Shown here: positions 1-64,000 of the stretch, in pieces
Position numbering within the stretch: the first letter of the stretch is position 1
Layout: each line of letters opens with the position of its first letter
Source: Vineibacter terrae
Lineage (GTDB): Bacteria > Pseudomonadota > Alphaproteobacteria > Reyranellales > Reyranellaceae
DNA length: 64,000 nt
Assembly: GCF_008039615.1 (NCBI RefSeq)
Contig: NZ_VDUZ01000019.1
Location: 1-64,000 of the forward strand
Direction of reading: 5' to 3'
Notes under the pieces: generated by a model
What the model was told of the DNA's origin: nothing
The model's input: the letters and a program-made list of their open reading frames with translations, nothing else
Database searches by the model: none
Program-made: the position numbers and the translations under genes

Positions 1-127
1 CAATCCAGCACCACTCGCCTACGCTCCTTCATCGCATCGGTCTCCAGCCACGGCATGCTCACCTCCATGCCAAAACTGTTACCGATGTATCCGGTCTATT
101 CCGTCACCGATCTAATCGGTCTGTACA
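1..127 (-). mobile_element. Truncated IS481-like insertion sequence, 5' end
   Basis: A reading frame on the minus strand starts at position 56 and runs off the window edge after about 18 codons. It begins MPWLETDAMKERRRVVLD, which matches the characteristic N-terminus (MPW-x-E-...-M-x-x-R) of IS481-type DDE transposases with an HTH domain. A strong ribosome binding site (GGAGGTG) lies 3 bases before the ATG. The 70 bases upstream look like the untranslated left end of such an element and probably finish near the TGTACAGACCG read on the minus strand from 127. The exact terminus and any target duplication cannot be fixed because the rest of the element is outside the window. Confidence 0.6.
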
Positions 128-160
128 CCCCTCCCTCTCCCCGCTCTCGCGGGGCGAGGG
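128..160. repeat. Family A palindromic repeat, copy A1 (partial)
   Basis: This is a C-rich stretch with a perfect hairpin, CCCCGC-TCTC-GCGGGG at 139-154, flanked by CCTC/GAGG. It matches the first hairpin of the longer copies at 7007, 7459 and 33301. It lies just downstream of the SDR gene that ends at 168 and may act as a transcript end. Confidence 0.6.
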
Positions 161-167
161 AAAAAGA

Positions 168-914
168 TCAGATCATCCAGCGGCCGCCGTCGATGAGAAT
201 GGTCTGGCCGGTGACGTAGCGGGCGCCGTCGCTGGCCAGGAACGACACGACATGGGCCACGTCCTCGGGCGTGCCGACGAAGCCCATGGGCACGCTGTTG
301 CGCACCTTGTCGATGGTCTCCTTGGGCAGGCGGTCATGGGCCCGGGTGCGGATGGCCCCCGGGCCCACGACGTTCACCGTGACATGGAACGGCGCCAGCT
401 CGCGCGCCAGCGAGCGCGTGAAGCCGACCACGCCCATCTTGGCGGCGGCATAGTCGACCAGGCCGACATCGCCGTAGAATGCCGACTCGGTCGACATGTT
501 GACGATGCGGCCGCGGCGGCGCTCGCGCATGCCCGGCACGATCCGGCGCGACCAGTGCATGGTCGACATCAGCGAGATCTCGACCACGAAGCGCCAAACC
601 TCCGGGTCCGACTTCCAGAACTCGGCGGCCCGCTCGCGGCCGCTCTGGCCGACATTGTTGAACAGGATATCGACCGGTCCGGCCGCCTCGATCGCGGCCG
701 CCGCCGCCGCGATCGCCGCCGGGTCGCGGCAATCGACCACCTGCTGCAGGCAGCGCCGCCCCTTGGCCTCGATCGCCGCCGCCACCTCGGCCAGCGGCTC
801 GGCCTCGATGTCGACGATCGCCAGGTCGCAGCCGTCGTCGGCGAAGCGCAGCGCGGTGGCGCGGCCGATGCCGTTGGCGGCGCCCGTCACCAGGGCCAGA
901 CGCGAGGTGCTCAA
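168..914 (-). CDS. SDR family oxidoreductase
   Basis: A classical short-chain dehydrogenase/reductase of 248 residues, the usual length. The nucleotide-binding motif TGAANGIG is at residues 10-17, and Asp35 at the end of strand beta2 favours NAD(H). NNVG is at 86-89, the catalytic serine is around 141-144, Tyr155 and Lys159 form the YxxxK motif. The start is TTG at 914 because its first bases overlap the TGA stop of the upstream SDR gene (TTGA) and a GGGAGGA ribosome site lies 7 bases before it. It is probably the last gene of the polyamine-type ABC transporter operon. The substrate cannot be deduced; a 3-oxoacyl or sugar/alcohol substrate is equally possible. Confidence 0.9.
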   Translation of the reverse strand: MSTSRLALVTGAANGIGRATALRFADDGCDLAIVDIEAEPLAEVAAAIEAKGRRCLQQVVDCRDPAAIAAAAAAIEAAGPVDILFNNVGQSGRERAAEFWKSDPEVWRFVVEISLMSTMHWSRRIVPGMRERRRGRIVNMSTESAFYGDVGLVDYAAAKMGVVGFTRSLARELAPFHVTVNVVGPGAIRTRAHDRLPKETIDKVRNSVPMGFVGTPEDVAHVVSFLASDGARYVTGQTILIDGGRWMI

Positions 915-1654
915 TGGAAGGTCCTCCCGGCATCGCCGGCCAGCGCCACGCCGGTCATGATCGACGATGCGCGGCTCGACAGGAACAACACGACATGGGC
1001 CGCCTCCTCAGGCGTGGCGGCGCGCTTGATCAGGTAGCGGTCCAGGATGCGCCGCAGCTCGGCCTCGGGATCGGGCTCGTTCTCGAACGACAGCCGGAAC
1101 AACGGCGTGTCGATGATGCCGGGGCAGAAGGCGTTGACGCGCACCGGCGCCAGCTCCATGGCCAGCGACTTGGTGAACATCACCAGCCCAGCCTTCGAGG
1201 CGCAGTAGGCGGTGCGGTGCCTGAGCGGCACCAGGCCGGCGCCGGAGGCGACGTTGACCACGGTCGCCTCCGGCGCCTCGCGCAGGAACGGCGCCGCCGC
1301 GCGGCAGACATGGAACGGGCCGTTGAGGTTGACGCCCAGCAGCCGGTTCCATTCGGCCGGCGTCATGTCGGTGATCGACTTCACCAGGTCGATGCCGGCC
1401 GAGTTCACCACGCCGTCGAGGCCACCCAGGGCGGCCGCCGCGGCGTTGACGGCCGGCGTGACCGCTGCCTCGTCGGCGACATCGACCACCAGCCCGACCG
1501 TCGCGCCCGGGACCGCGGCGACGGCAGGATCACGATCGAGCAGCGCCACCCTGGCGCCTCGGGCGATGAACAGTTCGGCCGTGGCGCGGCCGATGCCGGA
1601 GGCGGCGCCGGTCACCAGGATGCGGCGTCTGGCGAGGTCCATGAGGTCAGCCAT
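911..1654 (-). CDS. SDR family oxidoreductase
   Basis: A second classical SDR of 247 residues. TGAASGIG is at residues 15-22, Asp40 is the acidic residue expected for NAD preference, NSAG is at 84-87, and the catalytic residues are Ser137, Tyr150 and Lys154. The ATG at 1654 overlaps the stop of the small upstream ORF by 8 bases, and the gene's own stop overlaps the start of the next SDR by 4 bases, so the three frames are probably translationally coupled. The two SDRs are clearly different paralogues, suggesting two successive redox steps on one substrate imported by the adjoining ABC transporter. That link is inferred from context only. Confidence 0.9.
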   Translation of the reverse strand: MADLMDLARRRILVTGAASGIGRATAELFIARGARVALLDRDPAVAAVPGATVGLVVDVADEAAVTPAVNAAAAALGGLDGVVNSAGIDLVKSITDMTPAEWNRLLGVNLNGPFHVCRAAAPFLREAPEATVVNVASGAGLVPLRHRTAYCASKAGLVMFTKSLAMELAPVRVNAFCPGIIDTPLFRLSFENEPDPEAELRRILDRYLIKRAATPEEAAHVVLFLSSRASSIMTGVALAGDAGRTFH

Positions 1655-1769
1655 GGGGCGGCTTCCGCAACGCCACCGGTTCCATCACCATATCATGCTC
1701 CTTCAGGTAGGGTCGCACCGCGTCGGCACCCTGGCCGCGGCGCGCGAGCCAGATGCCGGGATGCGACAT
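1647..1769 (-). CDS. Small ORF (40 aa), unknown
   Basis: A 40-residue reading frame fills the 133-base gap between the last permease gene and the second SDR. It starts with ATG (MSHPGIWLARRGQG...) at 1769 and its stop overlaps the SDR start as ATGGCTGA, an arrangement typical of coupled translation. A GGAAGG that could bind the ribosome lies rather far upstream (about 10 bases). The sequence is not low-complexity and contains a YLKEHDMVMEPV stretch. No family was recognised. It may instead be a remnant or a non-coding gap. Confidence 0.35.
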   Translation of the reverse strand: MSHPGIWLARRGQGADAVRPYLKEHDMVMEPVALRKPPHG

Positions 1770-1787
1770 GATGCGGTTGCCTTCCCA

Positions 1788-2588
1788 TCACGCGAAGCGG
1801 TGGAAGCCGACCCACCGCTCCGCCAGCACCAGGAAGATCGCCGTGCCGGCGATCAGCACCGTCGACAGGGCCGCGATCGAGGGGTCGACGCCGTACTCGA
1901 TGGCGGTGAAGATCTTGACCGGCAGGGTCATGTGCCGCGTGCCCAGGATGAAGATGGTCACCGGCACGTTGTCGAACGACGTGATGAAGGCGAACAGCCC
2001 GCCGGCCATCATGCCGGGCCGGATCACCGGCAGGGTCGCCTTCCAGAACGCGACCCAGGGATTGGCGCCCAGCACGCGCGCGGCGGCCTCGATCTCGGGA
2101 TCGGCGCCGGCCATGCTGGCCAGGATGGTGCGCACCGTGTAGGGCAGCGTGATCACGAGATGCGCCAGCAGCAGGCCTATGAAGCTGCCGCGCAGGCCAG
2201 TCAGGCTGTAGTACTGCAGCAGCGCCACGCCGATCACGACGCCCGGGAACGCCAGGGGCGACATCAGCAGCCCCGAGATCGCCGGCGCCGCGGGCACCTG
2301 CCGCCGCGACAGCGCATAGGCCGCCATCGTCCCCAGCACGATCGACACCGCCGTCACGACGATCGCCAGCAGCAGGCTGAACCACAGCGCATCGATGTAC
2401 TCGCGATCGCTGAACACCGCCTCGTACCAGCGCAGGGTCAGGCCCTTGGGTGGGATCGTGAGATAGGACGTGCTGGTGAACGAGGCCAGCACCACGACCA
2501 CGACCGGCAGCATCAGGAAGGCCAGGATCAGGCCCGCGAAGGCCGCCAGCCCGCGGGCCCGCCAGCGTTCGGCGGCGCGGGCGCTCAT
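1788..2588 (-). CDS. ABC transporter permease, PotC-type
   Basis: An inner-membrane permease of 266 residues of the polyamine/thiamine/iron class (PotC-like). It has about six hydrophobic segments. The cytoplasmic EAA-type loop that contacts the ATPase is visible near residues 165-185 (EIEAAARVLGANPWVAFWKATLP). The ATG at 2588 overlaps the stop of the preceding permease gene by 4 bases (ATGA). It forms a heterodimer with the product of the gene starting at 3451. Specificity for spermidine/putrescine is only a class-level assignment. Confidence 0.9.
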   Translation of the reverse strand: MSARAAERWRARGLAAFAGLILAFLMLPVVVVVLASFTSTSYLTIPPKGLTLRWYEAVFSDREYIDALWFSLLLAIVVTAVSIVLGTMAAYALSRRQVPAAPAISGLLMSPLAFPGVVIGVALLQYYSLTGLRGSFIGLLLAHLVITLPYTVRTILASMAGADPEIEAAARVLGANPWVAFWKATLPVIRPGMMAGGLFAFITSFDNVPVTIFILGTRHMTLPVKIFTAIEYGVDPSIAALSTVLIAGTAIFLVLAERWVGFHRFA

Positions 2589-3451
2589 GCGCCGGCTCCC
2601 AGGCGCCGCGCGACGGCGCTGGACAGGCTGATCAGGCCCACGGCGATGGCGGTCAGGATGAACGACAGCGCCGCACCCGCCGGCCAGTTCAGCAATTGCA
2701 GGAACTGGTCGTAGATCAGGGTCGACATCACCTTGTAGGTGGGGCCGCCCAGCAGGCGCGGCGTCACCAGCGCGCTCACCGTCAGCACGAACACCAGGAT
2801 CGAGCCGGCGAGGATGCCGGGCAGGCTGAGCGGCAGGGTCACGCGCAGGAAGGTGGTGGCCCAGCCGGCGCCCAGGGTGCGGGCCGCATCCTCGACATCA
2901 CGCGGCAGATTGCGGATGACGCCGACCAGCACCAGCACCATGAACGGCAGGAAGATGTGGGACAGCGCGATCAGCAGGCCGCTGAAATTGAACAGCAGCT
3001 TGACCGGCGTCTCGACGATGCCCAGCGCCACCAGGGTGTCGTTGACCAGGCCGCGATTGGCCAGCAGCGCGATCCAGCCGAAGGTGCGCACCACGAGGTT
3101 CAGCAGCAGCGGGAACACCACCAGCAGCATCAGCCACGGCCGCCAGCGCGACTGCGTGCGCGCCAGGAAGAAGGCCAGCGGATAGCCCAGCGCCAGGCAG
3201 ATCAGGGTCACGATCAGGCCCAGCGCCAGGGTGCGGCCGATGATCTCCAGGTAGTACGTGTCGGTGAGGGCCTTGACGTAGTGCTCCGCCGTGAAGCCCT
3301 CGCCGATGCCCTTGCCCGGGATGTAGGGATGCAGGCTGGTGGGCACCATCGCCAGCAGCGGCAGCAGGAACACCAGCAGCAGCAGGACCAGCGGCGGCGA
3401 CAGCAGCCCCAGTCCGTTGCGCTCCAGGCGCCTGGCGAGGCGGGTGCTCAT
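2585..3451 (-). CDS. ABC transporter permease, PotB-type
   Basis: The partner permease, 288 residues, with an N-terminal membrane helix at about 15-38 and five further hydrophobic segments. The EAA loop (DVEDAARTLGAGW) is near residue 190. The ATG at 3451 is preceded by AGGAGG at a good distance. An intercistronic copy of the family B repeat separates it from the upstream ATPase gene. With its neighbours it makes a complete PotABCD-like importer for a small, probably cationic or carboxylate, solute. Confidence 0.9.
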   Translation of the reverse strand: MSTRLARRLERNGLGLLSPPLVLLLLVFLLPLLAMVPTSLHPYIPGKGIGEGFTAEHYVKALTDTYYLEIIGRTLALGLIVTLICLALGYPLAFFLARTQSRWRPWLMLLVVFPLLLNLVVRTFGWIALLANRGLVNDTLVALGIVETPVKLLFNFSGLLIALSHIFLPFMVLVLVGVIRNLPRDVEDAARTLGAGWATTFLRVTLPLSLPGILAGSILVFVLTVSALVTPRLLGGPTYKVMSTLIYDQFLQLLNWPAGAALSFILTAIAVGLISLSSAVARRLGAGA

Positions 3452-3495
3452 ACGCCACCTCCTCTGCCCGCGGCAGCGGCTGCCATGTTCACAGT

Positions 3496-3581
3496 GTCAT
3501 CCCGAGCGCAGCGAGGGATCTCCTGCGGCAAGGCGCACGGTGCGCTACTCGCGGGAGATCCCTCGCTGCGCTCGGGATGAC
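3496..3581. repeat. Family B palindromic repeat, copy B1
   Basis: An 86-base inverted repeat. The left arm begins GTCATCCCGAGCGCAGCGAG and the right arm ends CTCGCTGCGCTCGGGATGAC, and the arms are almost perfect complements over more than 25 bases. It lies between the ATPase and permease genes of one operon, so it would form a strong hairpin in that mRNA. Other copies are at 45860 and 50807. Confidence 0.9.
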
Positions 3582-3622
3582 AGAAAGCGTGGCAGCGCGG
3601 TGCTGCGCCATAGGCGTCCACC

Positions 3623-4687
3623 CTACGCGGCATCGGGCACCACCGTGGTGTCGGCCGCATCCCACTCGGCGAACACCGCTGTGCCGGGCGCAAGGTCGGC
3701 GCGCGCGCCGGGGACCTGGGCGTGCAGCTCGGCGCCGTCGGCCAGCCGCAGCAGGTATTGCGCCGTGGCGCCGGCGAACGACGCCACCACCACCGTCGCG
3801 GCCAGGCTGTTGGCGGCCGCGTCCGGCGCCGCCGCCAGGCGCACGCTCTCCTGCCGCAGCACCACCTGGCAGGCCTCGCCCGCGACGGCGCCGCGGGCGC
3901 GCACCGTGGCGCCCGAGGCCAGCGCCACGACCAGATCCTCGCCGTCGCGGCCCGCCACCCGGCCGCGCAGCAGGTTGGCACGGCCGATGAAGTGCGCCAC
4001 GAAGGCGCTGGTTGGCGCGCGGTAGAGCGTGCGCGGCGGCGCCACCTGCTCCAGCCGCCCGCGGTTCATCACCGCCACCTGGTCGGCCATGCCCAGCGCC
4101 TCGCCCTGGTCGTGGGTCACGAACAGGGTCGTGATGCCGACCTCCTGCTGCAGGCGCTTGATCTCGATGCGCATCTCGTCGCGCAGCAGCGCGTCGAGAT
4201 TGCTGAACGGCTCGTCGAGCAGCAGCAGGCGCGGCTCGACCACCAGGGCGCGCGCCAGCGCCGTGCGCTGTTGCTGGCCGCCGGACAGCTGCCTGGGCGC
4301 CCGCTCCGCCAGGCCCTCCAGCCGCACCATCTGCAGCGCCTTGCGCACAAGCTGCCCGATCTCGGCCTTGGGCACGCCGCGGCGCTGCAGGCCGAAGGCG
4401 ACGTTCTGCGCCACGGTCATGTGCGGGAACAAGGCGTAGGACTGGAACACCAGGCCGAGGTTGCGCTTGTGCACGGCGACATCGGTCAGGTCGTCGCCGC
4501 CCACCAGGATGCGGCCGCCGTCAGGCTCGATCAGCCCGGCCACCATGCGCAGCACCGTGGTCTTGCCGCAGCCGCTGGGACCGACCAGGGACAGGAAGCT
4601 GCCCTCGTCGACCGCCAGGCTGATGCCGTCGACCGCGGCGAGCGATCCGTAGCGCTTGACCAGCCGCTCCAGGCGCAGATCCGACAT
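3623..4687 (-). CDS. ABC transporter ATP-binding protein, PotA-type
   Basis: The cytoplasmic ATPase of the importer, 354 residues. Walker A GPSGCGKT is at 36-43, the Q-loop glutamine at 82, the signature LSGGQ at 134-138, Walker B with DEP at about 154-160, and the H-loop histidine at 192. The last 110 residues form the TOBE-type regulatory domain found in PotA/FbpC proteins. The ATG at 4687 follows the end of the binding-protein gene by 9 bases. All catalytic motifs are intact. Confidence 0.95.
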   Translation of the reverse strand: MSDLRLERLVKRYGSLAAVDGISLAVDEGSFLSLVGPSGCGKTTVLRMVAGLIEPDGGRILVGGDDLTDVAVHKRNLGLVFQSYALFPHMTVAQNVAFGLQRRGVPKAEIGQLVRKALQMVRLEGLAERAPRQLSGGQQQRTALARALVVEPRLLLLDEPFSNLDALLRDEMRIEIKRLQQEVGITTLFVTHDQGEALGMADQVAVMNRGRLEQVAPPRTLYRAPTSAFVAHFIGRANLLRGRVAGRDGEDLVVALASGATVRARGAVAGEACQVVLRQESVRLAAAPDAAANSLAATVVVASFAGATAQYLLRLADGAELHAQVPGARADLAPGTAVFAEWDAADTTVVPDAA

Positions 4688-4696
4688 GCCGGCCCT

Positions 4697-5719
4697 TCAG
4701 CGCGCGATCTCGCGGCCCCAGCGCTCGCTCCACGACGGCAGCAGCTTGGCGGTCGTCTCGGGGTCGGGGAAATGCATGCGGTCGACGGCGGCGCCGTAGG
4801 GCAGCTGCGCGGCGAGCTTGTCGTCGAGCGTCACGGTCTTGTTCACCGGGCCGCCATACTGCTTCTCGGCGAAGCACTTCTGGGTCTCGGCCGACAGGAC
4901 CTGATCGATGTACTTCTGGGCCAGCGCCTTGTTCTTGGCGCCTTCGGGCACCGACACGGTGGGCAGGATGCCGATGGCGCCCTCCTTGGGGAAGGCGGTC
5001 GCCACCGACAGGCCCTTGGCGGCGGCGGCGCCGACGCGATCGGGATACCACACGGCGATCGCAATCTCCTCGCGCTCGAACAGCGGCACGACCTGGTCGG
5101 CCTGGCTGTACATCATCACCACGCTGGGCTTCAGCTTCTTGATCGCCTCGAAGCCCGGGTCGGTGTTCTCCTGCGAGCCGCCGTTGATCATCGAGGCGGC
5201 GATCACGAAATGGATGCCGGTGGTGCCGGAGATGTCGCCGATCGCCAGCTTGCCCTTGAACTCCGGCTTCCACAGGTCATGCCAGGAGGTCGGCGGCGTC
5301 TTCACCAGCTTGGGATTGTAGGCGATGGCGCTGGCGCCATACATCATGCCTACAAAGCGGCCGTCCTTGTCCTTGGCGTTGTCGTAGATGGCGCCGTAGT
5401 TGGCCATCGCCGCCGTGTCGAGCGTGGACAGCAGCCCCTCGCCCTTGCCCTGCGTGGCGATCGCGAGGTCCATGTAGGCGACGTCGATCTCCGGCGATCC
5501 CTTGGTGGCGCGCAGCTTGGCGAGGTTCTGCACCGAGCTGCCCAGCACGAAGCGCACCTTGGCGCCGGTGGCCTTCTCGAACGGCGCCACGGCGCAGGCG
5601 CGCGTGTTGTCGGCGAAGGTGCCGCCGAAGATGCCCAGCACCAGCTCCTGCGCGGCCGCACCGGAGGCCGCCACCAGTACGCACGCGGCGACGGCGGCCG
5701 CTGCCCCAACACGCTTCAT
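4697..5719 (-). CDS. ABC transporter substrate-binding protein, PotD/F-type
   Basis: A periplasmic solute-binding protein of 340 residues. The start is the ATG at 5719, which gives a clean Sec signal peptide (KR, then a hydrophobic Ala/Val core, then an AAAQE cleavage region near residue 24). An earlier in-frame codon would only add a non-hydrophobic tail. The mature protein has the extracellular solute-binding family 1 pattern (VLGIFGGTFADN near the N-terminus). It is the first gene of the transporter set, directly downstream of the ArgE-type gene. Polyamines, amino acids or related compounds are possible ligands. Confidence 0.9.
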   Translation of the reverse strand: MKRVGAAAAVAACVLVAASGAAAQELVLGIFGGTFADNTRACAVAPFEKATGAKVRFVLGSSVQNLAKLRATKGSPEIDVAYMDLAIATQGKGEGLLSTLDTAAMANYGAIYDNAKDKDGRFVGMMYGASAIAYNPKLVKTPPTSWHDLWKPEFKGKLAIGDISGTTGIHFVIAASMINGGSQENTDPGFEAIKKLKPSVVMMYSQADQVVPLFEREEIAIAVWYPDRVGAAAAKGLSVATAFPKEGAIGILPTVSVPEGAKNKALAQKYIDQVLSAETQKCFAEKQYGGPVNKTVTLDDKLAAQLPYGAAVDRMHFPDPETTAKLLPSWSERWGREIAR

Positions 5720-5815
5720 CGTTCCCCCTCCACGGTCATCGGCGTTCGTTGCAGGCCGAACCATGGAGCAGTGTCGGGACGCGTTCAACGCCGATGATGC
5801 GTGCGCCGGCGCGCA

Positions 5816-6985
5816 TCAGGCCTGCCGCGCGCCCCACGCCATCAGTCGGCGCATGAAGCTTTCGCACGCCTCGATCTGCGACCTCAGGATGAACTCGTTG
5901 GGCTGATGCGCCTGCGCGATGTCGCCCGGACCGCAGATCACCGTCGGGATGCCGGCGGCCCGGAAGATGCCGGCCTCGGTGGCGTAGGGCACGGCGTAGG
6001 TGCGGTTGCCGCCGGTCCATTGCAGCGCCAAAGCCTCGGCTTCCTGGTTTTCCTCGGGCTTGATGCCGGGCACGAACGAGCGCCGGCGGGTGGTGATGTC
6101 GGCGTCGGGATGGCGCCGCCGCATCGCCGGCAGCAGCGTCTGGGCGATGAAGGCCTCGGCGCGGTCTTGCACCTCGCTGACGTCGCCGCCCGGCAACGTG
6201 CGGTAGCCCCAGTTCACGACGCATTCGCGCGCCAGGATATTGCCGGCCGTGCCGCCATGGATCACGCCGACATTGATGGTGGTATGGGCCGGGACCATGT
6301 CGATGTCGGGGCGCGGCCGCGCCGCCAGCTCGTCCTGCAGCCCGTTCAAAAAGTGGATGAAGTCGCCGGCGAAGTGGACGGCGCTGACCCCGAGATGGGT
6401 CATCGACGAATGCGCCTCCACGCCGGTGAACGTCGTGATCAGGCCGCCGCCCGAATTCTGGGCATTGACCACGCCCATCATCGTCGGCTCGCCGATGATC
6501 ACGGCGCGCGGCCGCCGCACATGGCGCATCAGGTGCTCGACCAGCCCGTGGGCGCCCAGGCAGCCGACCTCCTCGTCGTAGCTCAGCGCCAGGTGCACCG
6601 GCACCTTCATGCCGGCGCGCTGGAACTCGGGCAGCAGCGCCAGCGCCACGGCCGAGAAGGCTTTCATATCGGCCGTGCCGCGGCCGTGCAGCTTGCCGTC
6701 CTTCTCGGCGATCGTCCACGGATCGGTGTCCCAGGGCTGGCCGTCGACCGGCACCACGTCGGTATGACCGGAAAGCACGATGCCGCCCTCGACGTCCGGG
6801 CCGACGCTGGCATAGAGGTTGGCCTTGGTCCCCTCCTCGTCGGGCACCAGGGTCGAGCCGACGCCATGGGCATCGAGGTAGGCCCTGACATGCTCGATCA
6901 GCGCCAGGTTGGAGTTGCGCGACGTCGTGTCGAACGCCACCAGCCGCCGCAACATCTCGATCGAGCTCACCACTTCAGCCGCCAT
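5816..6985 (-). CDS. argE: M20 family deacetylase, acetylornithine deacetylase-type
   Basis: A cytosolic metallohydrolase of 389 residues that would remove acetyl from N-acetylornithine or a similar acylated amino acid. The family's metal and catalytic residues are present: SGHTDVVP with His74 and Asp76, GRGTADMK with Asp106, and the Glu138-Glu139 pair. A C-terminal metal histidine is expected near the end. The ATG at 6985 is chosen because a GGAG sits 9 bases upstream, while the earlier TTG would have none correctly spaced. It precedes a polyamine-type ABC importer, which suggests uptake and deacylation of an N-acylated amine. Whether it is the biosynthetic ArgE is uncertain. Confidence 0.85.
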   Translation of the reverse strand: MAAEVVSSIEMLRRLVAFDTTSRNSNLALIEHVRAYLDAHGVGSTLVPDEEGTKANLYASVGPDVEGGIVLSGHTDVVPVDGQPWDTDPWTIAEKDGKLHGRGTADMKAFSAVALALLPEFQRAGMKVPVHLALSYDEEVGCLGAHGLVEHLMRHVRRPRAVIIGEPTMMGVVNAQNSGGGLITTFTGVEAHSSMTHLGVSAVHFAGDFIHFLNGLQDELAARPRPDIDMVPAHTTINVGVIHGGTAGNILARECVVNWGYRTLPGGDVSEVQDRAEAFIAQTLLPAMRRRHPDADITTRRRSFVPGIKPEENQEAEALALQWTGGNRTYAVPYATEAGIFRAAGIPTVICGPGDIAQAHQPNEFILRSQIEACESFMRRLMAWGARQA

Positions 6986-7006
6986 TTGAAACAACTCCGA
7001 CGTTTA

Positions 7007-7078
7007 ACCCCTCGCCCCGCGAGAGCGGGGAAAGGGAGGGGCCCATTGCGCGCCGCGCAATGGGAGGGTGAGGGGTAC
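7007..7078. repeat. Family A palindromic repeat, copy A2
   Basis: A full-length copy with two hairpins: CCCCGC-GAGA-GCGGGG at about 7015-7030, then CCCATTGCGCG/CGCGCAATGGG at about 7041-7064, ending in GTGAGGGGT. It faces copy A3 in opposite orientation across the DUF559 gene. Confidence 0.85.
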
Positions 7079-7084
7079 GAACGA

Positions 7085-7442
7085 TCAGTCCCGCTTTTCA
7101 GACCGCTTCCTTACCGCTTCGACAATGCGTTCGATGCCCCCCTCGATGTTCTCGGTCACTTCTGTGTTCCAGAATCGCAGCACGGTGTAGCCCTGTTCGA
7201 CCATGAGCGCGTCGCGGCGTGCGTCGTACTCGCTATCGGCATGCTGCCCGCCGTCCAGCTCGATCACCACACGCGAAGTCCGCGTAGTACGGACCGATCG
7301 TCTGCTGGCGGACGAACTTCAGGTTTTCGATCTGGCGACCGCGCAGCCGTTGCCACAGTCGTTTCTCCACATCCGTCGCGTCGCGACGGAGCTCGCGGGC
7401 ACGGGTGGTCGTTCCGAGCTGGGCGCCTCTGAAGCTTCGCAT
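7085..7442 (-). pseudogene. DUF559 nuclease-like protein, disrupted
   Basis: Two minus-strand frames together make a DUF559-type protein (Vsr/PD-(D/E)XK-like fold). The first (from 7442) carries the N-terminal part, with RELRRDATDVEKRLWQRLRG and FVRQQTIGPYYADFAC. The second (to 7085) carries VIELDGGQHADSEYDARRD and the C-terminus. At about 7268-7275 the text passes straight from the FAC codons to a VVIELDG reading in another frame. Intact relatives usually have about five more residues here, so a small deletion that shifted the frame is likely. The region sits between oppositely oriented family A repeats. Confidence 0.75.
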
Positions 7443-7458
7443 GAGATCCGTTCGTTCC

Positions 7459-7524
7459 TACCCCTCACCTTCCCATGCCTTCGGCATGGGCCCCTTCCTC
7501 TCCCCGCTCTCGCGGGGGAGAGGA
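7459..7524. repeat. Family A palindromic repeat, copy A3
   Basis: A full copy in the orientation opposite to A2: CCCCTCACC, then hairpin CCCATGCC-TTC-GGCATGGG, then CCCCTTCCTCT, then hairpin CCCCGC-TCTC-GCGGGG. The stem sequence of the first hairpin differs from A2 but pairing is preserved. It lies downstream of the peptide-binding protein gene that ends at 7535. Confidence 0.85.
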
Positions 7525-7534
7525 GATAAACCCC

Positions 7535-9166
7535 CTACTTCACCTTCACGAACCTGAGCGGGAAGTAGTTGTCGGCCATCTGGACCAGGTCGATGTTCTT
7601 GCGCGCGGCCCAGATGATGGCCTGCTGGTGCAGCGGGATGTAGGCGTAGTCGGCCAGGTAGATCGCCGTCGCCTCGCGGATCATGGCGTTGCGCCTGGCC
7701 GGATCGACCTCCTGCTCGACCTTGTCGGCGAGCGCATCGAACCTGGGATTGCAGTAGCGGCCGTTGTTGGTCTGGCCCTTGCGCCGCTCCAGGTCGTAGC
7801 ACTCGATCAGCTGCTCGAAGACATTGTGCACGTCGTAGGTCGAGCTCGGCGACCAGCCCAGCATGTACATGTCGATGTTGGGCACCGGGTTGGCGGTCTG
7901 CAGCGCGATCTTGGCGAAGAACTTCAGCCGGGTCTGCGCCAGCAGGTTGACCTTGATGCCGGCCTTGGCCAGCATCGACACCACCGCCTGGCAGATCTTC
8001 TCGTCGTTGACGTAGCGGTCGTTGGGGCAGTCGAGGCTGAACTCCAGGCCGTCGGGATAGCCGGCCGCCGCCAGCATCTTCCTCGCCTCCTCCGGCTTCA
8101 GCAGCGCCGGCCGCTTGTCCAGCTCCTTGACGTAGCCGTTGATGCCGGGCGCCACCATCAGCGCCGTCGGGTAGGATTGGCCGCGCATCACGGTGCGCTT
8201 GATCAGGTCGACATCGATGAGGCGGTAGATGATCTCGCGCACCCGCTTGTCCTTGAGCGGGTTCTTGCCCTTGATGCTGGAGTCGGGCAGCTCGTCGCGA
8301 TAGTGGTCGAAGCCGAGATAGACCACGCGCGTCTCCGGCCCCTCGATCACCTTGACGTTGGCATCGCGCCGCAGGCCCTCGGTGTCCTGCGGCGGCACCT
8401 CGTACATCATGTCGATGTCGCCGGCCTTCAGCGCGGCCACGCGCGTGGCCGGATTGGCGACCACCGAGAAGACGACCTCGGTGAGATTGTGCTCGGGCTT
8501 GTCCCACCATTTGGGATTGGGCACGAGGATCGTCTTCTCGCCGGCCTTGCGCTCCTTGAGCATGAACGGACCGGTGCCGTTGGCGTTGCGCGAGGCGTAG
8601 CTCTCCTCGTTCTTGCGCAGGTCGGCCGGCACGGTTGCGTTGTTCTTCTCGCACCAGGCCTTCGACATGATCATGAACTGCGCGAACTTCTGGTCGAGCA
8701 GCGGGTCGGGGTACCTGGTCTCGAACTCGACCCGCAGGTCGCTCACCTTGACCGCCGCCTTGACGGAGGGGAAGTACGAGATGATGCCGGAGTTGACGTG
8801 GGTGGCACGGCCGAAGGAGAACACCACGTCGTCGGCGGTGAACGGCGTGCCGTCATGGAAAGTCACGCCCGGCCGCAGATCGAAGAACCAGCGGGTCGGC
8901 GACATCTGGCCCCATTTGACGGCCAGCGACGGCTCGAGCTTGAGGTCGCGGTTGCGGCGCAGCAGGCTTTCGTAGATGTTGGCGTTGAACTGCAGCAGGA
9001 AGGTCTCATTGCGGCCGTAGGGATCCATCGAGTTGGTGTCCCCGGCATTGGCCCAGCGGAAGGTCTTGGCCGCCGCCGGTGCAGCGCCGGCGAGTCCGGC
9101 GCCGGCCAGCGCCACGGCGGCAACCAGCGCCAGGCCCCATCGTCGCAGCAGCAGCTCACGCTTCAT
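7535..9166 (-). CDS. ABC transporter substrate-binding protein, peptide/nickel family (SBP family 5)
   Basis: A periplasmic binding protein of 543 residues, typical for the DppA/OppA class. The start at 9166 (MKREL...) gives a signal peptide with a long Ala/Leu/Val core and an AAAK cleavage region near residue 34. The mature part begins with the family pattern (FRWANAGDTNSMDPYGRNE) and contains a YFP-type ligand motif and the central WWDKPE block. No permease or ATPase genes are adjacent, so this is an orphan component. It is transcribed away from the SDR gene at 9332 and ends at repeat A3. Confidence 0.9.
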   Translation of the reverse strand: MKRELLLRRWGLALVAAVALAGAGLAGAAPAAAKTFRWANAGDTNSMDPYGRNETFLLQFNANIYESLLRRNRDLKLEPSLAVKWGQMSPTRWFFDLRPGVTFHDGTPFTADDVVFSFGRATHVNSGIISYFPSVKAAVKVSDLRVEFETRYPDPLLDQKFAQFMIMSKAWCEKNNATVPADLRKNEESYASRNANGTGPFMLKERKAGEKTILVPNPKWWDKPEHNLTEVVFSVVANPATRVAALKAGDIDMMYEVPPQDTEGLRRDANVKVIEGPETRVVYLGFDHYRDELPDSSIKGKNPLKDKRVREIIYRLIDVDLIKRTVMRGQSYPTALMVAPGINGYVKELDKRPALLKPEEARKMLAAAGYPDGLEFSLDCPNDRYVNDEKICQAVVSMLAKAGIKVNLLAQTRLKFFAKIALQTANPVPNIDMYMLGWSPSSTYDVHNVFEQLIECYDLERRKGQTNNGRYCNPRFDALADKVEQEVDPARRNAMIREATAIYLADYAYIPLHQQAIIWAARKNIDLVQMADNYFPLRFVKVK

Positions 9167-9331
9167 CGTCACTCTCCTACGCGCCTTGCCGCCGCCACCC
9201 CCTGGCGCGGCCAACCTCAAACCATGGCATCGCCCCTGCAGCCGATCAATGCCACGTGCCCCGGCGCAGTGGCGCGCAAGCCGGCAGCCGTGCTTATGAT
9301 TTAGGCTTTGCGATGCGATGGGAGGCAGCAG

Positions 9332-10135
9332 ATGAATCGCCTGGACGGCAAGGTGGCACTGATCTCCGGCGCCGCGCGCGGCATCGGCGCCGAGACGGCG
9401 CGGCAGATGGCGCGGGCCGGCGCCAAGGTCGCGATCGCGGACGTGCTGGACGAACCCGGCCAGCAGACGGTGCGGGCGCTGGAGCAGGAAGGCGGCGAGG
9501 CGCTCTATGTGCATCTCGACGTGACCAGCAGCGACGACTGGGACAACGCCGTGGCGCAGGCGGTGTCGCGCTTCGGCGGCCTGGACATCCTGGTCAACAA
9601 CGCCGGCGTGTTCCTCGGCCGCGGCATCGAGCAGGCGAGCCTCGCGGACTGGCAGAAGCTGTGCGGCGTCAACCTCACCGGCGTGTTCCTCGGCACCAAG
9701 ATCGCGATGCCGGCCCTGCGCGAGCGCGGGCGGACGAGCGCGCACGGCAGCGCCATCGTCAACCTCGCCTCGGTCGCCGGCCTGGTCGGCTCGCAGCTCG
9801 ACCCGCTCTACTCCATGACCAAGGGCGGCGTGACCAGCTTCACCAAGTCGGCGGCGCTGGAATTCGCACGCAAGGGCTACCGCATCCGCGTGAACTCGAT
9901 CCACCCCGGCGTGATCGAGACCGACATGGGCGCCCAGACCTTCGCCGTGCGCGCCCAGCGCATGGACACCAACGACGTCGACGCGGCGCGCGAGCTGTCG
10001 CTCGCGGCGCATCCCATCGGGCGGCTGGGCACTGCCGCCGATATCGCCAGCGGCATCGTCTTCCTCGCCTCCGACGATTCCGGCTTCATGACCGGCTCGG
10101 GCCTCGTCGTCGACGGCGGCTACACCGCGCAATAG
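9332..10135 (+). CDS. SDR family oxidoreductase
   Basis: A classical SDR of 267 residues. SGAARGIG is at 12-19, Asp37 indicates NAD use, NNAG is at 89-92, and the catalytic residues are Ser147, Tyr160 and Lys164. The ATG at 9332 is chosen because GGGAGG lies about 7 bases upstream. The sequence resembles the hydroxysteroid/3-oxoacyl reductase-like SDRs that are abundant in this type of genome. It is divergent from the peptide-binding protein gene, and the 165 bases between hold both promoters. Substrate unknown. Confidence 0.9.
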   Translation: MNRLDGKVALISGAARGIGAETARQMARAGAKVAIADVLDEPGQQTVRALEQEGGEALYVHLDVTSSDDWDNAVAQAVSRFGGLDILVNNAGVFLGRGIEQASLADWQKLCGVNLTGVFLGTKIAMPALRERGRTSAHGSAIVNLASVAGLVGSQLDPLYSMTKGGVTSFTKSAALEFARKGYRIRVNSIHPGVIETDMGAQTFAVRAQRMDTNDVDAARELSLAAHPIGRLGTAADIASGIVFLASDDSGFMTGSGLVVDGGYTAQ

Positions 10136-10260
10136 AAGCCGCTGCCCAGCCATCGCCCTGAATCCGTCCTGGATTGGACGCAATGGTTGTGTTGAGTTCG
10201 GATGCCGCCGCTGCCCGCGATCACCATCGTGCCGGCAGCGGCTTCGCCAAGGAGGGTGCG

Positions 10261-10521
10261 ATGCGTTGGGTCATTCTTCCGCTGCTGGCCGTCGGCATGG
10301 CCGGCTGCGTTCAGGACCAGGGTTATTATGGTGGCCCTCCTCCTCCACGCGGCGGATACTACGACCCCCCGCCCCGCTACTATGGCGGCGGTGGCTATGG
10401 CAGCGGCGATCGCTGCGCCTTCCAGACCCGGCGCGGCACGGTCACGGGCTACATCCCCTCGGGCAAGAATCGCTGCTGCATCAACACGCGCGAGGGCGAA
10501 TCCTGCCAGCGGCTGGGCTGA
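10261..10521 (+). CDS. Small putative lipoprotein, Gly/Tyr/Pro-rich
   Basis: An 86-residue protein. The ATG at 10261 follows an excellent AAGGAGG. The N-terminus (MRWVILPLLAVGMAGC) looks like a lipoprotein signal with Cys16 as the lipidated residue, though Met at -3 is unusual. Residues 20-47 are rich in Tyr, Gly and Pro (YYGGPPPP, YYDPPPRYYGGGGYG). The C-terminal 35 residues hold four cysteines, including a CC pair, which could form disulphides in the periplasm. No family was recognised. It may be a small envelope protein. Confidence 0.7.
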   Translation: MRWVILPLLAVGMAGCVQDQGYYGGPPPPRGGYYDPPPRYYGGGGYGSGDRCAFQTRRGTVTGYIPSGKNRCCINTREGESCQRLG

Positions 10522-10552
10522 CGCAGGCCCCCCGCGCCGGCGCGCCGGCGGC

Positions 10553-13393
10553 TCAGCCGTCGAGCGCCGCGCGGATCGCACGAGCAAAGCCGGCGCGCGT
10601 GAAGGGCTTGGCGATCAGCGTCACGCCGGGATCGAGCGCCGGCTGGCCGCGGGCGGCGCCCGTGTAGCCCGACATGTAAGCCAGCTTGAGCCCGGGCCGA
10701 CGGGCGCGGGCGGCGCGCGCCACATCAGGACCGCTCATGTCGCTGGCCAGCATCACGTCGGTCAGCAGCAGATCGACGTCCGCACCTGTGTCCAGCACGC
10801 CGAGCGCAGCCGGGCCGTCCGCCGCCTCGATCACGCCGTAGCCCAGCGCCTTGAGCAGCGTCACGGCGAGCCGCCGCACGTCGTCATTGTCCTCGACCAC
10901 CAACACGGCCTCGCCGCGTCCGTCCGCGGGCGGCTCGGGGGCAGGCCTGGCGCCGGCATCGGCGGCGGCGGGAGGCACCGCCTCGGGCAGGTAGAGCGTG
11001 AGCGTGGTGCCGCCGCCGGGCACGCTGTCGAGCTCGATATGCCCTCCGGACTGCTTCACGAAGCCGTAGACCATCGACAACCCCAGCCCCGAGCCCTTGC
11101 CGATGTCCTTGGTCGTGAAGAACGGCTCGAAGGCGCGCATGCGCACCGCGTCCGACATGCCGACACCGGTATCGGCGATCGTGATGGCGACGAAGCGCCC
11201 GTGCCGCGCCTCGGCATGCCGGTCGGCGCGCTCGTCATCGAAGTCGACGTTGTCGGCGGCAATGCGCAGGCAGCCGCCATGCGGCATCGCATCCCGGGCA
11301 TTGAGCGCCAGGTTGAGAAGCGCGTTCTCGAGCTGGCCGCGGTCGATCATCACATCGCGCAGCGGGCTTGCCAGGCGCAGGTCGATCGCGATGTTCTCGC
11401 CCAGCGTCCGCCGCAGCAGTCCGACCAGGGCCTCGATCAGCGCGCCCAGGTCGGTGCGCCGCGGCGACAAGGTCTGGCGACGCGCGAAGGCCAGCATCTG
11501 GCCGGTGAGCTCGGCACCGCGCTCGGCCGCCCGCAACGCGTCGGCGGCGCGCAGCGCCATATCGTCATCGCGCCCGCCGCGATCCAGCACGAGCTCGAGG
11601 TTGGTCATCACGACCTGCAGCAGATTGTTGAAGTCGTGCGCCAGCCCACCGGTCAGCTGGCCGACGGCTTCCATCTTCTGCGCGTGCGCCAGTTGCTCCT
11701 TGATGGCGACGCGGTCGGAGATGTCGCGCATCGCGCCGATGAAATACCGGCGCTCGTCCAGCATCAGCTCCCCGACCACCAGGTCGACCGGGAACGTGGT
11801 GCCGTCCTGGCGCTGGCCCACGACCTCGATGCCGCCTTTCCCCACGATCCGGGCGGCGGCGGTGTCGCGGTAGCGTGTCATGTAGAGGTCGTGCTGCGAC
11901 CGGAACGGCTCGGCCATCAGCATCTTCACGTTGCGGCCGATCAGCTCGTCGCCGCGATAGCCGAACATCGCCGTCACCGACCGGTTGACGCGCTTGATGG
12001 TGCCTGTCTCGTCGATCACCACCAGCCCGTCGACCGCGGCATCCATGATCGCCTGCGCCTGGCGCTCGCTCTGCTGCAGCCGGCGCTCGTCGCGCTTGCG
12101 CGCGGTGATGTCGACGCGCACGCCGACGACGCCGCCGTCGGCGGTGGCGTGCTCGCTGACGCGGAACCAGCGGCCGTCGGCGAGGGCCAGCTCGAATGGC
12201 GATCCGGGCTGGCGATGGGCGCGCAGGCGCTGCGCCAGCCACGCCTCCTCGCGGCCGATGGCGTCATGAAAGATGCCGTGTTCCAGCGCCACGCGCAGGA
12301 TCGCCTCGAAGCGCACCCCTGGCTCGAGCAGGGGCGCGAGCTGGGCGAAGTCCTCGCGGTATCGCCGGTTGACCGCCAGGAGCCGGTCATCCTTGTCGAG
12401 CAGGATGAAGGCGTCGGGAAGCGAGTCGACGGCGTCAGCGAGCAGCCGCCGGCTGCGCGCCACCTCGGCCTGCGCCAGGTCCCGGCGCCGGACATAGCGG
12501 GCCAGCAGCGCCGCCAGGCCCAGGATGATCACCACGCCGATGCCGGCGCTGATGCCATTCCAGCATGAATTGTCACGCCACTGGGCCAGGTAATCGGCAT
12601 CGCTGGCCGACACGGTGATGGTCAGGGGCCATCCCCTCACCGTCCGCCAGGCCGTGACCCGCGCCATGCCATCCGCCATGGATTCGCGCACGGTGCCCGC
12701 CTCCGACCGGGCCAGCACCCGATCGAACGCCGGTCCCAACCGCCCCACCGGCTCGCCGGACGGATACTGCAGCAGCCTGGCGCCGTCGCCACGCCACAGC
12801 GCCACGGCGCCCCGCCCCTCGGCATGGATCGCCTGATACATGCTCTCGAAGTGAGATGCCGGTATCGTGGCCAGCACGATGGCGGCCGCCCGCCCGCCGG
12901 CGTCCGTCAGCAGCAGGCTCACGGACAGCACGGCCGCACCCGCGGCATCGGGCGGCGGCGCCGCCGAAACCGCGGGACCTCCGTCCGGACGCGACAGGGC
13001 CTCCTGCCTCACCGCTTCGGAAAGGTGCCGGTCATCCCGGGCGACGCCGCGTGCTGCCTGCACGATCGTGCCGTCGGGCCGGGCGACGATGATGTTGGAA
13101 AGCGTGCCGACGCGCTTGAGCTGGTCGCGCAGCAGGCTGCCCAGCCGCGGCTTGCCCAGCGCATCGGCGTCCACGGGATCGGCCAGCTCGTCGCGTATCG
13201 TCAGCAGGACCAGCGCCGCCTCGCCGAAAGCACGGGCGGCATGCTGGTCGAGCTCCCGGGATGTCGATTGGAGCTGCCGTAGCGTCTCTTCTTCCGCGAG
13301 CCGACGTTCCGCGGCAATCCTATGGCTGAACGTCACTACCAGAATGGCGGCCGCGAGCGTGCCGCACGCCATGATGGCCAGACCCAACCTCAT
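10553..13393 (-). CDS. Hybrid sensor histidine kinase with PAS domains and C-terminal receiver
   Basis: A membrane histidine kinase of 946 residues. In order: an N-terminal membrane helix (about 5-25), a Cache-like periplasmic sensor (about 30-280), a second helix (about 282-305), a PAS domain (about 325-440), a second PAS domain (about 450-565), a HisKA domain with LAHDFNN, and a HATPase domain (NARDAMP; DTGVGM; FFTTKDIGKGSGLGL). The receiver (about 827-946) has acidic VVEDNDD, phosphoacceptor Asp in LLLTDVM and Lys in IAKPF. The second PAS resembles FixL, but the FixL haem-ligand histidine position appears to hold arginine, so haem binding is not expected. No partner regulator lies nearby. 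Confidence 0.9.
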   Translation of the reverse strand: MRLGLAIMACGTLAAAILVVTFSHRIAAERRLAEEETLRQLQSTSRELDQHAARAFGEAALVLLTIRDELADPVDADALGKPRLGSLLRDQLKRVGTLSNIIVARPDGTIVQAARGVARDDRHLSEAVRQEALSRPDGGPAVSAAPPPDAAGAAVLSVSLLLTDAGGRAAAIVLATIPASHFESMYQAIHAEGRGAVALWRGDGARLLQYPSGEPVGRLGPAFDRVLARSEAGTVRESMADGMARVTAWRTVRGWPLTITVSASDADYLAQWRDNSCWNGISAGIGVVIILGLAALLARYVRRRDLAQAEVARSRRLLADAVDSLPDAFILLDKDDRLLAVNRRYREDFAQLAPLLEPGVRFEAILRVALEHGIFHDAIGREEAWLAQRLRAHRQPGSPFELALADGRWFRVSEHATADGGVVGVRVDITARKRDERRLQQSERQAQAIMDAAVDGLVVIDETGTIKRVNRSVTAMFGYRGDELIGRNVKMLMAEPFRSQHDLYMTRYRDTAAARIVGKGGIEVVGQRQDGTTFPVDLVVGELMLDERRYFIGAMRDISDRVAIKEQLAHAQKMEAVGQLTGGLAHDFNNLLQVVMTNLELVLDRGGRDDDMALRAADALRAAERGAELTGQMLAFARRQTLSPRRTDLGALIEALVGLLRRTLGENIAIDLRLASPLRDVMIDRGQLENALLNLALNARDAMPHGGCLRIAADNVDFDDERADRHAEARHGRFVAITIADTGVGMSDAVRMRAFEPFFTTKDIGKGSGLGLSMVYGFVKQSGGHIELDSVPGGGTTLTLYLPEAVPPAAADAGARPAPEPPADGRGEAVLVVEDNDDVRRLAVTLLKALGYGVIEAADGPAALGVLDTGADVDLLLTDVMLASDMSGPDVARAARARRPGLKLAYMSGYTGAARGQPALDPGVTLIAKPFTRAGFARAIRAALDG

Positions 13394-14021
13394 GCCTTAC
13401 GTTGGGTGCCAATCGCCTCCGAGTCTATGTCGACTTGCGCTCGTTCTGCGAAATGCGCCTGGCGTCGGGGATATCCGCAATCTGACCTGTCGCAGAACGC
13501 GCCACCGGATCGGGCGGTTCATCCAGAACCAGGCCGATCGGCCACATCGCGCTTGTCCAAGCGCGACGCAGGGCGCGCAAAGTCGGTTGAGTGGCTGGCT
13601 CGTACATGGGGACGCTCTATCCGATACAACGCGATTTGGCGATATTGCCAAACAATCGTGAAAATTTCGAGAAAAAACAGTTCGAAACGGATCAACTTTA
13701 CACCCTCGGCTGAAGGGTGAGCAGATCTGTCTAATTATCCTTTATTAACAATGAACTGCGAGGAGTGAGTTGAGAATCGACCGCCACGAGCGCGCGATCG
13801 AGGCAATTCACCCCTCGGGCCATTGACCTGTTTTCTCTGCCGGAACTCCGATGATGTAGAATGCTAGATACTATCAGTAACGTATTGTTTTATTTATCAT
13901 TTATATAACATTAACCCCGCACAGCACAGATCACATAACGAAGCCGGGCCTCCGTTAGCGCGCTTGATTTAACGTTTCCTTCACATTTGGCGCGCCGCGT
14001 CCGTCCGGTGGTCGGAAAGGA
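13394..14021. other. Intergenic stretch, AT-rich in its second half
   Basis: This 628-base gap has no gene I can support. Short frames here have no recognisable motif and no convincing ribosome site. From about 13630 to 13985 the sequence is markedly AT-rich (for example TTTATTTATCATTTATATAAC near 13889-13909), in contrast to its surroundings. It must hold the promoter of the histidine kinase and the end of the sugar ABC operon. No clear terminator hairpin was seen. Confidence 0.5.
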
Positions 14022-15518
14022 TCAGTGGATGGCGGCGTACATGATCTTCTCTTCGGTGGCCTCGAGCGCGGAGTACTCCTCCACCACCTTGCCCTGGCGG
14101 CTGACCAGGATGCGGTCCGACAGCGACATGATCTCGGGCAGATAGGACGAGATCACCACCACGGCCTTGCCCTGGTCGGCCAGATCATTGATCAGCCGGT
14201 GGATCTCGGCGATCGCGCCGACGTCGACGCCGCGCGTCGGCTCGTCGAAGATCAGCAGCTCGGGCTCCTGCACCAGCGACTTGGCGATCACCATCTTCTG
14301 CTGGTTGCCGCCCGACAGCTCGACCGCCTTCACGTCGGGGCTGATGGCGCGGATGTTGAGCGCCTTGGTCCACAGCGCTCCCACGGCGCTCGCCGCCTTG
14401 CCCGAGATCAGGCCGCGCTTGCGGCGCAGCTTGGCAAGCTGGCCGATGTAGATGTTGCGCGCGATCGACATGGTCTCGAAGAAGCCCTCGACCTTGCGAT
14501 CCTCGGTGATGTAGGCGATGCCGTCGCGCACGGCCGGCGCCGGCACGCGGTAGCGCACCGGCTTGTCGTGCAGCAGGACCTCGCCGCCGTGGAAGAAGTC
14601 GCGCTTGATGACGCCTGACACGACCTTGAACGTCTCGGTGCGGCCGGCGCCGACCAGGCCGAAGACGCCGGTGATCTGGCCGGCGAACACCGACAGCGAG
14701 TTGTTCTTCACCATCGAGGCCATGCGCAGGTTCTGCACCGACAGCACCCGCTTGCCCGCCGGCCGGATCGTGGTCTTGCGCTGGCCATAGAGCGTCTGCG
14801 ACAGGTCGCGGCCGACCATCGCCTGCACGATGCGGGCGCGGTCGAACTTGGACGCATCGTCGGTGACGACGTGCTTGCCGTCGCGCAGCACCGTGATGCG
14901 GTCAGCGATCAGCAGCGCCTCCTCCAGCGCGTGCGAGATGAAGATCACCGACACGCCGCGCTTCTTCAGGTCGCGCACCAGGTCGAAGAAGTACTTCTTC
15001 TCCTCCGGCGTCAGCGATGCCGTCGGCTCGTCGAAGATGATCACCTTGGCGTTGTGCAGCACGGCGCGCGCGATCTCGACCATCTGCTTCTTGGCGGCGC
15101 CCAGCAGGCTCACGGTGGCGGTCGGCGCGACATCGAAGTTCAGCGACTGCAGGAACTGCTGGGCGGCGATATAGATGCCGCGCAGGCGGTTGAAGAACTT
15201 CTCCTGCCCCAGGAACAGGTTCTGGGCCACGGTCATGGTCGGCACCAGGCTGTTCTCCTGGAACACCATGGCGACACCCAGATCACGCGCCTCGTTGGGC
15301 GTGCGCGGCATCGCCTCGCGGCCGTCGACCAGCATCTGGCCCGAGGTCAGGTTCACGACCCCGGCCATCACCTTGGTCAGCGTCGACTTGCCGGCGCCGT
15401 TCTCGCCGACCAGGGCATGAACCTCGCCTTTCATCAGGGTGAAATCGACGTCCTCGATCGCCGGCACGCCGGCATATTTCTTAGTCGCCTTGCGCAGCTC
15501 CAGAATGGGTGTGCTCAT
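14022..15518 (-). CDS. Sugar ABC transporter ATP-binding protein, RbsA/MglA-type
   Basis: A double ATPase of 498 residues, the usual RbsA length. The first half has Walker A GENGAGKS at 38-45, Q-loop near 87, Walker B DEP at 163-165 and His196. Its signature is unusual: SLLGAAKKQ around 137-145 instead of an LS-x-G-x-Q type. The second half has the customary degenerate Walker A (FGLVGAGRTE, lacking GK) and a good LSGGNQQK signature. The ATG at 15518 overlaps the stop of the propeller gene as ATGA. It is the last gene of the operon and powers both membrane partners encoded upstream. Confidence 0.93.
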   Translation of the reverse strand: MSTPILELRKATKKYAGVPAIEDVDFTLMKGEVHALVGENGAGKSTLTKVMAGVVNLTSGQMLVDGREAMPRTPNEARDLGVAMVFQENSLVPTMTVAQNLFLGQEKFFNRLRGIYIAAQQFLQSLNFDVAPTATVSLLGAAKKQMVEIARAVLHNAKVIIFDEPTASLTPEEKKYFFDLVRDLKKRGVSVIFISHALEEALLIADRITVLRDGKHVVTDDASKFDRARIVQAMVGRDLSQTLYGQRKTTIRPAGKRVLSVQNLRMASMVKNNSLSVFAGQITGVFGLVGAGRTETFKVVSGVIKRDFFHGGEVLLHDKPVRYRVPAPAVRDGIAYITEDRKVEGFFETMSIARNIYIGQLAKLRRKRGLISGKAASAVGALWTKALNIRAISPDVKAVELSGGNQQKMVIAKSLVQEPELLIFDEPTRGVDVGAIAEIHRLINDLADQGKAVVVISSYLPEIMSLSDRILVSRQGKVVEEYSALEATEEKIMYAAIH

Positions 15519-16612
15519 GCCTGGAGACTCCGCTCGATCTCGGCCACGTCCAGCCGCAGGATCCTGCCGCGCCCCTTGGACAGCACGCTCAGCGCCCCGC
15601 CGCATTCGACCGCCGCCACGACGCCGTGGTGCGTGCCGTCCACCCGGCTGTGCAGCGAGTAGCGCACCAGGCCTTCCGGCGTCAGCCGGATCACCAGGCC
15701 GTAGGAGCGCGGCGGCGCCCACGGCTTGAGGATGCCCATGGTCTTGATGTGCGCGCCCTGCATGGGCTCCATGAAGCTGCTGCTGGCGCTGAGGGACGGC
15801 GCCACCCAATGGCGCGGGTCGATCTCGGCCATCATGCGCTTGCGGTAGGCAGGCTCGCGCAGGATGAACTCGATGAGCTGGGTGCGCGCCGTGAAGGCGG
15901 TCAGCCAGTAGCCGCCGCCGGCCGCCGGCGTCAGCCGCGATGGATAGGCCGGCAGACGGTCGACCACGGCCGAGCCCGACCTGCCGCCGTTGTACCGCAC
16001 CAGCCGATGCCGCCACGTCTCGCTGACCCAGGCGCCGTCGCCCGCAGCGCAGGCACCGAAGGCGTAGGCCAGCCCGGTGGCGATCTCGCGGGCACCGCCG
16101 TCGGCCGGCGACAGGGCGACCAGGCGGCCGCTGCGGCCCAGCTCCATCAGGTCGTGCGACCACTGGGCGTAGGGCCGGGTCTGCGAGCCGTCGGTCGCCA
16201 GCAGGCCGCCACCCGGCGCGGCGCTGAGCGCGTTGACGGCGCTGAAGGCGCGCCCGTTGGCGGCGTCCCATGCGCGGCCGTCATGCGCGCCCCCCACCAG
16301 GCGCACGCTTCTGCCGTCCAGGGCCACGGCAAAGCCGCCGCCCGGCAGGCAGGCCAGCGCCGTGATGGCGGCATCGAGCGCCGCCACCTCGACCGGCCCT
16401 CCGGCATCCAGCCGCAGGATGCGCCTGCCGTCGGCGACGAAGACGGCGGCGCCGTCGGTCGCGAGGTCCTCCGGCGCTTCCAGCTCGCAGACGACGGCGG
16501 CCTGCTCCAGCAGCTGATTGGGCTTCAGCGCGCCGTCGAACGGCGGCACGGTGATGGCCGCATCGCCGCGCCCGAAGAAGCGGTCGGTGAGATCCTTCAG
16601 CACGGCGATCAC
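15515..16612 (-). CDS. SMP-30/strictosidine-synthase-like beta-propeller protein
   Basis: A protein of 365 residues with repeated blades (LEAPEDLATDGAAVFVADG; ITALACLPGGGFAVAL; AGDGAWVSETWRHRLVRY), matching the six-bladed propellers of gluconolactonase and strictosidine-synthase-like proteins. The GTG at 16612 is chosen because it overlaps the stop of the upstream gene as GTGA. No signal peptide is evident, so it is probably cytoplasmic. It resembles the propeller domain fused to the upstream permease and is likely a diverged duplicate. A lactone-hydrolase activity on the imported sugar derivative is possible but not shown. Confidence 0.75.
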   Translation of the reverse strand: MIAVLKDLTDRFFGRGDAAITVPPFDGALKPNQLLEQAAVVCELEAPEDLATDGAAVFVADGRRILRLDAGGPVEVAALDAAITALACLPGGGFAVALDGRSVRLVGGAHDGRAWDAANGRAFSAVNALSAAPGGGLLATDGSQTRPYAQWSHDLMELGRSGRLVALSPADGGAREIATGLAYAFGACAAGDGAWVSETWRHRLVRYNGGRSGSAVVDRLPAYPSRLTPAAGGGYWLTAFTARTQLIEFILREPAYRKRMMAEIDPRHWVAPSLSASSSFMEPMQGAHIKTMGILKPWAPPRSYGLVIRLTPEGLVRYSLHSRVDGTHHGVVAAVECGGALSVLSKGRGRILRLDVAEIERSLQA

Positions 16613-18726
16613 GACGCCTTCCCCCACCTTTTGTCGTACTGCACGTAACCGGGGTCGGCGTCGGCCAGCTTGTAGCGGCCGATCCGGTTGTTGAGGATGC
16701 CGCCGAGATAGAGATGGCCCTTATGCTCGCGCATCGAGGTGATCATGGGATGGTTCTTGCCGCCCAGATCCCACAGCGACTCCAGCACCTCGCCCTTCTC
16801 GTTGAACTTGATGACGCAACCGGTGTTGATGTTGGCGAACAGCCACTCGTCGACCGGCAGGCGCTTGGCCATGCGGCGGCGGAAGCCGGGCATGCGCCAG
16901 GCCAGATCGAGCGCCGGACAGCGCATGCCGACCATGGCCAGCCAGTAGTTGCCGTCGGACGCGAGGTTGATGTTGTCGGGATAGCCCGGCAGGTTGTCCA
17001 TCACCATCTCGACCTGCCCCTTCTTCGGGCCGTCGAACCAGTAGCGCTTGACGGTGCAGCCGAAGGTCTCGGCGAACAGGATCGACCGTCCGTCGCTGGC
17101 GATGCAGATGCCGTTGGGGAATTTCAGGCCGCTGACCGCTGTGTGGGTGGAGTTGGTGTTGGGATCGTAGCAGATGATGCGGCCGTTGCCGCGCGCCTCG
17201 ACGCTCTCGACCGGCCATTCGTCCATCTCGTAGCGCACGGTGGCTTCGGAGAAGAAGATGCGGCCGTCGTCGGCGATGTCGAGGTCGTCGGCCAACCGCA
17301 GGCGGCTGTCGTCGTTGACCGAGCGCCAGCTGCGGTTGGTCTCGTCGGTCGCCTTCTCGACCTTGCGCTCGGGCGTGATGCGGTAGAGCCCCATGCCGCC
17401 GATGCAGACATAGAGATTGTCCTGGCGGTCGAACGCCATGCCCAGCGGCTGGCCGCCGATATGGGCATAGACCTCCATGCGCTCGTAGTCGGGCGGGAAG
17501 AAGCGGATGATGTCGCCGTGGCGCGAGCCGGCATAGAGGTTGTCATGGCGGTCGAGGATCACGTCCTCCGGCGCCTCGATGCGGCCCAGCCCGATGGCAT
17601 CGACATTGCGCAGCTTGTCGTTCTGCGCGAACGCCGTGTCGCTGTCGGGCGCCGTGCTGGGGCATGGCGGCAGCGCATGGTAGGTCGGGCTGACATAGAC
17701 CTTGCTGATGATGCGGTGGCGGTTCTTCAGCCAGCGGATATCGACCACCGCCGCCAGGATCAGGATGCCCGCCAGCACCATGCGGTTGATGCCGCCGGGC
17801 GCCGACAGCGACACCAGGCCGTTGGTGATGAAGAGCACGATCAGGGTGCCGACCAGAGCCTTGGCCACCGAGCCCTTGCCGCCGCCCAGGCTGATGCCGC
17901 CCAGCACGGCCGCTGTGAGAACCGTCACCTCGAGACCCAGCCCGATGTCGCTGCCGGTGGTGCTCAGGCGCGCGGCGAAGAAAATGCCGGCGACGGCGGT
18001 CAGCACGCCGCAGGCGACGTAGCACATCGCCACCGTGCGCCGCACGGCGATGCCGGAATTGTAGGCCGAGCGCCGCGAGCCGCCGATGGCGGTGATGTGC
18101 CAGCCGGCACGCAGGCGGGTGAGGAAGACGTGGCCGAAGATCGCGACCGCGGCATAGACCAGCACGATCAGCGGCACGCCCAGGATGTCGCCATCGCCGA
18201 TGAAGTTCCAGGCCTCGGAATCCGGCAGGTAGCCGGCGATCGCGTTGGAGTACTGCAGGATCAGCAGGTCGTAGATCGAGCGGTAGACGATCAACGTGAT
18301 CAGCGTGGTGATGAACGCGCGCAGGCGCAGATAGCCGATCAGGATGCCGTTGATGGCGCCCAGCAGCGCCCCGAACAGCAGCGTCACCGGGATGGCGGCG
18401 GCGACCGGCCATTTCAGCACGTGGATCAGGAACAGGGCGCAGAAATTGGTGAGCGCGAAGCTCGAGCCGACCGACAGGTCGATGCCGCCCACGATCATCA
18501 CCAGCGCCATGCCCAGCACGATGAAGCCGATCTCGCCGGCCTGGCGCGAGGCGGCGGTCAGGCTGGCAGGCGACAGGAAGCCGTCGATCGCCTGGTTGAG
18601 CCCGAAGGCCACCGCGATCAGCACCATCACCGGGATGGCCGTCTCGGTCCAGCGCTTGGACAGGATCTCGCCCAACATGTGGTCGGGCCAGTAGCGATAC
18701 CGCAGCCGCGTCAGCGTCTCATTCAT
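16609..18726 (-). CDS. Fusion: RbsC-type ABC permease plus C-terminal beta-propeller domain
   Basis: A 705-residue protein, about twice the usual permease length. Residues 1-340 form an RbsC-like permease with many hydrophobic segments and the family motif GGIDLSVGS; a loop near 250-270 (GSRRSAYNSGI) is typical. After a linker (about 341-370) the rest is a propeller of the SMP-30/strictosidine-synthase/APMAP type (APEDVILDRHDNLYAG, LKFPNGICIASDGRSILFAET, LPGYPDNINLASDGNYW). The reading frame is continuous and the junction has no stop. The ATG at 18726 matches the permease N-terminus. The propeller probably faces the cytoplasm, because such permeases usually have a cytoplasmic C-terminus; that is inference. 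Confidence 0.85.
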   Translation of the reverse strand: MNETLTRLRYRYWPDHMLGEILSKRWTETAIPVMVLIAVAFGLNQAIDGFLSPASLTAASRQAGEIGFIVLGMALVMIVGGIDLSVGSSFALTNFCALFLIHVLKWPVAAAIPVTLLFGALLGAINGILIGYLRLRAFITTLITLIVYRSIYDLLILQYSNAIAGYLPDSEAWNFIGDGDILGVPLIVLVYAAVAIFGHVFLTRLRAGWHITAIGGSRRSAYNSGIAVRRTVAMCYVACGVLTAVAGIFFAARLSTTGSDIGLGLEVTVLTAAVLGGISLGGGKGSVAKALVGTLIVLFITNGLVSLSAPGGINRMVLAGILILAAVVDIRWLKNRHRIISKVYVSPTYHALPPCPSTAPDSDTAFAQNDKLRNVDAIGLGRIEAPEDVILDRHDNLYAGSRHGDIIRFFPPDYERMEVYAHIGGQPLGMAFDRQDNLYVCIGGMGLYRITPERKVEKATDETNRSWRSVNDDSRLRLADDLDIADDGRIFFSEATVRYEMDEWPVESVEARGNGRIICYDPNTNSTHTAVSGLKFPNGICIASDGRSILFAETFGCTVKRYWFDGPKKGQVEMVMDNLPGYPDNINLASDGNYWLAMVGMRCPALDLAWRMPGFRRRMAKRLPVDEWLFANINTGCVIKFNEKGEVLESLWDLGGKNHPMITSMREHKGHLYLGGILNNRIGRYKLADADPGYVQYDKRWGKAS

Positions 18727-18765
18727 TGTCGCATCACCACGATAGTGCGGCTCTGGGAAAGAATT

Positions 18766-18881
18766 CACCACAGAGGCACAGAGAGCACCGAGGGACACAG
18801 AGGATGATCTGCGCGCGCCTACGGCGCGCAGTTCTTTCTTATCTCTGTGAACCTCTGTGCTTCTCTGTGCCTCTGTGGTTG
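18766..18881. repeat. Family D inverted repeat (ACAGAGG-rich), intercistronic
   Basis: Two arms of roughly 38 bases, built from repeated CACAGAGG/CCTCTGTG words, at about 18766-18802 and 18843-18881 with a 40-base loop. It separates the binding-protein gene from the permease-propeller gene within one operon. In mRNA it would form a long hairpin just after the binding-protein stop codon. Similar ACAGAGG hairpins are widespread in unrelated bacterial genomes. Confidence 0.85.
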
Positions 18882-18894
18882 GTCTTATTCAGGA

Positions 18895-19923
18895 CTAGGA
18901 CTTGCCGAGCGACCAGCAGGTGCCGGGCAGCGACGCGTTCTCCTTGGTGATCGGGATCAGCGTCGTGTAGATCGAGCCCTTGGCGGTGCCCGGCTTGACG
19001 CCGGACTGCAGCAGCCACTTGATCATCGTCACCATGCTGCCGGCCTGCGACGGCACGTCGTAGCTGAAGTCGACGTCGAAGGCGCCGCTCTTGACCAGGT
19101 CGCAGGACCGCGTCTGCTCGCCGCCACCCGATGTGGCGAGGAACACCTTGCCGGTCAGCCCCGCCTCCTGGATGGCCGCGGCCGTGCCGACATCCATGCC
19201 GTCCCAGAAGCCGATGATGCCGCACAGGTCGGGGTGCTGCTTGAGCACGGTCTGGGCGATGCCCTTGGCCTTCGTGGCATCCCAGTCGGCAGCCTGGCTC
19301 GACACCACCTTGATCTCGGGATGCTTGGCCAGGACGTTCTCGACGCCGGTCAGGGTATAGGCGCTGGCCGCGGCCGAGAGCTGGCCCTGCATGATGGCGA
19401 TCTTGTTCGACTTGCCCTTGCAGGCATTGATGACGGCCGCCGCCTGCTTCTCGCCCATCTCGATCCAGTCGGCGCCGACATAGGCCGAGGAGTTGTAGCT
19501 GGAGCGCATGTTGATCTGCACGACATGGATACCGGAGGCTTCGGCCCGCTGCAGCAGCTTGGCGTAGGTCTGCACGTCGGGGTTCTGGACCACGATCACA
19601 TCCGGCTTCTCGGACAGCAGTGTGGTCACGGCCTGGGCGCCGGCATTGGTGCTCCAGTTGGCGTCGCGCAGCACGAACTTCACGCCCAGCGGCTCGAGCT
19701 CCTTCTTCAGGCCGGCGTACCAGCCCTGCATCAGGTCGACATTCATCGCCAGCGGCACGTAGGCCACGGTCTTGCCTTCGAGCGCCTTCAGGTAGGGTTG
19801 CCGGAACGGCTCATCGAGCCCCTTGCCCTGCGCCAGGGCCTGCCCGGCACCGGCCGCCAGGCCGGCGCACAGGATGCCGCCGGCGAGCAGCCGCGACAGG
19901 TGGCGGCGGTGATTGAACGACAT
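18895..19923 (-). CDS. Sugar ABC transporter substrate-binding protein, RbsB/XylF-type
   Basis: A periplasmic binding protein of 342 residues (type 1 fold). A signal peptide with a twin basic start (MSFNHRRHLSRLLAGG...) ends near AQALAQG at about residue 31. The body shows the expected pattern: VAYVPLAMNVDLMQGWYAGLKKELEPLG, a DVIVVQNPD strand, GIIGFWDGMDVGTAAAIQEAGL, and an Asp/Trp-rich binding cleft. It lies between two permease genes and is followed by the family D hairpin, which may keep its transcript more abundant than the downstream part. The ligand is unknown, but the two propeller proteins suggest a sugar lactone or aldonate. Confidence 0.92.
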   Translation of the reverse strand: MSFNHRRHLSRLLAGGILCAGLAAGAGQALAQGKGLDEPFRQPYLKALEGKTVAYVPLAMNVDLMQGWYAGLKKELEPLGVKFVLRDANWSTNAGAQAVTTLLSEKPDVIVVQNPDVQTYAKLLQRAEASGIHVVQINMRSSYNSSAYVGADWIEMGEKQAAAVINACKGKSNKIAIMQGQLSAAASAYTLTGVENVLAKHPEIKVVSSQAADWDATKAKGIAQTVLKQHPDLCGIIGFWDGMDVGTAAAIQEAGLTGKVFLATSGGGEQTRSCDLVKSGAFDVDFSYDVPSQAGSMVTMIKWLLQSGVKPGTAKGSIYTTLIPITKENASLPGTCWSLGKS

Positions 19924-19973
19924 GGCATTTCCTCCTCTGCTGTTGTGGTTCGGAGCGCGAGCGGTCGCAGGCG

Positions 19974-20945
19974 TCAGATGTCGCCTTGCTGGGCGGTCTC
20001 CTCGTTGCGCGGGTTGAGAACCGAGTCGATCAGGATGGCGATCAGCAGGATGACGCCCTTGATCAGGTTCTGCGCCGAATAGGACATGTCCAGGATCGTC
20101 ATGCCGTTGAGCAGCGTGCCGATCAGCAGCGTGCCCGTGACGGCGTTGAGCACGCCGCCGCGGCCGCCGCTCAGCCCGATGCCGCCCAGCACGACGACCA
20201 GGATCACGTCGTAGATCATCGTCGAGTTGTAGATGCGGGTCTGCATGGTGCCGATCGACGCGGCCATCACCATGCCGGCGAAGGCGGCGATCAGCGCCGC
20301 GAACACGTACTGGCGCAGGATCAGCGGCCGGGTCGGGATGCCGATGGTCCGCGCGCCCAGCGGATTGTCGCCGGTGGCATAGAGATAGGTGCCGAAGCGC
20401 GTGTAGCGCAGCAGGAAGGCGCAGACCAGGATCGTGAGCCCGAACATCACCACCGGCATCGGTATGCCGACGATGCTGCCACGGCCGAAGCCGGCGATGG
20501 CGTCGAGCTGCGGCGGCCACGGCACGAGATCGAGCTTGAAGAAGGCGACCTGTCCCAGGCCCGCCAGGAAAAGCCCAGACGCCAATGTCGTGAACAACGA
20601 CGGCACTTCGGCGTATGCAATCAGCCAGCCATTGACCAGCCCGAAGACGATGACCAGCGCCAGCGCCGCTGCAACGGAAACGCTGACGGGATAGCCGTCA
20701 TTGACCATCTGCAGGACCAGCCCGGGCGGCACCGCCAGCGCCGCGATCATCGATATGTCGATGCCGCGGCCGATGACGACGATCGCCATCCCCAGCCCCA
20801 GGATGCCCAGGATCGCCACGTTCTGCAGCAGCGCCACGATGTTGCTGGCGCTGAAGAAGCCCGGCAGGAGCAAGGAGAATACAAGGAAGAGAACGATGAA
20901 TATGCCGAAGACGATAGTCTGCTGAGACAACCGCGCACTGGACAT
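19974..20945 (-). CDS. Sugar ABC transporter permease, RbsC-type
   Basis: An inner-membrane permease of 323 residues with about 8-10 hydrophobic segments and the family motif (GRGIDISMIA near residues 60-70, matching GGIDLSVGS of RbsC). The cytoplasmic loop (YLYATGDNPLGARTIGI) is conserved. It is the first gene of the operon and is the stand-alone partner of the fused permease. This makes a heterodimeric membrane domain likely, whereas many RbsC permeases work as homodimers. The ATG at 20945 is the only sensible start. Confidence 0.92.
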   Translation of the reverse strand: MSSARLSQQTIVFGIFIVLFLVFSLLLPGFFSASNIVALLQNVAILGILGLGMAIVVIGRGIDISMIAALAVPPGLVLQMVNDGYPVSVSVAAALALVIVFGLVNGWLIAYAEVPSLFTTLASGLFLAGLGQVAFFKLDLVPWPPQLDAIAGFGRGSIVGIPMPVVMFGLTILVCAFLLRYTRFGTYLYATGDNPLGARTIGIPTRPLILRQYVFAALIAAFAGMVMAASIGTMQTRIYNSTMIYDVILVVVLGGIGLSGGRGGVLNAVTGTLLIGTLLNGMTILDMSYSAQNLIKGVILLIAILIDSVLNPRNEETAQQGDI

Positions 20946-20972
20946 CAGCGATCCTCACCTACGCTGGCATCG

Positions 20973-20998
20973 CCCTCATGAACGATCGCCCATGAGGG
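20973..20998. promoter_or_regulatory. Inverted repeat in leader of sugar ABC operon
   Basis: CCCTCATG at 20973-20980 and CATGAGGG at 20991-20998 are perfect 8-base inverted arms separated by 10 bases. They lie 28-53 bases upstream of the permease start, so this could be an operator or a small leader hairpin. No regulator of this operon is adjacent. Confidence 0.4.
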
Positions 20999-21093
20999 TC
21001 CAATTTTCTTGGGCGCCAGCGTCAGTCCGCCGGAACCGGGACCATGCCGCAATGATCAATGCGGCTGGATGATGGACGGTAAGTCGTTCCCGT

Positions 21094-21112
21094 AAATGAA
21101 TGCAATTCATTT
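21094..21112. promoter_or_regulatory. Palindrome upstream of sugar ABC operon and marR
   Basis: AAATGAAT-GCA-ATTCATTT is a perfect inverted repeat with 8-base arms and a 3-base centre, AT-rich in GC-rich surroundings. It lies in the 286-base gap between the divergent ABC operon and the MarR gene. It is a plausible repressor operator; the protein is not identified. Confidence 0.45.
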
Positions 21113-21210
21113 TTATTCGTGCCGCCACATGGATTGCTGACACCGACCTGACCGGCCGGATCCGATGACCTGCCCTTGCGCTGGATCCTTGGTCCGATTA
21201 CTTAGATCAT

Positions 21211-21224
21211 CTATCTATTGATAG
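21211..21224. promoter_or_regulatory. Short palindrome before marR, candidate autoregulatory operator
   Basis: CTATC-TATT-GATAG sits 8 bases before the MarR gene start, overlapping the expected promoter/ribosome region. MarR proteins usually bind short AT-rich palindromes of this kind and repress their own efflux operon. Confidence 0.4.
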
Positions 21225-21231
21225 AGAGACG

Positions 21232-21684
21232 ATGACGGCCAAGGTGACGGCGTCGACCATGAAGACCGAGACGGAGGCGCTGGCTGACCGGCTGCGGCCG
21301 GTGCTGCAGCGCCTGCAGCGCCACCTGCGGCGCCAGAACCAGGCCATGGGCACCTCGCCCCTGCACATGGGCCTGCTGAACTCGATCGCGCAGCAGGAAG
21401 GCCTGGGGATCGGCGAGCTGGCGGCGCAGGAGAAGCTGCGCGGACCGACGATAACCGCCCACATCAACCAGATGGAGGCCGAGGGCTGGGTCGAGCGCCG
21501 GCCGTCAACCGACGACAAGCGCCGCGTCGGCCTGTTCATCACGCGCACCGGCCGCGCGATGATGGCCGCGGCGCAACAGCGCCGGGTCGACTGGCTGGCG
21601 ACGCGGCTGGCCGACCTGCCGGCCGAAGGACGGCGCGCCGTGGCGGCGGCGCTGGAGCCCCTGGAGGCGCTGTGCCATGACTGA
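21232..21684 (+). CDS. MarR family transcriptional regulator
   Basis: A winged-helix repressor of 150 residues. The MarR core is clear: helix pair (MGLLNSIAQQEGLGIGELAAQEKLRGPTITAHINQME) and wing (EGWVERRPSTDDKRRVGLFITRTGR) at about 45-110. It overlaps the efflux transporter gene by 8 bases (ATGACTGA), the classic local-repressor arrangement. The start at 21232 follows GAGAG. It probably senses a small aromatic or toxic compound exported by the neighbour. The compound cannot be inferred. Confidence 0.92.
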   Translation: MTAKVTASTMKTETEALADRLRPVLQRLQRHLRRQNQAMGTSPLHMGLLNSIAQQEGLGIGELAAQEKLRGPTITAHINQMEAEGWVERRPSTDDKRRVGLFITRTGRAMMAAAQQRRVDWLATRLADLPAEGRRAVAAALEPLEALCHD

Positions 21685-23275
21685 GCCGGCCCGCCGCCCT
21701 TCTGCTTCCGACGACGCGCCCGACCGCCGCCCCGAGGCCGAGATCGCCGCTGCCGTCGCGGCCAACGATCCCGGTCCGGCGCATGAGCCGACGCATCGCG
21801 AGATCCGCACCGTCTATATCGGCCTGATGATCGTGATGGCGCTCAGCGCCATCGACCAGAGCATCGTGGCCACGGCGCTGCCGCGCATCCTCAGCGACCT
21901 GGGCGGCGTGGCGCATATCTCCTGGGTGGTGACGGCCTACGTGCTGGCGACGACCACCACCATGCCGCTCTACGGCAAGCTGTCGGACCAGTACGGCCGC
22001 AAGCCGCTGCTCTACGGCGCCGTCGGCCTGTTCCTGCTGGGCTCCATCCTCAGCGGCTGCGCCCAGAGCATGACCCAGCTCATCCTGTTCCGCGCCGTGC
22101 AGGGCCTGGGCGCCGGCGGGCTGCTGCCGCTGGCGCAGATCATCGTCGCCGACCTGGTGCCGCCGCGGCAGCGCGGCCGCTACCAGGGCTGGATCGGCGC
22201 CGTGTTCGCGTTCTGCAGCGTGCTGGGTCCGGTGGTCGGCGGCATCATCACCGACACGCTGTCGTGGCACTGGATCTTCTTCTTCAACCTGCCGATCGGC
22301 ATCGGCGCCCTGGTGGTGATCGCCATCACCTTGCGCTCATCGCGCGCCGGCGTGCCCGGCAGCCGGACCGACTATCTCGGCGCCCTGCTGCTGTCGGGCG
22401 CGACGGCCTGCTTCCTGTTCACGCTCACCCTGGGCGGCACCCAGCTGCCCTGGGATTCCATCGAGCTCCTGGGCCTGGCGATCGGCGCCGTGGTGCTGGC
22501 GGTGCTGTTCGTGCTGCGCGAGCGGGTCGCGCCCGAGCCGATCCTGCCGCTGCACCTTTTCAAGGAGCGCGTCTACAGCCTGGGCAGCCTGGTGCTGGCG
22601 CTGACCTTCATGGCGCTGCTGGGCTCGAGCACGTTCTTCCCGTTGTTCTTCCAGGTCGTGATGGGGTTGTCGCCCTCGAGCTCCGGCCTGCTGATCGCGC
22701 CGCTGGCGGTCGGCACCTTCATCTCGGCGCGCATCAATGGCCGCCTGCTGCTGGCCCATGGCCGCTACAAGCCGGCGCAGATCCGCGGGCTCGCCATGGC
22801 GGTGGCCGGCTTTGCCTGGCTGGCCTGGGCGTCATGGACCGACCAGCCGCTGGTCGTCCTGGAGCCCGCCATCCTTTTGCTGGGCCTGGGCCTGGGCTTC
22901 GTGACGCCCAACATGAATGTCGCGATCCAGAACGCGGCGCCGCCGGCCGACATGGGCGCGGCGACGGCTTCGGCCAGCTACTTCCGCTCGCTGGGCGGCG
23001 TCGTCGGCGTCGCCGGCTCGGGCGCCATACTCACCAACCACCTGCACAACGCCCTGGCGTCGGGGGCCTTCGCCGGCGTGCTCAAGCCGGAGATGCTGCT
23101 GAGGGGCGGCGCGCAGGAGATCGCCGCCCTGCCCCCGGCTGCCCATGACGCGGTAGCCGCGATCTACCGCCACGGCATCGCGACGACGTTCGTGGTTGGG
23201 GTCGCCGTGGCGGCGCTCGCGCTCACCACCTTGCTGTTCCTGCCCGAGCGCAAGCTGCGCACAACGCACCGGTGA
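21677..23275 (+). CDS. MFS multidrug efflux transporter, DHA2 (EmrB/QacA) family
   Basis: A 532-residue inner-membrane drug:proton antiporter with about 14 hydrophobic segments. DHA2 motifs are visible: ALSAIDQSIVATALPRI (motif D1), GKLSDQYGRKPL (motif A, about residues 90-105), and a motif C-like glycine/proline stretch (VLGPVVGGIITD). About 45 residues precede the first helix. It is co-transcribed with the MarR gene, pointing to inducible export. It ends 8 bases before the convergent esterase gene. Confidence 0.93.
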   Translation: MTEPARRPSASDDAPDRRPEAEIAAAVAANDPGPAHEPTHREIRTVYIGLMIVMALSAIDQSIVATALPRILSDLGGVAHISWVVTAYVLATTTTMPLYGKLSDQYGRKPLLYGAVGLFLLGSILSGCAQSMTQLILFRAVQGLGAGGLLPLAQIIVADLVPPRQRGRYQGWIGAVFAFCSVLGPVVGGIITDTLSWHWIFFFNLPIGIGALVVIAITLRSSRAGVPGSRTDYLGALLLSGATACFLFTLTLGGTQLPWDSIELLGLAIGAVVLAVLFVLRERVAPEPILPLHLFKERVYSLGSLVLALTFMALLGSSTFFPLFFQVVMGLSPSSSGLLIAPLAVGTFISARINGRLLLAHGRYKPAQIRGLAMAVAGFAWLAWASWTDQPLVVLEPAILLLGLGLGFVTPNMNVAIQNAAPPADMGAATASASYFRSLGGVVGVAGSGAILTNHLHNALASGAFAGVLKPEMLLRGGAQEIAALPPAAHDAVAAIYRHGIATTFVVGVAVAALALTTLLFLPERKLRTTHR

Positions 23276-23283
23276 GGCCGGCG

Positions 23284-24210
23284 CTACAGGTTCGCCAGTC
23301 GCCGCACAAAGGCATCGACGCTTTCCGTGTAGCTTCCGGGCAGACCAAGCGCCTTGTTGATCTCGCCATGGCGGAGCGCAACGGGCAGGACGTCCGCGCG
23401 CCCGCCGAGGCCGGTGACCTTGGCAGCGAAAGCCCGCGCCTGCGGGCAGGCATTCGCGCGCATGCTCGAGCATACGAGCAATATCGGCGACGGCGGCATC
23501 GCCAGGCGATGGATCGGCGAGGCGCGGCGCCAGCCGTCCGGATCGGCCCCGAACGCCCGGTCATATAGCGGGTGGTGCGGGCTCTTCATGAGCTCGACGA
23601 CATCCAAGGCAGCGCTGTCGAGAGCGATCGTCCCCCGCCACGGGACGACACCGCGGCGGGCGGCGATGGACGGGTCCGCCGCAAGCAATGTCACGAGATG
23701 GGCACCGGAGGAGTGGCCCATGAGGATGAAGCGTGCCGGGTCGCCGCCCCAGGACGGCACGCGGGCCTGGGCCGCGGCGAGCGCAGCAGCCACGTCGTCC
23801 GACTGCCCGAGCGGATCGGCCCTGGGCAGCAGGCGATAGTTGGCCGAGATGAGGACAAAGCCCGCGGGCAGCCAGTGCGCAACCTTGTTTGCGACGACGC
23901 TGGCCGCCGCTTTATCGCCGACAGCCCACCCGCCGCCATGGACCATGAAGATCACGGGCGCGCGCTGCGGCTGCGCCGGCAGGTAGACGTCCATTCGCTG
24001 CGCCGGATCGGACCCATAGGCGACGTCACGCATGACGCGAGCTCCCGGCGGCAATGCGATCGGCCCGCCGGACCCGCCATCGTCTTCGAGCGCCACCCCC
24101 AGCCCGCCCTGGGCAGCGGCTCCCTGTGGGCCGGCGAGCAGCGCGAGCCCCAGGACGGCAATGATGTTGCGCCTCAAATGGCTGGCGATGGTTGCCGGCA
24201 GCGATTGCAT
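23284..24210 (-). CDS. Secreted alpha/beta hydrolase, esterase/lipase (HSL-type)
   Basis: A 308-residue hydrolase. The oxyanion-hole motif HGGGW and the nucleophile elbow GHSSG, with the serine as nucleophile, mark the hormone-sensitive-lipase/BD-FAE class. The ATG at 24210 is chosen because CGGAG lies 7 bases upstream; the ATG at 24231 has no such site. It yields a signal peptide (NIIAVLGLALLAGP then AAAQG). Substrate is a small ester. It is divergent from the cyclodeaminase-like gene. Confidence 0.85.
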   Translation of the reverse strand: MQSLPATIASHLRRNIIAVLGLALLAGPQGAAAQGGLGVALEDDGGSGGPIALPPGARVMRDVAYGSDPAQRMDVYLPAQPQRAPVIFMVHGGGWAVGDKAAASVVANKVAHWLPAGFVLISANYRLLPRADPLGQSDDVAAALAAAQARVPSWGGDPARFILMGHSSGAHLVTLLAADPSIAARRGVVPWRGTIALDSAALDVVELMKSPHHPLYDRAFGADPDGWRRASPIHRLAMPPSPILLVCSSMRANACPQARAFAAKVTGLGGRADVLPVALRHGEINKALGLPGSYTESVDAFVRRLANL

Positions 24211-24354
24211 GAGAATCTCCGACGCCTGCATCAACAGGCGAGTACGAAGCCGCGGCCGGGGCCATCCCTGCGTCGACGCGATGGACGGCCGACGCCCCTC
24301 GGCAACGTAGACGAATTCGCGCAATCGGCGGGTGCAACCCTGGTACAAAGGCGC

Positions 24355-25332
24355 ATGCCGGAAACCCTGCTCCTCACCCGCGCCGAGGTAGCACGCCTGC
24401 TCGAGCCGGATGCGCTGCGCACGGCGCTGCATGAGGCCTTCATCGCCTATTCGCTCCGCCGCAGCGTGGCGGCGCAGCGCTTCGTCGTGCCGCTGCCGGC
24501 AGCAGCGCCGGCCGGCGCCAACGGCATGCTGCTGGCGCCGGGGCTGATCGACGGCATTCCAGCCTACAGCATCAAGGTCCACGCCAAGTTCCCGGCGCAG
24601 AAGCCGGCCATCACGGGCGTGCTGGCGCTGCATGACCTGCAGACCGGCCACCTGCTGGCGCTGATGGAGTCGTCGCACCTGACGGCAATGCGCACCGGCG
24701 TCGCCGGCGCGCTCGGCACCGATGCGCTGGCCCGCCCCGACGCCGGCATCGTCGCCATTGTCGGCGCCGGCGCCCAAGGCGAGCTGCAGCTGCGCGCGCT
24801 GGCCGGCGTCCGCCGGCTCGAGCGCGCGGTGGTGCACGACACCTACCACGCTGCGGCCGTCGCGTTCTGCGCCAAGCTCGGCCCCGAGCTGGACCTCCCG
24901 ATGCGCGCCGAGCCGGAACTGCGCCGGGCGGTGCAGGCTGCGGACATCGTCATCGCCGCCACCTGGTCCACCACTCCCTTCATCGACGCCGCGATGCTGC
25001 GGCCGGGCACCCATGTCACGACCCTGGGCCCCGACCAGCCGGGCAAGGCCGAGCTCGCCGCCGACGCGATCCAGGCGGGCCTGTTCGTCTGCGACGACCC
25101 TGCGCTCGCGCTGTCGATGGGCGCCTTGGGCGGCGTCGGCCTGGGACCGGAAGCGATCCATGCCGAGCTGGGCCAGGTGCTGGCCGGCACCCGGCCCGGC
25201 CGGACAGAGGCGTCACAGATCACGATCTTCGGCAGCGTCGGGCTGGCATTCCAGGATCTCGCGGCCGGCTGGCTGGTCTACCAGCGCGCCCGCGCCGAAG
25301 GCCTGGAACGCACGATCAATTTTCTAACTTAG
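24355..25332 (+). CDS. Ornithine cyclodeaminase/mu-crystallin family protein
   Basis: A 325-residue NAD(P)-binding protein. The Rossmann signature GAGAQGELQLRAL is at about residues 138-150, preceded by the substrate loop (KVHAKFPAQKPAITGVLALHD) and MRTGVAGALG. Family members include ornithine cyclodeaminase, alanine dehydrogenase and ketimine reductases. I cannot separate these by eye. The start at 24355 matches the family's N-terminus. It is a single gene, divergent from the esterase and followed by an AT-rich gap. Confidence 0.88.
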   Translation: MPETLLLTRAEVARLLEPDALRTALHEAFIAYSLRRSVAAQRFVVPLPAAAPAGANGMLLAPGLIDGIPAYSIKVHAKFPAQKPAITGVLALHDLQTGHLLALMESSHLTAMRTGVAGALGTDALARPDAGIVAIVGAGAQGELQLRALAGVRRLERAVVHDTYHAAAVAFCAKLGPELDLPMRAEPELRRAVQAADIVIAATWSTTPFIDAAMLRPGTHVTTLGPDQPGKAELAADAIQAGLFVCDDPALALSMGALGGVGLGPEAIHAELGQVLAGTRPGRTEASQITIFGSVGLAFQDLAAGWLVYQRARAEGLERTINFLT

Positions 25333-25526
25333 AAAGTTAAATATAGCCAATATCAATTTGAAAATCATGGATTTTTATCTTATTTCAGACTTCTTACCAT
25401 ATTGGTTCAAATTCTATCTTTCTATGCGCGTCCCCATGGGGTAAATGTATTGCATATTTTCAGGTTACCGCATGGTGCCTGGTCGATTTTAAAGCGTGTG
25501 ATTTTAATCATCGATGGGGGCCTATA
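25333..25526. other. AT-rich intergenic region
   Basis: A 194-base gap that is strikingly AT-rich for this window (for example AATATAGCCAATATCAATTTG near 25339-25359). It contains the promoter of the pseudo-receiver gene at 25527. A short inverted pair TAACTT/AAAGTTA near 25325-25340 overlaps the end of the upstream gene. Confidence 0.45.
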
Positions 25527-26018
25527 GTGCGCCGGCATATCGTAGTCGTGGCCGATGACGACTTGGCCCGTCGCCAGGAAACAGTGGCAGCGTTGCAGGC
25601 CAGCAATATCGAAGCCTATCCGCCGCCGCCGGATGACAAGACACCCGAAAAGCCGGTCATGGACCTGATCCGCGAGCTGCGGCCGCGCATCGTGGTGTGC
25701 CGGCCGAGCGCGGCCGGGGTGTCGATGTTCTACCCGCTGCGCAGCCTGAAAGAGCCGCCGATGGTCATCGTGCTGTCGAGCAGCGCGTCGGCCAAGGATG
25801 AGGTGCACTACATCGATCGCCTGATCATCGCCTCGATCCGCGCCCCGGTGCGGATGGCTGCGCTGTGCCAGTTCATCCGCACGGCGCTCACCATCAACGC
25901 CCGCCTCGACGACCCCGAGGACCAGTCGACAGCCGAGATCGTGATCCACCCCGCGGTCGGACGTTTCACCGACCCCATCCTGCGCATGGCGCGCCCGCGC
26001 ACCGAGCCGGCAGCGTAG
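25527..26018 (+). CDS. Degenerate receiver-like protein
   Basis: A 163-residue protein starting with GTG, preceded by GGGGG at 8 bases. Its first 120 residues follow the receiver pattern: strand beta1 RHIVVVADDD with the acidic cluster at 10-12, beta3 RPRIVVCRP, beta4 MVIVLSSSAS and beta5 LIIASIRAP. The phosphoacceptor aspartate after beta3 is absent (Cys/Arg instead) and the conserved lysine of beta5 is replaced (IRAP for KP). It therefore probably works without phosphorylation, as in atypical response regulators. The last 40 residues have no recognisable output domain. No kinase is adjacent. Confidence 0.6.
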   Translation: MRRHIVVVADDDLARRQETVAALQASNIEAYPPPPDDKTPEKPVMDLIRELRPRIVVCRPSAAGVSMFYPLRSLKEPPMVIVLSSSASAKDEVHYIDRLIIASIRAPVRMAALCQFIRTALTINARLDDPEDQSTAEIVIHPAVGRFTDPILRMARPRTEPAA

Positions 26019-26107
26019 GAACACGAGACAGCGACGCCGCCTTTTCCTTCTCTCGACACCAGCCGGGCGCTGCGGCAGGTTCGGACGGCTCGAACCGAAT
26101 CTGACCG

Positions 26108-26653
26108 ATGCCCCTGCCCTTGCTGATCCGCGACTCGCGCGACACCGACATTCCCATCATCACCGGCATCTATGGCCATCATGTGCGCCATGGCCTGGCC
26201 TCGTTCGAGGAAGAGGCGCCATCGCTCGGCGAGATGGGACGCCGCCGTGCCGACATGCTGGATAAGGGCTATCCCTACATCGTGGCCGAGCGGCACGGAC
26301 GGGTTGTCGGCTACGCCTATGCCGCCGCCTACCGCTTGCGGCCGGCCTACCGCTTCGCCGTCGAGAACTCGATCTATATCGACCAGGCCGACCGCGGCGG
26401 CGGCATCGGCTCGGCCCTGCTGCCGGCGCTGATCGAGCGCTGCGCGGCCCGCGGATACCGCCAGATGATCGCCGTCATCGGCGACAGCGCCAATGCCGCC
26501 TCGATCGCCCTGCACGCCAAGTTCGGCTTCCGGACCGTGGGCACGTTCACATCGATCGGCTGGAAGCACGGCCGCTGGGTCGACAGCGTGCTGATGCAGC
26601 GCGCCCTGGGCGACGGCGATGCCTCGGCGCCGCCGGAACGGCCTGACCGTTGA
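26108..26653 (+). CDS. GNAT acetyltransferase, phosphinothricin acetyltransferase-like
   Basis: A 181-residue N-acetyltransferase. The acetyl-CoA loop (RGGGIGSALLPALIERC, about residues 97-113) and the following strand-helix (MIAVIGDSANAASIALHAKFGFRTVGTF) match the PAT/Bar and MddA-type subgroup, as does the start (IRDSRDTDIPIITGIYGHHV). Such enzymes acetylate phosphinothricin, methionine sulfone or sulfoximine, and sometimes unknown amines. The ATG at 26108 is the first that keeps the family N-terminus. It is convergent with the LacI gene across the family C repeat. Confidence 0.88.
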   Translation: MPLPLLIRDSRDTDIPIITGIYGHHVRHGLASFEEEAPSLGEMGRRRADMLDKGYPYIVAERHGRVVGYAYAAAYRLRPAYRFAVENSIYIDQADRGGGIGSALLPALIERCAARGYRQMIAVIGDSANAASIALHAKFGFRTVGTFTSIGWKHGRWVDSVLMQRALGDGDASAPPERPDR

Positions 26654-26672
26654 GCATGCCCGGAGCGGGGGC

Positions 26673-26833
26673 GTCTCGCCCATAGGCGCTGACTTTGACG
26701 CACGATTGCGCGGACGGACCGCGCGGCTCCTGCCGCGCTCTTCGTCTTGTCGCGGCAATACCATGAGCGCGCCGGGAGGCGCGCGGTCCGGCACACGTCG
26801 CCGTAGGTCAAAATTCAGACCTATAGGCGAGAC
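26673..26833. repeat. Large inverted repeat with family C core, copy C1
   Basis: Outer arms GTCTCGCCCATAGG (26673-26686) and CCTATAGGCGAGAC (26820-26833) are complementary with one mismatch and extend inward imperfectly. An inner pair, CGGACCGCGCG (26715) and CGCGCGGTCCG (26780), is the family C signature. It lies between two convergent gene ends and could serve both as a transcript terminator. Confidence 0.75.
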
Positions 26834-26848
26834 GTCCGCGCCGCGGGC

Positions 26849-27871
26849 TCATGTCGTGGCGCGTTCGATGAGCTGCACGCCAAGATCGATGCGCTGGGCG
26901 CCGCCGCGCCGGCCGGCAATGGCGTCGAGCAGCAGGTCGGCGGCCCGGCGGCCGATCTCCAGGCCGCTGATGCGCACGGTGGTCAACGGCGGCACCATCT
27001 CGCGGGCCAGATCCTGGTCGCCGAGGCCGGCGATCGCCAGCCGCCCCGGCACCGCGATGCCGCGGCGCTGGCACTCCAGCAGCGCGCCGATGGCCAGCAC
27101 GTCGGTCGAGAAGAACAACGCGTCGGTCGGCCCGCCCTCGTCCAGGACCCGGCACAAGGCGTCGCGGCCATGCCCCAGCGTGCCGGGGCTGGGCACCGTG
27201 ACCGCCGGCAGCGGCGTCATGCCGGCGGCGCGCAAGGCGGCATCGAACCCGGCCTGCCGCGCCTTCGAGCGCGCGTCGGCACCGCCCACGAAGCGGACAT
27301 GGCGATAGCCGCGCGCGACGAAATGCTCGGCCACGACACGGCCGGCGGCCGCGTTCGAGAAGCCGACCACATGGTCGATCGGCCGCCGAACCATCTCCCA
27401 GGTCTGCACGATCGGGATCTTCGCCGCCGCCAGCAGCCGGCCGGTCGCGGCCGATAGCGGCGCGCCCACCAGCATCAGCGCGTCAGGCCGCCGCCCCAGC
27501 ATCGCCGTCACCAGGCTGCGCTCGCGTCCGGCATCGTAGCCGGTCTGGCCCAGCAGGATCGTGTAGCCCTCGCCTTCCAGCCGGTCCGACAGGCCCTGGA
27601 CCGTGTCGGCGAAGATCGAGTTCGCAATCGTCGGCACCACGGCCGCGATGATCCGGCTGCGGCTGCCCGCCAGCGCCCCCGCGGTCAGGTTCGGCACGTA
27701 GCCGATCCGGCGCACAGCCTCCATCACGGCCTGCCGGGTCGGCGCCGCCACGGCATCGGGCGTGTTCAGCACCCGGCTGACGGTGACCAGGGACACGCCG
27801 GCCAGCCGTGCCACGTCTTCCATGCGCGGGCGCCCGGTGGGCACAGCCCGCGTTCGGGTTTTCGGTTTCAT
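26849..27871 (-). CDS. LacI family transcriptional regulator
   Basis: A 340-residue repressor. The N-terminal HTH (MEDVARLAGVSLVTVSRVLN, residues about 17-36) and the hinge-proximal RRIGYVPNLTAGAL are classic LacI/GalR. The remainder is a periplasmic-binding-protein-like effector domain. ATG 27871 is preferred to an upstream TTG. Two matching operator palindromes lie in the 107-base gap to the divergent PhyH gene. It very probably controls the PhyH-MHS operon and perhaps dgoK-dgoA. The effector is likely a sugar acid or a keto-deoxy derivative. Confidence 0.93.
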   Translation of the reverse strand: MKPKTRTRAVPTGRPRMEDVARLAGVSLVTVSRVLNTPDAVAAPTRQAVMEAVRRIGYVPNLTAGALAGSRSRIIAAVVPTIANSIFADTVQGLSDRLEGEGYTILLGQTGYDAGRERSLVTAMLGRRPDALMLVGAPLSAATGRLLAAAKIPIVQTWEMVRRPIDHVVGFSNAAAGRVVAEHFVARGYRHVRFVGGADARSKARQAGFDAALRAAGMTPLPAVTVPSPGTLGHGRDALCRVLDEGGPTDALFFSTDVLAIGALLECQRRGIAVPGRLAIAGLGDQDLAREMVPPLTTVRISGLEIGRRAADLLLDAIAGRRGGAQRIDLGVQLIERATT

Positions 27872-27932
27872 GGCGCCACTCAAGCACGACCACCGATCGC
27901 CAGACAGTGGGCAGCATGGCGCAGCTTGACAA

Positions 27933-27946
27933 TGAAAGCGCTTCCA
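27933..27946. promoter_or_regulatory. LacI-type operator O1
   Basis: TGAAAGCGCTTCCA has the AAGCGCTT core typical of LacI/GalR operators. Its centre is 21 bases (two helical turns) from that of O2, of which it is the exact inverted complement. It lies between the divergent LacI regulator and PhyH genes. Confidence 0.8.
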
Positions 27947-27953
27947 CCGACCA

Positions 27954-27967
27954 TGGAAGCGCTTTCA
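27954..27967. promoter_or_regulatory. LacI-type operator O2
   Basis: TGGAAGCGCTTTCA is the reverse complement of O1. It ends 11 bases before the PhyH start codon, so repressor binding would block that promoter or its ribosome-site region. Two in-phase sites suggest cooperative binding by one or two dimers. Confidence 0.8.
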
Positions 27968-27978
27968 TAGGAACGGCC

Positions 27979-28854
27979 ATGATTTCGCAGCACGACATCG
28001 AGATCTATCGGCGTGACGGCTATCTCGTCGTCCCCGATGTCCTGAACACCGGCGAGCTGCGCGCGCTGCAGGCGGTGATCGACGACTGGATCGCGCGCGC
28101 CGCGTCAGTTGACCGGCACGACGATGTCTACGACCTGGAGCCGTCGCACACCCGGGCGCAGCCGCGCGTGCGGCGCATCAAGACGCCGCACAAGATCGAC
28201 CGGCGCTTCAACGACCTGGTGCGCCACCCCAACGTGGTGGCGATCCTGTCGCGGCTGATCGGCCCCGACCTGCGGCTGCACGGCTCGAAGCTGAACATGA
28301 AGGCGCCGCGCTATGGCTCGCCGGTCGAGTGGCATCAGGATTGGGCCTTCTACCCGCACACCAACGACGACATCCTGGCGATCGGCGTGATGCTCGACGA
28401 CATGGAGCTCAGCAACGGTCCGCTGCTGGTGGTGCCGGGCTCGCATAAGGGTCCCATCTTCGACCACCACGCCGGCGGCGCCTTCTGCGGCGCCATCGCC
28501 CCCGAGGCGATCGCCGACGAAGCCCGCCGCGCCGTGCCGCTGACGGGCCGGGCCGGATCCATGTCGTTCCATCACGTGCGGCTGCTGCATGGATCGGCGC
28601 TCAACACGTCGAACCGGCGGCGCCAGCTTCTGCTCTACGAGGTCGCCGCTGCCGATGCCTGGCCGCTGATGGGCGTCGCCAACCTGGCGGAGTTCGACAG
28701 CCGCATGGTCGCGGGCGAGCGCACGATCACGCCGCGCGTGACGCCCGTGCCGGTGCGCATGCCGCTGCCGCCGGCCGCGCACCAGGGCTCGATCTACGAG
28801 AACCAGACCGGCAGCCGGCAGCGCTTCTTCGCCACCGCCGAGGCGGTGGGCTGA
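27979..28854 (+). CDS. Phytanoyl-CoA dioxygenase (PhyH) family protein
   Basis: A non-haem Fe(II)/2-oxoglutarate-dependent oxygenase of 291 residues. The facial triad is visible: His119-x-Asp121 (VEWHQDWAF) and distal His204 (RLLHGSALN); an arginine near 213-215 would bind 2-oxoglutarate. The ATG at 27979 has AGGAA upstream and lies just after the LacI operators. It is followed by a family C repeat and an MHS-type transporter, and a keto-deoxy-sugar kinase/aldolase pair lies beyond. It may hydroxylate or demethylate an imported compound. The substrate is unknown. Confidence 0.88.
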   Translation: MISQHDIEIYRRDGYLVVPDVLNTGELRALQAVIDDWIARAASVDRHDDVYDLEPSHTRAQPRVRRIKTPHKIDRRFNDLVRHPNVVAILSRLIGPDLRLHGSKLNMKAPRYGSPVEWHQDWAFYPHTNDDILAIGVMLDDMELSNGPLLVVPGSHKGPIFDHHAGGAFCGAIAPEAIADEARRAVPLTGRAGSMSFHHVRLLHGSALNTSNRRRQLLLYEVAAADAWPLMGVANLAEFDSRMVAGERTITPRVTPVPVRMPLPPAAHQGSIYENQTGSRQRFFATAEAVG

Positions 28855-28870
28855 AAATATTCTCGCTTGC

Positions 28871-28970
28871 TCGGACCGCGCGCCTCCTGGCGCGCATCGG
28901 CGCGTGAGCGCCGATCTTCGATTTCCGCTCCGCTGCGAGCGAAATGCGGGCCGGGAGGCCCGCGTTCCGA
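28871..28970. repeat. Family C inverted repeat, copy C2
   Basis: It begins TCGGACCGCGCGCCTCCTGG and ends GGGAGGCCCGCGTTCCGA, with internal GCATCGGCGCG and GCTGCGAGCGAAAT blocks shared with C4. It lies between the PhyH gene and the transporter gene, within the likely operon. Confidence 0.75.
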
Positions 28971-29005
28971 AACAACCAACGACAATGCACAAAAGGAGGA
29001 AACGG

Positions 29006-30331
29006 ATGGCAATGGCAACCGCTGGGGCCGCCGGCATGGCCGCGGGCCAGAGCCGGACCCGGGTGATCCTGGCTTCGGCGATCGGCTCGGCGCTGGAGTG
29101 GTACGACTTCTTCATCTACGGCATGGCCGCGGCGCTGGTCTTCGGCGAGCTGTTCTTCCCCAGGAGCGACCCCACCGTGGGCACGCTGCTGGCGTTCGCG
29201 ACCTTCGGCGTCGGGTTCTTCGCGCGGCCGGTAGGCGGCCTCGTCTTCGGCCATTTCGGCGACAAGATCGGCCGCAAGCCGATGCTGGTGATCACGCTGC
29301 TGCTGGTGGGCTTCGGCACCATGCTGATCGGCTTCCTGCCGACCTATGAGCAGGTCGGCATCTGGGCGCCGATCCTGCTGATCGTCCTGCGGCTGATCCA
29401 GGGCTTCGGCGCCGGCGCCGAGTACGGTGGCGCCGTGATCCTGCTGGTCGAGAGCGCGCCACACGGCAAGCGCGGCTTCTGGGGCAGCTGGGCGCCGATC
29501 GGGGTCAGCGTCGGCAACCTGCTGGCGGCCGGCGTCTTCTATCTCGTGTCGGAGCTGCCGCGCGAGCAGCTGCTGAGCTGGGGCTGGCGTGTCCCCTTCC
29601 TGGTCAGCATCGTGCTGATCGTGGTCGGCCTCTACATCCGCTCGAACATCATGGAGACGCCGGTCTTCACCGAGGCGGTGGCCAAGCGCAAGCCCGAGAA
29701 GGCGCCGGTATGGCAGGCCATCAGCCGCCAGCCCCGCAACTTCTTCGTGCTGGTCGGGGCCCGCATCGCCGAGAACGGCCTTGGCTATCTCATCCCCGTG
29801 TTCGGCCTGAACTATGTCGTGAACACGCTGGGCGTGCCGCGCTCCACGGCGCTGACCGCGCTGATGGTGGCTTTCGGCGTCGAGCTGGTGGCCCTGCTCG
29901 CCTTCTCGATGCTGTCGGACCGCATCGGGCGGCGGCCGGTCTACATCTTCGGGGCGCTGTTCTCGGCGGCGCTGGCCTTCCCGTTCTTCTGGCTGGTCGG
30001 CACCAAGGAGGCGTACCTCATCGCCATCGCCTTCATCCTGGCGCGCGCGGTCGGCACCGCGGCGATGTTCGGGCCGCAGGCAGCCTACTTCGCCGAGCTG
30101 TTCGGCCCCAAGCGGCGCTTCAGCGGCTTCGCCTTCGCGCGCGAGCTGGGGTCGATCATCGCCGGCGGCCCGGCACCGTTCCTCGCCGCCTATTTCGTGC
30201 TGCTGGCCGGCGGACAGACCTGGGCCGTGTCGCTGTACATGATCGTGCTGTCGCTGATCACCGCAATCGCCGTCTGGATGGGACCGGAGACCTATCGCGA
30301 CGACATCAGCCAGGACGCGTCGGCGCGGTAG
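29006..30331 (+). CDS. MFS transporter, metabolite:H+ symporter (MHS) family
   Basis: A 441-residue inner-membrane symporter with about 12 hydrophobic segments. MHS-type hallmarks are GSALEWYDFFIYG (residues about 22-34), ARPVGGLVFGHFGDKIGRK (motif A) and GFGAGAEYGGAV. The start at 29006 follows a perfect AAAAGGAGGA. Relatives carry shikimate, citrate, proline/betaine or alpha-ketoglutarate. Together with the PhyH, DgoK and DgoA genes it suggests uptake of an organic or sugar acid. It converges with dgoA across a family C repeat. Confidence 0.92.
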   Translation: MAMATAGAAGMAAGQSRTRVILASAIGSALEWYDFFIYGMAAALVFGELFFPRSDPTVGTLLAFATFGVGFFARPVGGLVFGHFGDKIGRKPMLVITLLLVGFGTMLIGFLPTYEQVGIWAPILLIVLRLIQGFGAGAEYGGAVILLVESAPHGKRGFWGSWAPIGVSVGNLLAAGVFYLVSELPREQLLSWGWRVPFLVSIVLIVVGLYIRSNIMETPVFTEAVAKRKPEKAPVWQAISRQPRNFFVLVGARIAENGLGYLIPVFGLNYVVNTLGVPRSTALTALMVAFGVELVALLAFSMLSDRIGRRPVYIFGALFSAALAFPFFWLVGTKEAYLIAIAFILARAVGTAAMFGPQAAYFAELFGPKRRFSGFAFARELGSIIAGGPAPFLAAYFVLLAGGQTWAVSLYMIVLSLITAIAVWMGPETYRDDISQDASAR

Positions 30332-30340
30332 CGCCTTGCT

Positions 30341-30462
30341 TCGGACCGCGCACGTCCACGCGCGCATCGGCGCGGCGCGCCGACAAATGTCGCCCTACGC
30401 TTTCGCTTCGGGCGAATGAGGGCGCTCCGGGCGAATGCGGGCGTGGACGCCCGCGGTCCAAA
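30341..30462. repeat. Family C inverted repeat, copy C3
   Basis: Arms TCGGACCGCGCACGTCCACG and GCGTGGACGCCCGCGGTCC, with an internal CGCATCGGCGCG block. It lies between the convergent transporter and dgoA genes and could end both transcripts. Confidence 0.8.
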
Positions 30463-30470
30463 GACAGGCT

Positions 30471-31124
30471 TCAGCGCCGCAGCGCCCGCGCGGCGTCGAT
30501 CAGGACGCCGGCGCGGCGCGTGACGTCGGCGGCGGTGGCGCCCGGCTTGTAGAGCGCCGAGCCGATGCCGAAGCCGTCGGCGCCGGCCGCCCAATAGGCC
30601 GGCATGGTCGCCTCGCTGACGCCGCCAACCGGGACCATCAGCACGTCGCGAGGAAAGACGGCGCGCAGCGCCTTGAGCACCGCGGGCGTCAGCATCTCGC
30701 CGGGAAACAGCTTGAGCGCCTCGGCGCCGGCCGCCAGGGCGGCGAAGCCTTCGGTCGGCGTCGCGACGCCGGGCGCGCAGACGAGGCCGCGCGCCCGGGC
30801 GTGGCGCACCACGGCCAGATCGGCATGCGGCATCACGATCAGCCGGCCGCCGGCCGCCGCCACCTGATCGACCTCGGCGGTGGTCATGACGGTGCCCGCC
30901 CCGACCAGGGCGGTCGGATGCGCCGCCGCCAGCCGCCGGATGCTGTCGATGGGTTGCGGCGAGTTCAGCGGCACCTCGAGCACGGTGAACCCGGCACCGA
31001 CCAGCGCCGCGCCGATGGCCGGCGCCTCGGCCGGAGTGAGGCCGCGCAGGATGGCGATCAGCGGACAGGCGGCGAGCGCCGTGCGCAGGTCGGGGCTCGC
31101 AGGCAGTGGCGTGGCGGCGGTCAT
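30471..31124 (-). CDS. dgoA: 2-dehydro-3-deoxy-6-phosphogalactonate aldolase
   Basis: A class I aldolase of 217 residues that splits KDPGal into pyruvate and glyceraldehyde-3-phosphate. The match to DgoA is strong: LIAILRGLTPAEA near the start, Glu50 in VLEVPLNSP, GAGTVM, and the Schiff-base Lys138 in ALKLFP. The ATG at 31124 overlaps the dgoK stop (ATGA). It works after DgoK in the De Ley-Doudoroff galactose/galactonate route. A closely related KDPG-type specificity cannot be excluded. Confidence 0.92.
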   Translation of the reverse strand: MTAATPLPASPDLRTALAACPLIAILRGLTPAEAPAIGAALVGAGFTVLEVPLNSPQPIDSIRRLAAAHPTALVGAGTVMTTAEVDQVAAAGGRLIVMPHADLAVVRHARARGLVCAPGVATPTEGFAALAAGAEALKLFPGEMLTPAVLKALRAVFPRDVLMVPVGGVSEATMPAYWAAGADGFGIGSALYKPGATAADVTRRAGVLIDAARALRR

Positions 31125-32083
31125 GCGCCGATCATGCCCGCGGCACGCGCCAGAAGCCACAGGCCGCGCGGCGTCACATCGGCATCGGCGCTGCGCGCGG
31201 CGATGCCGGCCATGGCGAGCACGTGCGCGTAGCGCTGGCACAGCACCGCATCGCCGATCAGCGTGGCGCCGGACACGCCCTCGCCTGCCCGCCCGGCCTC
31301 GCGCGCGGCGCGGACCTCCGACCCGATCAGCAGGCCCGAGAGGAAGCTGGGCGCCGCCTGCGGCGCGAGCCGGCCGAACAAGCCACGCGTGCGCACGCCG
31401 AACAGGCGGCGCAGCAGCTCATGGCCATTGTCGAGCCCATCCCGGGCGCCGGCGTCGAAGGCGGCAGGATCGTGCCCCATCGATCCGTCCGCCGGCATCA
31501 TGCGGCCCAGGATCGAGTGCGCGCGCAGCACCGCGAACAGCTCGCCGGTCATGCATGTGGCAAACGCAACGATGCGGCCAGCCTCGACCCGCGCCCACTT
31601 GCTGTGCGTGCCCGGCAGGATGAACAGGCCATCCTTCTCACCGGCTTGCTGCGCGCCGAAGATCTGCGTCTCTTCGCCGCGCATGACGTCGATCATCGCA
31701 TCGGGCGCCTGCCACGACAGGCCGGGCACGATCGTGAGCACGGCATCCCGCACGCCGACCACGATGCAGCGGCCGCTGAGATCGGCAAAGCCGGCGGGGC
31801 ATGCCACGTAGGGCGCCTCGGCCCAGCCCTGACGGCTGCCGATCATGCCGGCGGCCAGCGCCGGCAGCGCCGGCCACTGGGCCCGCCATTCGGCCGTAAA
31901 CGCGCGGTAGGCGGCATCGAAACCGCCGTCAGGCACGGCCATAATGCCCTGCGCGCCGGCGCGTCGGTCGAGCACCGTGCCGTCAGGCGCCAGCAGCCAG
32001 CCACGCAGCGCGCTGGTGCCCCAGTCGATGGCGATCAGCGCGGCGCTCGCCGAGGCGGTCCTGGTGTTGTCGCCGGCAGTCAT
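31121..32083 (-). CDS. dgoK: 2-dehydro-3-deoxygalactonokinase
   Basis: A 320-residue kinase that phosphorylates 2-keto-3-deoxygalactonate at C6. The N-terminal IAIDWGTSALRGWLL is the phosphate-binding loop characteristic of DgoK. LPGTHSKW and GEETQIFG are further family blocks. ATG 32083 has AGGAG 5-9 bases upstream. It forms a two-gene operon with dgoA; no galactonate dehydratase gene is present in the window. The substrate of this pair presumably enters via the MHS transporter. Confidence 0.92.
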   Translation of the reverse strand: MTAGDNTRTASASAALIAIDWGTSALRGWLLAPDGTVLDRRAGAQGIMAVPDGGFDAAYRAFTAEWRAQWPALPALAAGMIGSRQGWAEAPYVACPAGFADLSGRCIVVGVRDAVLTIVPGLSWQAPDAMIDVMRGEETQIFGAQQAGEKDGLFILPGTHSKWARVEAGRIVAFATCMTGELFAVLRAHSILGRMMPADGSMGHDPAAFDAGARDGLDNGHELLRRLFGVRTRGLFGRLAPQAAPSFLSGLLIGSEVRAAREAGRAGEGVSGATLIGDAVLCQRYAHVLAMAGIAARSADADVTPRGLWLLARAAGMIGA

Positions 32084-32235
32084 GCAAGCTCCTGTTGCCG
32101 TGTCGGCTCCAACCATGGCCGCAGCGGCATCGCGGCGACAAGCGCCACGCCGAGCTGCCGGCCGCGCGATGCTAGACTCGGAGCCATGGTCTGCGGCACT
32201 TTGCGCCCCGATACCGGCGGAGCGTGGGGGTTGGC

Positions 32236-33216
<981 letters not shown>

Positions 33217-33222
33217 CGTCTT

Positions 33223-33275
33223 CACCTCTCCCGCAGGCGGGAGAGGTCGGCGCGCGAAGCGCGACGGGTGAGGGC
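33223..33275. repeat. Family A palindromic repeat, copy A4 (variant)
   Basis: CACCTCTCCCGC-AGGC-like hairpin CTCTCCCGC/GCGGGAGAG, then GTCGGCGCGCGAAGCGCGAC (second hairpin) and GGGTGAGGGCC. It is shorter than A3/A5 and lies just after the gene ending at 33216. Confidence 0.75.
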
Positions 33276-33300
33276 CTCACGCACGGCACCTCGTCCTTAA

Positions 33301-33364
33301 CCCCTCACCTTCCCATCGTGCTTCGCACGATGGGCCCCTTCCTCTCCCGCAAAGCGGGAGAGGA
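33301..33364. repeat. Family A palindromic repeat, copy A5
   Basis: CCCCTCACCTTCCCAT, hairpin CCCATCGTGC/GCACGATGGG, then CCCCTTCCTCTCCCGC and hairpin CTCTCCCGC/GCGGGAGAG. It has the same layout as A3. It is located at the 3' end of the MFS gene that ends at 33374. Confidence 0.85.
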
Positions 33365-33373
33365 GCAGGAGGC

Positions 33374-34564
33374 CTATTCCGCCGGCCTGGGCGCCGCGGC
33401 CTGCGCCACGGCGCGCTCGTCGGGCAGGAAGGACAATGCCACCAGCGCCACGGCGGCGACGCCGGCCAGCATCATCAGCAGGGTTGGAAAGCCGGCGGCC
33501 TTCACCGACGGGCCGATCAGGGCGACGACGATCGAGCTGATGCCGAAGCCGATCGCCAGCCGCACGCCTGTCACGCGCGAGCGCAGCCGGTCGTCGATGT
33601 AGCGCACGATCATGGCGTCGGTGAACGGGATGGCGCCGAAGACGAAGACCATGAAGGCGATCACGGTGGCCAGCAGCGCCCAGCCCGTGGCATGGGCCGC
33701 GAGCATGAACAGCGGGATCTGGCACAGGATGATCGGCAGGTAGATCCACTTCAGGGGATAGCGGTCGATCAGCGCGCCGACCACGAGCTGGGCCAGCGAC
33801 GCGATCGCGAACACCGCCAGCAGCGCCACGCCCAGCGCCGTCGGGTTCTCGGCGAGCTCCTTGATGCCCGACTTGAGGAACTCGCCGTTGCTGTTGGTGG
33901 TGAAGTTGAAGACGATGCTGCCGGTGATGGCTGTTATGGTCATGATCAGGAACACCCGCGCCATGACCGAGGGCGGCAGCTCCAGGATCTTGGCCTTGCG
34001 CCGCGCCGGCGCCTCCTCCTCCCGCGGCACCACGACCGCGAAGGCGACCGCTGCCAGCAGGCAGATCACGCCGGGCACGACATAGGCCGTCTGCCAGCCG
34101 AAGCGCGTCGCCAGCCATACCGACACGCTGGCGCCCAGCGCGACCCCGAGATTGCCGACGAGGCCGTTGACCCCGATGGTGAAGCCCGGCTTCTTGGCCT
34201 TCTGCACCAGCATCGGGATGCCGACGGGATGGTAGATCGAGGCGAAGGCGCCCATCAGGGTCAGCGCCACGCCGATCTGCCACTTGTCCTGGCACAGCGC
34301 GATCAGCAGGCTGGAGACCCCCATGCCGGCGAAGAAGACGATCATCATGCTGCGCCGGCCCCACTGGTCGCCCAGCTTGCCCGACACGATCGAGCCGGCG
34401 CCGAACATGAACGAGGCGCCGAACGCATAGGGCGTCAGCTCCTTCCAGTCGGTGCCCCAGACGCCAGCCAGCACGCTCACCGTGTAGAGGAAGATCACCA
34501 GCACCCAGTGATCCATGGCGTGGCCGAGATTGAGCAGCAGCGCGGTCGGACTGGTGTTACGCAT
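33374..34564 (-). CDS. MFS transporter
   Basis: A 396-residue transporter with about 12 hydrophobic segments. The start (MRNTSPTALLLNLGHAMDHW) and GKLGDQWGRRS motif A resemble the fosmidomycin-resistance/CynX-type group. ATG 34564 has GGAGGAGG immediately upstream. It is divergent from an AraC regulator with a palindrome between them, the usual arrangement for an AraC-controlled exporter. The substrate cannot be inferred. Confidence 0.88.
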   Translation of the reverse strand: MRNTSPTALLLNLGHAMDHWVLVIFLYTVSVLAGVWGTDWKELTPYAFGASFMFGAGSIVSGKLGDQWGRRSMMIVFFAGMGVSSLLIALCQDKWQIGVALTLMGAFASIYHPVGIPMLVQKAKKPGFTIGVNGLVGNLGVALGASVSVWLATRFGWQTAYVVPGVICLLAAVAFAVVVPREEEAPARRKAKILELPPSVMARVFLIMTITAITGSIVFNFTTNSNGEFLKSGIKELAENPTALGVALLAVFAIASLAQLVVGALIDRYPLKWIYLPIILCQIPLFMLAAHATGWALLATVIAFMVFVFGAIPFTDAMIVRYIDDRLRSRVTGVRLAIGFGISSIVVALIGPSVKAAGFPTLLMMLAGVAAVALVALSFLPDERAVAQAAAPRPAE

Positions 34565-34651
34565 TGCCTCCTCCGGGCGCGGCGCCGGGGTCTGCCGCGA
34601 CTCGCTCGCAGCAGACTGTAGGCTGCCGCCGCTTGTCGCGCATGCTACAAA

Positions 34652-34668
34652 GCGACAATGATTGTCGC
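34652..34668. promoter_or_regulatory. 17-bp perfect palindrome, candidate AraC operator
   Basis: GCGACAAT-G-ATTGTCGC has perfect 8-base arms. A further TTGTCGC half-site is at 34633-34639. It lies in the 124-base gap between the divergent MFS and AraC genes, about 90 bases from the MFS start and 20 from the AraC start. AraC proteins normally bind direct or inverted half-sites like these. Confidence 0.65.
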
Positions 34669-34688
34669 AAATCGGACAGCACGGCACG

Positions 34689-35552
34689 ATGGCGCGCGCC
34701 CTCACCCCTGCCCCGGCCAGATCCATCGATCCGCTCGACTACCAGTCGCTGCCGCGGCCGGTGGCGGCCATGGCCAAGGAGTTCGCCGACGGCCACCATA
34801 TCGCGCCCCACAGCCATCAGCGGGCGCAGCTCATCTTCGCCGCGCGCGGCGTGATGACGATCGCGACGGGCCACGGCGCCTGGGTGGTGCCGCCGCAGCG
34901 GGCGCTATGGATGCCGGCGGGCATGGTGCACGAGATTCGCATGGCCGGCGCGGTCTCGATGCGCACGCTCTATGTCGATCCGCGGGCCCGCGGCGGGCGC
35001 CTGCCGGCCACGATCCGCGTCATCGCCGTCTCGGCGCTGCTGCGCGAGCTGGTCCTGCGCGCCTGCGCGCTGCCCGTGCTCTACGACGAGACCGCTTCCG
35101 GCGGCCATGTGATGGCGCTGATCCTCGAGGAGATCGCCGCCCTGCCCTCGCTGGCGCTCGACCTGCCGATGCCGCGCGACGCGCGCCTGCAGGCGATGTG
35201 CCGGCACCTGCAGGCCGATCCCGGCGATGCCCGCACGCTCGACGACTGGGCGCGCGAGGCCGGCGCCAGCGCCCGCACGCTGGCCCGCCTGTTCCAGCGC
35301 GAGACGACCCTGAGCTTCGCCGACTGGCGCCAGCAGGCGCGCCTGCTGGCCGCCATGGCACGGCTGGCGGAAGGCCAGGCCATCACCCGCATCGCGCTCG
35401 ATCTGGGCTATGAGTCGCCCTCGGCCTTCGCGGCCATGTTCAAGCGCGCGCTGGGCACCCCGCCCAGCCGCTACTTCCGGCGCTCGCACGATGAAGCTTC
35501 TCTACCAGACGCATTCACCCTATGCCCGCAAGGTGCTGGTGCTGGCGCATGA
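34689..35552 (+). CDS. AraC family transcriptional regulator
   Basis: A 287-residue regulator: N-terminal cupin-like sensor (HHIAPHSHQRAQLIFAARGVM... WMPAGMVHEIRM, about residues 20-100) and a C-terminal double HTH (DWAREAGASARTLARLFQRET; ITRIALDLGYESPSAFAAMFKRALGTPPSRYFR). The ATG at 34689 is chosen over the TTG at 34662, which would lie inside the palindrome. The sensor carries the histidines expected for a cupin. It probably controls the divergent MFS gene. Its tail runs 62 bases into the next gene in another frame. Confidence 0.9.
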   Translation: MARALTPAPARSIDPLDYQSLPRPVAAMAKEFADGHHIAPHSHQRAQLIFAARGVMTIATGHGAWVVPPQRALWMPAGMVHEIRMAGAVSMRTLYVDPRARGGRLPATIRVIAVSALLRELVLRACALPVLYDETASGGHVMALILEEIAALPSLALDLPMPRDARLQAMCRHLQADPGDARTLDDWAREAGASARTLARLFQRETTLSFADWRQQARLLAAMARLAEGQAITRIALDLGYESPSAFAAMFKRALGTPPSRYFRRSHDEASLPDAFTLCPQGAGAGA

Positions 35553-36108
35553 AGCCGGCATTGCCGACAGGCTCCAGGTCGTGCATCACGAGACCAGCCC
35601 GACCCGGCGCAACGAAACGGTGCACGCCGCCAATCCGCTGGGCAAGGTCCCGGTGCTGATCTGCGACGACGGGCTTGCGCTGTTCGATTCGACCGTGATC
35701 TGCGAGTACCTCGACAGCCTGCACGACGGACCGCGCCTCATCCCGGCTGAGGGCCGGGCGCGCTTCCTGGCGCTTCGACTGCAGGCGATCGCCCACGGGA
35801 TCCTCGACGCCGGCATCGCGGTGCGCTGGGATGCCGAGAGGCGGCCTGTGGCCCTTCGTTGGCAATCAATGGCCCAGGCGCAGACCGGCAAGCTGCTGGC
35901 GGCCTACGCCTTCCTGGAGCGCGAGGTCGACCTCGGCGGGCCGGTTGACCTCGGTCAGATCGCCTTGGCGACCGCCCTGACCTGGATCGACTTTCGCGAT
36001 CTTCCGGCGCCCGACCAGGAGCACCCGCGGTTGCGCGCGTGGTGCGACGGCTTCGCCCGGCGACCGTCCATGACGGCCACCGCCTACGCTGGCGCAACGC
36101 AGGACTGA
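35491..36108 (+). CDS. Glutathione S-transferase family protein
   Basis: A cytosolic GST of 205 residues. The thioredoxin-like N-terminal domain shows LLYQTHSPYARKVLVLAHE (Ser/Pro active-site region), NPLGKVPVLICDDG with the cis-proline, and DSTVICEYLD. The C-terminal half is helical. ATG 35491 is the natural start. It overlaps the AraC gene by 62 bases in a different frame, so the two are probably transcribed together. Substrate unknown. Confidence 0.9.
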   Translation: MKLLYQTHSPYARKVLVLAHEAGIADRLQVVHHETSPTRRNETVHAANPLGKVPVLICDDGLALFDSTVICEYLDSLHDGPRLIPAEGRARFLALRLQAIAHGILDAGIAVRWDAERRPVALRWQSMAQAQTGKLLAAYAFLEREVDLGGPVDLGQIALATALTWIDFRDLPAPDQEHPRLRAWCDGFARRPSMTATAYAGATQD

Positions 36109-36172
36109 CGGCTGCCACAGTGGCGGGGGCGCCACGCCGGATCATGCCGGCTGGAAGCTGGCGCTCCCCCTC

Positions 36173-38905
36173 TCAGCCAGCCAGCCGCGCCGTGGCCTGC
36201 CGCAGGCGGGCAGCGACCGAGAGCGCCTCCTCGCGCCGCTCGCGCTGCTCCTCGACGACCTCCTCGGGCGCCCGCGCCAGGAACTGCGCGTTGCCCAGCT
36301 TGGCGTCGATCTTCGACACCTCGCCCTCGAGCTTGCGGATCTCCTTGTCGAGCCGCGCGCGCTCGGCCGCCAGGTCGATCACGGCGCCGACCGGCAGGGC
36401 GTAGGTCGCCTCGCCGACCACCACCTGCAGCGAGCCGGAGGGCAGCGCGCCGTCGAGCTCGATGCCATTGATGCGCGCCAGAAGCTGCAGGGCGCTGCGA
36501 TGCGCCTCGAGCCGCGCCTGCGTGGTGGCATCGGCGTCACGCACCACGAGCCTGAGCCTGGCGCCGGCCGGCACGTTCACCTCGGAGCGCGCCGAGCGGA
36601 TGTCGGTGATCAGCTTCACCAGCCAGCCCATCTCGCTGCCGGCCGCCTCGTCCAATGCCGCCGTCCCGGGCCAGGGCTGGCCGATCAGCGCGCCGCTTTC
36701 GGCACGGTGGCCCAGCGTGTCCCAGATCTCCTCGGTAATGAACGGCATGATCGGATGCAGCAGCTTCACCGTGTCGCGCAGCACGATGCCGGTGACGGCG
36801 CGGGTCTCGGCGATCGCCATCGCATCGGCGCCCTGGAAGATCGGCTTGGTGAACTCGACATACCAGTCGCACAGGGTGCCCCACACGAAGGCGTAGAGCG
36901 CGCTCGCGGCGTCGTTGAACCGGAACTCGGCGATCGCCTTGTCGACGGTGGCGGCGCAGCGCGCCAGCTCGCCGAGGATCCACCTGTTCACCGTCAGCGT
37001 CGCTGTGGCCGGATCGAAGCCGGCCGGGATCGCAACGCCGTTCATCTGGCTGAAGCGGGTGGCGTTCCACAGCTTGGTGGCGAAGTTACGGTAGCCTTCG
37101 ACGCGCGCCGGCGCCAGCTTCATCGGCTGGCCCGGCCGCCCCTGCACGGCGATGGCGGCCAGCGTGAAGCGCAGCGCATCGGCGCCGTATTTGTCGATCA
37201 GGTCGAGCGGGTCGATGATGTTGCCCTTCGACTTGGACATCTTCTGGCCCTTCTCGTCCGTGATCAACCCGTGCAGGTAGACCGTGCGGAAAGGCACGTC
37301 CTTCATGAAATGCATGCCCATCATCATCATGCGGGCGACCCAGAAGAACAGGATGTCCCAGCCGGTCACCAGCACGTTGGTCGGGTAGTAGTGCTCGAGC
37401 TCCCTGGTCTGCTCGGGCCAGCCCAGGGTCGAGAACGGCCACAGGGCCGAGCTGAACCAGGTGTCGAGCACGTCGGGATCGCGCGTCAGCGGCACGTCCC
37501 GGCCGTGCCTGGCGCGGGCCGCGGCCTTGGCCTCCGCCTCGCTGAGCTCGACGAAGACGTTGCCCTGCGCATCGTACCAGGCGGGGATCTGGTGGCCCCA
37601 CCACAGCTGGCGCGACACGCACCAGGGCTGGATGTCCTCCATCCAGCGGAAGAAGTCGTCCTTGCCGCGGGCCGGCACGAAGGCCACGTCGCCCTTGCGC
37701 ACGGCCTCGATCGGCGCCTTGGCCAGCTCCTTGGCGTTCACGTACCACTGCTCGGTCAGGAACGGCTCGATCGGCACGCCGCCGCGATCGCCGTAGGGCA
37801 CGCTGTGGGTGTGCGGCTCGATCTTCTCGATCAGGCCGGACGCTTCGAGCTCGGCCACCAGCCTCTTGCGCGCCTCGAAGCGGTCGAGCCCGTGATACGC
37901 CTGCACGACGCCGGCGGCGGCCTCGCTCGGCAGGCCCTCGAGGAAGTCGGCGTTGTCCCGCAGCAGCATCCGGGCGAACTTGTCCAGCACGCTGACCGCG
38001 CGCAGGTTGTGGCGGCGGCCGACCTCGAAATCGTTGAAGTCGTGCGCCGGCGTGATCTTCACCGCGCCAGATCCCTTCTCGGGATCGGAATAGGTATCGG
38101 CGACGATGGGCAGGCGCCGGCCGGCCACCGGCAGGACGGCGTGGCGGCCGATCAGATGCTTCCAGGTGGGATCGTCGGGGTGCACGGCGATCGCGGTATC
38201 ACCCAGCATGGTCTCGGGCCGCGTCGTGGCCACGACGATGTAGCGGCCTTCGTCGCCCTCGATCGGGTAGCGGATGTACCACAGGCTGCCCTTGACCTCG
38301 TGCGACTCGACCTCCAGATCGGAGATCGCCGTCAGCATCTTGGGGTCCCAGTTGACCAGCCGCTTGTCCTTGTAGAGCAGGCCCTGCTTGTAGAGGTCGA
38401 CGAACACCTTCAGCACGGCGTGCGAGAGGCCCTCGTCCATGGTGAAGCGCTCGCGCCGCCAATCGCACGACGCGCCCAGCCGGCGCAGCTGGCGGGTGAT
38501 GGTGCCGCCCGATTCGGCCTTCCATTCCCAGACGCGGGCCAGGAACTCGTCGCGGCTCAGCAGCTTCTGATTGCCTTCCTTGGCGGCCTGCCCCAGCGCC
38601 AGCCCGATCCCCTTCGCCTCGAGCTGGCGCGTCACCACCATCTGGGTCGCGATGCCGGCGTGATCGGTGCCGGGCTGCCATAGCGCATCATCGCCCTTCA
38701 TGCGCCGCCAGCGGATCAGCACGTCCTGCAGCGTGTTGTCGAGCGCATGCCCCAGATGCAGGCTGCCGGTGACGTTGGGCGGCGGAATGACGATGCAGTA
38801 AGGCGGCTTGCCCGACTCAGGCTTGCAGTCGAACGCGCCCGACTGCTCCCACTCGGCATAGCGGCGGGCTTCGATATCCTTGGGGTCGTAGGTCTTGTCC
38901 AGCAT
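36173..38905 (-). CDS. valS: Valyl-tRNA synthetase
   Basis: A class I aminoacyl-tRNA synthetase of 910 residues that charges tRNA-Val. The HIGH-type motif lies in PPPNVTGSLHLGHAL (41-55), the KMSKS motif in GQKMSKSKGN, and the editing (CP1) domain between them includes VVATTRPETMLGDTA. The C-terminal coiled-coil tail (AERARLDKEIRKLEGEVSKIDAKL) is typical of ValRS. ATG 38905 gives the standard N-terminus MLDKTYDPKDIE. It converges with the GST gene. All key motifs are intact. Confidence 0.97.
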   Translation of the reverse strand: MLDKTYDPKDIEARRYAEWEQSGAFDCKPESGKPPYCIVIPPPNVTGSLHLGHALDNTLQDVLIRWRRMKGDDALWQPGTDHAGIATQMVVTRQLEAKGIGLALGQAAKEGNQKLLSRDEFLARVWEWKAESGGTITRQLRRLGASCDWRRERFTMDEGLSHAVLKVFVDLYKQGLLYKDKRLVNWDPKMLTAISDLEVESHEVKGSLWYIRYPIEGDEGRYIVVATTRPETMLGDTAIAVHPDDPTWKHLIGRHAVLPVAGRRLPIVADTYSDPEKGSGAVKITPAHDFNDFEVGRRHNLRAVSVLDKFARMLLRDNADFLEGLPSEAAAGVVQAYHGLDRFEARKRLVAELEASGLIEKIEPHTHSVPYGDRGGVPIEPFLTEQWYVNAKELAKAPIEAVRKGDVAFVPARGKDDFFRWMEDIQPWCVSRQLWWGHQIPAWYDAQGNVFVELSEAEAKAAARARHGRDVPLTRDPDVLDTWFSSALWPFSTLGWPEQTRELEHYYPTNVLVTGWDILFFWVARMMMMGMHFMKDVPFRTVYLHGLITDEKGQKMSKSKGNIIDPLDLIDKYGADALRFTLAAIAVQGRPGQPMKLAPARVEGYRNFATKLWNATRFSQMNGVAIPAGFDPATATLTVNRWILGELARCAATVDKAIAEFRFNDAASALYAFVWGTLCDWYVEFTKPIFQGADAMAIAETRAVTGIVLRDTVKLLHPIMPFITEEIWDTLGHRAESGALIGQPWPGTAALDEAAGSEMGWLVKLITDIRSARSEVNVPAGARLRLVVRDADATTQARLEAHRSALQLLARINGIELDGALPSGSLQVVVGEATYALPVGAVIDLAAERARLDKEIRKLEGEVSKIDAKLGNAQFLARAPEEVVEEQRERREEALSVAARLRQATARLAG

Positions 38906-39150
38906 GTCGCATTCCACAAACGGAGCGGCCCTATAGCACAAATCCCCCCGGATCACGGTCTCTCACGTCGGCCTGCCGACTTTGCATCACAAGTGAGCAA
39001 ATGCAATTGCATCATGCGGGCCGGCGCGGCGGCAATGCCTGGAGTGCTTATCGTGGAAGCGAACGCAGCACCGCTGGCCCGCGTGAGCGCGCGCCGAGCC
39101 CTGTCAATGCCGAACGCGCGCAGCGGCTTCGTTCGGCATCGCGGCGGGCG

Positions 39151-42100
39151 TCAGTGACCGATCCTCTCCTGCTGCTGCTGCTCCAGCGTGCGGCGCTCAT
39201 CGGGAGCGCTGACCTGGTCGGTCGCCCCGCTGGTGACGCCGCAGGTGCCCTCCATCATGCGGCGCAGGAAGCCCGGCGTGATCGCCGTCGCGGCGTTGAC
39301 CTCACCCTTGGGATTGTCGATCGGTCCGCGCAGCGAATAGTTGATGGCGAACATGCCGCGCCCCTCGCCCCCGGTCAGGATCCAGCCCAGCACCGGAACA
39401 TTGGACAGGAAGGCGTTGAGCACGTAGGCCGGCGTCACGGCGCCGGCCAGGCAGATCTCATCGCGGTCGAACTGGTATGTGCCCTGAGCCGTGATGCCCA
39501 CCGAATTGCCGCTGGTCCGGCCATCGCGGATGGTCATGCGGGCGCCGGCCTTGTCGATGCGGGCTTCGAGCTTGTCGAACACCTGGCCGGCATTGCCGGC
39601 CCTGCCGAGCTGCTCGATGACGTCGTTGAGCGTGCCGACATCGCGGTCGCGGGTCGGCGCCGTTTGCGCAAGCCGGAACTTCTTCATCTCGACGTTGATC
39701 GTCATCGGTGGATCGGCTTTGGAGTCGTCGAACTGCGCGGTTATGCCGAGCTCGCCGCCAACCAGGCCGTCGAGCCATCCGGCAGCGCGCAGGAGGCCAC
39801 CGACGTCGGGCGACTTCACGTCCAGGTGGCGGCCGTTGCCTTGGGCCTTGAGCGTCAATTTCGTCGGCCCGGCAGAGCTGGCGGCAAGCTGAAGATCGGT
39901 CGTCAGCAGACGCTCGCCCTGACGCGTGAGGACACCCTTCACGGCCGGCAGGGCGCCTCGCTTCAGCAGGACTTGACCGATATCGAGCGAGATCGCCATG
40001 ACCGGCCCGCTCAGCGGCTGGGCTGGCGCGTTGGGGTCGGGAGGCCGCGGCGCCTGCTTCTCGTCCTCCAGGAAGCGGGCGACGTCGAGCGCGGGACCGC
40101 GGGCATCTATGGCATAGCCGGTGTCGGTGCGGCGGACTTCGCCGCTGATATTGGTGCGCCCCAATGTCACGCGGCTGAGCGTGGCACGCTGAAATTGGCC
40201 GTCCGTGGCCCGCAGCTCGATCTTGCCGGCGACCGACAGGTCGCCCGCGCGCAGATCGAAGTCGGTGCTGGCCGGCACCGGCCCGCCGGCGAAGCGCGCG
40301 CTCGCCGTCAACTGGCCATCGCTCCCGACGGCCTTCTCCCACTTGATGTCGGGGATCTCCAGCCGGGTCGGCTTGAGGTCTGCCTTGATCGAGAGCTCGC
40401 TCGGCCCCGCCACCGGCACCTTGTAGACCAGCGGCGCCAGGATCACGCTGCCGGACATGTAGGGCTCCAATCCCGCCAGGCCGGCCTTGGCCAGGGTTGC
40501 CTGCGAGATCTGCCCCTTCACCTCGTAGCGGCGCCGGAAGGCCGGCTTGGGCCCGAACAGCTCGCGCCACTGCACGTCCAGCACCTGGCCCTCGACCTTG
40601 CCCTTGCCCGTCACCTTCAGCTCGCGGGCATCGACCTCCAGCCGCGCCGTCGCGTCGGTCAGGTTCAGGCCCAGGGCGGCGTTCTGCAGCGCGAAGCGCT
40701 CGATGTCGGCACCGGCCCAATAGCTGACGTCGCTCATGGCCACCGACTTCAGCAGCGGCAGCTTCAGGCGCAGCGTGACCGCCACATCGCCAGCCGTCCG
40801 CTTGGGGTTGAACAGCAGGTCCTTGGCCAGGCCGATCTTGGGATGCTCCAGGAAAGCCATCGTGTCGGGCACGCTGCTGCGGATCTGCAGCTCGATCTCG
40901 GTGCGATGGTTGTCGCCGCCCTCCAGCCCCAGGACATCGACCCGGCCGCCGGCGAGCTTGATGTTGCCGACGGCGCCCGAGGCGATATCGAAGCGCATCA
41001 GCGCGCCGTCGAAGCGCATCGTGCCCGACACGCCCCGCAGCGGCGGCATCGGGTCGAGGTAGCGCACCGTCAGCCCCTCGTAGCGCATCTGGGCCAGCGA
41101 GCGCTCGACCTTCAGGTTCTCCGGATGATCGAGGTTGCCGCCGACGGCGAAGTCGAGCGTGATGGCATTGACCATGCCGTCGGAGATGTTGGCCATGGTC
41201 CAGGCGCGGCCGCCGGCCGCCAGCGGCTCGAGCCAGAATTCGGCCAGCCGCGGCACCGGCACGTCCTTGAGCTCGGCACTGCCCTCGAAACGGAAATCGC
41301 GCTGCTTCAGCTCCAGCAGCCCGCGCAGGCTGGCCGTCGGGCCGTTGAAGCCGACACTGAATTCCTCCACCCGCACCCGGTTCTCGGCCGGCGTGAAGGA
41401 GAGCCGCAAGGTTGCCCGGTCGACGTCCCGGGCCGGGCTCAGGACGCCGGGAATGCCGATACGGCCAGGGCCACCACGCAGGTCGAGGTCGACGTTGCGG
41501 ATCTCGCCCTTGCCCGATGCCGACACGCGGATCGCACCGTCCATCGGCATGTCGAGGTCGGCCAGCGGCGCCAGCTGCGGCGCCGCCGAGGCAAAGGCCG
41601 ACAGCCGCAGGTTCTGGCCGCGCAGGCTGATATCGAGCTGCTCGCGCGAGCGGCCGTACAGGGCCGAGAGCTGGAACTCGGCGTTGTGCCCGCCGGCCTG
41701 GACGGTCAGCGCGCCCTGCATGCGCACGCCCGCCTCGTCCCGCACCATCAGCGCCCGGGCTGCCGGCGCGTCCCAGACGAAGCCGGTCGTCTTGTCGTCG
41801 ACGCGCACATGGGCCGAGCTGATCCGGACCTGGTTCAGGCGGCCCAGCGGATGATTCACATCCGGTTCCTTCAGCAGCTGTTCCAGCAGGATGGGCAGGA
41901 TCCGGGACGAGGATGCGTCGTCGTCCTGCGGCAGGAAGGTCTCGATCAGGCCTTCGCGGGTGATCACCACGTCCACCCGCACATTGTCGATGTCGATCTC
42001 CGTCGGCTGCAGGGCGCCGCCGATCAGGGCGTTGAAGCTGAGGTTGATCACCACGGCCGGCACCGTCGCCACCCGCATGCCCTTGGCATCGGTGGCGGCA

Positions 42101-42345
42101 ATGTCGGCGAGCACCAGCTGCAGCGGCTCCTGCCATCCGCCCCAGACCAGCGACACCCGGCGCGCCTCCAGCGCCATGCGCCCTTCGGAGGTGTCGAACG
42201 TCCGGTTGGCGTAGGCGCGCGCGAAATGCAGCTCCAGCGGCCCCATCGACAGACGCCACAGCAGCAGCACCGCGATCACGGCGGCGCCGACCACCGCCGC
42301 CCCTACCCACCGCAGCAGGCGAATCGTGAAACGAACGTGCGTCAT
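39151..42345 (-). CDS. AsmA-like/DUF3971 (YhdP-type) membrane-anchored protein
   Basis: A very large envelope protein of 1064 residues. One membrane helix (about 10-35: RLLRWVGAAVVGAAVIAVLLLW) is followed by a long periplasmic beta-rich body, with the AsmA-like C-terminal block (about 860-1040: DGRTSGNSVGITAQGTYQFDRDEICLAGAVTPAYVLNAFLSNVPVLGWILTGGEGRGMFAINY, in parts) typical of YhdP/TamB-like proteins. These are thought to form bridges for phospholipid transport to the outer membrane. ATG 42345 has AAGG upstream. It is divergent from glnE. Confidence 0.85.
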   Translation of the reverse strand: MTHVRFTIRLLRWVGAAVVGAAVIAVLLLWRLSMGPLELHFARAYANRTFDTSEGRMALEARRVSLVWGGWQEPLQLVLADIAATDAKGMRVATVPAVVINLSFNALIGGALQPTEIDIDNVRVDVVITREGLIETFLPQDDDASSSRILPILLEQLLKEPDVNHPLGRLNQVRISSAHVRVDDKTTGFVWDAPAARALMVRDEAGVRMQGALTVQAGGHNAEFQLSALYGRSREQLDISLRGQNLRLSAFASAAPQLAPLADLDMPMDGAIRVSASGKGEIRNVDLDLRGGPGRIGIPGVLSPARDVDRATLRLSFTPAENRVRVEEFSVGFNGPTASLRGLLELKQRDFRFEGSAELKDVPVPRLAEFWLEPLAAGGRAWTMANISDGMVNAITLDFAVGGNLDHPENLKVERSLAQMRYEGLTVRYLDPMPPLRGVSGTMRFDGALMRFDIASGAVGNIKLAGGRVDVLGLEGGDNHRTEIELQIRSSVPDTMAFLEHPKIGLAKDLLFNPKRTAGDVAVTLRLKLPLLKSVAMSDVSYWAGADIERFALQNAALGLNLTDATARLEVDARELKVTGKGKVEGQVLDVQWRELFGPKPAFRRRYEVKGQISQATLAKAGLAGLEPYMSGSVILAPLVYKVPVAGPSELSIKADLKPTRLEIPDIKWEKAVGSDGQLTASARFAGGPVPASTDFDLRAGDLSVAGKIELRATDGQFQRATLSRVTLGRTNISGEVRRTDTGYAIDARGPALDVARFLEDEKQAPRPPDPNAPAQPLSGPVMAISLDIGQVLLKRGALPAVKGVLTRQGERLLTTDLQLAASSAGPTKLTLKAQGNGRHLDVKSPDVGGLLRAAGWLDGLVGGELGITAQFDDSKADPPMTINVEMKKFRLAQTAPTRDRDVGTLNDVIEQLGRAGNAGQVFDKLEARIDKAGARMTIRDGRTSGNSVGITAQGTYQFDRDEICLAGAVTPAYVLNAFLSNVPVLGWILTGGEGRGMFAINYSLRGPIDNPKGEVNAATAITPGFLRRMMEGTCGVTSGATDQVSAPDERRTLEQQQQERIGH

Positions 42346-42428
42346 ACCTTCATGCGAACCTTGACGCAGCGCGCCCGGGGCGCCCACGGTGGCCAAAACA
42401 CAGACACCATAGACCGTCTACCCTCCCG

Positions 42429-45383
42429 ATGACATTCCCTTGGCCGATCGCCGCCCTTCCACGCCCACATAACGACGACCGCCGGCGGACCTACCGCGAG
42501 CGCTGGCGCGAGCGCAGCGATGCCGGGGTCGTTCGCGAAATGGAGGCTGACAGCGCGGGCGCCGCCCTGCTCGACACGGTGTTCGGCAATAGTCCGTTTC
42601 TGTCGGAGCAGGTGCTAAACGACCCGGCCTTCACGGCTCTTTTATGGCGCCAGGGCCCGGACGCCGCGATCGCCGCCGCGCTGGACGCCATCGCCGCGCC
42701 GTCCAGCGACACCATGTCGCTGAGGGCCAGCCTGCGCCGCGCCAAGCGCCGGGTCGCGCTGGTCACCGCGGTCGCCGACATCGCCAGCATCTGGCCCCTG
42801 GCCCGTGTCACGCAGACCCTGTCGGGCTTCGCCGAGCAGGCGCTGCGCCTGGCGGCGGACCGCGCCCTGCTCGACCTCGACGCCCTGGGCCAGCTGCGGC
42901 TGGGCGGCGATCCGGCAGCGGCCGGGCTGACCGTGCTTGGCATGGGCAAGCTCGGCGCCGGCGAGCTGAACTATTCGAGCGATATCGACCTGATCGTGCT
43001 CTACGACCGCGAGCTGCCGGCGGTCGCCGGCGACGACGGGCTGGGCGCCAAGATGGTGCGCGCGACCCGGGCGCTGGTGGGCACCATGGGCGAGATCACG
43101 GCCGACGGCTACGTCTTCCGCACCGACCTGCGGCTGCGGCCCGACCCGGGATCGACGCCGCTGGCGATCTCGACCATCGCCGCCGAGACCTACTACGAGA
43201 GCGTCGGCCAGAACTGGGAGCGCGCGGCGATGATCAAGGCGCGGCCGGTGGCCGGCAACATCGCGGTCGGCGACGCCTTCCTGCGCATCCTGCGGCCCTA
43301 TGTCTGGCGCAAGCACCTCGATTTCGCCGCCATCCACGACATCCATTCCATCAAGCGGCAGATCGACGCCCATCGCGGCACCGGCGCCGTCAGGATCGCG
43401 GGCCACAACGTGAAGCTGGGCCGCGGCGGCATCCGCGAGATCGAGTTCTTCGTGCAGACGCAGCAGCTGATCTATGGCGGCCGCACTGCCGCGCTGCGTG
43501 TGCGCGGCACCATCGAGGGGTTGCATGCGCTGGCCGCCGCCGGCCTGATCGAGCACAAGGTCGCGCACGAGCTGGCCGACTGCTACGGCTTCCTGCGCCG
43601 CGTCGAGCACCGCCTGCAGATGGTCGACGACAAGCAGACGCATGTCCTGCCGGCCGACGACGCCGGCTTCGCCGCCATCGCCGCCTTCATGGGCTACGAC
43701 GGCCCCGAGGCCTTCGCCTTTGAGCTGCTGCGCACCTTCCGCACCGTCGAGGGCCACTACGCCCAGCTGTTCGAGGACGCCCCGAGCCTGGCGGCCCCCG
43801 GCGCCGGCAACCTGGTGTTCACCGGCACCGACGCCGATCCCGAGACGCTCACGACCTTGACCGATCTCGGGTTCCGGCAGACCAGCGTGGCCTGGGAGAT
43901 CATCAGCCGCTGGCACCATGGGCGCTACCGCGCCACCCAGACCGCCCGCGCGCGCGAGCTGCTGACCGAGCTCAAGCCGGCCTTGCTCAAGGCGCTGGCC
44001 GCCACCGTCGACCCCGACCAGGCCCTGCTGCGCTTCGACACGCTGCTGGCCAATCTGCCGGCCGGCGTGCAGCTGTTCTCGCTCTTCAAGCTGAACCCGT
44101 CGCTGCTGGACCTGGTGGCGCGGATCATGGGCAGCGCGCCGCGCATCGCCAACCATCTGGCGCGCCGCCCGATCCTGCTCGACAGCGTCCTGTCGACCGA
44201 TTTCCTCGCCGCCCTGCCCGACGCGGATGCGCTGGCCGCCGACCTGGGCCGCGTGCTGAATGGCGCGTCCGACGAGCAGGATCTGCTCGACTTCGCGCGG
44301 CGCTGGACCAACGACCGGCGCTTCCAGGTCGGTGTCCATCTGCTGACCGGCGCGGTCAGCCCGCGCGACGCGGCCCGCGCCTACAGCGATGTCGCGACGG
44401 CGGTGGTCAGCCAGCTGGCGGCGCGGGTCGAGGCGCTGTTCGCCGGCCAGCACGGCGGCTTCGACGGACCGCGCATGGCCGTCGTCGCGATGGGCAAGCT
44501 GGGCAGCCGCGAGATGACCGCGACATCCGACCTCGACCTGATGTTCGTCTACGACGTGCCGGCCGGGATGGACCAGTCCGATGGCGCGCGGCCGCTGGCG
44601 CCGACCCAGTACTACACGCGCCTCAGCCAGCGCATCCTCAACGCGCTGACGGTGCAGACCAACGACGGCGCGCTGTACGAGGTCGACATGCGCCTGCGGC
44701 CCTCGGGCAATGCCGGGCCGATCGCAAGCTCGCTCGCGGCGTTCGACGCCTACCAGGTCGACCAGGCCTGGACCTGGGAGCACATGGCGCTGTGCCGCGC
44801 CCGCGTGGCGGCGGGACCGGCGGCGATCCGCGGCCGCGTCGAGGCGGCGATCGGCGACACGCTGCGCCGCCGGCGTGATCCCGACAAGCTGCTGCGCGAT
44901 GTCGCCGACATGCGCGCCCGCGTCGCCACGCACCGGCCGCCCAAGGGGCCGTGGGACTTCAAGCTGGTGCGCGGCGGGTTGTTCGATGTCGACTTCGTGG
45001 TGCAATACCTCTGCCTGCGCCATGGCGCCGAGCATCCGGCGATCCTGCATCCCGATCCGCTGGATGCGTTGGCCGCGCTGACGCCGGCCGGCCTGATCGA
45101 CGGCAGCCACGCCGCACGCCTGTCGCAAGCCTATCGGCTGTTCACGGATCTGCAGGGCCTGATGCGGCTGGCGCTGGACGGCCCGGAAGCCGACTTCGAT
45201 GTCGCGACGGCGCCCGAAGGCCTGCGCCGGCTGCTGATCAAGGCCGCCGGCGCCGCGCATATCGACGACCTGAAGCGGCAGGTGATCCACGCCGCCGAAA
45301 AGGCGTATGAGGTGTTCGTCGAGATCATCGAGAAGCCAGCCGCGGCGCTGCCGCCGCCGGCAGCCGAGGAGAGCAGCACATGA
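42429..45383 (+). CDS. glnE: Bifunctional glutamine synthetase adenylyltransferase/deadenylase
   Basis: A 984-residue enzyme that adenylylates and de-adenylylates glutamine synthetase according to nitrogen status. Two nucleotidyltransferase domains carry the G-x-GK-x-G...SD-x-DL pattern: GMGKLGAGELNYSSDIDLIV (about residues 171-190, deadenylylating half) and MGKLGSREMTATSDLDLMFV (about 688-707, adenylylating half). A helical regulatory region lies between them. It would be controlled by PII. Start at 42429 follows a weak ribosome site. It overlaps bcp by 4 bases. Confidence 0.97.
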   Translation: MTFPWPIAALPRPHNDDRRRTYRERWRERSDAGVVREMEADSAGAALLDTVFGNSPFLSEQVLNDPAFTALLWRQGPDAAIAAALDAIAAPSSDTMSLRASLRRAKRRVALVTAVADIASIWPLARVTQTLSGFAEQALRLAADRALLDLDALGQLRLGGDPAAAGLTVLGMGKLGAGELNYSSDIDLIVLYDRELPAVAGDDGLGAKMVRATRALVGTMGEITADGYVFRTDLRLRPDPGSTPLAISTIAAETYYESVGQNWERAAMIKARPVAGNIAVGDAFLRILRPYVWRKHLDFAAIHDIHSIKRQIDAHRGTGAVRIAGHNVKLGRGGIREIEFFVQTQQLIYGGRTAALRVRGTIEGLHALAAAGLIEHKVAHELADCYGFLRRVEHRLQMVDDKQTHVLPADDAGFAAIAAFMGYDGPEAFAFELLRTFRTVEGHYAQLFEDAPSLAAPGAGNLVFTGTDADPETLTTLTDLGFRQTSVAWEIISRWHHGRYRATQTARARELLTELKPALLKALAATVDPDQALLRFDTLLANLPAGVQLFSLFKLNPSLLDLVARIMGSAPRIANHLARRPILLDSVLSTDFLAALPDADALAADLGRVLNGASDEQDLLDFARRWTNDRRFQVGVHLLTGAVSPRDAARAYSDVATAVVSQLAARVEALFAGQHGGFDGPRMAVVAMGKLGSREMTATSDLDLMFVYDVPAGMDQSDGARPLAPTQYYTRLSQRILNALTVQTNDGALYEVDMRLRPSGNAGPIASSLAAFDAYQVDQAWTWEHMALCRARVAAGPAAIRGRVEAAIGDTLRRRRDPDKLLRDVADMRARVATHRPPKGPWDFKLVRGGLFDVDFVVQYLCLRHGAEHPAILHPDPLDALAALTPAGLIDGSHAARLSQAYRLFTDLQGLMRLALDGPEADFDVATAPEGLRRLLIKAAGAAHIDDLKRQVIHAAEKAYEVFVEIIEKPAAALPPPAAEESST

Positions 45384-45844
45384 GCGTCGCGGAAGGCAAG
45401 AAGGCACCGGATTTCACGGCCCCGACCGATGGCGGCGGCAAGCTCAAGCTGTCGGACCTGCAGGGCAAGACCGTGATCCTGTACTTCTACCCCAAGGACG
45501 ACACCAGCGGCTGCACCAAGGAGGCATGCGGCTTCCGCGACAGCCTGCCTGACTTCTCCAAGAGCAAGGCCACGGTGGTCGGGGTCTCCAAGGACAGCGT
45601 CGAGCGCCACGACAAGTTCAAGGCCAAGCACGACCTGCCCTTCACCCTGGTGTCCGACACCGACGGCAAGATCTGTGAGAAGTACGGCACCTGGATCGAG
45701 AAGAGCCTGTACGGACGCAAGTACATGGGCATCGATCGCGCCACCTTCCTGATCGACAAGTCGGGCGTCGTGCGCAAGGTCTGGCGCAAGGTGAAGGTGC
45801 CCGGCCATGTCGAGGCCGTGCTGGAGGCAGTGAAGAGTTTGTAG
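45380..45844 (+). CDS. bcp: Thioredoxin-dependent thiol peroxidase (BCP/PrxQ)
   Basis: A 154-residue peroxiredoxin that reduces peroxides with thioredoxin. The motif YPKDDTSGCTKEACGF holds the peroxidatic Cys (about 45) and the resolving Cys five residues later (about 50), as in Escherichia coli BCP. The ATG overlaps the glnE stop (ATGA), so the two are probably coupled. A family B palindrome follows the stop and may terminate the transcript. Confidence 0.96.
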   Translation: MSVAEGKKAPDFTAPTDGGGKLKLSDLQGKTVILYFYPKDDTSGCTKEACGFRDSLPDFSKSKATVVGVSKDSVERHDKFKAKHDLPFTLVSDTDGKICEKYGTWIEKSLYGRKYMGIDRATFLIDKSGVVRKVWRKVKVPGHVEAVLEAVKSL

Positions 45845-45859
45845 GCCACCGCACTTGCT

Positions 45860-45945
45860 GTCATCCCGAGCGCAGCGAGGGATCTCCTGCGGGAGGATGT
45901 ACTGTGCGCCATTCGCGGGAGATCCCTCGCTGCGCTCGGGATGAC
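45860..45945. repeat. Family B palindromic repeat, copy B2
   Basis: GTCATCCCGAGCGCAGCGAG to CTCGCTGCGCTCGGGATGAC, an 86-base element almost identical in its arms to B1, with a different centre. It lies between the convergent bcp and ECF sigma factor genes. Confidence 0.9.
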
Positions 45946-45963
45946 GAAACGCGCTCCCGGCTG

Positions 45964-46497
45964 TCACGCCGCGCTGGTGCGGTCCAGCGGCGTCGTCCGC
46001 GGTCCGTCGGTGAGCTGGCGCAGATGCTCGCGCGCGCGGGACAGGCGCGACATCACCGTGCCCGGCGGCACGCCCAGCACCGCGGCCGCTTCGATATAGG
46101 CCATGCCTTCGATGGCGATCAGGACCAGCACCTCGCGATGCGGCTCGGACAGGCGCTGCATCGCGGCCAGGGTCTGGCTGGCGGTCAGGCGCTCGACTTG
46201 GCCGGCCGGCCATGACGGTTCCGGCACGTCCTGGATCGCCGCCAGCCGCGGTCGTGCCGCGGCGCGGCGGCGATTGTTGGCGTTGAGGTTGTGCATGATG
46301 GTGAACAGCCAGGCCCGCAGATTGCCCGGCCGGCGCCAGAGATGGGCGCGCGACAGGGCCCGCTCGACGCAGTCCTGCACCAGATCGTCGGCGGCGGTGA
46401 CGTCACCCGTGAGCGCGCGGGCGTAGCGACGCAACGCCGGCAGGTGCTGCGGCAGCTGGTCGGCGACATCCTTCGTCTCGTCCGAGGGAGCAGGCAT
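45964..46497 (-). CDS. RNA polymerase sigma factor, ECF family
   Basis: A 177-residue sigma factor. Region 2 (LRRYARALTGDVTAADDLVQDCVERAL... AWLFTIMHNLNANNRRR) and region 4 (LSEPHREVLVLIAIEGMAYIEAAAVLGVPPGTVMSRLSRAREHLRQL) are complete. The ATG at 46497 is chosen (AGGAAA upstream); an in-frame ATG at 46563 would add 22 residues. No anti-sigma factor was seen next to it, unusual for this family. The target promoters are unknown. Confidence 0.9.
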   Translation of the reverse strand: MPAPSDETKDVADQLPQHLPALRRYARALTGDVTAADDLVQDCVERALSRAHLWRRPGNLRAWLFTIMHNLNANNRRRAAARPRLAAIQDVPEPSWPAGQVERLTASQTLAAMQRLSEPHREVLVLIAIEGMAYIEAAAVLGVPPGTVMSRLSRAREHLRQLTDGPRTTPLDRTSAA

Positions 46498-46579
46498 CGT
46501 TGCGGTTTCCTGGCGCGGACGGGGAAAGATGGGCACTCCCAGAGACATCGAGATGCTGGTCATGGCCTTCTAGCCTCGG

Positions 46580-46591
46580 CGTGACGTCACG
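46580..46591. promoter_or_regulatory. Perfect palindrome upstream of ECF sigma factor gene
   Basis: CGTGACGTCACG is a perfect self-complementary 12-mer, the shape of CREB-like or CRP-family half sites. It lies upstream of the sigma factor gene. No regulator is known, so it is only a candidate. Confidence 0.3.
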
Positions 46592-46773
46592 ACCCGGCAT
46601 GGCGCCGGCAGGCGTTGGTGGTTGCGTTGGGTGCGGCCGTGAGACCGCGATGCCCTGCCCACTACGCCCCTACCGTGTGAAGGCGCGTTGGAATGGCCGT
46701 TGAAAATGCGGCAGCGCGGAAGAAATTGCCGAGACGCGATTTGCGCACGCCCGTGCAATCGGATCGCGCCGGC

Positions 46774-46810
46774 AAAAAAAAGCGGCGCCGATGCTCGATC
46801 GGCGCCGCTT
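46774..46810 (-). terminator. Rho-independent terminator of monooxygenase gene
   Basis: AAGCGGCGCCGAT/ATCGGCGCCGCTT is a 13-base perfect stem with a 5-base loop. On the minus strand it is followed by eight T residues (the A-run at 46774-46781). It lies 37 bases past the stop codon of the gene ending at 46847. Confidence 0.9.
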
Positions 46811-46846
46811 ATGGATCCTGGTGTTACTGATGCGCCGGCGCGATAC

Positions 46847-47956
46847 CTACTCCGCGGCGCGCGCGACCGGGCGCTTGGGCTTGAGGTGCTGGATCTTGGG
46901 CAGGACTTCCTTGGACAGCAGCTCCAGCGAGCGACGCCAGGCCTGCGGGTTCTCGGTGTAGTCGAAGCCGAACACCAGCAGGCAGCCGAAGCCGCCGACC
47001 TCGTCGTAGATCTGCTCGATCTTGCGCGCCGCGGTCGCCGGCGAGCCGACGATCCAGTTGTGCCGCGCGCAGTAGTCCGGCGTGATATCCGAGTCGGGCA
47101 CGTCGGGCGCGTGCTTCAGGTACTCGAGGAAGCCGAAATTGCCGAGCAGCGGCAGGAAGTACTCCCGCATCATGCGGCCCATCATGGCGCCCGCAGACAG
47201 CTTGAACGCCTCCTCGTCGGTGTCGGCGACGAACACCTCGCGCACCATGCGCCAGTCGTTGCGGTCGGGCGTGCGGCCGGCCTTCGCAGCGCCGATCTCG
47301 ACCGCCTCCCAGTGGCTGCCGACATAGGCCGGGTTGAGGTTCAGGCTCATCGGGATGAAGCCGCGCTCGCCGGCCAGCTTCAGCGTGTCGGAGCCCTTGC
47401 TGAGGCCGGCCACGCCGATCGGCGGATGGGGTGTCTGCAGCGGCCGGATGTGGTGCTTCAGGAACCCGAACATCGTATCGGGCACCGTCACGTGCCAGTG
47501 CTTGCCCTTGTAGTCGAACGGCTCGGTCGCTGACCACATCTTCAGGATGATGTCGAGCGCCTCGCGCGTCATCTCGCGGTTGGTGCCTGACATGCCATCG
47601 ACGTTGAACATCGCCCAGTCGCTGGGCAGGCCGCTGGCCGCGACGCCGAAGTTCAACCGCCCGCCGGAAATGTGGTCGAGCATCGCGACGCGATTGGCGA
47701 GCTCGGCGGGGTGATGGTACGGGAGAAGGAAGCCACCCGGCCCGAGCCGGATGTTCTTGGTCTGCAGCAGTCCCTGCGCCACCAGCAGGTCAGGCGACGG
47801 GTGCGGCTCCCAGGGGGCCGTATGATGCTCACCGATCCAGCACTCGGTGAAGCCCAGCTCGTCGAGCCAGCGTATGACCTGCAGATCCCATTCATGGCCC
47901 GCCTTCAGCGACCTTTCGGGCGGATGCGATGGCATGGTGAAGTAGCCGAGCTGCAT
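46847..47956 (-). CDS. LLM class flavin-dependent oxidoreductase (luciferase-like monooxygenase)
   Basis: A 369-residue FMN-dependent monooxygenase of the bacterial luciferase-like TIM-barrel class. MQLGYFTMPSHPPERS, CWIGEHHTAPWEPHPSPDLLVA (EHH motif), LLPYHHPAELANRVAMLDHISGGRLNFGVAAS are the family blocks. ATG 47956 has GGAGGAA upstream. It acts with a separate flavin reductase, none of which is adjacent. Substrates of relatives include limonene and long-chain aldehydes. It ends at a strong terminator. Confidence 0.93.
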   Translation of the reverse strand: MQLGYFTMPSHPPERSLKAGHEWDLQVIRWLDELGFTECWIGEHHTAPWEPHPSPDLLVAQGLLQTKNIRLGPGGFLLPYHHPAELANRVAMLDHISGGRLNFGVAASGLPSDWAMFNVDGMSGTNREMTREALDIILKMWSATEPFDYKGKHWHVTVPDTMFGFLKHHIRPLQTPHPPIGVAGLSKGSDTLKLAGERGFIPMSLNLNPAYVGSHWEAVEIGAAKAGRTPDRNDWRMVREVFVADTDEEAFKLSAGAMMGRMMREYFLPLLGNFGFLEYLKHAPDVPDSDITPDYCARHNWIVGSPATAARKIEQIYDEVGGFGCLLVFGFDYTENPQAWRRSLELLSKEVLPKIQHLKPKRPVARAAE

Positions 47957-48074
47957 GATTCCTCCATCCCCGATCTTGAAACGCAAATCGTCGGGCAAAC
48001 CGAAGTGTTTCGCCAATACGGGCGCAAGTCACGCCAAAACTGCCATCAGACCAGGCATCGCATCGCGGCACGCC

Positions 48075-48890
48075 CTACCGCGCCGACAGGCGCTCGGCGA
48101 GGAAGGTCCGTGTCAGGATCTCCGCATCCTGGGCGGCGGCGCTGTCGCGTCCCACCAGATGGCCGGCGTAGCGATGCAGGTCCATCGTCGAGTCGAAGCC
48201 GTGCCGCGCGCCGGGATAGACCTTGATCCTCGCCGTGTGGACGCCCGACTGGACCGTATCGCGCCAGCGTTGGCAGCGCCGCCAGGGCGTCCAGTCATCG
48301 GCATCGCCGATCAGGATCAGCGTGTCGGTGACCAGCCGCGCCGTCGGCTGGTCGCAGCCGGGATAGAAGGCGATGGCAGCGTCGAATGCGCGGCTGCGAG
48401 ACGCCGGCAATGCGTCCTCCAGGGCGGCGTGGAGCGCGCTCCAGCCGCCATGCGAGAACCCGATCACGCCGATGCGATCGGCGCGGATCGCGGGCAGCGA
48501 ACGCAGGTAGGCGGCGGCGCGCAGCGCGTCCTGCGCCCGGTCCTGCGGCGGCACGTCCCGCCCGTGGTTGCAGACATTGACCTGGCCCCGCGGCCTGAAG
48601 CTGTCGACCACCAGCGCCGCATAGCCCCACCCCTGCAGAGCCTTCGCCCAGCCGCGATAATGTGGCCCGACGCCGTCGCAGCCGTGCAGCACCACCAGCG
48701 CCGGCACCGGCGCCGCAGCCGCCGGCATGAAGAGCTCGGCATGGTTGCCGCTGCCGGGCTGGCCGACATGCGCCGCATCGAACACCGGCTGCGCGCCGGC
48801 CGGCAACGATCCAAGCAGGCACAGCAGCATCGCTGCCGCGCCGGCGCGCCCCACGCGCCGGCGCGCCATGGACATGAGCAGCCGGATCAT
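48075..48890 (-). CDS. Secreted dienelactone hydrolase family protein
   Basis: A 271-residue alpha/beta hydrolase. A signal peptide (RRRVGRAGAAAMLLCLLGSLPAGAQ) precedes the catalytic domain, with oxyanion VVLHGCDGVGPHY, nucleophile GFSHGG, and the Asp and His of the triad later (DADDW, ARHGF). ATG 48890 has AGGAG. It belongs to the dienelactone hydrolase/predicted peptidase group that commonly cleaves small esters. It is divergent from the hydrolase gene at 48980; both could serve one pathway. Confidence 0.85.
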   Translation of the reverse strand: MIRLLMSMARRRVGRAGAAAMLLCLLGSLPAGAQPVFDAAHVGQPGSGNHAELFMPAAAAPVPALVVLHGCDGVGPHYRGWAKALQGWGYAALVVDSFRPRGQVNVCNHGRDVPPQDRAQDALRAAAYLRSLPAIRADRIGVIGFSHGGWSALHAALEDALPASRSRAFDAAIAFYPGCDQPTARLVTDTLILIGDADDWTPWRRCQRWRDTVQSGVHTARIKVYPGARHGFDSTMDLHRYAGHLVGRDSAAAQDAEILTRTFLAERLSAR

Positions 48891-48979
48891 CACATCTCCT
48901 CGCGATATGGTGCCGATGTTCCAGCTATCGTACGCTCTGCCGCACATCGCGCGCGAGCATCCGTCAACGAGGAATACAC

Positions 48980-49777
48980 ATGCCAGCCACACCCACCGGC
49001 CTGCACTGCGACGTCACCGAGCTCAAGGCTCCATGGGACACGGTGCGGGCGCCGATCGTGATGCATCACGGCATCGGCACCAATGCCGCGATCTGGAGCG
49101 GCTGGCTGCCGGTGCTGGCACCGCACCACCGGGTGGTGCGCTTCGATACCCGTGGCTTTGGCCGCTCGCATGGCACCTGGCATGCAGGCACCACCATGGA
49201 CGAACTGGTGGGCGATCTCATGCAGGCGGTCGCGCAAGCCGGCGCGCCAAAGGTGCATCTGATCGGCGAGTCGCTGGGCGGCACGGTAGCGCTGGCGGCA
49301 GCCCTGAAGCATCCGGAGCGCATCGCCAGCGTCATCATCTCCAACGCCACGCATCGCGGCACGGGCATCGGGCGGGTGCGCGGCTGGCGCGAGGAGATCG
49401 GCCGTGACGGCATCGCGCCCTGGGCCGAGGCCATGATGACGGCGCGCTTCACGGACGACTCGCCCATCAGCGCCGCGCAGCGGACCTGGTTCGCGCGCAC
49501 CCAGGCGGCGAGCGACCCCGCCCCCATCATCCAGCTCGGCGAGCTGCTGGCCGGCCTCGACATGTCCGATGCGGTGCGCACGCTGGCAATGCCGCTGCTG
49601 ATCCTGTCACCGGACGGCAGCCCGTTCATCCCCGCGACAATGGCCGCCGAGCTGAAGGGCCTTGTGCCTGATGCCGAGCTGATGGTGTTCCCCGGCACAC
49701 GGCACGGGCTGCCATTCTCGCACGCCCGCGCCTGCGCCGAGGCAGCGCTGCAATTCCTGCAGCGGCGGTTCGGCTGA
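48980..49777 (+). CDS. Alpha/beta hydrolase, 3-oxoadipate enol-lactonase-like
   Basis: A 265-residue cytosolic hydrolase. The catalytic serine sits in GESLGG (about residue 97), the oxyanion region in VMHHGIGTNAAIWSGWLP, and the terminal His in TRHGLPFSH. The overall pattern is that of PcaD-like enol-lactonases. The ATG at 48980 has GAGGAA upstream. It converges with the Bug-family gene. The true substrate is uncertain; pcaD context genes are absent. Confidence 0.85.
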   Translation: MPATPTGLHCDVTELKAPWDTVRAPIVMHHGIGTNAAIWSGWLPVLAPHHRVVRFDTRGFGRSHGTWHAGTTMDELVGDLMQAVAQAGAPKVHLIGESLGGTVALAAALKHPERIASVIISNATHRGTGIGRVRGWREEIGRDGIAPWAEAMMTARFTDDSPISAAQRTWFARTQAASDPAPIIQLGELLAGLDMSDAVRTLAMPLLILSPDGSPFIPATMAAELKGLVPDAELMVFPGTRHGLPFSHARACAEAALQFLQRRFG

Positions 49778-49794
49778 TCGGGCGACGGCGCGGC

Positions 49795-50784
49795 TCAGTT
49801 GCGGGTCACCTGCACGCCGCTGTCGCGGATCAGCTGGCCCCACCGGGCGTGCTCGGAACGGATGAAGGCGGCGAATTCTTCCGGCGTGTTGCCGACCGTG
49901 ACGGCGGCCAGGGGCTCGAGCTGCTGCTTGACCTCCGGCATGCGGGCGATCGCGGCGATCTCGCGGTTGAGCTGGGCCACGATGTCAGGCGGCGTCTTGG
50001 CCGGCGCCAGCACGCCATACCATGCCGCGGCTTCGTATCCCGCGATGCCTGCCTCGGCGACGGTGGGCACGTCGGGCAGGCCCGGGAAGCGGGTTGCTGT
50101 CGTCACGCCGACCGCCCGCAGGGCGCCGCTGCGCACATGCGGCAGGAACGAGCTGGCATCGCCCAGGGAAATGTTGACGCGGTTCTGCAGCAGGTCCGGA
50201 ATCATCGGTGCCACGCCGGCATAGGCGACGTGCTCGAACTTGACCTTGCCCAGGCTCTCGAACAGCAGCGCTGCCAGATGGGGCGAGGAGCCGACACCGG
50301 CGGTGCCGCAATTCAGGCCGCCGGGCGCCTTGCGTGCGAGGGCCACCAGGTCGGCGACGGAATGGATCGGCTGGCTGGGATGCACGACCACCAGCATCGA
50401 GACGACGGCAAACAACGAGATCGGCGCGAAATCGTTCAGCGTGTCGTACGGCATGTTGGGGATGAGGCTGGCATTCGTGGCATTGGTGCCGACCGTGCCC
50501 AGCAGCAGGGTGTGTCCATCGGGTTCGGCGCGCGCCACGGCCGCCGCCCCGATCGTGCCGCTGGCACCGATGCGGTTCTCGACGACGACCGGCTGGCCCC
50601 ATCGCTCGCCCAGACGCTGGGCTACGATCCGCGCGCACGTATCGGTCGCGGCACCGGGGGCAAACGGCGCGATGATACGCACCTGCCGGCTCGGGAATGC
50701 CGGCGTCGCGCGCGCCATCGGCGCGCCGGCGCCTGCCGTCGCAACAGCGGCAACGATCCGTGCCAGCCGACGTCGTGTGATCAT
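49795..50784 (-). CDS. Tripartite tricarboxylate transporter substrate-binding protein, Bug family
   Basis: A 329-residue periplasmic binding protein of the Bug (TctC-like) family. Signal peptide from MITRRRLARIVAAVATAGAG ends near residue 26. PSRQVRIIAPFAPGAATD, VVENRIGASGTIGAAAVARAEPDGHTLLLG and RFPGLPDVPTVAEAGIAGYEAAAWYG are the family signature stretches. ATG 50784 has GGGAGGA. It is downstream of the TauD-type gene, separated by a family B repeat, so binding of the dioxygenase's substrate is a plausible role. No TctA/B membrane genes are present. Confidence 0.93.
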   Translation of the reverse strand: MITRRRLARIVAAVATAGAGAPMARATPAFPSRQVRIIAPFAPGAATDTCARIVAQRLGERWGQPVVVENRIGASGTIGAAAVARAEPDGHTLLLGTVGTNATNASLIPNMPYDTLNDFAPISLFAVVSMLVVVHPSQPIHSVADLVALARKAPGGLNCGTAGVGSSPHLAALLFESLGKVKFEHVAYAGVAPMIPDLLQNRVNISLGDASSFLPHVRSGALRAVGVTTATRFPGLPDVPTVAEAGIAGYEAAAWYGVLAPAKTPPDIVAQLNREIAAIARMPEVKQQLEPLAAVTVGNTPEEFAAFIRSEHARWGQLIRDSGVQVTRN

Positions 50785-50806
50785 GCATATCCTCCCTATC
50801 TTCTCC

Positions 50807-50891
50807 GTCATCCCGAGCGTAGCGAGGGATCTCCCGCGAAAGGCGCACCGTGCGTCCCTCGCAGGAGATCCTCCGCTGCGCTCGGGATGAC
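50807..50891. repeat. Family B palindromic repeat, copy B3
   Basis: GTCATCCCGAGCGTAGCGAG to CTCCGCTGCGCTCGGGATGAC. It carries a few changes in the left arm relative to B1 and B2. It lies between the TauD-type and Bug genes of one likely operon, like B1 inside the ABC operon. Confidence 0.9.
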
Positions 50892-50929
50892 AGAAGGACC
50901 AAGTGCGGTAGCCGTGCGGCGCGCCGGGA

Positions 50930-51847
50930 TCAGGCGATCGCCGCAAGCGATTGCATCAGGGCCTCGCGATCGCTGAGCGCCGATGTGGTCGCGGTCAGAA
51001 TGCGGCCGGTCGCCTCGCCCTTGAGCGAGCATCGCAGCATGAGGCGCGGCTGAGCCTGATCGAAGTCGGGCAAGGCGATATGCTGGGTGCAGCGATTGTC
51101 CCACATCACCAGGTCGTTGACGCTCCAGCGGTGGCGATAGACGAATTCGGGCGACTGCGCGTGCTCGTTGAGGAAGCCCAGCACCGCGGCGCTCTCCGCG
51201 TCCGACAGGCCGATCAGGCCGCGGATACGCTGGCCGACCAGCAACGATTTGCGGCCTGTCTCCGGATGCACCCGCACGAGGGGGTGCGCGACCGGCGGAT
51301 TGAGCCGCTTCATCTCCGCGACCTTCTCCGGGTCGCGCTGCTCCAGGCCCTTGACCAGCGACGCGTCATGAATGGCTTCGAGATCGTCAATGAAGCGCTG
51401 CATGCGCGGCGTCAGCGTCTCGTAGGCCAGGTACATGTTGGCCCACATCGTGTCGCCGCCGACCGGTGGCTTCTCCCGGCACAGCAGCAACGCCCCCTTC
51501 GCCGGCCGTGCCGTGAACGTCAGGTCGGTGTGCCAGTTGCGGCCCGTGTTGCGCGTGTCGGAGGGCTTGCCGCCGATCTGCTTGTTGGTGACGAGCAGGA
51601 TCTCGCGATGCTCCGGATGGGTGTAGCGCGGCTGGAAGGCATGATCATCCAGCTCGCCGAACGCGCGCGAGAACGCGATCTGCTCCGCAGTCGACAAATC
51701 CTGGCCCGGAAACACCAGCACGAGATGGCGCAGCCAGGCGTCGTTGATGGTGGAACGCGTCTGCGCATCGAGCGGCCGACGCAGGTCGACACCCGTCACC
51801 TGCGCGCCCAGCGCGTAGCCCAGCGGCTGGATCTGCAGTGCGCTCAT
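50930..51847 (-). CDS. TauD/TfdA family Fe(II)/2-oxoglutarate dioxygenase
   Basis: A 305-residue oxygenase. The metal ligands are in RNWHTDLTF (His-x-Asp) and near DNRCTQHIALPDF (distal His), with Arg in RLMLRCSL for 2-oxoglutarate. ATG 51847 has GGAGGG. The family removes sulfonate or alkoxy groups, e.g. from taurine or 2,4-D, but the substrate cannot be predicted. It is divergent from a GntR-type regulator that probably controls it. Confidence 0.92.
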   Translation of the reverse strand: MSALQIQPLGYALGAQVTGVDLRRPLDAQTRSTINDAWLRHLVLVFPGQDLSTAEQIAFSRAFGELDDHAFQPRYTHPEHREILLVTNKQIGGKPSDTRNTGRNWHTDLTFTARPAKGALLLCREKPPVGGDTMWANMYLAYETLTPRMQRFIDDLEAIHDASLVKGLEQRDPEKVAEMKRLNPPVAHPLVRVHPETGRKSLLVGQRIRGLIGLSDAESAAVLGFLNEHAQSPEFVYRHRWSVNDLVMWDNRCTQHIALPDFDQAQPRLMLRCSLKGEATGRILTATTSALSDREALMQSLAAIA

Positions 51848-51867
51848 CACGTCCCTCCGGCTCATTT

Positions 51868-51903
51868 CGGGTGTCTGTACCCGATTGTCGGGTGTCAGAC
51901 AAT
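51868..51903. promoter_or_regulatory. Candidate GntR operators between divergent genes
   Basis: Two adjacent inverted repeats: CGGGT-N6-ACCCG at 51868-51883 and ATTGTC-N8-GACAAT at 51884-51903. They lie 21-56 bases upstream of the dioxygenase start. The second has the ATTGTC/GACAAT shape that FCD-type GntR regulators often use. Confidence 0.55.
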
Positions 51904-51963
51904 AGTTTCGTGGACACCAGGGAATGTGTCTGCCAGTGTGCACCTCCCCTACCTGTCTTGCGT

Positions 51964-52680
51964 GTGATCGTGTCCTCCAACGCTGCGTCGGATGAAGCTC
52001 TTCCCCTGGGCAAGGCGGCGAAATCGCTGCCCGAGCTCCTGGCCGAACGGATCCTGGAAGCGATCATGGCCGGCCGCCTCGAGCCCGGGCATCGTCTCAA
52101 GGAGCTTGCCCTGGCGCGCGAGCATGCCGTCAGCCGGGCCACCGTCCGCGAGGCGCTGATCGCCCTGTCCAAGCGCGGCTATGTCGAGCAGATCCCGCGC
52201 TTCGGCGCGCGCGTCGCGCCCTTCGCCAAGGAGGACGTCTTCGACCTCTATGAGATACGCGCTGCGCTCCTGGCGATCGCCGCGCGCCGGTGCGCGCTCG
52301 CGCCAGACGCGCCGCGCCAGGCGCTGGCCGCATTGGTCAGCGAGATGGAGGCCTTGGTCGCGGCACCGGACACCGACCCGATGACCTTCTCCGAGCGATC
52401 GATCGCGGCCCAGGCCCTGCTGGTCGGCGCCAGCGGCAACCGCCGCCTGCCGGCGCTCTATGAGCACCTTTCCACCATCGGCACGTGGCGCCTGATCCGC
52501 GGCCGCGCCACAAGCTTCCTGCGTGCCAGCCGCTGGCGCGAATCAGCTACGGACTGGCGGCAGATCGAGACCGCCATCCGGCTGGGCGATGCCGATGCCG
52601 CAGAAGCCGCTGCCCAGCGCCTGATGGCCCATTCCGCCGCGGCCGTCCGCGCCGAGCTGCAGGGATCCTCGCCCGAATAG
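51964..52680 (+). CDS. GntR family transcriptional regulator, FCD domain
   Basis: A repressor of about 238 residues. The winged HTH (LPELLAERILEAIMAGRLEPGHRLKE... VSRATVREALIALSKRGYVE, about 20-75) and a helical FCD effector domain (DVFDLYEIRAALLAIAARR...) identify it as FadR-type. The start is uncertain: GTG at 51964 is chosen because no ATG is available close upstream of the HTH. It likely represses the divergent dioxygenase and/or the Bug gene in response to an organic acid. Confidence 0.85.
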   Translation: MIVSSNAASDEALPLGKAAKSLPELLAERILEAIMAGRLEPGHRLKELALAREHAVSRATVREALIALSKRGYVEQIPRFGARVAPFAKEDVFDLYEIRAALLAIAARRCALAPDAPRQALAALVSEMEALVAAPDTDPMTFSERSIAAQALLVGASGNRRLPALYEHLSTIGTWRLIRGRATSFLRASRWRESATDWRQIETAIRLGDADAAEAAAQRLMAHSAAAVRAELQGSSPE

Positions 52681-52700
52681 CGTGCGCCGCGGTGCCCGGA

Positions 52701-53900
52701 TCAGGTCGATGCGCGCACCGCGTCGGGCGTGCGGCCCACGAGCTCGGCGTAGCGTTTCGGGGCGGTGGCACCTTCGCTGATGATGACAAGGACCGACGCA
52801 TGCTCGTCGAGGCCCAGGTCGGCCCGCATCCGGGGATCGCCGGCGGCACGGATCAGCCCGGCCAATCCCGCGCCGCCCGACTCGCCGGCCACGATCGCGG
52901 GATCATCGCCGTCGGGCGTCGCCAGCGTCCTCATCGTCGCGATGGCGGCCTCGTCGGGGACGTCCATGAACGCATCGGCGGCCCGCTCCAGCACTCGCCA
53001 GGCCAGCAGCGAGGGCTGGTAGCACTCCAGCATGCCCATCACGGTGGGCGCGCCGGCTTGGATCTGCACCGGTTTGCCGGCCTGCGCGCTCTGCAGCAGG
53101 CAATTCGCGCGCTCGGGCTCGACGACCACGATCCGCGGGCGATCGGCGCCGTAGCGCAGCTGGATGTGGCCGGCGACCGCGGCCGCGAGGCCACCGACAC
53201 CGCCTTGCACGAAGACGTGGGTCAGGCGCTCGCCCTGCTCTTCCAGCGCGGCGAGGGCCTCGTCGATCATCACGGTGTAGCCCTGCATCACATGACCCGG
53301 GACCGTCTCGTAGCCGGGCCAGGCGGTATCGGAGACGATGTCCCAGCCGCGTGCCGCGGCAACGCGGGCGCAAGCGGCGACGGCATCGTCATACGTGCCG
53401 TCCACAACCTCGATCGTCGCGCCGAAGGCGCGCATGGCGTCCAGCCGCTCGGCATTCACATGGGGATGGACGAAGATCACCGCCCGGCATCCCAGCAGCC
53501 TCGCGCCGGCGGCAACGGATCGGCCATGATTGCCGTCGGTCGCGCAGGCCACTGTGTGCTCGGCCGCGATCCGGCGGACCTCGGGACTGGTGAGCTCGGA
53601 CGGCGCGACATCGCGCGCCAGCGCCGCCGCGGCCCAGTCCTGCACCAGCCGCGCGACGGCGAAGGATCCGCCCAGCGCCTTGAAGCTTTCCAGGCCCAGG
53701 CGGAAGCCTTCGTCCTTGGCATGCAGCGCCCCGATGCCCAGGCGCCGGGCAAGATGCGCAAGGCGGCGCAGCGGCGTTGCCGCGGTGCTACCGGTCAGGC
53801 TGGGATAGGCGCGCACGAGCGACGGCGCATCGCGTCCCAGCAGGACGTCACAGCCCTCCGGCAGCGCGCCATCGTGCTTCCTGGAGGGCGTCACGAGCAT
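52701..53900 (-). CDS. Diaminopropionate ammonia-lyase (PLP-dependent)
   Basis: A 399-residue fold-type II PLP enzyme that converts 2,3-diaminopropionate to pyruvate and ammonia. The PLP lysine lies in GLESFKALGGSFA; ATDGNHGRSVA and FVQGGVGGLAAAVAGH are the substrate and phosphate loops. LECYQPSLLAWRVLERAADAFMDVPDEAA is characteristic of diaminopropionate ammonia-lyases rather than threonine dehydratases. ATG 53900 is chosen. It follows the hydroxyacid dehydrogenase by 17 bases in one operon. Confidence 0.88.
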   Translation of the reverse strand: MLVTPSRKHDGALPEGCDVLLGRDAPSLVRAYPSLTGSTAATPLRRLAHLARRLGIGALHAKDEGFRLGLESFKALGGSFAVARLVQDWAAAALARDVAPSELTSPEVRRIAAEHTVACATDGNHGRSVAAGARLLGCRAVIFVHPHVNAERLDAMRAFGATIEVVDGTYDDAVAACARVAAARGWDIVSDTAWPGYETVPGHVMQGYTVMIDEALAALEEQGERLTHVFVQGGVGGLAAAVAGHIQLRYGADRPRIVVVEPERANCLLQSAQAGKPVQIQAGAPTVMGMLECYQPSLLAWRVLERAADAFMDVPDEAAIATMRTLATPDGDDPAIVAGESGGAGLAGLIRAAGDPRMRADLGLDEHASVLVIISEGATAPKRYAELVGRTPDAVRAST

Positions 53901-53917
53901 GATTGCCGCCCGCCCCG

Positions 53918-54895
53918 CTACACGACCTGGTTCTTCAGCGTCGTCTCGCCGCGCCATAGGCGGTCAAGGTTCTCCTGCAGCAGGTCGAGCACGTTGTCCT
54001 CGTAGCGGCGAGTCTCGCCCGCGGTGTGCGGCGTCACCAGCACGTTGGGCATCGCCCATAGCGGCGAATCCACCGGCAGCGGCTCCTCGACGGTGCAGTC
54101 GAGCGCCGCGCCGGCGATGACGCCGCCGCTGAGGGCGGTGATCAGCGCCGGCTCGTCGACGCAACGGCCGCGCGCGACATTGACCAGGACCGCCGAACGC
54201 TTCATCGCGCCAAGCGCCTTGGCGTCGATCAGCCGCTCGGTCTGCGGCGTGAGCGGACAGGTCAGCGCCACGAAATCGGCGCGCGGCAGCACTTCCGACA
54301 GGCGGCTGTCCGGCACGACCTCGTCGGCGGCGCCCCTGCCCGCCGACACGTCGCGGCGCGTGCCGATCACGTGCATGTCGAATGCCTTGGCGAGTTGCGC
54401 CAGCCGCCCGCCGATGCGGCCCAGGCCGACGATCACCAGGGTCTTGCCGCCGAGCTCATCCTCGCGCTGCGCCAGATCGCCGATCATGCCGCGCCAGTGG
54501 CGCTGGTGCTGGTTGTCGCGCCCGAGATGGATCTGGCGTGCCATGGCCAGGACCAGCGCGATGGCATGCTCGGCGACGGCGCGGGCGTTGACGCCCTGGG
54601 CGCTGGCCAGCCGCACGCCGGCCGCCTTCAAGGCGTCCTTGTCGTACTGGTCGACGCCGGCCGAGATCGACTGGATGAGCTTCAGCCTGGGCGCCCGCGC
54701 CAGCAGGGTGTTGCGCCACAGGCCGGAGACCAGAACCACATCGGCCTGCGGGATCTGGGCCTCGAAATCCTCGAGCGTGCGCACCTCGACATGGCGGATG
54801 CTGGTGCCGCGCAGCGCAAAGCGCTCGGCCATGCGATAGGCGACGTGGGCGAAGCAGATCGTAAGATCATCGCGCGACGGCAGGCCGGCAGCCAT
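53918..54895 (-). CDS. D-2-hydroxyacid dehydrogenase family protein
   Basis: A 325-residue NAD(P)-dependent dehydrogenase. GLGRIGGRLA (Rossmann motif), the catalytic Arg in NVARGRCVDEPAL, Glu in DCTVEEPLP and His in VTPHTAGE are present, as in glyoxylate/hydroxypyruvate and phosphoglycerate dehydrogenases. It is first in a two-gene unit with the ammonia-lyase, suggesting reduction of a keto acid formed there. Substrate is not certain. ATG 54895 is the first in frame. Confidence 0.9.
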   Translation of the reverse strand: MAAGLPSRDDLTICFAHVAYRMAERFALRGTSIRHVEVRTLEDFEAQIPQADVVLVSGLWRNTLLARAPRLKLIQSISAGVDQYDKDALKAAGVRLASAQGVNARAVAEHAIALVLAMARQIHLGRDNQHQRHWRGMIGDLAQREDELGGKTLVIVGLGRIGGRLAQLAKAFDMHVIGTRRDVSAGRGAADEVVPDSRLSEVLPRADFVALTCPLTPQTERLIDAKALGAMKRSAVLVNVARGRCVDEPALITALSGGVIAGAALDCTVEEPLPVDSPLWAMPNVLVTPHTAGETRRYEDNVLDLLQENLDRLWRGETTLKNQVV

Positions 54896-55015
54896 GGGGA
54901 CACCCTCGTTTCCGGTCGGTCACCTCGCTTAGCAGGCGAATCGTCCCGTCGGCAACCCGCCGCTACGAGGTGTGGATCCGGCCGGCACCGCGGATCGGAC
55001 TGTTGGCTTCATCGT

Positions 55016-55118
55016 TTGGACCGCGCGCGTCCACGCGCGCATCGGCGCGCAAGCGCCGACACGTGTTGGCTCTTCGCTTCGCTGCGAGCGATTGCGCGCG
55101 TGGACGCGCGCGGTCCAA
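55016..55118. repeat. Family C inverted repeat, copy C4
   Basis: TTGGACCGCGCGCGTCCACG to CGTGGACGCGCGCGGTCCAA, with ATCGGCGCGCAAGCGCCGA inside. Arms are near-perfect complements of about 20 bases. It lies just past the 3' end of prfB and may stop its transcript. Confidence 0.85.
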
Positions 55119-55127
55119 AAGGAACGA

Positions 55128-56244
55128 TCAGGCCGCCGTTTCCGCCTGGCCGACGCGCTGCGCCAGGCTCGCGGCCATGAAGCCGTCGAGGTCGCCGTCC
55201 AGCACCTTTTGCGGATCGGTGCGCTCGACGCCGGTGCGCAGGTCCTTCACCATCTGGTAGGGCTGCAGCACGTAGGAGCGGATCTGGTGGCCCCAGCCGA
55301 TATCGGTCTTGGCCGCTTCCTGCGCCAGCCGCTCGGCCTCGCGCTTCTGCAGCTCGACCTCGTAGAGCCGGGCCTTCAGCATCTGCATCGCCTTGGCACG
55401 GTTCTGGTGCTGCGAGCGCTCCTGCTGGCAGGCGACCGCGATGCCGCTGGGAATGTGCGTGATGCGCACCGCCGAATCGGTCTTGTTGACGTGCTGGCCG
55501 CCGGCGCCCGACGCGCGGTAGGTATCGACCCGCAGGTCCTTGTCGAGGACCTCGATCTCGATGTCGTCGTTGACCTCGGGGTAGATCCAGACCGAGGCGA
55601 AGCTGGTGTGCCGCCGGGCATTGGAGTCGAAGGGCGAGATCCGCACCAGCCGGTGCACGCCGCTCTCGGTCTTCAGCCAGCCATAGGCGTTGGGTCCGTC
55701 GACCTTCATGGCGCAGGACTTGATGCCGGCGCCCTCGCCCGGACTCTCCTCCAGATAGGTGACCTTGTAGCCGTGCTGCTCGGCCCAGCGCATGTACATG
55801 CGCGCCAGCATCTCGGCCCAGTCCTGCGCCTCGGTGCCGCCCTGCCCGGCGTTGATCTCGACGTAGCAGTTGTTGGCGTCGGCCTCGCCCGACAGCAGCG
55901 ACTCCAGCCGCATCAGCGCCGCCTCGTCGCGCAGCGCGCGGATCGCCGCCTCGGCTTCGGCCACCAGCGACTGGTCGCCTTCGGCCTCCGCCAGCTCGAT
56001 CATCTCGAGATTGCCGGCGGTGTCACCTTCGATGCGTCGCACCGCGCCCACCGCCTTGTCCAGGCGGTCGCGCTCGCGCATCAGGCTCTGCGCCTGCTTG
56101 GCGTCATTCCAGAGGCTGGGATCCTCGGCGCGCGCGTTCAGCTCGGCCAGGCGGTCGACGGCCCGGTCGAAGTCAAAGATGCCTCCTCAGCAGTGCCATC
56201 GACTGCTTGATCTCGTCCACCAGAGCCTCGATCTCGGCGCGCAT
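55128..56244 (-). CDS. prfB: Peptide chain release factor 2, with programmed frameshift
   Basis: RF2 terminates translation at UGA and UAA. Two frames joined by a +1 shift give 371 residues: 23 codons from ATG 56244 (MRAEIEALVDEIKQS...), then a TGA at 56173-56175, then the main frame from 56172. The main frame contains the anticodon-like SPF tripeptide (VRISPFDSN) and GGQ (SGAGGQHVNK). The shift site is the classic CTT-TGA-C. It is the last gene of the amidase-PBP1A-prfB line; no other gene intervenes before the C4 repeat. Confidence 0.96.
56172..56187 (-). promoter_or_regulatory. prfB: prfB programmed +1 frameshift site
   Basis: On the minus strand: AGGAGG (56182-56187), CAT, then CTTTGAC (56172-56178). 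The internal Shine-Dalgarno sequence, the 3-base spacer and the slip-site match the E. coli prfB arrangement. When RF2 is scarce, ribosomes pause at TGA and slip forward, so RF2 level controls its own synthesis. Confidence 0.97.
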
Positions 56245-56273
56245 GTCTCGTCTTCCCTGAAGGGAGCGGCGTC

Positions 56274-58769
56274 TTAGTAGGTCTCGCCGGTGCCCGTCAA
56301 GGTCGGCCGCCTCGTGCGCGGCGGCGGGATCACGCCCGGCGGCACCGCCGGATCACCGGAATCCGCCGAGGGATCGACCGACCACACCGGCGGCATCATC
56401 GCATTCGGGTCGACCGGCTCCTCGCCCTGCGGCGCCGGTGCGCCGCCGGGCCGGAAGCGGGTCATGCCGTCCACGACATGGTAGTCGTAGCCGGTCGGCT
56501 CGGTGCCCGGCTTGAAGGCTTCCCAGATCGCCGATGGATCGCCCGGCGCCGGCTGGCCATCGGCCAGGTTCACGCGCATCAGGCGCACGCCGGGGGGGAT
56601 GCGGAACGGCGTCGGCGCCTTGTCCTTGTAGAGCTGGCGCGCGATCTTCTCGTAGATCGGCACGGCTACGGAGCCGCCGGTCTCGCGCCCACCCAGAGGC
56701 TTGGGGTCGTCGAAGCCGACAAAGACGCCGATCACCAGCTCGGGCGTGGCGCCGATGAACCAGACATCGCGCGAATCGTTGGTGGTGCCGGTCTTGCCGG
56801 CGATCGGCCGCCCCAGCTTGGCCAGGCGCGCCGCCGTGCCGCGGGTCGTGACACCCTGCATGAGATGCACGACTTGGTAGGTCGACGCCGAATCGAAGAA
56901 GGGCTGCCGCCGGTCGACCACGGTCGGGATCTGGTCGGCGGCGGACCCCGGCCCGCCGCAGCTCATGCAGGTGCGCGGGTCATGGCGGAAGATGGTATGG
57001 CCATCGCGGTCCTGCACGCGGTCGATCAGGCTCGGCGTGATCTGCCGCGCCCCGTTGGCCAGCATCGCGTAGGCGGTCGTCATGCGCAGCAGGGTGGTCT
57101 CGCCCGCCCCCAGCGCCATTGGCAGGTAGGGCTTCAGGTCCTCATCGACACCGAATTTCTTGGCGACCGCGGCGACCTTGTCCATGCCGATGGCGCGGGC
57201 CATGCGCACGGTCATCAGGTTGCGCGACTGCTCGAGCCCCTGGCGCAGGGTCATCGGGCCGCCCGCCGAGCCGCCGCCGTAGTTCTGCGGACGCCACGGC
57301 GCCTGCCCCGGACCGCCGGGCAGCTCGATCGGCGCATCCAGGATCAAGGTCGACGGCGTCATGCCTGCGTTCAGGGCGGCGAGGTAGACGAACGGCTTGA
57401 ACGACGAGCCGGGCTGGCGCTGCGCCTGGGTGGCGCGGTTGTACTGGCTGCGCTGGTAGCTCCACCCGCCGCTCATCGCCAGGATGCGGCCGGTCTGAAC
57501 GTCCATCACCACGACGGCGCCATCAACCTCGGGGATCTGGCGCAGCGAATATGTGCCCGCCGGCTTGGCGCGCGGCTCGACGGCGACGATGTCGCCGGCG
57601 CTCACCGGCCGCACCCGGCCGGCCATGTCGCCATGCGGGATGATGCCTTCCTCGCCGCCCTGCAGGCCGATGCGGGCGCCGGCATTGGTGTAGCCGAGCA
57701 CCACGGCAGGGCGCCATGTCTTGAGGCCGGTGAAGGGTGTCTTCTCGAGATGGCGGGCGAGATCGTGCTGCCAGTTGTCGATCGACGGCAGCTTGTCCTT
57801 CACCCCGCGCCAGCCGTGGCGGCGGTCGTAGTCGACCAGGCCCTCGCGCAGCGCCTGGTCGGCGACGCGCTGGGTCTCGAAGTCGACGGAGGTGCGGACC
57901 GTGAGGCCGCCCTCGTAGACCCCCTTCTCGCCATAGGCGGCCAGCAGGTTGCGGCGCGCCTCCTCGGTGAAGAACTCGGCCTGCGCGAATTCCGGCGCTG
58001 CGCGCTTGCGCAGGGTCAGCTGCTCGTCCTTGGCCGCGGCCATCTCCTCGGCCGTGATGTAGCCGTCCTCGTACATGCGGCCCAGCACGTAGTTGCGCCG
58101 GTCATGGGCCAGGGTCGGGTTGCGCGTGATGCTGTAGCGGTTGGGCGAGCGCGGCAGCGCCGCCAGGTAGGCCATCTCCGACAGCGACAGCTCGTCGAGC
58201 GACTTGTTGAAGTAGTTCAGCGCCGCGGCCGCGACGCCATAGTTGCCGCTGCCGAGATAGATCTGGTTGAGGTAAAGCTCGAGGATACGTTCCTTGGAGA
58301 ACGCCGCCTCGATGCGGAAGGCCAGGATCGCTTCGCGGATCTTGCGCTGGATCGTGGTCTCGCTGCCGACCAGGAAGTTCTTCGCCACCTGCTGGGTGAT
58401 GCCGGAGGCGCCCTCGGGTCGGCGGCCCGGGTGCTGCAGGTTGGTGAAGATGGCCCGGGTGATACCGATCGGATCAATGCCGGGATGCCAGAAGAAACGC
58501 TGATCCTCGGCCGCGACGAAGGCGTAGATCAACCGCTTGGGCATCTCGGCCGCCGGCACGAATGCCCGCTTCTCCCTGGCGTACTCAGCCAGCAGCCGGC
58601 CATCGCCCGTATAGAGCCGCGTGGTCATCGGCGGCTGGTAGTCGATGAGCTGCTTATGATCCGGCAGGCCCGGTGCGAAGTAGTAGTAGATGCCAGCCGT
58701 GCCGGCGACGGCGAGCACCAGTCCCGCGAAGCCCAGCCGCAGCACCCATTTCAGGAAAGCCAGCACCAT
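56274..58769 (-). CDS. mrcA: Penicillin-binding protein 1A, bifunctional transglycosylase/transpeptidase
   Basis: A class A PBP of 831 residues. N-terminal membrane helix (about 5-28), GT51 transglycosylase (about 50-230: EDQRFFWHPGIDPIG, GASGITQQVAKN, KIREAILAFRIE), and transpeptidase with SxxK in GSSFKPF, the SxN region and KTGTT near 640. The C-terminal tail is Pro-rich. It polymerises and cross-links peptidoglycan. It lies between the amidase and prfB, a conserved alphaproteobacterial order. Confidence 0.95.
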   Translation of the reverse strand: MVLAFLKWVLRLGFAGLVLAVAGTAGIYYYFAPGLPDHKQLIDYQPPMTTRLYTGDGRLLAEYAREKRAFVPAAEMPKRLIYAFVAAEDQRFFWHPGIDPIGITRAIFTNLQHPGRRPEGASGITQQVAKNFLVGSETTIQRKIREAILAFRIEAAFSKERILELYLNQIYLGSGNYGVAAAALNYFNKSLDELSLSEMAYLAALPRSPNRYSITRNPTLAHDRRNYVLGRMYEDGYITAEEMAAAKDEQLTLRKRAAPEFAQAEFFTEEARRNLLAAYGEKGVYEGGLTVRTSVDFETQRVADQALREGLVDYDRRHGWRGVKDKLPSIDNWQHDLARHLEKTPFTGLKTWRPAVVLGYTNAGARIGLQGGEEGIIPHGDMAGRVRPVSAGDIVAVEPRAKPAGTYSLRQIPEVDGAVVVMDVQTGRILAMSGGWSYQRSQYNRATQAQRQPGSSFKPFVYLAALNAGMTPSTLILDAPIELPGGPGQAPWRPQNYGGGSAGGPMTLRQGLEQSRNLMTVRMARAIGMDKVAAVAKKFGVDEDLKPYLPMALGAGETTLLRMTTAYAMLANGARQITPSLIDRVQDRDGHTIFRHDPRTCMSCGGPGSAADQIPTVVDRRQPFFDSASTYQVVHLMQGVTTRGTAARLAKLGRPIAGKTGTTNDSRDVWFIGATPELVIGVFVGFDDPKPLGGRETGGSVAVPIYEKIARQLYKDKAPTPFRIPPGVRLMRVNLADGQPAPGDPSAIWEAFKPGTEPTGYDYHVVDGMTRFRPGGAPAPQGEEPVDPNAMMPPVWSVDPSADSGDPAVPPGVIPPPRTRRPTLTGTGETY

Positions 58770-58862
58770 CGCCCTCGTTGCACGTTACCAGGCATACCTT
58801 ATCCGTTCGCCGGCCGGCTGGCAGCCGACCAGCGCTGCTATGACCCGGACAATGGTGTGTGA

Positions 58863-59804
58863 CTACGCCTTTTTCGAGGCTGCGGCCGGGCCGGGCCGGG
58901 GCGGCGCCGTCGGCGGCGGGTTCGACACGCTGGGCAACGGCAGCGGGTCCGACACCGGCCGGCTGGCGAAAAAGCGATCCGCGGCGTCGACCACGGCGTT
59001 GGCCAGACGCAGGAGGAACGCCGGCTGGACCAGCAGGCGCTCGTCCTGACGGTTGGACAGATAGCCCATTTCCAGCAGGACAGCGGGCGTGTCCGGCGCG
59101 GTCAGGACGGCGAAGCCGGCATGACGGTGGGTGTGCGCCAGCAGCCCGACCCCGTTGCGCCCCAGGGCGCCGATCAGCAGGGACGCGAATGTCCGCGACT
59201 GGTTGATGGTGTCGCGCTGCGACAGGTCGATCAGGATGCTGGTGACGTCGGCCGTCTTGTTGCGAAAATCCGCGCCGGCAATGATGTCCGACTTGTTCTC
59301 CTTGGCGGCCAGGGCGACGGCCTCGCGGTCCGATCCGCTTTCCGACAGGGTGTAGACGCTGGCCCCGCGCGTGAAGCGGTCGGGATGGGAATCGGCGTGC
59401 ACCGATACGAACAGGTCGGCCTTGGCCGCCCGGGCGCGGGCAACCCGGTCGCGCAGGGCGATATAAGTGTCGCCGTTGCGTGTCAGGACCGGCCTGTAGC
59501 GTTTCGTCGCCGCGAGCTGCCGCGCCATCACGCGGGCCGCCACCATCACGACATTCTTCTCGTAGAAGCCCGAGGCGCCGATCGTGCCGGAGTCGGGCCC
59601 GCCATGGCCCGGGTCGATCACCACCACCCGCAGCTTGGGCTGCGGTGGCGCCTTGCGGCCAGGCGCCGCCCGCTTGCTCGGCCGGGCCGATTTGGCCGGC
59701 GGATCGGCCGCTGCGCCGGGCGCCGACAGCCCTAGAATCCCGACCAAGGCCGTGCTCATCAGCCAAGCCGTACGCCTGCGGGTGAGGTCAGAATTGTGCG
59801 ACAT
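58863..59804 (-). CDS. N-acetylmuramoyl-L-alanine amidase, AmiA/C-type
   Basis: A 313-residue zinc amidase that cleaves the peptide from peptidoglycan. A signal segment (about 13-32) ends in AAADP. The Amidase_3 domain has VVVIDPGHGGPDSG (zinc His), EKNVV, SVHADSH (zinc His) and LLEMGYLSN with catalytic Glu. A Pro-rich tail ends the protein. It lacks an AMIN domain. The order amidase-PBP1A-prfB opposite rne is typical of alphaproteobacteria. Its start at 59804 matches the signal peptide. Confidence 0.92.
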   Translation of the reverse strand: MSHNSDLTRRRTAWLMSTALVGILGLSAPGAAADPPAKSARPSKRAAPGRKAPPQPKLRVVVIDPGHGGPDSGTIGASGFYEKNVVMVAARVMARQLAATKRYRPVLTRNGDTYIALRDRVARARAAKADLFVSVHADSHPDRFTRGASVYTLSESGSDREAVALAAKENKSDIIAGADFRNKTADVTSILIDLSQRDTINQSRTFASLLIGALGRNGVGLLAHTHRHAGFAVLTAPDTPAVLLEMGYLSNRQDERLLVQPAFLLRLANAVVDAADRFFASRPVSDPLPLPSVSNPPPTAPPRPGPAAASKKA

Positions 59805-60302
59805 GGCCGTGTAGATTAATCACCCGACGCGGTCAGCGGTACCATATTCTAATTTATAATTGTGCCTTATCATATACCTAAATCATATTCTTAACGCAAT
59901 ACATTGACAATCGGCCGTACTCGAAGTTCGGGTTGTCGAGCGCCCCGGTCAAGGGTATGGTCCGAACCGCGAACAGTCGTCGTCGTTCGGTAATGTTGCG
60001 TTGGGGCAATGCTACTGACGGTGTCGGATACCTGCCCTGAAACCTGCCCTCCATCGGCAGGTGTGGCCGATGCGGCTGCCCGGGGCATTCAGGGTCCGGC
60101 GCTTTGGTGACGGCGGCTTTAAGAAACCCCGGGGTCGGCGCTGGTCACACACGCCGCCGGGTGCCGACATCGTCCCCGTCCTGGCGCCCTGGCGCCGTTC
60201 GACGGGAGAACGCCGGCGCCACCGACCCCGTGACAGAGCGACGGACGTCGCGCCTGCCGGTTCGCACGGGCGTTTCCGCGGACGTCGCGGAGTTTATAGG
60301 CA
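59805..60302. other. Long leader and divergent promoter region of rne and amidase
   Basis: A 498-base gap. Positions 59815-59905 are AT-rich (e.g. TTCTAATTTATAATTGTGCC near 59848) and should hold both promoters. A TTGACA is at 59904-59909, but no good -10 at the standard distance was seen. The remaining ~370 bases upstream of rne are GC-rich and likely transcribed. E. coli rne also has a long leader used for autoregulation. No gene was seen. Confidence 0.5.
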
Positions 60303-63257
60303 ATGGCCAAGCGTATGCTGGTCGACGCCACGCATCCCGAGGAGACTCGGGTCGTCGTGGTTGACGGAACCCGTCTCGAAGAGTTCGATTTCGAGACCTC
60401 AAGCAAGAAGCAGCTCAAGGGCAACATCTACCTCGCCAAGGTGGTGCGCATCGAGCCGTCGCTCCAAGCGGCGTTCGTCGAGTACGGTGGCAATCGCCAC
60501 GGCTTCCTGGCCTTCTCGGAAATTCATCCGGACTACTACCAGATCCCGATCGCCGACCGTGAGAAGCTGCTGGCCGAGCAGGCGCAGCGCGCGCAGCGCG
60601 AGGACGAAGGCGGCAACGGCGACCACTCCGGGCGCGTCGACCGCAGCGATATCGAGGATGCGCGCGAGGAGCGCGCCCAGTTCACCGCGGAGCTGATGGA
60701 GACCAGCCCGGGGCAGGTCGACGCGCACGCCGAGCACGAGCACGAGCCGGCTCACGAGGCACCCGCCGAGCCCGGCGCTGACAGCGCGGCCGAGCCGCCC
60801 CCGCCGGCAACCGAGCCCCCGACCATCCAGGAGCCGCCGGCCGCCGCGGCCCCTGAGGAGCCGGCGACCCGCAGCGAGACCATCGCCGCGGCCGCAGCGA
60901 CGGACAGCCTCACCGGCCCGGCGGTCGAAGATGCGCCGGCAGCGCACGACACCGCGCCCCCGGCCGACACCACCGATCACGCCGACGGCGCACCGGCGCC
61001 GGCCGCCCCGACCGGGCACGAAGCAGCGGCAGCCGACCTGCCGCCGGCGGCGGAAGGCGCCGAAGGCAGCGAGCAGCCCGCACCGGCCGGGTCGACGGAC
61101 GCCGCCGTCGTCGATCCGTCGGAAGCGCCGCAGCCGGAAGTGCCGGTCGAGACCCTGGGCGGCGACGACTACGAGCAGCGGCCGCGCCGCAGCCCGCCGC
61201 CGCGCCAGTACAAGATCCAGGAAGTCATCAAGCGCCGGCAGATCCTGCTGGTGCAGGTGGTCAAGGAGGAGCGCGGCAACAAGGGCGCGGCGCTCACCAC
61301 CTACCTGTCGCTGGCCGGCCGCTACGCCGTGCTGATGCCCAATGCCGGCCGAGGCGGCGGCATCTCGCGCAAGATCACCAATGCCGGCGACCGCAAGCGC
61401 ATGAAGGAGATGCTGGCCGAGCTCGACGTGCCCAGCGGCATGGGCGTGATCCTGCGCACCGCCGGCCTGGAGCGCTCCAAGGCCGAGATCCGCCGCGACT
61501 ACGACTACCTGATGCGCCTGTGGGACAGCATCCGGGACCTGACCTTCCAGTCCAAGGCGCCGGCGCTGATCTACGAGGAAGGCGACATCGTCAAGCGGTC
61601 GATCCGCGACCTCTACAACAGCGACATCGAGGAAGTGCAGATCGAGGGCGAGCATGGCTTCGGCCGGGCGCAGGATTTCATGCGCCAGCTCATCCCCTCG
61701 CATGTGCCGAAGGTGAAGCTCTACCGCGACGGCATCCCCCTCTTCCACCGCTACCAGATCGAAACCCAGCTCGACGCGATGCATTCGCCGATCGTGCAGC
61801 TGCGCAGCGGTGCCTACATCGTCATCAACCCGACCGAGGCGCTGGTCGCCATCGACGTCAACTCGGGTCGCGCCACCAAGGAGCGCAACATCGAGGAGAC
61901 GGCGCTGCGCACCAACCTGGAAGCGGCCGAGGAGATCGCCCGCCAGGTGCGGCTGCGCGACCTTGCCGGCCTCGTGGTCATCGACTTCATCGACATGGAG
62001 GAGTCCAAGCACCAGGGCCAGGTCGAGCGCCGCCTGAAGGAGGCGATGAAGTCGGACCGGGCGCGCATCCAGATCGGCCGCATCAGCCCGTTCGGCCTGC
62101 TCGAGCTGTCGCGCCAGCGCCTGCGGCCGAGCCTGCTGGAGAACGTCACCGAGGTCTGCCCGCATTGCGAGGGTACCGGCCGCGTGCGCTCGGTCGAATC
62201 GACGGCCCTGCATGTGCTGCGCGGCATCGAGGAGGAAGGCGTCCGCCGCCGGGCCGGCGAGATCGTGGTCAAGGTGCCGGTCGCCGTCGCGCTCTACCTG
62301 CTCAACCACAAGCGCACGAACATCGCCGACGCCGAGCAGCGCTACGGCTTCCACGTGCTGATCGCCGGCGACGACGACCTCATCCCGCCGCACTACGACA
62401 TCGAGCGCACCAAGGCGCGCAGCGCCGTCGAGCCGCCGCCGGCGCTGCGCCAGACCGCCTCGGCGCAGTACGATGAGTTCGAGGACGGCGCCGAGGCCGA
62501 TGACGGCGCCGGCGCCGGCGAGCCGATCGCGGAAGCCCTGGCGGGCGAGGACAGCGAGGATGGGCGCCGTCGCCGTCGCCGCCGCCGCCGTCGCCGTGGT
62601 GACGGCAAAGGCGAAGGCGAGGGCGGCGTCGGTGAAACGGCGGCGCTGGATGACACCGTGCAGCCTGGCGCCGAGCCCAACGGCGACGCCCGCCTGGCTG
62701 AAGAAGAGACGCCGGAGGGCACGGCCGCTGCCGATGACGGTGCCGCCGATGGCGAGCGCGACGACATCGAGGCCGGCACGCCTGCCGCCGAGACCGATGA
62801 GGGCGATGGCCAGCGCCGCCGCCGGCGCGGCCGACGCGGCGGACGCGGCCGACGCCGCGACCACGACGGATCGACCGAGGCCGCCGACGGCACGGAGCCC
62901 GGCATGGACACCGATGCCGGCGACACGGCCGAGGCGCCGGTGCCACCCCCGGCTCCCGACGCCATGATCGAGCCGCCGCCGGCGGCCGCGACGGAAGAGC
63001 CGCTGCCGCCGGCCGCGCTAGGAGAGCCGCCACTGGCGGCCGCGATGGAAGAACCGCCGCCGGCACCGGTGGTCGCCGCTGCCGAGGAGCCGCCCGCCGC
63101 CCTGCCGGAGCCGCCGCCCCTCCCGACGCCGGTGCTGGAAATTGTGGCCGCAGCACCCGAGGCCGAAACACCGCCGGCACCGGTGGTGCCCTCCATCGCC
63201 GTCGAGGCGCCGCCGGAGAAGCCGCGGCGCGGCTGGTGGTCGCGGCTGACCAGCTGA
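60303..63257 (+). CDS. rne: Ribonuclease E
   Basis: The essential endoribonuclease for mRNA decay and RNA processing, 984 residues. The S1 domain begins near 35; catalytic aspartates lie in AIDVNSGRAT (about 518) and VVIDFIDME (about 560), and the zinc-link CPHC is near 620. An Ala/Pro/Glu-rich insertion (about 98-300) interrupts the S1 domain. The C-terminal part has Arg-rich RNA-binding tracts (RRRRRRRRRRR near 755 and RRRRRGRRGGRGRRR near 840) and an acidic/Pro-rich tail, the likely degradosome scaffold. GGAG lies 11 bases before the ATG. Confidence 0.96.
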   Translation: MAKRMLVDATHPEETRVVVVDGTRLEEFDFETSSKKQLKGNIYLAKVVRIEPSLQAAFVEYGGNRHGFLAFSEIHPDYYQIPIADREKLLAEQAQRAQREDEGGNGDHSGRVDRSDIEDAREERAQFTAELMETSPGQVDAHAEHEHEPAHEAPAEPGADSAAEPPPPATEPPTIQEPPAAAAPEEPATRSETIAAAAATDSLTGPAVEDAPAAHDTAPPADTTDHADGAPAPAAPTGHEAAAADLPPAAEGAEGSEQPAPAGSTDAAVVDPSEAPQPEVPVETLGGDDYEQRPRRSPPPRQYKIQEVIKRRQILLVQVVKEERGNKGAALTTYLSLAGRYAVLMPNAGRGGGISRKITNAGDRKRMKEMLAELDVPSGMGVILRTAGLERSKAEIRRDYDYLMRLWDSIRDLTFQSKAPALIYEEGDIVKRSIRDLYNSDIEEVQIEGEHGFGRAQDFMRQLIPSHVPKVKLYRDGIPLFHRYQIETQLDAMHSPIVQLRSGAYIVINPTEALVAIDVNSGRATKERNIEETALRTNLEAAEEIARQVRLRDLAGLVVIDFIDMEESKHQGQVERRLKEAMKSDRARIQIGRISPFGLLELSRQRLRPSLLENVTEVCPHCEGTGRVRSVESTALHVLRGIEEEGVRRRAGEIVVKVPVAVALYLLNHKRTNIADAEQRYGFHVLIAGDDDLIPPHYDIERTKARSAVEPPPALRQTASAQYDEFEDGAEADDGAGAGEPIAEALAGEDSEDGRRRRRRRRRRRGDGKGEGEGGVGETAALDDTVQPGAEPNGDARLAEEETPEGTAAADDGAADGERDDIEAGTPAAETDEGDGQRRRRRGRRGGRGRRRDHDGSTEAADGTEPGMDTDAGDTAEAPVPPPAPDAMIEPPPAAATEEPLPPAALGEPPLAAAMEEPPPAPVVAAAEEPPAALPEPPPLPTPVLEIVAAAPEAETPPAPVVPSIAVEAPPEKPRRGWWSRLTS

Positions 63258-63270
63258 GGCGCCGCCATCC

Positions 63271-63306
63271 AAAAAGGCCGTCATCGCCTGCGATGACGGC
63301 CTTTTT
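63271..63306. terminator. Bidirectional Rho-independent terminator of rne
   Basis: AAAAAGGCCGTCATCG-CCTG-CGATGACGGCCTTTTT: a perfect 16-base stem with a 4-base loop, ending in T5 on the plus strand and also T5 on the minus strand. It lies between the convergent rne and zincin-like genes and can end both transcripts. Confidence 0.95.
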
Positions 63307-63333
63307 ATTGCCGATCGTCGGCTGGCTTCATCG

Positions 63334-63921
63334 TCAGCGCACGAAGTAGGACCGCACGATCGCCTGCACCTGCGTCTTGACGATGATCGTGCGTTTCTGC
63401 TTGGCCGGCGCCTCGTGCATGATGTTGCCGAGCTGCGGCAGGTGGTTGGGCGAGTTGGTCGCGGCATGGCCGATCTCGTGGATCAGCACCGACTCGTCGT
63501 TGGCGATCGCGCCGCTGACGAGGCAGTACGGCAGCCACGGCGAGCCCGTGGTGGTTCCCGGCGGCCGGGTCAGCACCGTCAGGCCCATGCCGGTGTCCTT
63601 GAACTCGCAGAAGATCACGGGCAGCCGTTGGCGCTTGTCGGGCGTTTTCTGGTCATCGAAGATGGCGCCCGCCTTGAGGCGCAGATCGTTGTACTCCTCC
63701 GGCAGCAGCGGCCGGTCGGGCACCTCGATGGTGTGCTTGTCGCTGCGCACCCTCCCGGGATAGACGTCGAAGCCGATATTGTGCTCGCCCAGCAGCTTCT
63801 CGGCGTAGTCGAGCACCGTCTTGGCGGTGTTGAGCTTGTAGTTCGACGCCCAGAACAGCGTCAGGCGCGCCTTCGCCAGGCCGGGGTTCTTGAAGCTCGG
63901 ATCCCAATCTGAACTGGCCAT
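63334..63921 (-). CDS. Putative zinc-dependent peptidase with HExxH motif, unknown family
   Basis: A 195-residue protein without a signal peptide. Residues about 144-158 carry HEIGH, then AATNSPNH, so a third zinc ligand histidine follows, and LGNIMHE further on resembles a metzincin Met-turn. The spacing (HExxH plus 8 residues to the next His) is longer than the metzincin consensus HExxHxxGxxH. The N-terminal half (about 20-60) reads like a secondary-structure scaffold. The ATG at 63921 has GGGAGAG upstream. It converges with rne. Target unknown. Confidence 0.6.
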   Translation of the reverse strand: MASSDWDPSFKNPGLAKARLTLFWASNYKLNTAKTVLDYAEKLLGEHNIGFDVYPGRVRSDKHTIEVPDRPLLPEEYNDLRLKAGAIFDDQKTPDKRQRLPVIFCEFKDTGMGLTVLTRPPGTTTGSPWLPYCLVSGAIANDESVLIHEIGHAATNSPNHLPQLGNIMHEAPAKQKRTIIVKTQVQAIVRSYFVR

Positions 63922-64000
63922 GGCCCTCTCCCTTGCTCGGCCCGTCGCTGCCGCCGGTGTATGGGCCGCGCCGGTTTCCGCATGACTGCGCGGCCGCCGC
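63922..64000. other. Window end, no gene seen
   Basis: The final 79 bases contain the ribosome site of the zincin-like gene and no further feature that I can identify. The sequence is GC-rich. Confidence 0.4.

Follow-up and report, generated by a model that had tools for sequence, protein, structure and literature searches.

Importers of the CUT2 type (RbsABC, XylFGH, AlsBAC, and YtfQRT/YjfF) combine a periplasmic binding protein of the Peripla_BP_4 family with two BPD_transp_2 permeases and one double ATPase. Propellers of the N6P superfamily, which includes strictosidine-synthase-like proteins, SMP-30/gluconolactonase, paraoxonase, DFPase, and RPA3624, share a fold and four ligand positions. 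A natural fusion of an N6P lactonase is described in a report on Deinococcus, in which the propeller is joined to a Cu/Zn-SOD rather than to a transporter (PMC12362111). Finally, degradative HMG-CoA reductase (HMGR) modules of Ruegeria, Tistrella, Nitratireductor, and Rhizobium etli contain HMGR, in some cases HMG-CoA lyase, and a divergent aminotransferase-family gene, together with a TRAP or TTT transporter and without annotated propellers.

The operon described here, found in the window (i.e., the whole stretch of 64,000 nucleotides that was analysed), has the same transport parts as CUT2 importers, with RbsC-type permeases, but differs from these systems in that a propeller is attached to one permease, a separate gene encodes another, and the pocket of the binding protein is different. 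The fused propeller has the fold and the four ligand positions of the N6P superfamily; unlike other members, it is covalently joined to a transporter, apparently on the cytoplasmic side, and is accompanied by a second member with a degenerate site. One branch of the fusion family is located in a module of the degradative HMGR kind. All genes of the operon lie on the minus strand, in the order permease 2, binding protein, fusion, second propeller, and double ATPase:

19974..20945, minus strand: permease 2, RbsC-type, unfused, 323 aa, first gene of the operon (Pfam BPD_transp_2, 4.2e-27)
18895..19923, minus strand: periplasmic binding protein, 342 aa, with a non-ribose-like pocket (Peripla_BP_4, 1.2e-44)
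16609..18726, minus strand: fusion of an RbsC-type permease and an SSL/SMP-30-type propeller, 705 aa (frame, Pfam, predicted structure)
17692..18726, minus strand: permease half of the fusion, aa 1-345 (predicted helices, charge pattern)
16612..17691, minus strand: propeller half of the fusion, aa 346-705, candidate metal-dependent lactonase/esterase (structure matches, ligand positions)
15515..16612, minus strand: second propeller, 365 aa, GTG start, metal site degenerate (predicted structure, alignment)
14022..15518, minus strand: double ATP-binding protein, RbsA/XylG type, 498 aa from its ATG (Pfam)

The two overlaps that, according to the preliminary description, tie both propellers to the ATPase gene can be read directly in the sequence: the fusion stop shares bases with the GTG of the second propeller (GTGA, 16612-16609), and the ATPase gene begins with an ATG that shares bases with the stop of the second propeller (ATGA, 15518-15515). 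Among the NCBIfam matches listed (for the ATPase, the best 25 of 192), no transport subunit reached a cut-off.

The fusion is one uninterrupted frame from 18726 to 16609 on the minus strand, with an ATG start and 705 codons plus stop, in which the permease (aa 1-343) is followed by a linker (344-375) and the propeller (376-700). Pfam places BPD_transp_2 at 61-325 (2.1e-31) in the permease part and SSL_N at 365-409 (7.1e-13), Str_synth at 480-566 (2.6e-18), and SGL at 418-601 (3e-15) in the propeller part. A frame error at the junction can be excluded because the same fusion is present at 63 loci in other records, which confirms the union first noticed in the window alone. The permease half has ten predicted hydrophobic helices, oriented N-in/C-in by charge, with 11 K/R residues in predicted inner loops versus 1 in outer loops and a basic end to the C-terminal helix; the topology of RbsC served as the reference point. 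This charge pattern supports a propeller on the cytoplasmic side, as had been supposed, and gives no support to a periplasmic one.

The structure predicted for the single chain and its Foldseek matches assign the fused propeller to the six-bladed class and, with Pfam, bear out its SMP-30/strictosidine-synthase kind; the matches include the lactonase RPA3624 (8djf; TMt 0.78, rmsd 2.9), which reportedly was studied by Hall et al. Alignment identified four metal-ligand positions, E387, D480, N538, and D584, with the numbered ligands in DFPase, PON1, and SMP-30 as reference. E387, N538, and D584 are each kept in 85/85 fusions, a set that includes near relatives, while position 480 is D in 72 and N in 13 of the 85; N585 and E667 are also kept in 85/85. 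The spacing of the ligands is 93/58/46, as compared to 90/49/42 in the Ca site of the DrSOD propeller, E200-N290-N339-D381 (PMC12362111). According to PMC4215206, the superfamily's metal-dependent hydrolases are recognisable by four conserved ligands, whereas strictosidine synthase is metal-independent. In our alignments, the N538 and D584 columns are kept in TGW6 and lost in two strictosidine synthases. Because the ligand positions are retained, strictosidine-synthase chemistry was rejected for the fused propeller, which we infer to be a candidate metal-dependent lactonase or esterase. The same four ligands are kept in 25, 25 (D or N), 24, and 25 of 25 stand-alone relatives; their conservation thus argues for hydrolysis, not for coupling to transport.

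The fusion architecture, which the preliminary description proposed to seek in other alphaproteobacteria, is widely conserved, occurring in alpha- and betaproteobacteria and on a Pantoea plasmid. Matches are practically full length at 60 of the 63 loci, those at L071, L077, and L100 being shortened by contig ends, and all five operon genes are present in 55/63, the other 8 loci stopping at contig ends. Permease 2 lies upstream of the binding-protein gene in all homologous loci long enough, and the second propeller is likewise present in every locus long enough to show its gene. Of 16 plasmid records that match the fusion, 15 contain a single location spanning at least 80% of its length. Distribution within the genus is patchy (1/3 other genomes carry the operon). 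Five fusions are present in one genome (G398). With regard to an unfused ancestor, no transporter part of this kind was found beside the 25 stand-alone propellers (flanks of approximately 1.5 kb for most), nor in L146 (18 kb). In a separate case (G764), a related permease is fused to its ATPase and no propeller is attached.

The neighbours of the operon differ among branches. A degradative HMG-CoA reductase gene is contiguous with the operon in three records: in Shinella HZN7 it ends on the start base of permease 2, in G398 it lies within 5 bp of permease 2, and in G486 it is in the same strand run as the operon. HMG-CoA lyase is contiguous in G398 only, where it adjoins the opposite end; in G486 it is a convergent neighbour. 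Both enzyme types scored above NCBIfam cut-offs. We thus assign the operon of this branch, from its gene context, to a putative mevalonate catabolism module. HMGR lies elsewhere in the genome in G262 and about 15 kb from the operon in G339; it is absent from 21/25 genomes taken as fusion-bearing, and no match was found in the window's own genome (G000). On the tree, the HMGR rows call for two changes and show no clear clustering (30/500 shuffles were as low). No recognised catabolic neighbour adjoins the window operon. An AMP-binding CoA ligase adjoins the operon on the same strand in 8/63 loci, all in the window's branch, as it also does in G262, while the other 55/63 loci have no such immediate neighbour in the same orientation. 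By raw count, AMP-binding was the most frequent Pfam family (6) among 122 neighbour proteins. Elsewhere, an SDR and/or an aldehyde dehydrogenase adjoin the operon in a branch of 6 rows, and other contexts include carboxymuconolactone decarboxylase, quinone oxidoreductase, and aminotransferase, or alcohol and aldehyde dehydrogenases. A Sulfitobacter operon with a phosphotransferase, a CoA ligase, and an acyl-CoA dehydrogenase contiguous with the ABC genes suggested a levulinate-type pathway, the lva enzymes of which are treated in PMC12440821; this lead was dropped, as the phosphotransferase had no NCBIfam match at E 1e-20.

We consider it about an even proposition that the operon encodes a CUT2-like (RbsABC-type) importer of hydroxy-acid lactones or related esters, rather than sugars, in which the fused propeller opens the ring. 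The binding protein would hand the lactone over to the two permeases, and the double ATPase would power its inward passage by hydrolysing ATP; right at the inner mouth or close to it, the metal-dependent N6P propeller on the cytoplasmic end of one permease would then hydrolyse the ring. The hydroxy acid, being anionic and unable to leak back, would go to CoA activation or oxidation. The substrate may be mevalonate or mevalonolactone in one branch and another lactone or hydroxy acid in the window's branch. Somewhat more tentatively, and at a little below even chances, the system may perform vectorial lactone opening, with a metallo-lactonase in the transmembrane subunit that converts its substrate at the inner gate and has an obligate pseudo-lactonase partner, one branch importing mevalonolactone and others importing other hydroxy-acid lactones. 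Just as the PTS phosphorylates sugars on uptake, vectorial opening would make uptake and the first catabolic step one event.

The pocket of the binding protein bears on the substrate class. Pocket columns were taken from an alignment to 2ioy, counted over 68 homologues, and compared with 8 other Peripla_BP_4 proteins of the window's own genome, the sugar contacts of RbsB being R141, N190, D89, N13, R90, and D215. R141 is kept in 0/68 homologues versus 7/8 controls; the N190 place holds W in 68/68 versus 0/8; D89 is kept in 10/68 versus 6/8; and N13 is kept in 1/68, so that the ribose-type set of sugar contacts is not conserved in the binding protein. R90 (0/68 versus 2/8) and D215 (0/68, with inconsistent alignment) discriminate poorly and were dropped as marks of a non-sugar pocket after this control. 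Because the binding protein lacks R141, unlike most family members of its own genome, a sugar substrate appears doubtful. Of the "sugar ABC importer" initially proposed, the CUT2-like ABC importer therefore stands, while "sugar" is reduced to a family label, given the pocket residues and the neighbours that in several branches act on acids, alcohols, and CoA esters. The same data bear on an unlikely alternative, in which a sugar or polyol is taken up and converted to the lactone by a dehydrogenase within the cell before the tethered propeller opens the ring, the fusion providing proximity only. Lactonases are common in oxidative sugar and polyol routes, all transport parts are CUT2-homologous, the SDR and aldehyde dehydrogenase genes of the 6-row branch would suit such a pathway, and the differing branch contexts could also fit oxidative sugar or alcohol routes; however, the pocket departs from that of most own-genome family members, and none of the genes that directly adjoin the operon in the three HMGR records encodes a sugar dehydrogenase.

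The second, diverged propeller noted in the next gene is real by predicted structure (pLDDT 87.8; best match, strictosidine synthase), although its highest-scoring Pfam family, Str_synth, stays below the cut-off (12.7 bits versus 25), as do all others. No signal peptide was seen by eye. Mapping of the metal site, as had been proposed, yielded four retained ligands in the fused one and the loss of two in the second, where the third position is N in 4/92 and the fourth D in 0/92; catalysis by both propellers was thus rejected, and the second is probably a dead relative. Neither an absence of active-site residues from both propellers nor a lack of the fusion in relatives, named together beforehand as counter-evidence, was found. 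In the lactone-import reading, the second propeller would likely have a structural or regulatory role, either paired with the fused one or positioned beneath the unfused permease. Its presence in every sufficiently long locus, despite the loss of two ligands, would also suit a role of both propellers as sensors or locks, which would gate the transporter on binding product inside the cell (trans-inhibition) around a structural metal, much as cytoplasmic domains gate other ABC importers (e.g., MetN and ModC). We regard this role as rather improbable, given that the four ligand positions, N585, and E667 are retained in all 85 fused propellers and that conservation is higher in the propeller than in the permease (mean pairwise identity, 64% versus 53%; 40 rows).

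Other HMGR modules carry a TRAP transporter in 4 and a TTT transporter in 1 of 6 plasmid regions read from among 36 other matches, and a divergent PLP-dependent aminotransferase-family gene is present in 7/7 HMGR regions read, including Shinella HZN7. TRAP and TTT transporters are known for carboxylates, and their occurrence in place of the ABC genes suggests that the open acid may be importable too; that mevalonate-type hydroxy acids enter open here, with the propeller salvaging a small lactone fraction or hydrolysing another ester, nevertheless seems least probable, as 0/5 TRAP/TTT modules show an annotated propeller gene in the stretch read (with an incomplete plasmid gene table) while the three ABC versions have two.

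Permease and propeller are each of a known kind, and their union is what appears to be new: no paper on it was found among the titles listed from one open-licence library. Likewise, none of the titles listed dealt with an ABC or TRAP importer for mevalonate, those listed on mevalonate itself being general papers, and the accessible part of PMC13064465 holds nothing on mevalonolactone uptake. If the lactone-import reading holds, the operon would encode an enzyme/pseudo-enzyme pair; a single binding protein and a single propeller, once purified, would suffice to put the question of its substrate to a direct test. In alphaproteobacteria, it would provide a candidate transporter for mevalonate or mevalonolactone. 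More broadly, the membrane subunit of an ABC importer would here bear a fused hydrolase, so that uptake and metabolic trapping are connected, and a class of substrates would be suggested for importers whose current annotation is sugar ABC transporter.

The propeller-fused importer is a real, conserved and unusual architecture, a variant on known kinds of part. The single permease-propeller frame claimed in the preliminary description was borne out, and both four-base overlaps that it reported (GTGA and ATGA) were found in the window sequence. The operon consists of the following genes:

20945-19974, minus strand: perm2, the unfused permease, first operon gene
19923-18895, minus strand: binding protein, second operon gene
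18726-16609, minus strand: fusion, permease then propeller, 705 codons followed by a stop
16612-15515, minus strand: propeller 2, the diverged second propeller, after the fusion
15518-14022, minus strand: double ATPase, last operon gene

By eye, the gene downstream of the operon resembles a histidine kinase, and upstream lies what looks like a MarR/MFS pair in divergent orientation; neither is informative. A fusion pattern scan of 84,980 genomes, one per species, identified 63 fusion loci, mostly in alphaproteobacteria with some in Burkholderiales; the five-gene set was complete in 55, and the remaining eight (3.6 to 10.2 kb) miss genes only where the contig ends. Judged from the last base and stop of the fusion rather than from next-gene starts, an ATGA, GTGA or TTGA junction is possible in 74 of 85 distinct fusion genes. 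Among 101 relatives searched, 12 long-frame matches were spread over 10 genomes; of the three further genomes from the window's genus, one is among these ten. With a propeller-only query, 10 of 385 genomes in a class-wide sample had matches whose open frames, at 559-759 aa, could accommodate the fusion (16 such matches, five of them from genome G398); 15 other matches, in frames of 358-417 aa, appear to be stand-alone. A fusion profile was positive in 11 of 398 genomes of a phylum-wide sample, all from the window's class, and the fusion was also found on a Pantoea plasmid. Other arrangements include a related permease fused straight to its double ATPase, with no propeller, beside a binding-protein gene (L159, genome G764); a second region of record NZ_CP015738.1 (188549-191173), in which a 330-aa frame with a propeller match comes after two matches to RbsC-type permeases; and a tandem permease fusion in the window's own genome (contig C21, 104068-105915), with two RbsC-type matches in one 673-aa frame.

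With regard to topology, the fusion as modelled by AlphaFold (mean pLDDT 85.0, pTM 0.69, 32 sequences) has a permease with ten hydrophobic helices. Loops on the N-terminus side carry 11 K/R versus 1 in the opposite loops, and the last helix has a basic end; this charge pattern would place both ends of the permease, together with the propeller, in the cytoplasm. The best structural matches of the fused propeller are strictosidine synthases and TGW6, followed by DFPase and the lactonase RPA3624. Assigned by motif, E387, D480, N538 and D584 correspond to the superfamily's four metal ligands; their spacing agrees with that of the Ca site in a propeller lactonase of solved structure (PMC12362111). 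E387, N538 and D584 were retained in all 85 fusions, and position 480 was D in 72 and N in 13. The 40-row alignment has 58 invariant positions among the propeller's 325; on that background, the chance of all three strictly kept ligands being invariant is 0.005. Stand-alone propeller relatives retain the metal-ligand positions too, and in phmmer alignments the N538 and D584 columns are present in TGW6 and missing from two strictosidine synthases. The suggestion of two lactonases was not strengthened, as propeller 2 lacks N at the third place in 88 of 92 sequences and D at the fourth in all 92; it has invariant residues of its own, including W151, E198, W200, H321 and H329 (59 rows).

The proposed sugar specificity likewise gained no support. 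The transport parts reach no NCBIfam cut-off among the families listed (ATPase: best 25 of 192). We compared 68 binding proteins with ribose-binding protein 2ioy at its sugar-contact positions: R141 was retained in none, W stood at N190 in all 68, and D89 was retained in 10. As a control, nine of 13 Peripla_BP_4 matches in the window's own genome align to 2ioy, the window's own protein among them; the eight others retained R141 in seven, D89 in six and N190 in three, and none had W at N190. R90, retained in only two of these eight, and D215, for which two alignment methods differ, were not counted. Set against the control, these changes suggest a less polar, probably non-sugar ligand.

One neighbourhood concerns degradative HMG-CoA reductase (HMGR). 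In Shinella HZN7 the HMGR gene ends on the base at which perm2 begins; in G398, one strand carries in succession HMGR, the five operon genes in the order given above for the window, and HMG-CoA lyase; and in G486, HMGR, CoA transferase III and enoyl-CoA hydratase precede the operon, with a convergent lyase next. Both lyases score above NCBIfam cut-offs, as do the HMGRs from Shinella HZN7 and from G398. HMGR occurs in 4 of 25 genomes taken as fusion-bearing, adjacent to the operon in two, about 15 kb away on the same contig and strand in G339, and elsewhere in G262; class-wide, 20 of 372 genomes carry it (19 above cut-off). A plasmid search with this HMGR matched 37 records. Of the six regions examined besides Shinella, four hold TRAP and one TTT; in the sixth, no annotated transporter gene separates HMGR from the pathway genes that come next. 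DctP follows HMGR in L215 and L211, and a Peripla_BP_6 protein lies near it in L208 and L209. The fused importer thus fills a place held elsewhere by other organic-acid-type transporters. Transporters (TRAP, TTT, propeller-fused ABC) interchange in the degradative HMGR modules of alphaproteobacteria, and each of the seven module regions examined (L219-L224 and L170) contains a divergently oriented gene, annotated as "PLP-dependent aminotransferase family", that may encode a regulator of the MocR type.

An AMP-binding CoA ligase immediately adjoins the operon at one end or the other, in the same orientation and with gaps of 0-168 bp, in 8 of 63 loci (L054, L062, L065, L070, L073, L079, L086 and L097), all in the window's branch; it is two genes downstream in L094 and 103 bp downstream in G262. 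In the remaining loci, related neighbours are varied or absent. In L070 (1609-3870) and L086 (1597-3873), a TetR-type regulator and the ligase are encoded together in a single open frame (about 755 aa) that lies immediately upstream of the operon. On a Sulfitobacter plasmid (L134, 1513-6881), the fused operon stands in one run with genes for a phosphotransferase, a small protein, a CoA ligase, an acyl-CoA dehydrogenase and an uncharacterised 335-aa protein, a set reminiscent of the lva genes for 4-hydroxy acids. In a quick tree of 102 fusions, of which only 33 rows carry neighbour labels and many others have short flanks, a 52-row branch contains the window and all eight CoA-ligase rows (two changes). 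Carboxymuconolactone decarboxylase and relatives (10 rows) and SDR or aldehyde dehydrogenase (6 rows) required one change each, HMGR (3 rows) two and alcohol/aldehyde dehydrogenase (4 rows) three; for these last two groups, counts this low arose in 30 and 65 of 500 shuffles, respectively. Beside one branch, on either side, a branched-chain-type aminotransferase, a carboxymuconolactone decarboxylase-like protein and a quinone oxidoreductase recur (L141, L171, L087, L090). G398 carries three fused operons from different branches within about 23 kb (contig C25; L142, L143) and two more copies elsewhere.

The idea of transport-coupled lactone opening is strengthened; beyond the gene anatomy, we infer every step of its mechanism. 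Taken together, a probable metal lactonase at the inner face, a binding protein whose ligand is probably not a sugar, and downstream enzymes acting on acids suggest that lactones are imported and have their rings opened as they enter. The candidate lactonase would open the ring at the inner face, possibly paired with propeller 2 as a pseudo-propeller; the open acid, being charged, would be trapped inside, and the downstream enzymes would convert such acids to CoA esters.
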